DNA from: Candidatus Acetothermia bacterium
Lineage (GTDB): Bacteria; Bipolaricaulota; Bipolaricaulia; Bipolaricaulales; Bipolaricaulaceae
DNA: 5,096 nt
Direction: 5' to 3'
Assembly: GCA_003552425.1 (NCBI GenBank)
Contig: PUMC01000028.1
Coordinates: forward strand, 1-5,096
In this document: in pieces, positions 1 through 5,096 of the stretch
Layout: every line of letters begins with the position of its first letter
How positions within the stretch are numbered: position 1 is the first letter of the stretch
The notes under the pieces: model-generated
What the model was told of the DNA's origin: nothing
The model's input: the letters and a program-made list of their open reading frames with translations, nothing else
The model's database searches: none
Translations under genes and position numbers: made by a program

Positions 1-35
1 ATGGTACGGAGGTTCGAATCCTCCTCTCCCAGCCA
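1..35 (+). tRNA. tRNA 3' end (partial), probably tRNA-Gln
   Basis: This is the 3' part of a tRNA whose 5' part lies outside the window. The T arm is a perfect 5-bp stem (GGAGG at 8-12, CCTCC at 20-24) around the canonical TTCGAAT loop (13-19). It is followed by the 3' acceptor strand TCTCCCA (25-31), discriminator G32 and an encoded CCA (33-35). The acceptor strand implies a 5' end of TGGGAGA. A U at position 1 with discriminator G is characteristic of bacterial tRNA-Gln. The anticodon is not visible, so the isotype is an inference, while the tRNA call itself is firm. Encoded CCA favours a bacterial host. Confidence 0.85.
8..35. other. Candidate attL core of an integrated element
   Basis: Tyrosine recombinases of islands and prophages commonly recombine within the T arm to 3' end of tRNA genes, leaving the tRNA intact. 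Here such a 3' end lies about 320 bases upstream of a complete integrase gene that reads away from it, and no chromosomal gene intervenes. The T-arm palindrome supplies the inverted recombinase-binding geometry these enzymes use. The core boundaries are guessed. The matching attR copy would lie outside this window, so the site cannot be confirmed here. Confidence 0.6.
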
Positions 36-138
36 ACATTAATTTTCTGCACGATACGCTTCATTGTATTTTACAGTACTTATTTACCATCCGACTAAAA
101 TGCTATCTAGCCAAAGCTGGATGCTTACTCCCAAAAAA

Positions 139-166
139 TTACCCTGACATCCAAATGTTTTATAAT
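139..166 (+). promoter_or_regulatory. Putative integrase promoter
   Basis: A perfect -10 hexamer TATAAT occurs at 161-166 in an AT-rich stretch. The best-placed -35 is only a weak match (TTACCC at 139-144, 16-base spacer). The transcription start would fall near 173, at the left edge of the inverted repeat 169-222, giving the integrase mRNA a 5' leader of about 185 bases. One CCCTGAC copy (142-148) overlaps the -35 region and another (171-177) the start site, as expected for a repressible promoter. The weak -35 keeps this tentative. Confidence 0.4.
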
Positions 167-168
167 AG

Positions 169-222
169 TGCCCTGACAATACCGAGATTCCTTCAGATGG
201 CGGCCTCGGTAAAGTCAGGGCA
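169..222. repeat. 18-bp imperfect inverted repeat at the predicted int transcription start
   Basis: The left arm at 169-186 and right arm at 205-222 pair at 16 of 18 positions: a 9-bp outer block (TGCCCTGAC with GTCAGGGCA), two A/A mismatches, then a 7-bp inner block (TACCGAG with CTCGGTA). The spacer is 18 bases. On DNA this could be a two-site operator or recombinase arm pair; on RNA, a hairpin at the very 5' end of the integrase transcript. No T-tract follows it, so it is not an ordinary terminator. The pairing is directly visible; the role is inferred. Confidence 0.7.
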
Positions 223-253
223 AATTATTCCCCAAACGTCTTATGCAAACTAC

Positions 254-274
254 GATGATTCCCCTGGAATCATC
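254..274. repeat. Perfect 9-bp palindrome with 3-base spacer
   Basis: GATGATTCC (254-262), spacer CCT, GGAATCATC (266-274). The arms are exactly complementary. It lies 83 bases before the integrase start. No run of T follows it, so it is unlikely to be an intrinsic terminator. A dimeric repressor or excisionase operator, or an RNA hairpin in the integrase leader, are the plausible readings. Confidence 0.65.
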
Positions 275-357
275 TTCACATGGACGGATCACTTTACGCG
301 TAATACCGCCTCTGATAAATCCCGGTTTTTGTTAAAAATTTCGGAGGGTATCGCTTA

Positions 358-1293
358 ATGAAAACCGAACTTGCCGTCCAGGAATTCATGATCAGCCGCG
401 GCGGGACGCGCAACAAGACTCAGACGACTTATCTGAAGCATCTGCGACTATTCCAGGAATCTTTTCTCACCCTGCCCCAAACGCCGCAACCGATCCAAGC
501 ATGGCTCAACAGCTCTAAACGGTTGCGGGGCAATATGAACGAACCGTTAACACCGGAAACCATACACTCTCGCTTTCGTACACTTAGAGCATTCTACAAG
601 CAAATACACCTGTGGCATAAAAACGTCAAGGACCCCATGCCTCTGGTACGGCCGCCCAGCATGAAGCCAAAAGCTATGAGGACTTTTACGGAGAAGGAAC
701 TCTATATCATATTCATGCTTCCCCTATCATTGCGGGATAAGACCGTATGCACGTTCCTGCTTGGTAGCGGTGTCAGGGCCCAGGAATGTGCCGACCTGAA
801 GTGGGATGATGTTTACCCCGAATATGTCACCGTTAAGGGGAAAACCGGAGAAAGGGACGTGCCGATTACCGACTCCACCTATACGTTGCTCACGCGATTA
901 AGAGCGCAGAATGGAAGCGACACATACGTCTTCACTGGCAAGCGGGGGAAACTTACTTATGAAGGTATTTACAAGATAGTCCGGAGAGCATGCAGGCTGG
1001 CAGGAATAAGCGGCAGCCGCTGCTCTCCACATACTTTCAGGCACACATTTGGCACAGAATACGCATCCAGCGGGGCCTGCGACCCCAAGTCTTTGCAAGA
1101 TATTCTGGGCCACGCTGATTTCAAGACCACTCTCAGGTATATCCAGAACAACCGGAAGAGAAATATTGCCAACCACAAACTCTGCAACCCCCTGAGGCTT
1201 ATACCAGGGGCGATTCAAGGCCACCTACTCGCCGTAAATGAGGCTGAGGTGATTCTTTATAATAACTGCCTGGAGACAAAACGAGATGAGTAA
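358..1293 (+). CDS. Tyrosine recombinase / integrase (XerC/D-like phage integrase family)
   Basis: This DNA integrase of 311 residues probably recombines the element with the tRNA 3' end just upstream. The N-terminal half (about 1-100) is a helical SAM-like core-binding domain, including the segment around LRAFYKQIHLWHKN. The catalytic domain (about 105-265) carries every expected residue: Arg140 in GSGVRAQE, Lys162 in the beta hairpin GKTGERDVPI, His225 and Arg228 in SPHTFRHTF, His252 in LGHADF, and the nucleophile Tyr261 in TLRYI. The start at 358 follows GGAGGG (343-348) at a 9-base spacer. About 50 residues follow the catalytic tyrosine, more than a typical Xer tail. No arm-binding N-terminal domain of the lambda type is obvious, although repeated sites lie upstream. 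Expression is probably controlled by the repeats at 142-274. The family call is secure; the attachment site is inferred from position. Confidence 0.95.
   Translation: MKTELAVQEFMISRGGTRNKTQTTYLKHLRLFQESFLTLPQTPQPIQAWLNSSKRLRGNMNEPLTPETIHSRFRTLRAFYKQIHLWHKNVKDPMPLVRPPSMKPKAMRTFTEKELYIIFMLPLSLRDKTVCTFLLGSGVRAQECADLKWDDVYPEYVTVKGKTGERDVPITDSTYTLLTRLRAQNGSDTYVFTGKRGKLTYEGIYKIVRRACRLAGISGSRCSPHTFRHTFGTEYASSGACDPKSLQDILGHADFKTTLRYIQNNRKRNIANHKLCNPLRLIPGAIQGHLLAVNEAEVILYNNCLETKRDE
1258..1263 (+). promoter_or_regulatory. Possible -10 box inside the integrase 3' end
   Basis: A perfect TATAAT occurs near the end of the integrase gene in the stretch TTTATAATAAC. A transcript from here would start near 1270 and cover the 23-codon ORF, the hairpins at 1397-1487 and the downstream gene cluster. 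No recognisable -35 hexamer sits 16-18 bases upstream, so this could be chance. Confidence 0.2.
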
Positions 1294-1357
1294 ACAAAAC
1301 AAGCTGAATGCTGCACGTATCCCCACCGGATACAGATGGAAAAGGGAGTCTGACTGA
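1286..1357 (+). CDS. Possible 23-residue basic peptide overlapping the integrase end
   Basis: An ATG at 1286 overlaps the last codons of the integrase (ATGAGTAA) and opens a short frame ending in TGA at 1355-1357. The peptide would start MSKQNKLNAARIP and is Lys/Arg-rich. A moderate GGAG (1272-1275) lies 10 bases upstream, and the overlap would allow translational coupling. I recognise no family. Excisionases are small and basic and sit near integrases, but 23 residues is too short for one, so I do not assign that role. It may be a leader peptide for the structured region that follows, or chance. Confidence 0.25.
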   Translation: MSKQNKLNAARIPTGYRWKRESD

Positions 1358-1360
1358 CCA

Positions 1361-1370
1361 GAAAGGAGGT
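1361..1370 (+). promoter_or_regulatory. Strong Shine-Dalgarno without a usual start codon
   Basis: AAAGGAGGTG is as strong a ribosome binding site as any in the window, yet no ATG, GTG or TTG lies 5-10 bases downstream. The triplet at the right distance is ATC (1374), which would open a 7-codon frame ending in TGA. GAGGTG here (1365-1370) is also complementary to CACCTC (1470-1475) in the downstream hairpin. It may be a leftover of a lost gene, a non-canonical start, or a pairing element in a leader RNA. Confidence 0.45.
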
Positions 1371-1396
1371 GCCTATCAAAACAGCACATAAAAGTT

Positions 1397-1487
1397 GAGC
1401 TGGACCGCCATCAAGGTCCAGCTCGGAAAGTGGCGAGGTGTCACCCTCTATATCTTGTTCTAAATATAGCACCTCGCTGCTTCCGAG
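1397..1487 (+). ncRNA. Two-hairpin structured region, candidate leader RNA or ncRNA
   Basis: Hairpin 1: GAGCTGGACC (1397-1406) pairs perfectly with GGTCCAGCTC (1415-1424) across an 8-base loop. Hairpin 2: 1422-1440 pairs with 1470-1487 as an 18-bp stem with a single bulged A (1429) and two adjacent G-U pairs. It continues, after a 7-base left-side bulge (1441-1447), into CTATAT (1448-1453) with ATATAG (1464-1469) and a 10-base loop. The bases CTC at 1422-1424 belong to both hairpins, so their bases compete. G-U pairs make more sense in RNA than in a DNA operator. No T-tract follows, so it is not a simple terminator. It ends 17 bases before the ribosome binding site of the next gene. I recognise no known RNA family. 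A replication or transfer origin is the main alternative. Confidence 0.55.
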
Positions 1488-1515
1488 TCAATACACACGT
1501 ACAAGGAGGTAAATC

Positions 1516-1851
1516 ATGACCACGATAATGAGCTGGGGGAACAGCGAGGGTACAAAAGGGCGCTGTGACGGCAAATGCCACTCGGCGGCCGGAGGAGTCT
1601 GCAAGTGTATGTGTGGCGGTCGATACCACGGCGCAGCTCGGCAGCCGGGTGGAGTCGAGCAGGCCGTCCGTGACACCTGGGAAGACGCCATCCAGGAAGC
1701 CGAGAAAAAAGCCCGGGATGAAGGCATGGAGCTGGACACCAGCCGTCTCCGGAAATTCATCGGATTAGAACCTGCCAACTATGCTAAAGAAGTTAACCCT
1801 GCCAACCATGAGATAGGTATTCAGTGCCGGCTGCCGCTGGAGGTGGGGTGA
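1516..1851 (+). CDS. Small Cys-rich protein with CX3CH...CXCXCGG...HG motif
   Basis: This 111-residue protein has unknown function. The N-terminal 40 residues hold a tight putative metal-binding set: Cys17, Cys21-His22, Cys29, Cys31 and Cys33 in CKCMCGG, then His38-Gly39. The middle (about 48-80) is a charged, probably helical stretch rich in Glu, Lys and Arg. The start at 1516 is fixed by GGAGGT (1505-1510) at a 5-base spacer, so the in-frame ATG at 1528 is less likely. The stop shares its A with the next ATG (TGATG), implying coupled translation. From memory, similar Cys-motif proteins occur in mobile elements of Chloroflexota-type genomes. Zinc is the likelier ligand, but the dense CXCXC spacing leaves an iron-sulfur site possible. 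It follows the structured RNA region directly and may be regulated by it. Confidence 0.85.
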   Translation: MTTIMSWGNSEGTKGRCDGKCHSAAGGVCKCMCGGRYHGAARQPGGVEQAVRDTWEDAIQEAEKKARDEGMELDTSRLRKFIGLEPANYAKEVNPANHEIGIQCRLPLEVG

Positions 1852-2033
1852 TGACTTTAGACGAAGCTATCAGGGATTTAGAGCTAATAAAGAACCCTTT
1901 ATGGGGGAACCACAGTAAGAACTGGATGGATGCTGTCCAGCTTGGCATTGAAGCGTTGAAACGGATTAAGGAATGCCGCCTTATCGACCATACCATCAAA
2001 GAAGATTATCTGCCAGGAGAGATAGACCAATGA
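1851..2033 (+). CDS. Small hypothetical helical protein (60 residues)
   Basis: The start at 1851 overlaps the previous stop (TGATG) and follows GGAGG (1839-1843) at a 7-base spacer, so I prefer it to an in-frame upstream GTG at 1824. The protein begins MTLDEAIRDLELIK and has a second probable helix with the pattern DAVQLGIEALKRIKE. This resembles short phage and mobile-element proteins made of a helical hairpin. There are no catalytic motifs, a single cysteine (in KECRL) and no membrane segment. The stop overlaps the next start (ATGA). The function is unknown; a small scaffold or regulator encoded within the operon is as far as the sequence allows. Confidence 0.75.
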   Translation: MTLDEAIRDLELIKNPLWGNHSKNWMDAVQLGIEALKRIKECRLIDHTIKEDYLPGEIDQ

Positions 2034-2191
2034 GAAATAATCAACCAAATATTCCCGGACTGGAGCCGGGGCAACCGAATCTTGAGGAGGTCTTCCGGCC
2101 GCTAATAGAAAAACTAGCTTACCTGGAGGACAGGGTGAAGCAGCTCGAACTCGAGGTGTCGTTACTTAGAATCATGATAGAGAAAAACTAA
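2030..2191 (+). CDS. Small coiled-coil protein (53 residues)
   Basis: The start at 2030 overlaps the preceding stop by the ATGA arrangement, with GGAG (2016-2019) 10 bases upstream. A longer in-frame start at 1973 would run deep into the previous gene and is disfavoured. The first 20 residues are Asn/Pro/Gly-rich and probably flexible. From about residue 22 to the end, hydrophobic residues recur at heptad spacing (LIEKLAYLEDRVKQLELEV), a strong coiled-coil signature. The protein is therefore likely an oligomerising factor. There is no DNA-binding or enzymatic motif. The stop TAA directly abuts the next ATG, so ribosomes could reinitiate. Confidence 0.75.
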   Translation: MRNNQPNIPGLEPGQPNLEEVFRPLIEKLAYLEDRVKQLELEVSLLRIMIEKN

Positions 2192-2764
2192 ATGCCATGC
2201 GCACATTATTACGATATCGACGCCCGGAATATTGGCACCTGTCGCTATTGCGGCCGGCAGGTCCAGTACCCCTGGGGAGGCCATGGCCAAACAATAGTAA
2301 TAAAGGAGGGGAAAACGTTGGAAACGGTTAGTCCAGAAACAAGGAATAACGAACTTCCGCCCATACCGCCGCGGCCGGAATCCAGATATGAAATGAACAA
2401 ATATTACGAGGAAAACAAAGCCGCCATTCTCCAGTACGTCGAAAAGCTGGGCGAGAAGGAAGCATGCCTGCGCTGGGGCATCAGTCAGGCGACATGGTTA
2501 TGCCGACGGATAGGTTCCAGAGGTCCCGACGGCCTGGCTGTCCGGTGGGGGTTGGCGACTAAAGTCTCTGAAAAACCACCTCCTGTCAAAAAAGTGACAG
2601 GAACCAGAGCTGACACAATAACTATCCCGGGAATACAAGAAATTCCGAGCCCAAACAAGGGGCTACCAATATTCCCTCCCTGGAACGACAACTGGAGCGA
2701 TGAGGTAAAAATAACCTGGCTCCAGGTATACCGGGACTTGGCGGGGAAAGGAGCCGGTTTATGA
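2192..2764 (+). CDS. Zinc-knuckle plus helix-turn-helix protein
   Basis: This 190-residue protein has three recognisable parts. Residues 1-28 carry Cys3, His5, Cys17 and Cys20 (in GTCRYCG), a probable zinc site of a kind I recall from small Chloroflexota proteins. Residues about 70-107 (from YYEENKAAILQYVEKLG to SQATWLCRRIG) look like a helix-turn-helix, with the Trp-Gly-Ile-Ser turn before a recognition-type helix. The C-terminal part (about 125-190) is Pro-rich, then has an amphipathic segment WSDEVKITWLQVYRDL. It is likely a DNA-binding regulator or adaptor of the element. The ATG abuts the previous stop (TAAATG) and has only a weak binding site. A much better site precedes an in-frame TTG at 2318, which would give a 148-residue form lacking the zinc knuckle. 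The specific target is unknown. Confidence 0.8.
   Translation: MPCAHYYDIDARNIGTCRYCGRQVQYPWGGHGQTIVIKEGKTLETVSPETRNNELPPIPPRPESRYEMNKYYEENKAAILQYVEKLGEKEACLRWGISQATWLCRRIGSRGPDGLAVRWGLATKVSEKPPPVKKVTGTRADTITIPGIQEIPSPNKGLPIFPPWNDNWSDEVKITWLQVYRDLAGKGAGL
2305..2320 (+). promoter_or_regulatory. Internal ribosome binding site and TTG start within the HTH gene
   Basis: GGAGGGG (2305-2311) lies 6 bases before an in-frame TTG (2318-2320), codon 43 of the gene starting at 2192. The same bases encode Lys-Glu-Gly-Lys, so this could be chance, but the match and spacing beat those of the annotated ATG. Use of this start would make an HTH protein without the zinc knuckle. Both forms could be made. Confidence 0.4.
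2581..2602. repeat. Perfect 8-bp inverted repeat with A-rich spacer inside a gene
   Basis: TCCTGTCA (2581-2588), spacer AAAAAG, TGACAGGA (2595-2602). The core TGTCA-N6-TGACA has the symmetry of a dimeric regulator site. It lies inside the HTH gene and encodes part of a Pro/Lys linker, so it could be incidental. Confidence 0.4.
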
Positions 2765-3000
2765 AACGGAAATATACCAGGTGCGGCAGGCTAGATATTC
2801 CCTGCGCCAACCGGGGCAAGAGAGACCCCGGCCGGTGCATGAAATTCCGGCTCTGTGAATATCAAATCAGGGAGGATAGATATGGCGAAAAGGCTTTGGA
2901 AACTACCTCCCAAAAGAAAAAAGAGTCGGAGAGTTCATTATCCGCCGTGTCCTCTCTGCAACCAACCTCTCCTGCCGAAACAGGAGAAAGCCACGGTTAA
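2761..3000 (+). CDS. Small basic four-Cys protein, long overlap with next gene
   Basis: The start overlaps the preceding stop (ATGA) and follows AAAGGAG (2747-2753) at a 7-base spacer, so initiation is well supported. The first 40 residues are basic and hold Cys8, Cys15, Cys26 and Cys32, a plausible single metal site around the segment CANRGKRDPGRC. The remaining half (about 41-79) is low-complexity, rich in Ser, Lys, Glu and Thr. It is read from DNA that also encodes the next gene in another frame, an overlap of 119 bases. The compact Cys domain is probably the conserved part; the tail may be a disordered by-product of the overlap or of a lost stop. The function is unknown. Confidence 0.65.
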   Translation: MKRKYTRCGRLDIPCANRGKRDPGRCMKFRLCEYQIREDRYGEKALETTSQKKKESESSLSAVSSLQPTSPAETGESHG

Positions 3001-3040
3001 TTTTAATAGAAAGGATCTGGCGGTGCATAAGGAATGTTAG
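2882..3040 (+). CDS. Small zinc-ribbon protein (52 residues)
   Basis: The start at 2882 follows GGAGG (2871-2875) at a 6-base spacer and is preferred over an in-frame ATG at 2855. The N-terminus is strongly basic (MAKRLWKLPPKRKKSRR). The rest carries a CPLC knuckle (Cys23, Cys26) and a closing VHKEC pair (His49, Cys52), giving a CX2C...HX2C set typical of small treble-clef or LIM-like zinc folds. The basic tail suggests nucleic-acid contact, though that is inference. The gene lies +1 relative to the overlapping gene at 2761. The clean binding site and intact zinc set make this frame the more convincing of the two over 2882-3000. Confidence 0.75.
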   Translation: MAKRLWKLPPKRKKSRRVHYPPCPLCNQPLLPKQEKATVNFNRKDLAVHKEC

Positions 3041-3055
3041 AAGGAGAAGCACATT

Positions 3056-3415
3056 ATGAGCGATAGCGACCGCTTATGGAACGAGACCTGCTGCTGCGAC
3101 GATACACATACCATCAAAGAAGGCGGCAGCCATATAAACCTGGTCCAGCTAAAGAAACTGGCCGCATGGCCTTACATGGCCAGCATGAATTTCCTGGTAC
3201 CCGAATCTGAAAAATATCCCCTGGCCACCGCCGTCGTCTGCGATCGCTGCCTCCAGGACCTGAGAGAAATAAAGTATGCCGTGGCTGGAGAGCCAGATGG
3301 CAACGGCCATGCGTACTATTACCGGGTACCCATTGATGAGCTCGAGGATCCGGAATTCTACTGGCCGGACCATCATCCGGACAGAAAGGAAAGAACGAAT
3401 GGGAAACGAGCTTGA
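3056..3415 (+). CDS. Small Cys-containing hypothetical protein (119 residues)
   Basis: The start at 3056 follows AAGGAG (3041-3046) at a 9-base spacer, directly after the previous stop. Residues 12-14 are three consecutive cysteines followed by DDTH. A second pair, Cys62 and Cys65 in VVCDRCLQDL, precedes a hydrophobic beta-like stretch (IKYAVAGE). Aromatic and acidic residues follow (HAYYYRVPIDELEDPEFYW). The tail is basic. The CDRC knuckle suggests a metal site, perhaps completed by the N-terminal cysteines or His18. No signal peptide or membrane helix is seen. The last 17 bases overlap the next gene in another frame. I do not recognise a named family. Confidence 0.8.
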   Translation: MSDSDRLWNETCCCDDTHTIKEGGSHINLVQLKKLAAWPYMASMNFLVPESEKYPLATAVVCDRCLQDLREIKYAVAGEPDGNGHAYYYRVPIDELEDPEFYWPDHHPDRKERTNGKRA

Positions 3416-3572
3416 GCATTTAGTTAACTTCTGGAAAACCAGCCTGGCGGAACACCGGTTGCTAATGAGTCCATCGGCTATCTACCTGGTGGAACAGACT
3501 ATCAAACATCTCGAGGCACCGCTCGCCAAGCAAGAGCGTGTCTGGAGAGTAGAGGAATTAGAAGAGTATTGA
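3399..3572 (+). CDS. Small hypothetical helical protein (57 residues)
   Basis: The start at 3399 is supported by AAAGGA (3385-3390) at an 8-base spacer. Extending the frame upstream to 3276 would overlap the previous gene almost entirely and gives a basic sequence unlike a folded protein, so I reject that start. The product is largely alpha-helical, with LEHLVNFWKTSLAEHR and a second helix AIYLVEQTIKHLEAPL, and ends in an acidic Glu-Glu-Leu-Glu-Glu-Tyr tail. It has no cysteine or catalytic motif. The helical-hairpin look recalls the 60-residue protein at 1851 in size and style, without clear homology. The function is unknown. Confidence 0.75.
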   Translation: MGNELEHLVNFWKTSLAEHRLLMSPSAIYLVEQTIKHLEAPLAKQERVWRVEELEEY

Positions 3573-3588
3573 AAGGGGGTAATTAACC

Positions 3589-3813
3589 ATGGCTATCTTA
3601 ATAAAACGGTCCCTTTACCAGTGCGCAAATGCAAAGGTTAAGAGGGAGAGAATGTACTGCGCCAAGGGCATGGGCCTCGGGCGTTCTGTTGACGGCACTT
3701 TATCAATTTTGAAGCTCCAGCGAGGCGAGCCTTTGGTATTTGAAATCTGCCAGGAATGCCGGCATTACGACGATATGGGACCGCCTTTAATGAAAGATGA
3801 AAGGGGATGGTAG
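3589..3813 (+). CDS. Small four-Cys zinc-finger-like protein (74 residues)
   Basis: The start at 3589 follows a purine-rich binding site (AAAGGGGG, 3572-3579) at a 9-base spacer. Cysteines occur at 12, 24, 54 and 57 (QCANA, MYCAKG, ICQECRHY), a plausible single zinc site. Between the pairs is a beta-rich stretch (GTLSILKLQRGEPLVFEI). The end, MGPPLMKDERGW, is a distinctive tail that I recall from small proteins of Chloroflexota genomes. Their function is, as far as I know, undescribed. The recollection is the main taxonomic clue in the window but cannot be checked here. The next gene begins 3 bases after the stop, so the two are probably co-translated. Confidence 0.8.
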   Translation: MAILIKRSLYQCANAKVKRERMYCAKGMGLGRSVDGTLSILKLQRGEPLVFEICQECRHYDDMGPPLMKDERGW

Positions 3814-3816
3814 CAA

Positions 3817-4086
3817 ATGCCCAGATGGTGTGAAGACGTAACGTTAGAAAACGGAACCAGGGCGATATTTTGCCACTCAGGTCGACGGCCGGAGAAGCGT
3901 TGCCATATCTGTGGAAGCCCGGCTCCGTGGTTATGTGATTATGTGCTGGAATTCGGCCTGGAGAATCCGACGTGCGGCCGTCCCTTGTGCAACGACCATC
4001 GAGTGAAGATGGGTAAATGCTTCGATTATTGCCCGGAGCATGCAGAGTTAAGCCGGAAATTAAAAGCAGGAGAAGCCGTTGGCTAG
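3817..4086 (+). CDS. Double zinc-site protein, B-box/RING-like Cys-His spacing
   Basis: This 89-residue protein is dense in metal ligands: Cys5, Cys19, Cys29 and Cys32 (CHIC), Cys40 (WLCDY), Cys53 and Cys58 (CGRPLC), His61, Cys68, Cys72 and His75 (CPEH). The spacing from residue 29 to 75 suits two zinc ions bound in a cross-brace like a B-box or RING, though ligand assignment is inference. From memory, similar short proteins with a LCD...C..PLC...CPEH pattern are common in phages and mobile elements. The start at 3817 follows AAGGGGA (3801-3807) about 9 bases upstream. The end overlaps the ATPase start by 8 bases, so the two proteins may be made together and might interact. Confidence 0.8.
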   Translation: MPRWCEDVTLENGTRAIFCHSGRRPEKRCHICGSPAPWLCDYVLEFGLENPTCGRPLCNDHRVKMGKCFDYCPEHAELSRKLKAGEAVG

Positions 4087-5053
4087 CGATATGGACATAC
4101 TGCGCCGTGCCTATGACCGTGAAAATGACTCCCGGAGCAGAGGCAAGCTCTGGGCTGCTTACCACGTGGGGGCAACCAGGTCTGACATAAACCGCCTTAT
4201 GTCCGAGGAGTTGATAACGCAATCTCACCAATCCGCTCGGATAGGCAGGCATGATTACAGCCCGGCTTTGTACCGGTTAACCGAGAAGGGACGGAGTCTG
4301 ATTTTTGCTACGACCATGGAGCGAGAATTTCAGAGGGTGCCGGCCACCGACATACTTGAGGCCATGAGTTTGATTGTCGGCTTCGACGACATCAAGCAGG
4401 CCGTTGCCCAAGCAATAGAGAGCCAGCGCAAGATTAACTTTCTCCTGGAAGGCCCACCGGCCTGCGCCAAATCGCTGATGCTGGAAGCGGTCCGCTCCAT
4501 AGTGCCGTCCGCCTACATCGCCTTTGGGTCCAGGACGTCCGCCTCCGGGCTTTCTGAAGCTCTATTCGAGCACCAGCCGTCGATACTACTCCTGGATGAA
4601 ATAGAGAAGATGCACCAGGACTGCTTTTCGGTGCTCCTAGGGCTTATGGAGAGTGGGGAAATCCTGGAAACGAAATCAAAAAAGATGAGGGGAATAAAAC
4701 TAGATACCATGGTCATCGGCGCCTGCAATAATACAGCCAAGATGCCTCCGGAATTTCTCTCTCGTTTCGCTCTACACGTCTTTTTCCCGGAGTACACCCG
4801 GGATGAATTTATTGATGTCTGCCGAGGCTTTCTCACCCGGGCCGAAAACTGTCCGGAGGACATCGCTGTCACCATCGGGCGTACCGTCTTTGACTATAAA
4901 CTGGGCGACGTTCGTAAGGCCCGTGGGGTCTGGCAAATGATGACCGCCCCGACCGAGCAGGAGGTCTATCGCGTGGTAACCCTTATGCGTAAATATAGTC
5001 GTGATAACCATTATAAACGTCAGAAGAAAACAGAAGCGAGACGGTTAGTATAG
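4079..5053 (+). CDS. AAA+ ATPase with N-terminal winged helix (RuvB/MoxR-like core)
   Basis: This 324-residue ATPase begins with a probable winged helix (about 20-80), including the wing-like segment YRLTEKGRSLIF. The AAA+ module (about 95-290) has Walker A GPPACAKS (125-132), where the usual last Gly is Ala130 before Lys131-Ser132. Walker B is ILLLDEIEK with Asp173-Glu174, sensor 1 is Asn217/Asn218 in IGACNN, the arginine finger is Arg229 in FLSRF, and sensor 2 is Arg279 or Arg282 in GDVRKARG. It should form an ATP-driven ring that remodels DNA or protein. The core recalls RuvB and related helicase-loader-like ATPases, but RuvB has its winged helix at the C-terminus, so this is not a true RuvB. 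The start is TTG at 4079, 6 bases after GGAG (4069-4072). The in-frame ATG at 4091 is too far from it. It is a candidate replication initiator, helicase loader or defence ATPase. Confidence 0.9.
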   Translation: MASDMDILRRAYDRENDSRSRGKLWAAYHVGATRSDINRLMSEELITQSHQSARIGRHDYSPALYRLTEKGRSLIFATTMEREFQRVPATDILEAMSLIVGFDDIKQAVAQAIESQRKINFLLEGPPACAKSLMLEAVRSIVPSAYIAFGSRTSASGLSEALFEHQPSILLLDEIEKMHQDCFSVLLGLMESGEILETKSKKMRGIKLDTMVIGACNNTAKMPPEFLSRFALHVFFPEYTRDEFIDVCRGFLTRAENCPEDIAVTIGRTVFDYKLGDVRKARGVWQMMTAPTEQEVYRVVTLMRKYSRDNHYKRQKKTEARRLV

Positions 5054-5067
5054 CAACGGAGGGCAAG

Positions 5068-5096
5068 ATGGAATTAATCATCAAGGTCAGGCTCCC
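5068..5096 (+). CDS. Start of a truncated downstream gene
   Basis: An ATG at 5068 follows GGAGGG (5058-5063) at a 4-base spacer, 14 bases after the ATPase stop. The visible residues are MELIIKVRLP, a beta-strand-like start. The window ends here, so no family can be named. Position and spacing suggest it continues the ATPase transcription unit and may be a partner protein. Confidence 0.6.

Follow-up and report, generated by a model that had tools for sequence, protein, structure and literature searches.

Among known systems, those that come nearest to the locus reported here are two structured RNAs and one antisense RNA. According to the report on HK022 (PMC9378689), putRNA is about 70 nt long, forms two stem-loops downstream of the early phage promoters, and carries in its stem I a bulged loop together with an RNA triplex. 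The report on Tn916 (PMC11658703) gives 341 and 452 nt for the active stretches of canT, with several predicted stem-loops, while that on pMV158 (PMC4485353) presents RNAII as an experimentally shown antisense RNA of 48 nt with an 8-nt U-rich stretch at its 3' end. In this study we analysed a stretch of DNA of 5,096 nucleotides (referred to as the window, always at its full length), in which a double hairpin at 1397-1487 occupies the roughly 220-base gap that separates an integrase gene from the small gene leading the set downstream, both on the plus strand (Table 1).

The plus strand of 1397-1487 folds to -46.4 kcal/mol, compared with -22.6 +/- 3.0 for its shuffles (z -7.87; 0/200 as low), and the minus strand to -42.6 kcal/mol (z -5.74; again 0/200 as low). 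When folding z was scanned along the whole window (91-nt segments taken every 25 nt, 201 in all, with 40 shuffles for each; z averaged -0.46, with an sd of 1.39), the minimum of all 201 segments was found at the segment starting from 1401 (z -7.95), followed by the segment from 151 (z -5.74) on the opposite side of the integrase gene. Within the window, hairpin 1 is the sole perfect stem of at least 10 bp whose loop is 3-8 nt long, the shuffles giving 0.043 such stems per window. Hairpin 2 is limited by CTCGGAA (from 1422) and TTCCGAG (to 1486), and includes a 6-bp apical helix, CTATAT/ATATAG, below which 7 bases are unpaired; owing to the two adjacent G-U pairs its stem is unbroken on the plus strand only and is interrupted by an internal loop on the minus strand. 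The earlier note, made from the letters alone, had described both elements, the perfect 10-bp hairpin as well as the 18-bp stem with one bulged A, two G-U pairs and a 6-bp apical helix, and every one of these is present. The fold of 1397-1487 is genuine and not a product of chance, and the data support a strong structure upstream of the gene cluster that resembles an RNA and favours one strand. A similarity of 1409-1424 to 5079-5094 was dropped, being short and one among many weak repeats.

The same note had proposed that the two hairpins cannot both form completely, as in a switch. The sharing of CTC (1422-1424) on which this was based is real, though worth three base pairs only, and the two hairpins coexist at -46.4 kcal/mol, the energy of the full hairpin 1 together with hairpin 2 lacking three pairs; handing CTC over to hairpin 2 gives -43.5, a cost of 2.9 kcal/mol, and hairpin 2 alone gives -30.2. 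Each state loses three pairs only and both hairpins are therefore present either way, so that the exchange of CTC, across a gap of 2.9 kcal/mol with the hairpins together, amounts to three bases of branch migration. When 1361-1530 is folded, the shared bases are split, 1422 pairing with hairpin 1 at 0.87 and 1424 with hairpin 2 at 0.87. As to the alternative partners suggested for CACCTC (1470-1475), this motif and GAGGT (1506-1510) lie exactly where they had been placed, and the orphan GAGGTG exists, at 1366-1371 and not at 1365-1370. Between the CACCTC arm and the ribosome-binding site (RBS), the expected pairs were 0.05 or fewer in 9/9 folds, those with the 5' arm blocked included, and the duplex of the arm with the region of the orphan motif (1294-1396), -19.8, was equalled by 4.5% of 1000 shuffles.

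Table 1. Features of the window around the double hairpin.
Feature	Position	Strand	Remarks
Tyrosine recombinase (integrase) gene	358..1293	+	PF00589, E 2.7e-27
TATAAT, end of integrase gene	1258..1263	+	Possible -10 for the downstream operon; poor -35
Orphan Shine-Dalgarno-like sequence AAAGGAGGTG	1362..1371	+	Usable start codon after it not seen by eye
Hypothetical antisense RNA, ~65-70 nt	1386..1456	-	Would end at hairpin 1; ordinary tail, score 0.80
Hairpin 1	1397..1424	+	Arms 1397-1406/1415-1424; 10 pairs without mismatch around an 8-nt loop; -20.1 kcal/mol by itself
Hairpin 2	1422..1486	+	Stem of 18 pairs with a single bulged A and two G-U pairs side by side; -30.0 kcal/mol by itself
Sigma-70-like promoter candidate TTGACT-17-TATATT, TG before -10	1463..1491	-	In 3' arm of hairpin 2; inferred start ~1456
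RBS AAGGAGGT of gene starting at 1516	1503..1510	+	
First downstream gene (ORF1516)	1516..1851	+	111-aa Cys/His-rich protein MTTIMSWGNSEG...; without Pfam family
AAA ATPase	4079-5053		Pfam MCM, AAA, AAA_2 and AAA_5 above cut-offs; ClpA/ClpB models far below theirs

The window starts with an apparent tRNA 3' end (T-arm and acceptor end, recognized by eye; no complete tRNA was listed by ARAGORN). Judged from this terminus and from the integrase gene, the window would appear to cover one end of a mobile element that has integrated. At E 0.001 the integrase has 235 related proteins besides itself, the few organism names among the 119 listed being a Dehalococcoidales and a Desulfobacterales bacterium. 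In the interval separating the tRNA end from the integrase gene, directly after a TATAAT at 161-166, lies an inverted repeat at 169-222 with 18-nt arms of 89% complementarity, of which the surroundings (160-235) fold to -30.7 (z -5.8); the integrase gene is flanked on both sides by the two lowest-z segments of the scan. A 23-codon frame, MSKQNKLNAARIPTGYRWKRESD, at 1286-1357 overlaps the integrase stop and is followed, by eye, by the orphan RBS at 1362-1371. Another frame of 22 codons, starting with TTG at 1395 and running through the hairpins, was seen by eye and dropped with nothing backing it. The count of TATAAT in the window, 3 against 2.2 expected, is at the level of chance, and a scan of 1150-1516 detected no plus-strand promoter of at least 8/12 inside the gap.

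The ORF1516 protein belongs to a set of 74 proteins at E 0.001 (its own copy counted), in which the named relative is from a Dehalococcoidales bacterium. The family pattern, MTTIMSWGNSEG...C...CH...C.C.CGG..H, is without Pfam or NCBIfam match, and comparison with PHROGs gave a marginal match only (E 0.0088), to phrog_6842, whose function is unknown; relatives were also found on viral contigs (L001/L098, L097, L100 and L102). ORF1516 is the first in a series of short reading frames on the plus strand. For the AAA ATPase, 593 proteins were obtained at E 0.001 including itself; among the 120 listed the closest are 82-86% identical, and the named relative is a Deltaproteobacteria bacterium. It could possibly serve as the replication or remodelling ATPase of the element.

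The most economical reading, which we adopt tentatively and at less than even confidence, is that the double hairpin is a cis-acting intercistronic element that insulates or stabilises the neighbouring transcripts. Here we infer transcription, processing and a protective role: the plus-strand transcript would form two adjacent hairpins, coformed, persistently folded and probably coaxially stacked, which would shield the two ends created by processing, 3' on the integrase mRNA and 5' on the operon mRNA, and the integrase message would thereby be insulated from the small-gene operon with the RBS of the next gene left largely accessible. For this reading speak the computed strength, position and modelled accessibility of the fold: the z value is the lowest among the sampled segments, the plus strand folds better than the minus strand, the helices coexist, the gap lies between two plus-strand genes, and the Shine-Dalgarno (SD) sequence of the next gene is mostly open in three folds, being unpaired on average at 0.58 (1294-1560), 0.59 (1358-1560) and 0.63 (1390-1560). 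In addition, the consensus scan listed no plus-strand intrinsic terminator at hairpin 1 or 2 (tail scores 0.04 and 0.65), and termination on this strand was dropped as an explanation, the U-tract being absent. Against it stands the fold of 1361-1530, in which the SD bases 1507-1510 pair with 1371-1374 at 0.73-0.78, a helix absent from the minimum-energy folds of the SD-access analysis; furthermore, a DNA site would give a similar appearance, and the double hairpin is missing at the loci L006 and L011 and, by reading, also at L001/L098, L097, L100 and L102.

These loci came from a search for homologous leaders, and no such leader was reached by protein, DNA-pattern, leader-DNA or covariance-model searches. 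With the integrase as a single sequence against IMG/VR, 0/4 stretches were obtained; with an alignment of 22 integrase sequences 5/23 stretches, of which L006 alone was close (55%); and in GTDB genomes 4/32, of which L011 alone was close (62%). Behind the integrase frames the first 90-nt segment below -25 kcal/mol appeared 440 bases on in L006 and 221 bases on in L011, and no segment near -46 was detected downstream of the integrase in either (90 nt, step 30). Of the other proteins of our window, only frame 3399-3572 had a match in L006, a weak one (42% over 36 residues), and none had a match in L011. A single-sequence search with ORF1516 gave 1/23, L001 (50%), and an alignment of 27 sequences gave 0/31, as well as 0 in 395 genomes of one phylum, which is probably not the right one and provided no positive for reference. 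The DNA motif CxCMCGG detected 6 loci, 4 of which were read as ORF1516 homologs (L097, L098, which is the L001 contig, L100 and L102), L099 and L101 being set aside as unrelated longer proteins; in phages and plasmids no ORF1516 protein was found. At L001 the ORF1516 relative has a start codon overlapping the reading frame that precedes it, and at L097, L100 and L102 a comparable gap upstream of the relative was not seen by eye. As far as these sequences go, the absence in L006, L011, L001 and the others says that the double hairpin is not a fixed companion of the integrase or of ORF1516. The relatives are distant (L001, 50%), and so their lack of it has no bearing on conservation in close relatives; the close relatives of ORF1516, 70-80% identical, were compared as proteins, and the N-terminal extensions of ORF1516 relatives, checked as a guide to leaders, offered nothing usable. 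With an alignment of 20 AAA sequences, only L017 was close over the full length (55%) among 80 of at least 507 loci, and this 17-kb locus has no match to the other proteins of our window.

At the level of nucleic acid, the exact DNA pattern of hairpin 1 hit 4 viral contigs, which we took as unrelated, and a pattern of hairpin 2 gave 0. The leader DNA matched 9 phage records with a single 26-base match each (E 0.8) and no plasmid, while comparison with 7 records gave three short matches, two of them of 17 and 14 bases; the best leader-DNA match (L103), which falls inside a longer reading frame, was put down to chance and dropped. A single-sequence covariance model was run on 100/106 sources (105 loci plus the window, leaving aside L004, L095, L096 and L103-L105) and gave 6 matches at E 10. 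Two of these are the window itself and a weak self-match on its minus strand; L002 accounts for two more (best E 0.023), and L005 and L003 for a single one apiece, these three loci having been preselected by the hairpin 1 pattern. Against 8 records the model gave 0. Even at E 10, Rfam (release 15) gives no match within 1280-1560, in agreement with the earlier note, which knew of no fitting RNA family, and its only match across the window at E 1, on the minus strand at 1-32, is sub-threshold, with 21.2 bits where the gathering score is 68; a riboswitch of known class was dropped on this negative result.

Among the other explanations, an antisense cassette is unlikely in our estimate. A minus-strand RNA starting from the 1491-1463 promoter candidate would end at hairpin 1, pair with the operon leader, block the 5' arm of hairpin 2 and alter expression of the next gene, as in plasmid copy control. 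The candidate (10/12 match, 17-base spacer, TG) is the sole site of at least 10/12 in the window, and it faces the sole perfect 10-bp stem, which is terminator-like on the minus strand by the consensus scan. Sites of at least 10/12 occurred at 0.56 per shuffled window, or 0.04 with TG, and when the gap 1294-1515 was shuffled 3000 times, such a site was present in a fraction of 0.021, or 0.001 with TG. Blocking of 1391-1456 or 1397-1456, mimicking the antisense RNA, led the 3' arm to pair near the first codons of the next gene. However, the promoter was noticed after the fact, the 10/12 site is common when TG is ignored, the totals of promoter-like (5 against 5.0 by chance) and terminator-like (7 against 6.7) sites in the window are at the chance mean, and the tail score of hairpin 1 on the minus strand, 0.80, is ordinary, being matched by 36% of positions; the re-pairing is modestly above shuffles, since the duplex of the 3' arm with these codons (-23.7) was equalled by 2.7% of 1000 shuffles and duplexes elsewhere in the window reach -23.5. 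Its extension to a new small antisense-RNA module of subsurface (Dehalococcoidales-type) integrated elements, in which a backward promoter within a hairpin arm would drive an RNA that ends on the neighbouring hairpin and refolds the leader, with the freed 3' arm pairing with the first codons, we consider quite improbable.

It is likewise doubtful that the locus acts as DNA, its palindromes binding a regulator or a recombinase (10-bp arms, 8-bp spacer) with the RNA fold as a by-product. Such a site would account for the perfect palindrome of hairpin 1 with its 8-bp spacer next to the integrase gene, and for the further long inverted repeat 169-186/205-222 across that gene, but not readily for the asymmetry of hairpin 2, with its bulged A, G-U pairs and 7 unpaired bases under the apical helix, nor for the better folding of plus-strand than of minus-strand RNA; moreover, the window is without a second perfect 10-bp stem. 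Distinctly unlikely is a nascent-RNA antitermination element, in which, by analogy with HK022 put and Tn916 canT, the hairpins would bind the polymerase and carry transcription past terminators in the operon: two adjacent stem-loops within ~90 nt, one with a bulged stem, head the gene row of a probable mobile element, but Rfam, the sole sequence comparison made, was negative, and the single plus-strand terminator candidate of the window falls within the AAA gene, terminator candidates as a whole being no more numerous than chance would give. A riboswitch or translational switch, in which CTC sharing and anti-SD pairing would toggle the next gene, is very improbable: complementary segments do exist, but they compete for three base pairs only, the CACCTC arm and the SD share 0.05 pairs or fewer, without control of the RBS in the computed folds, and the hairpins form together instead of in exclusive states that alter RBS access. 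On the fold results a switch is thus possible, yet not supported.

A strongly structured leader beside an integrase, known here from one sequence, would be a natural control point, and operon control next to the integrase in integrated elements of such uncultured bacteria may be little studied; in the open-access literature searched, outside which most subscription journals lie, no report on a Dehalococcoidales/Dehalococcoidia integrase with prophage or mobile elements was found. We regard pMV158 RNAII, HK022 put and Tn916 canT as analogues, none of them being claimed as the family of the double hairpin. RNAII (PMC4485353) resembles the putative antisense RNA in being a short countertranscript with a hairpin, encoded where two genes within an operon of a mobile replicon leave a gap (48 nt against the proposed ~65-70 nt), but it is a demonstrated RNA, whereas here a promoter-like site and a weak tail are found, and the gene that follows encodes a replication initiator there and a Cys-rich protein here. 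With putRNA (PMC9378689) the locus shares two stem-loops of comparable extent (~70 nt there, ~90 nt here), and differs in that put stem I has the bulged loop and triplex, while here no antitermination target was found, the sequence having been compared via Rfam only. The active stretches of canT (PMC11658703), 341 and 452 nt, exceed the ~90-nt structured core of the double hairpin, and what the two have in common is that each is probably a cis-acting structured RNA within an integrated element.
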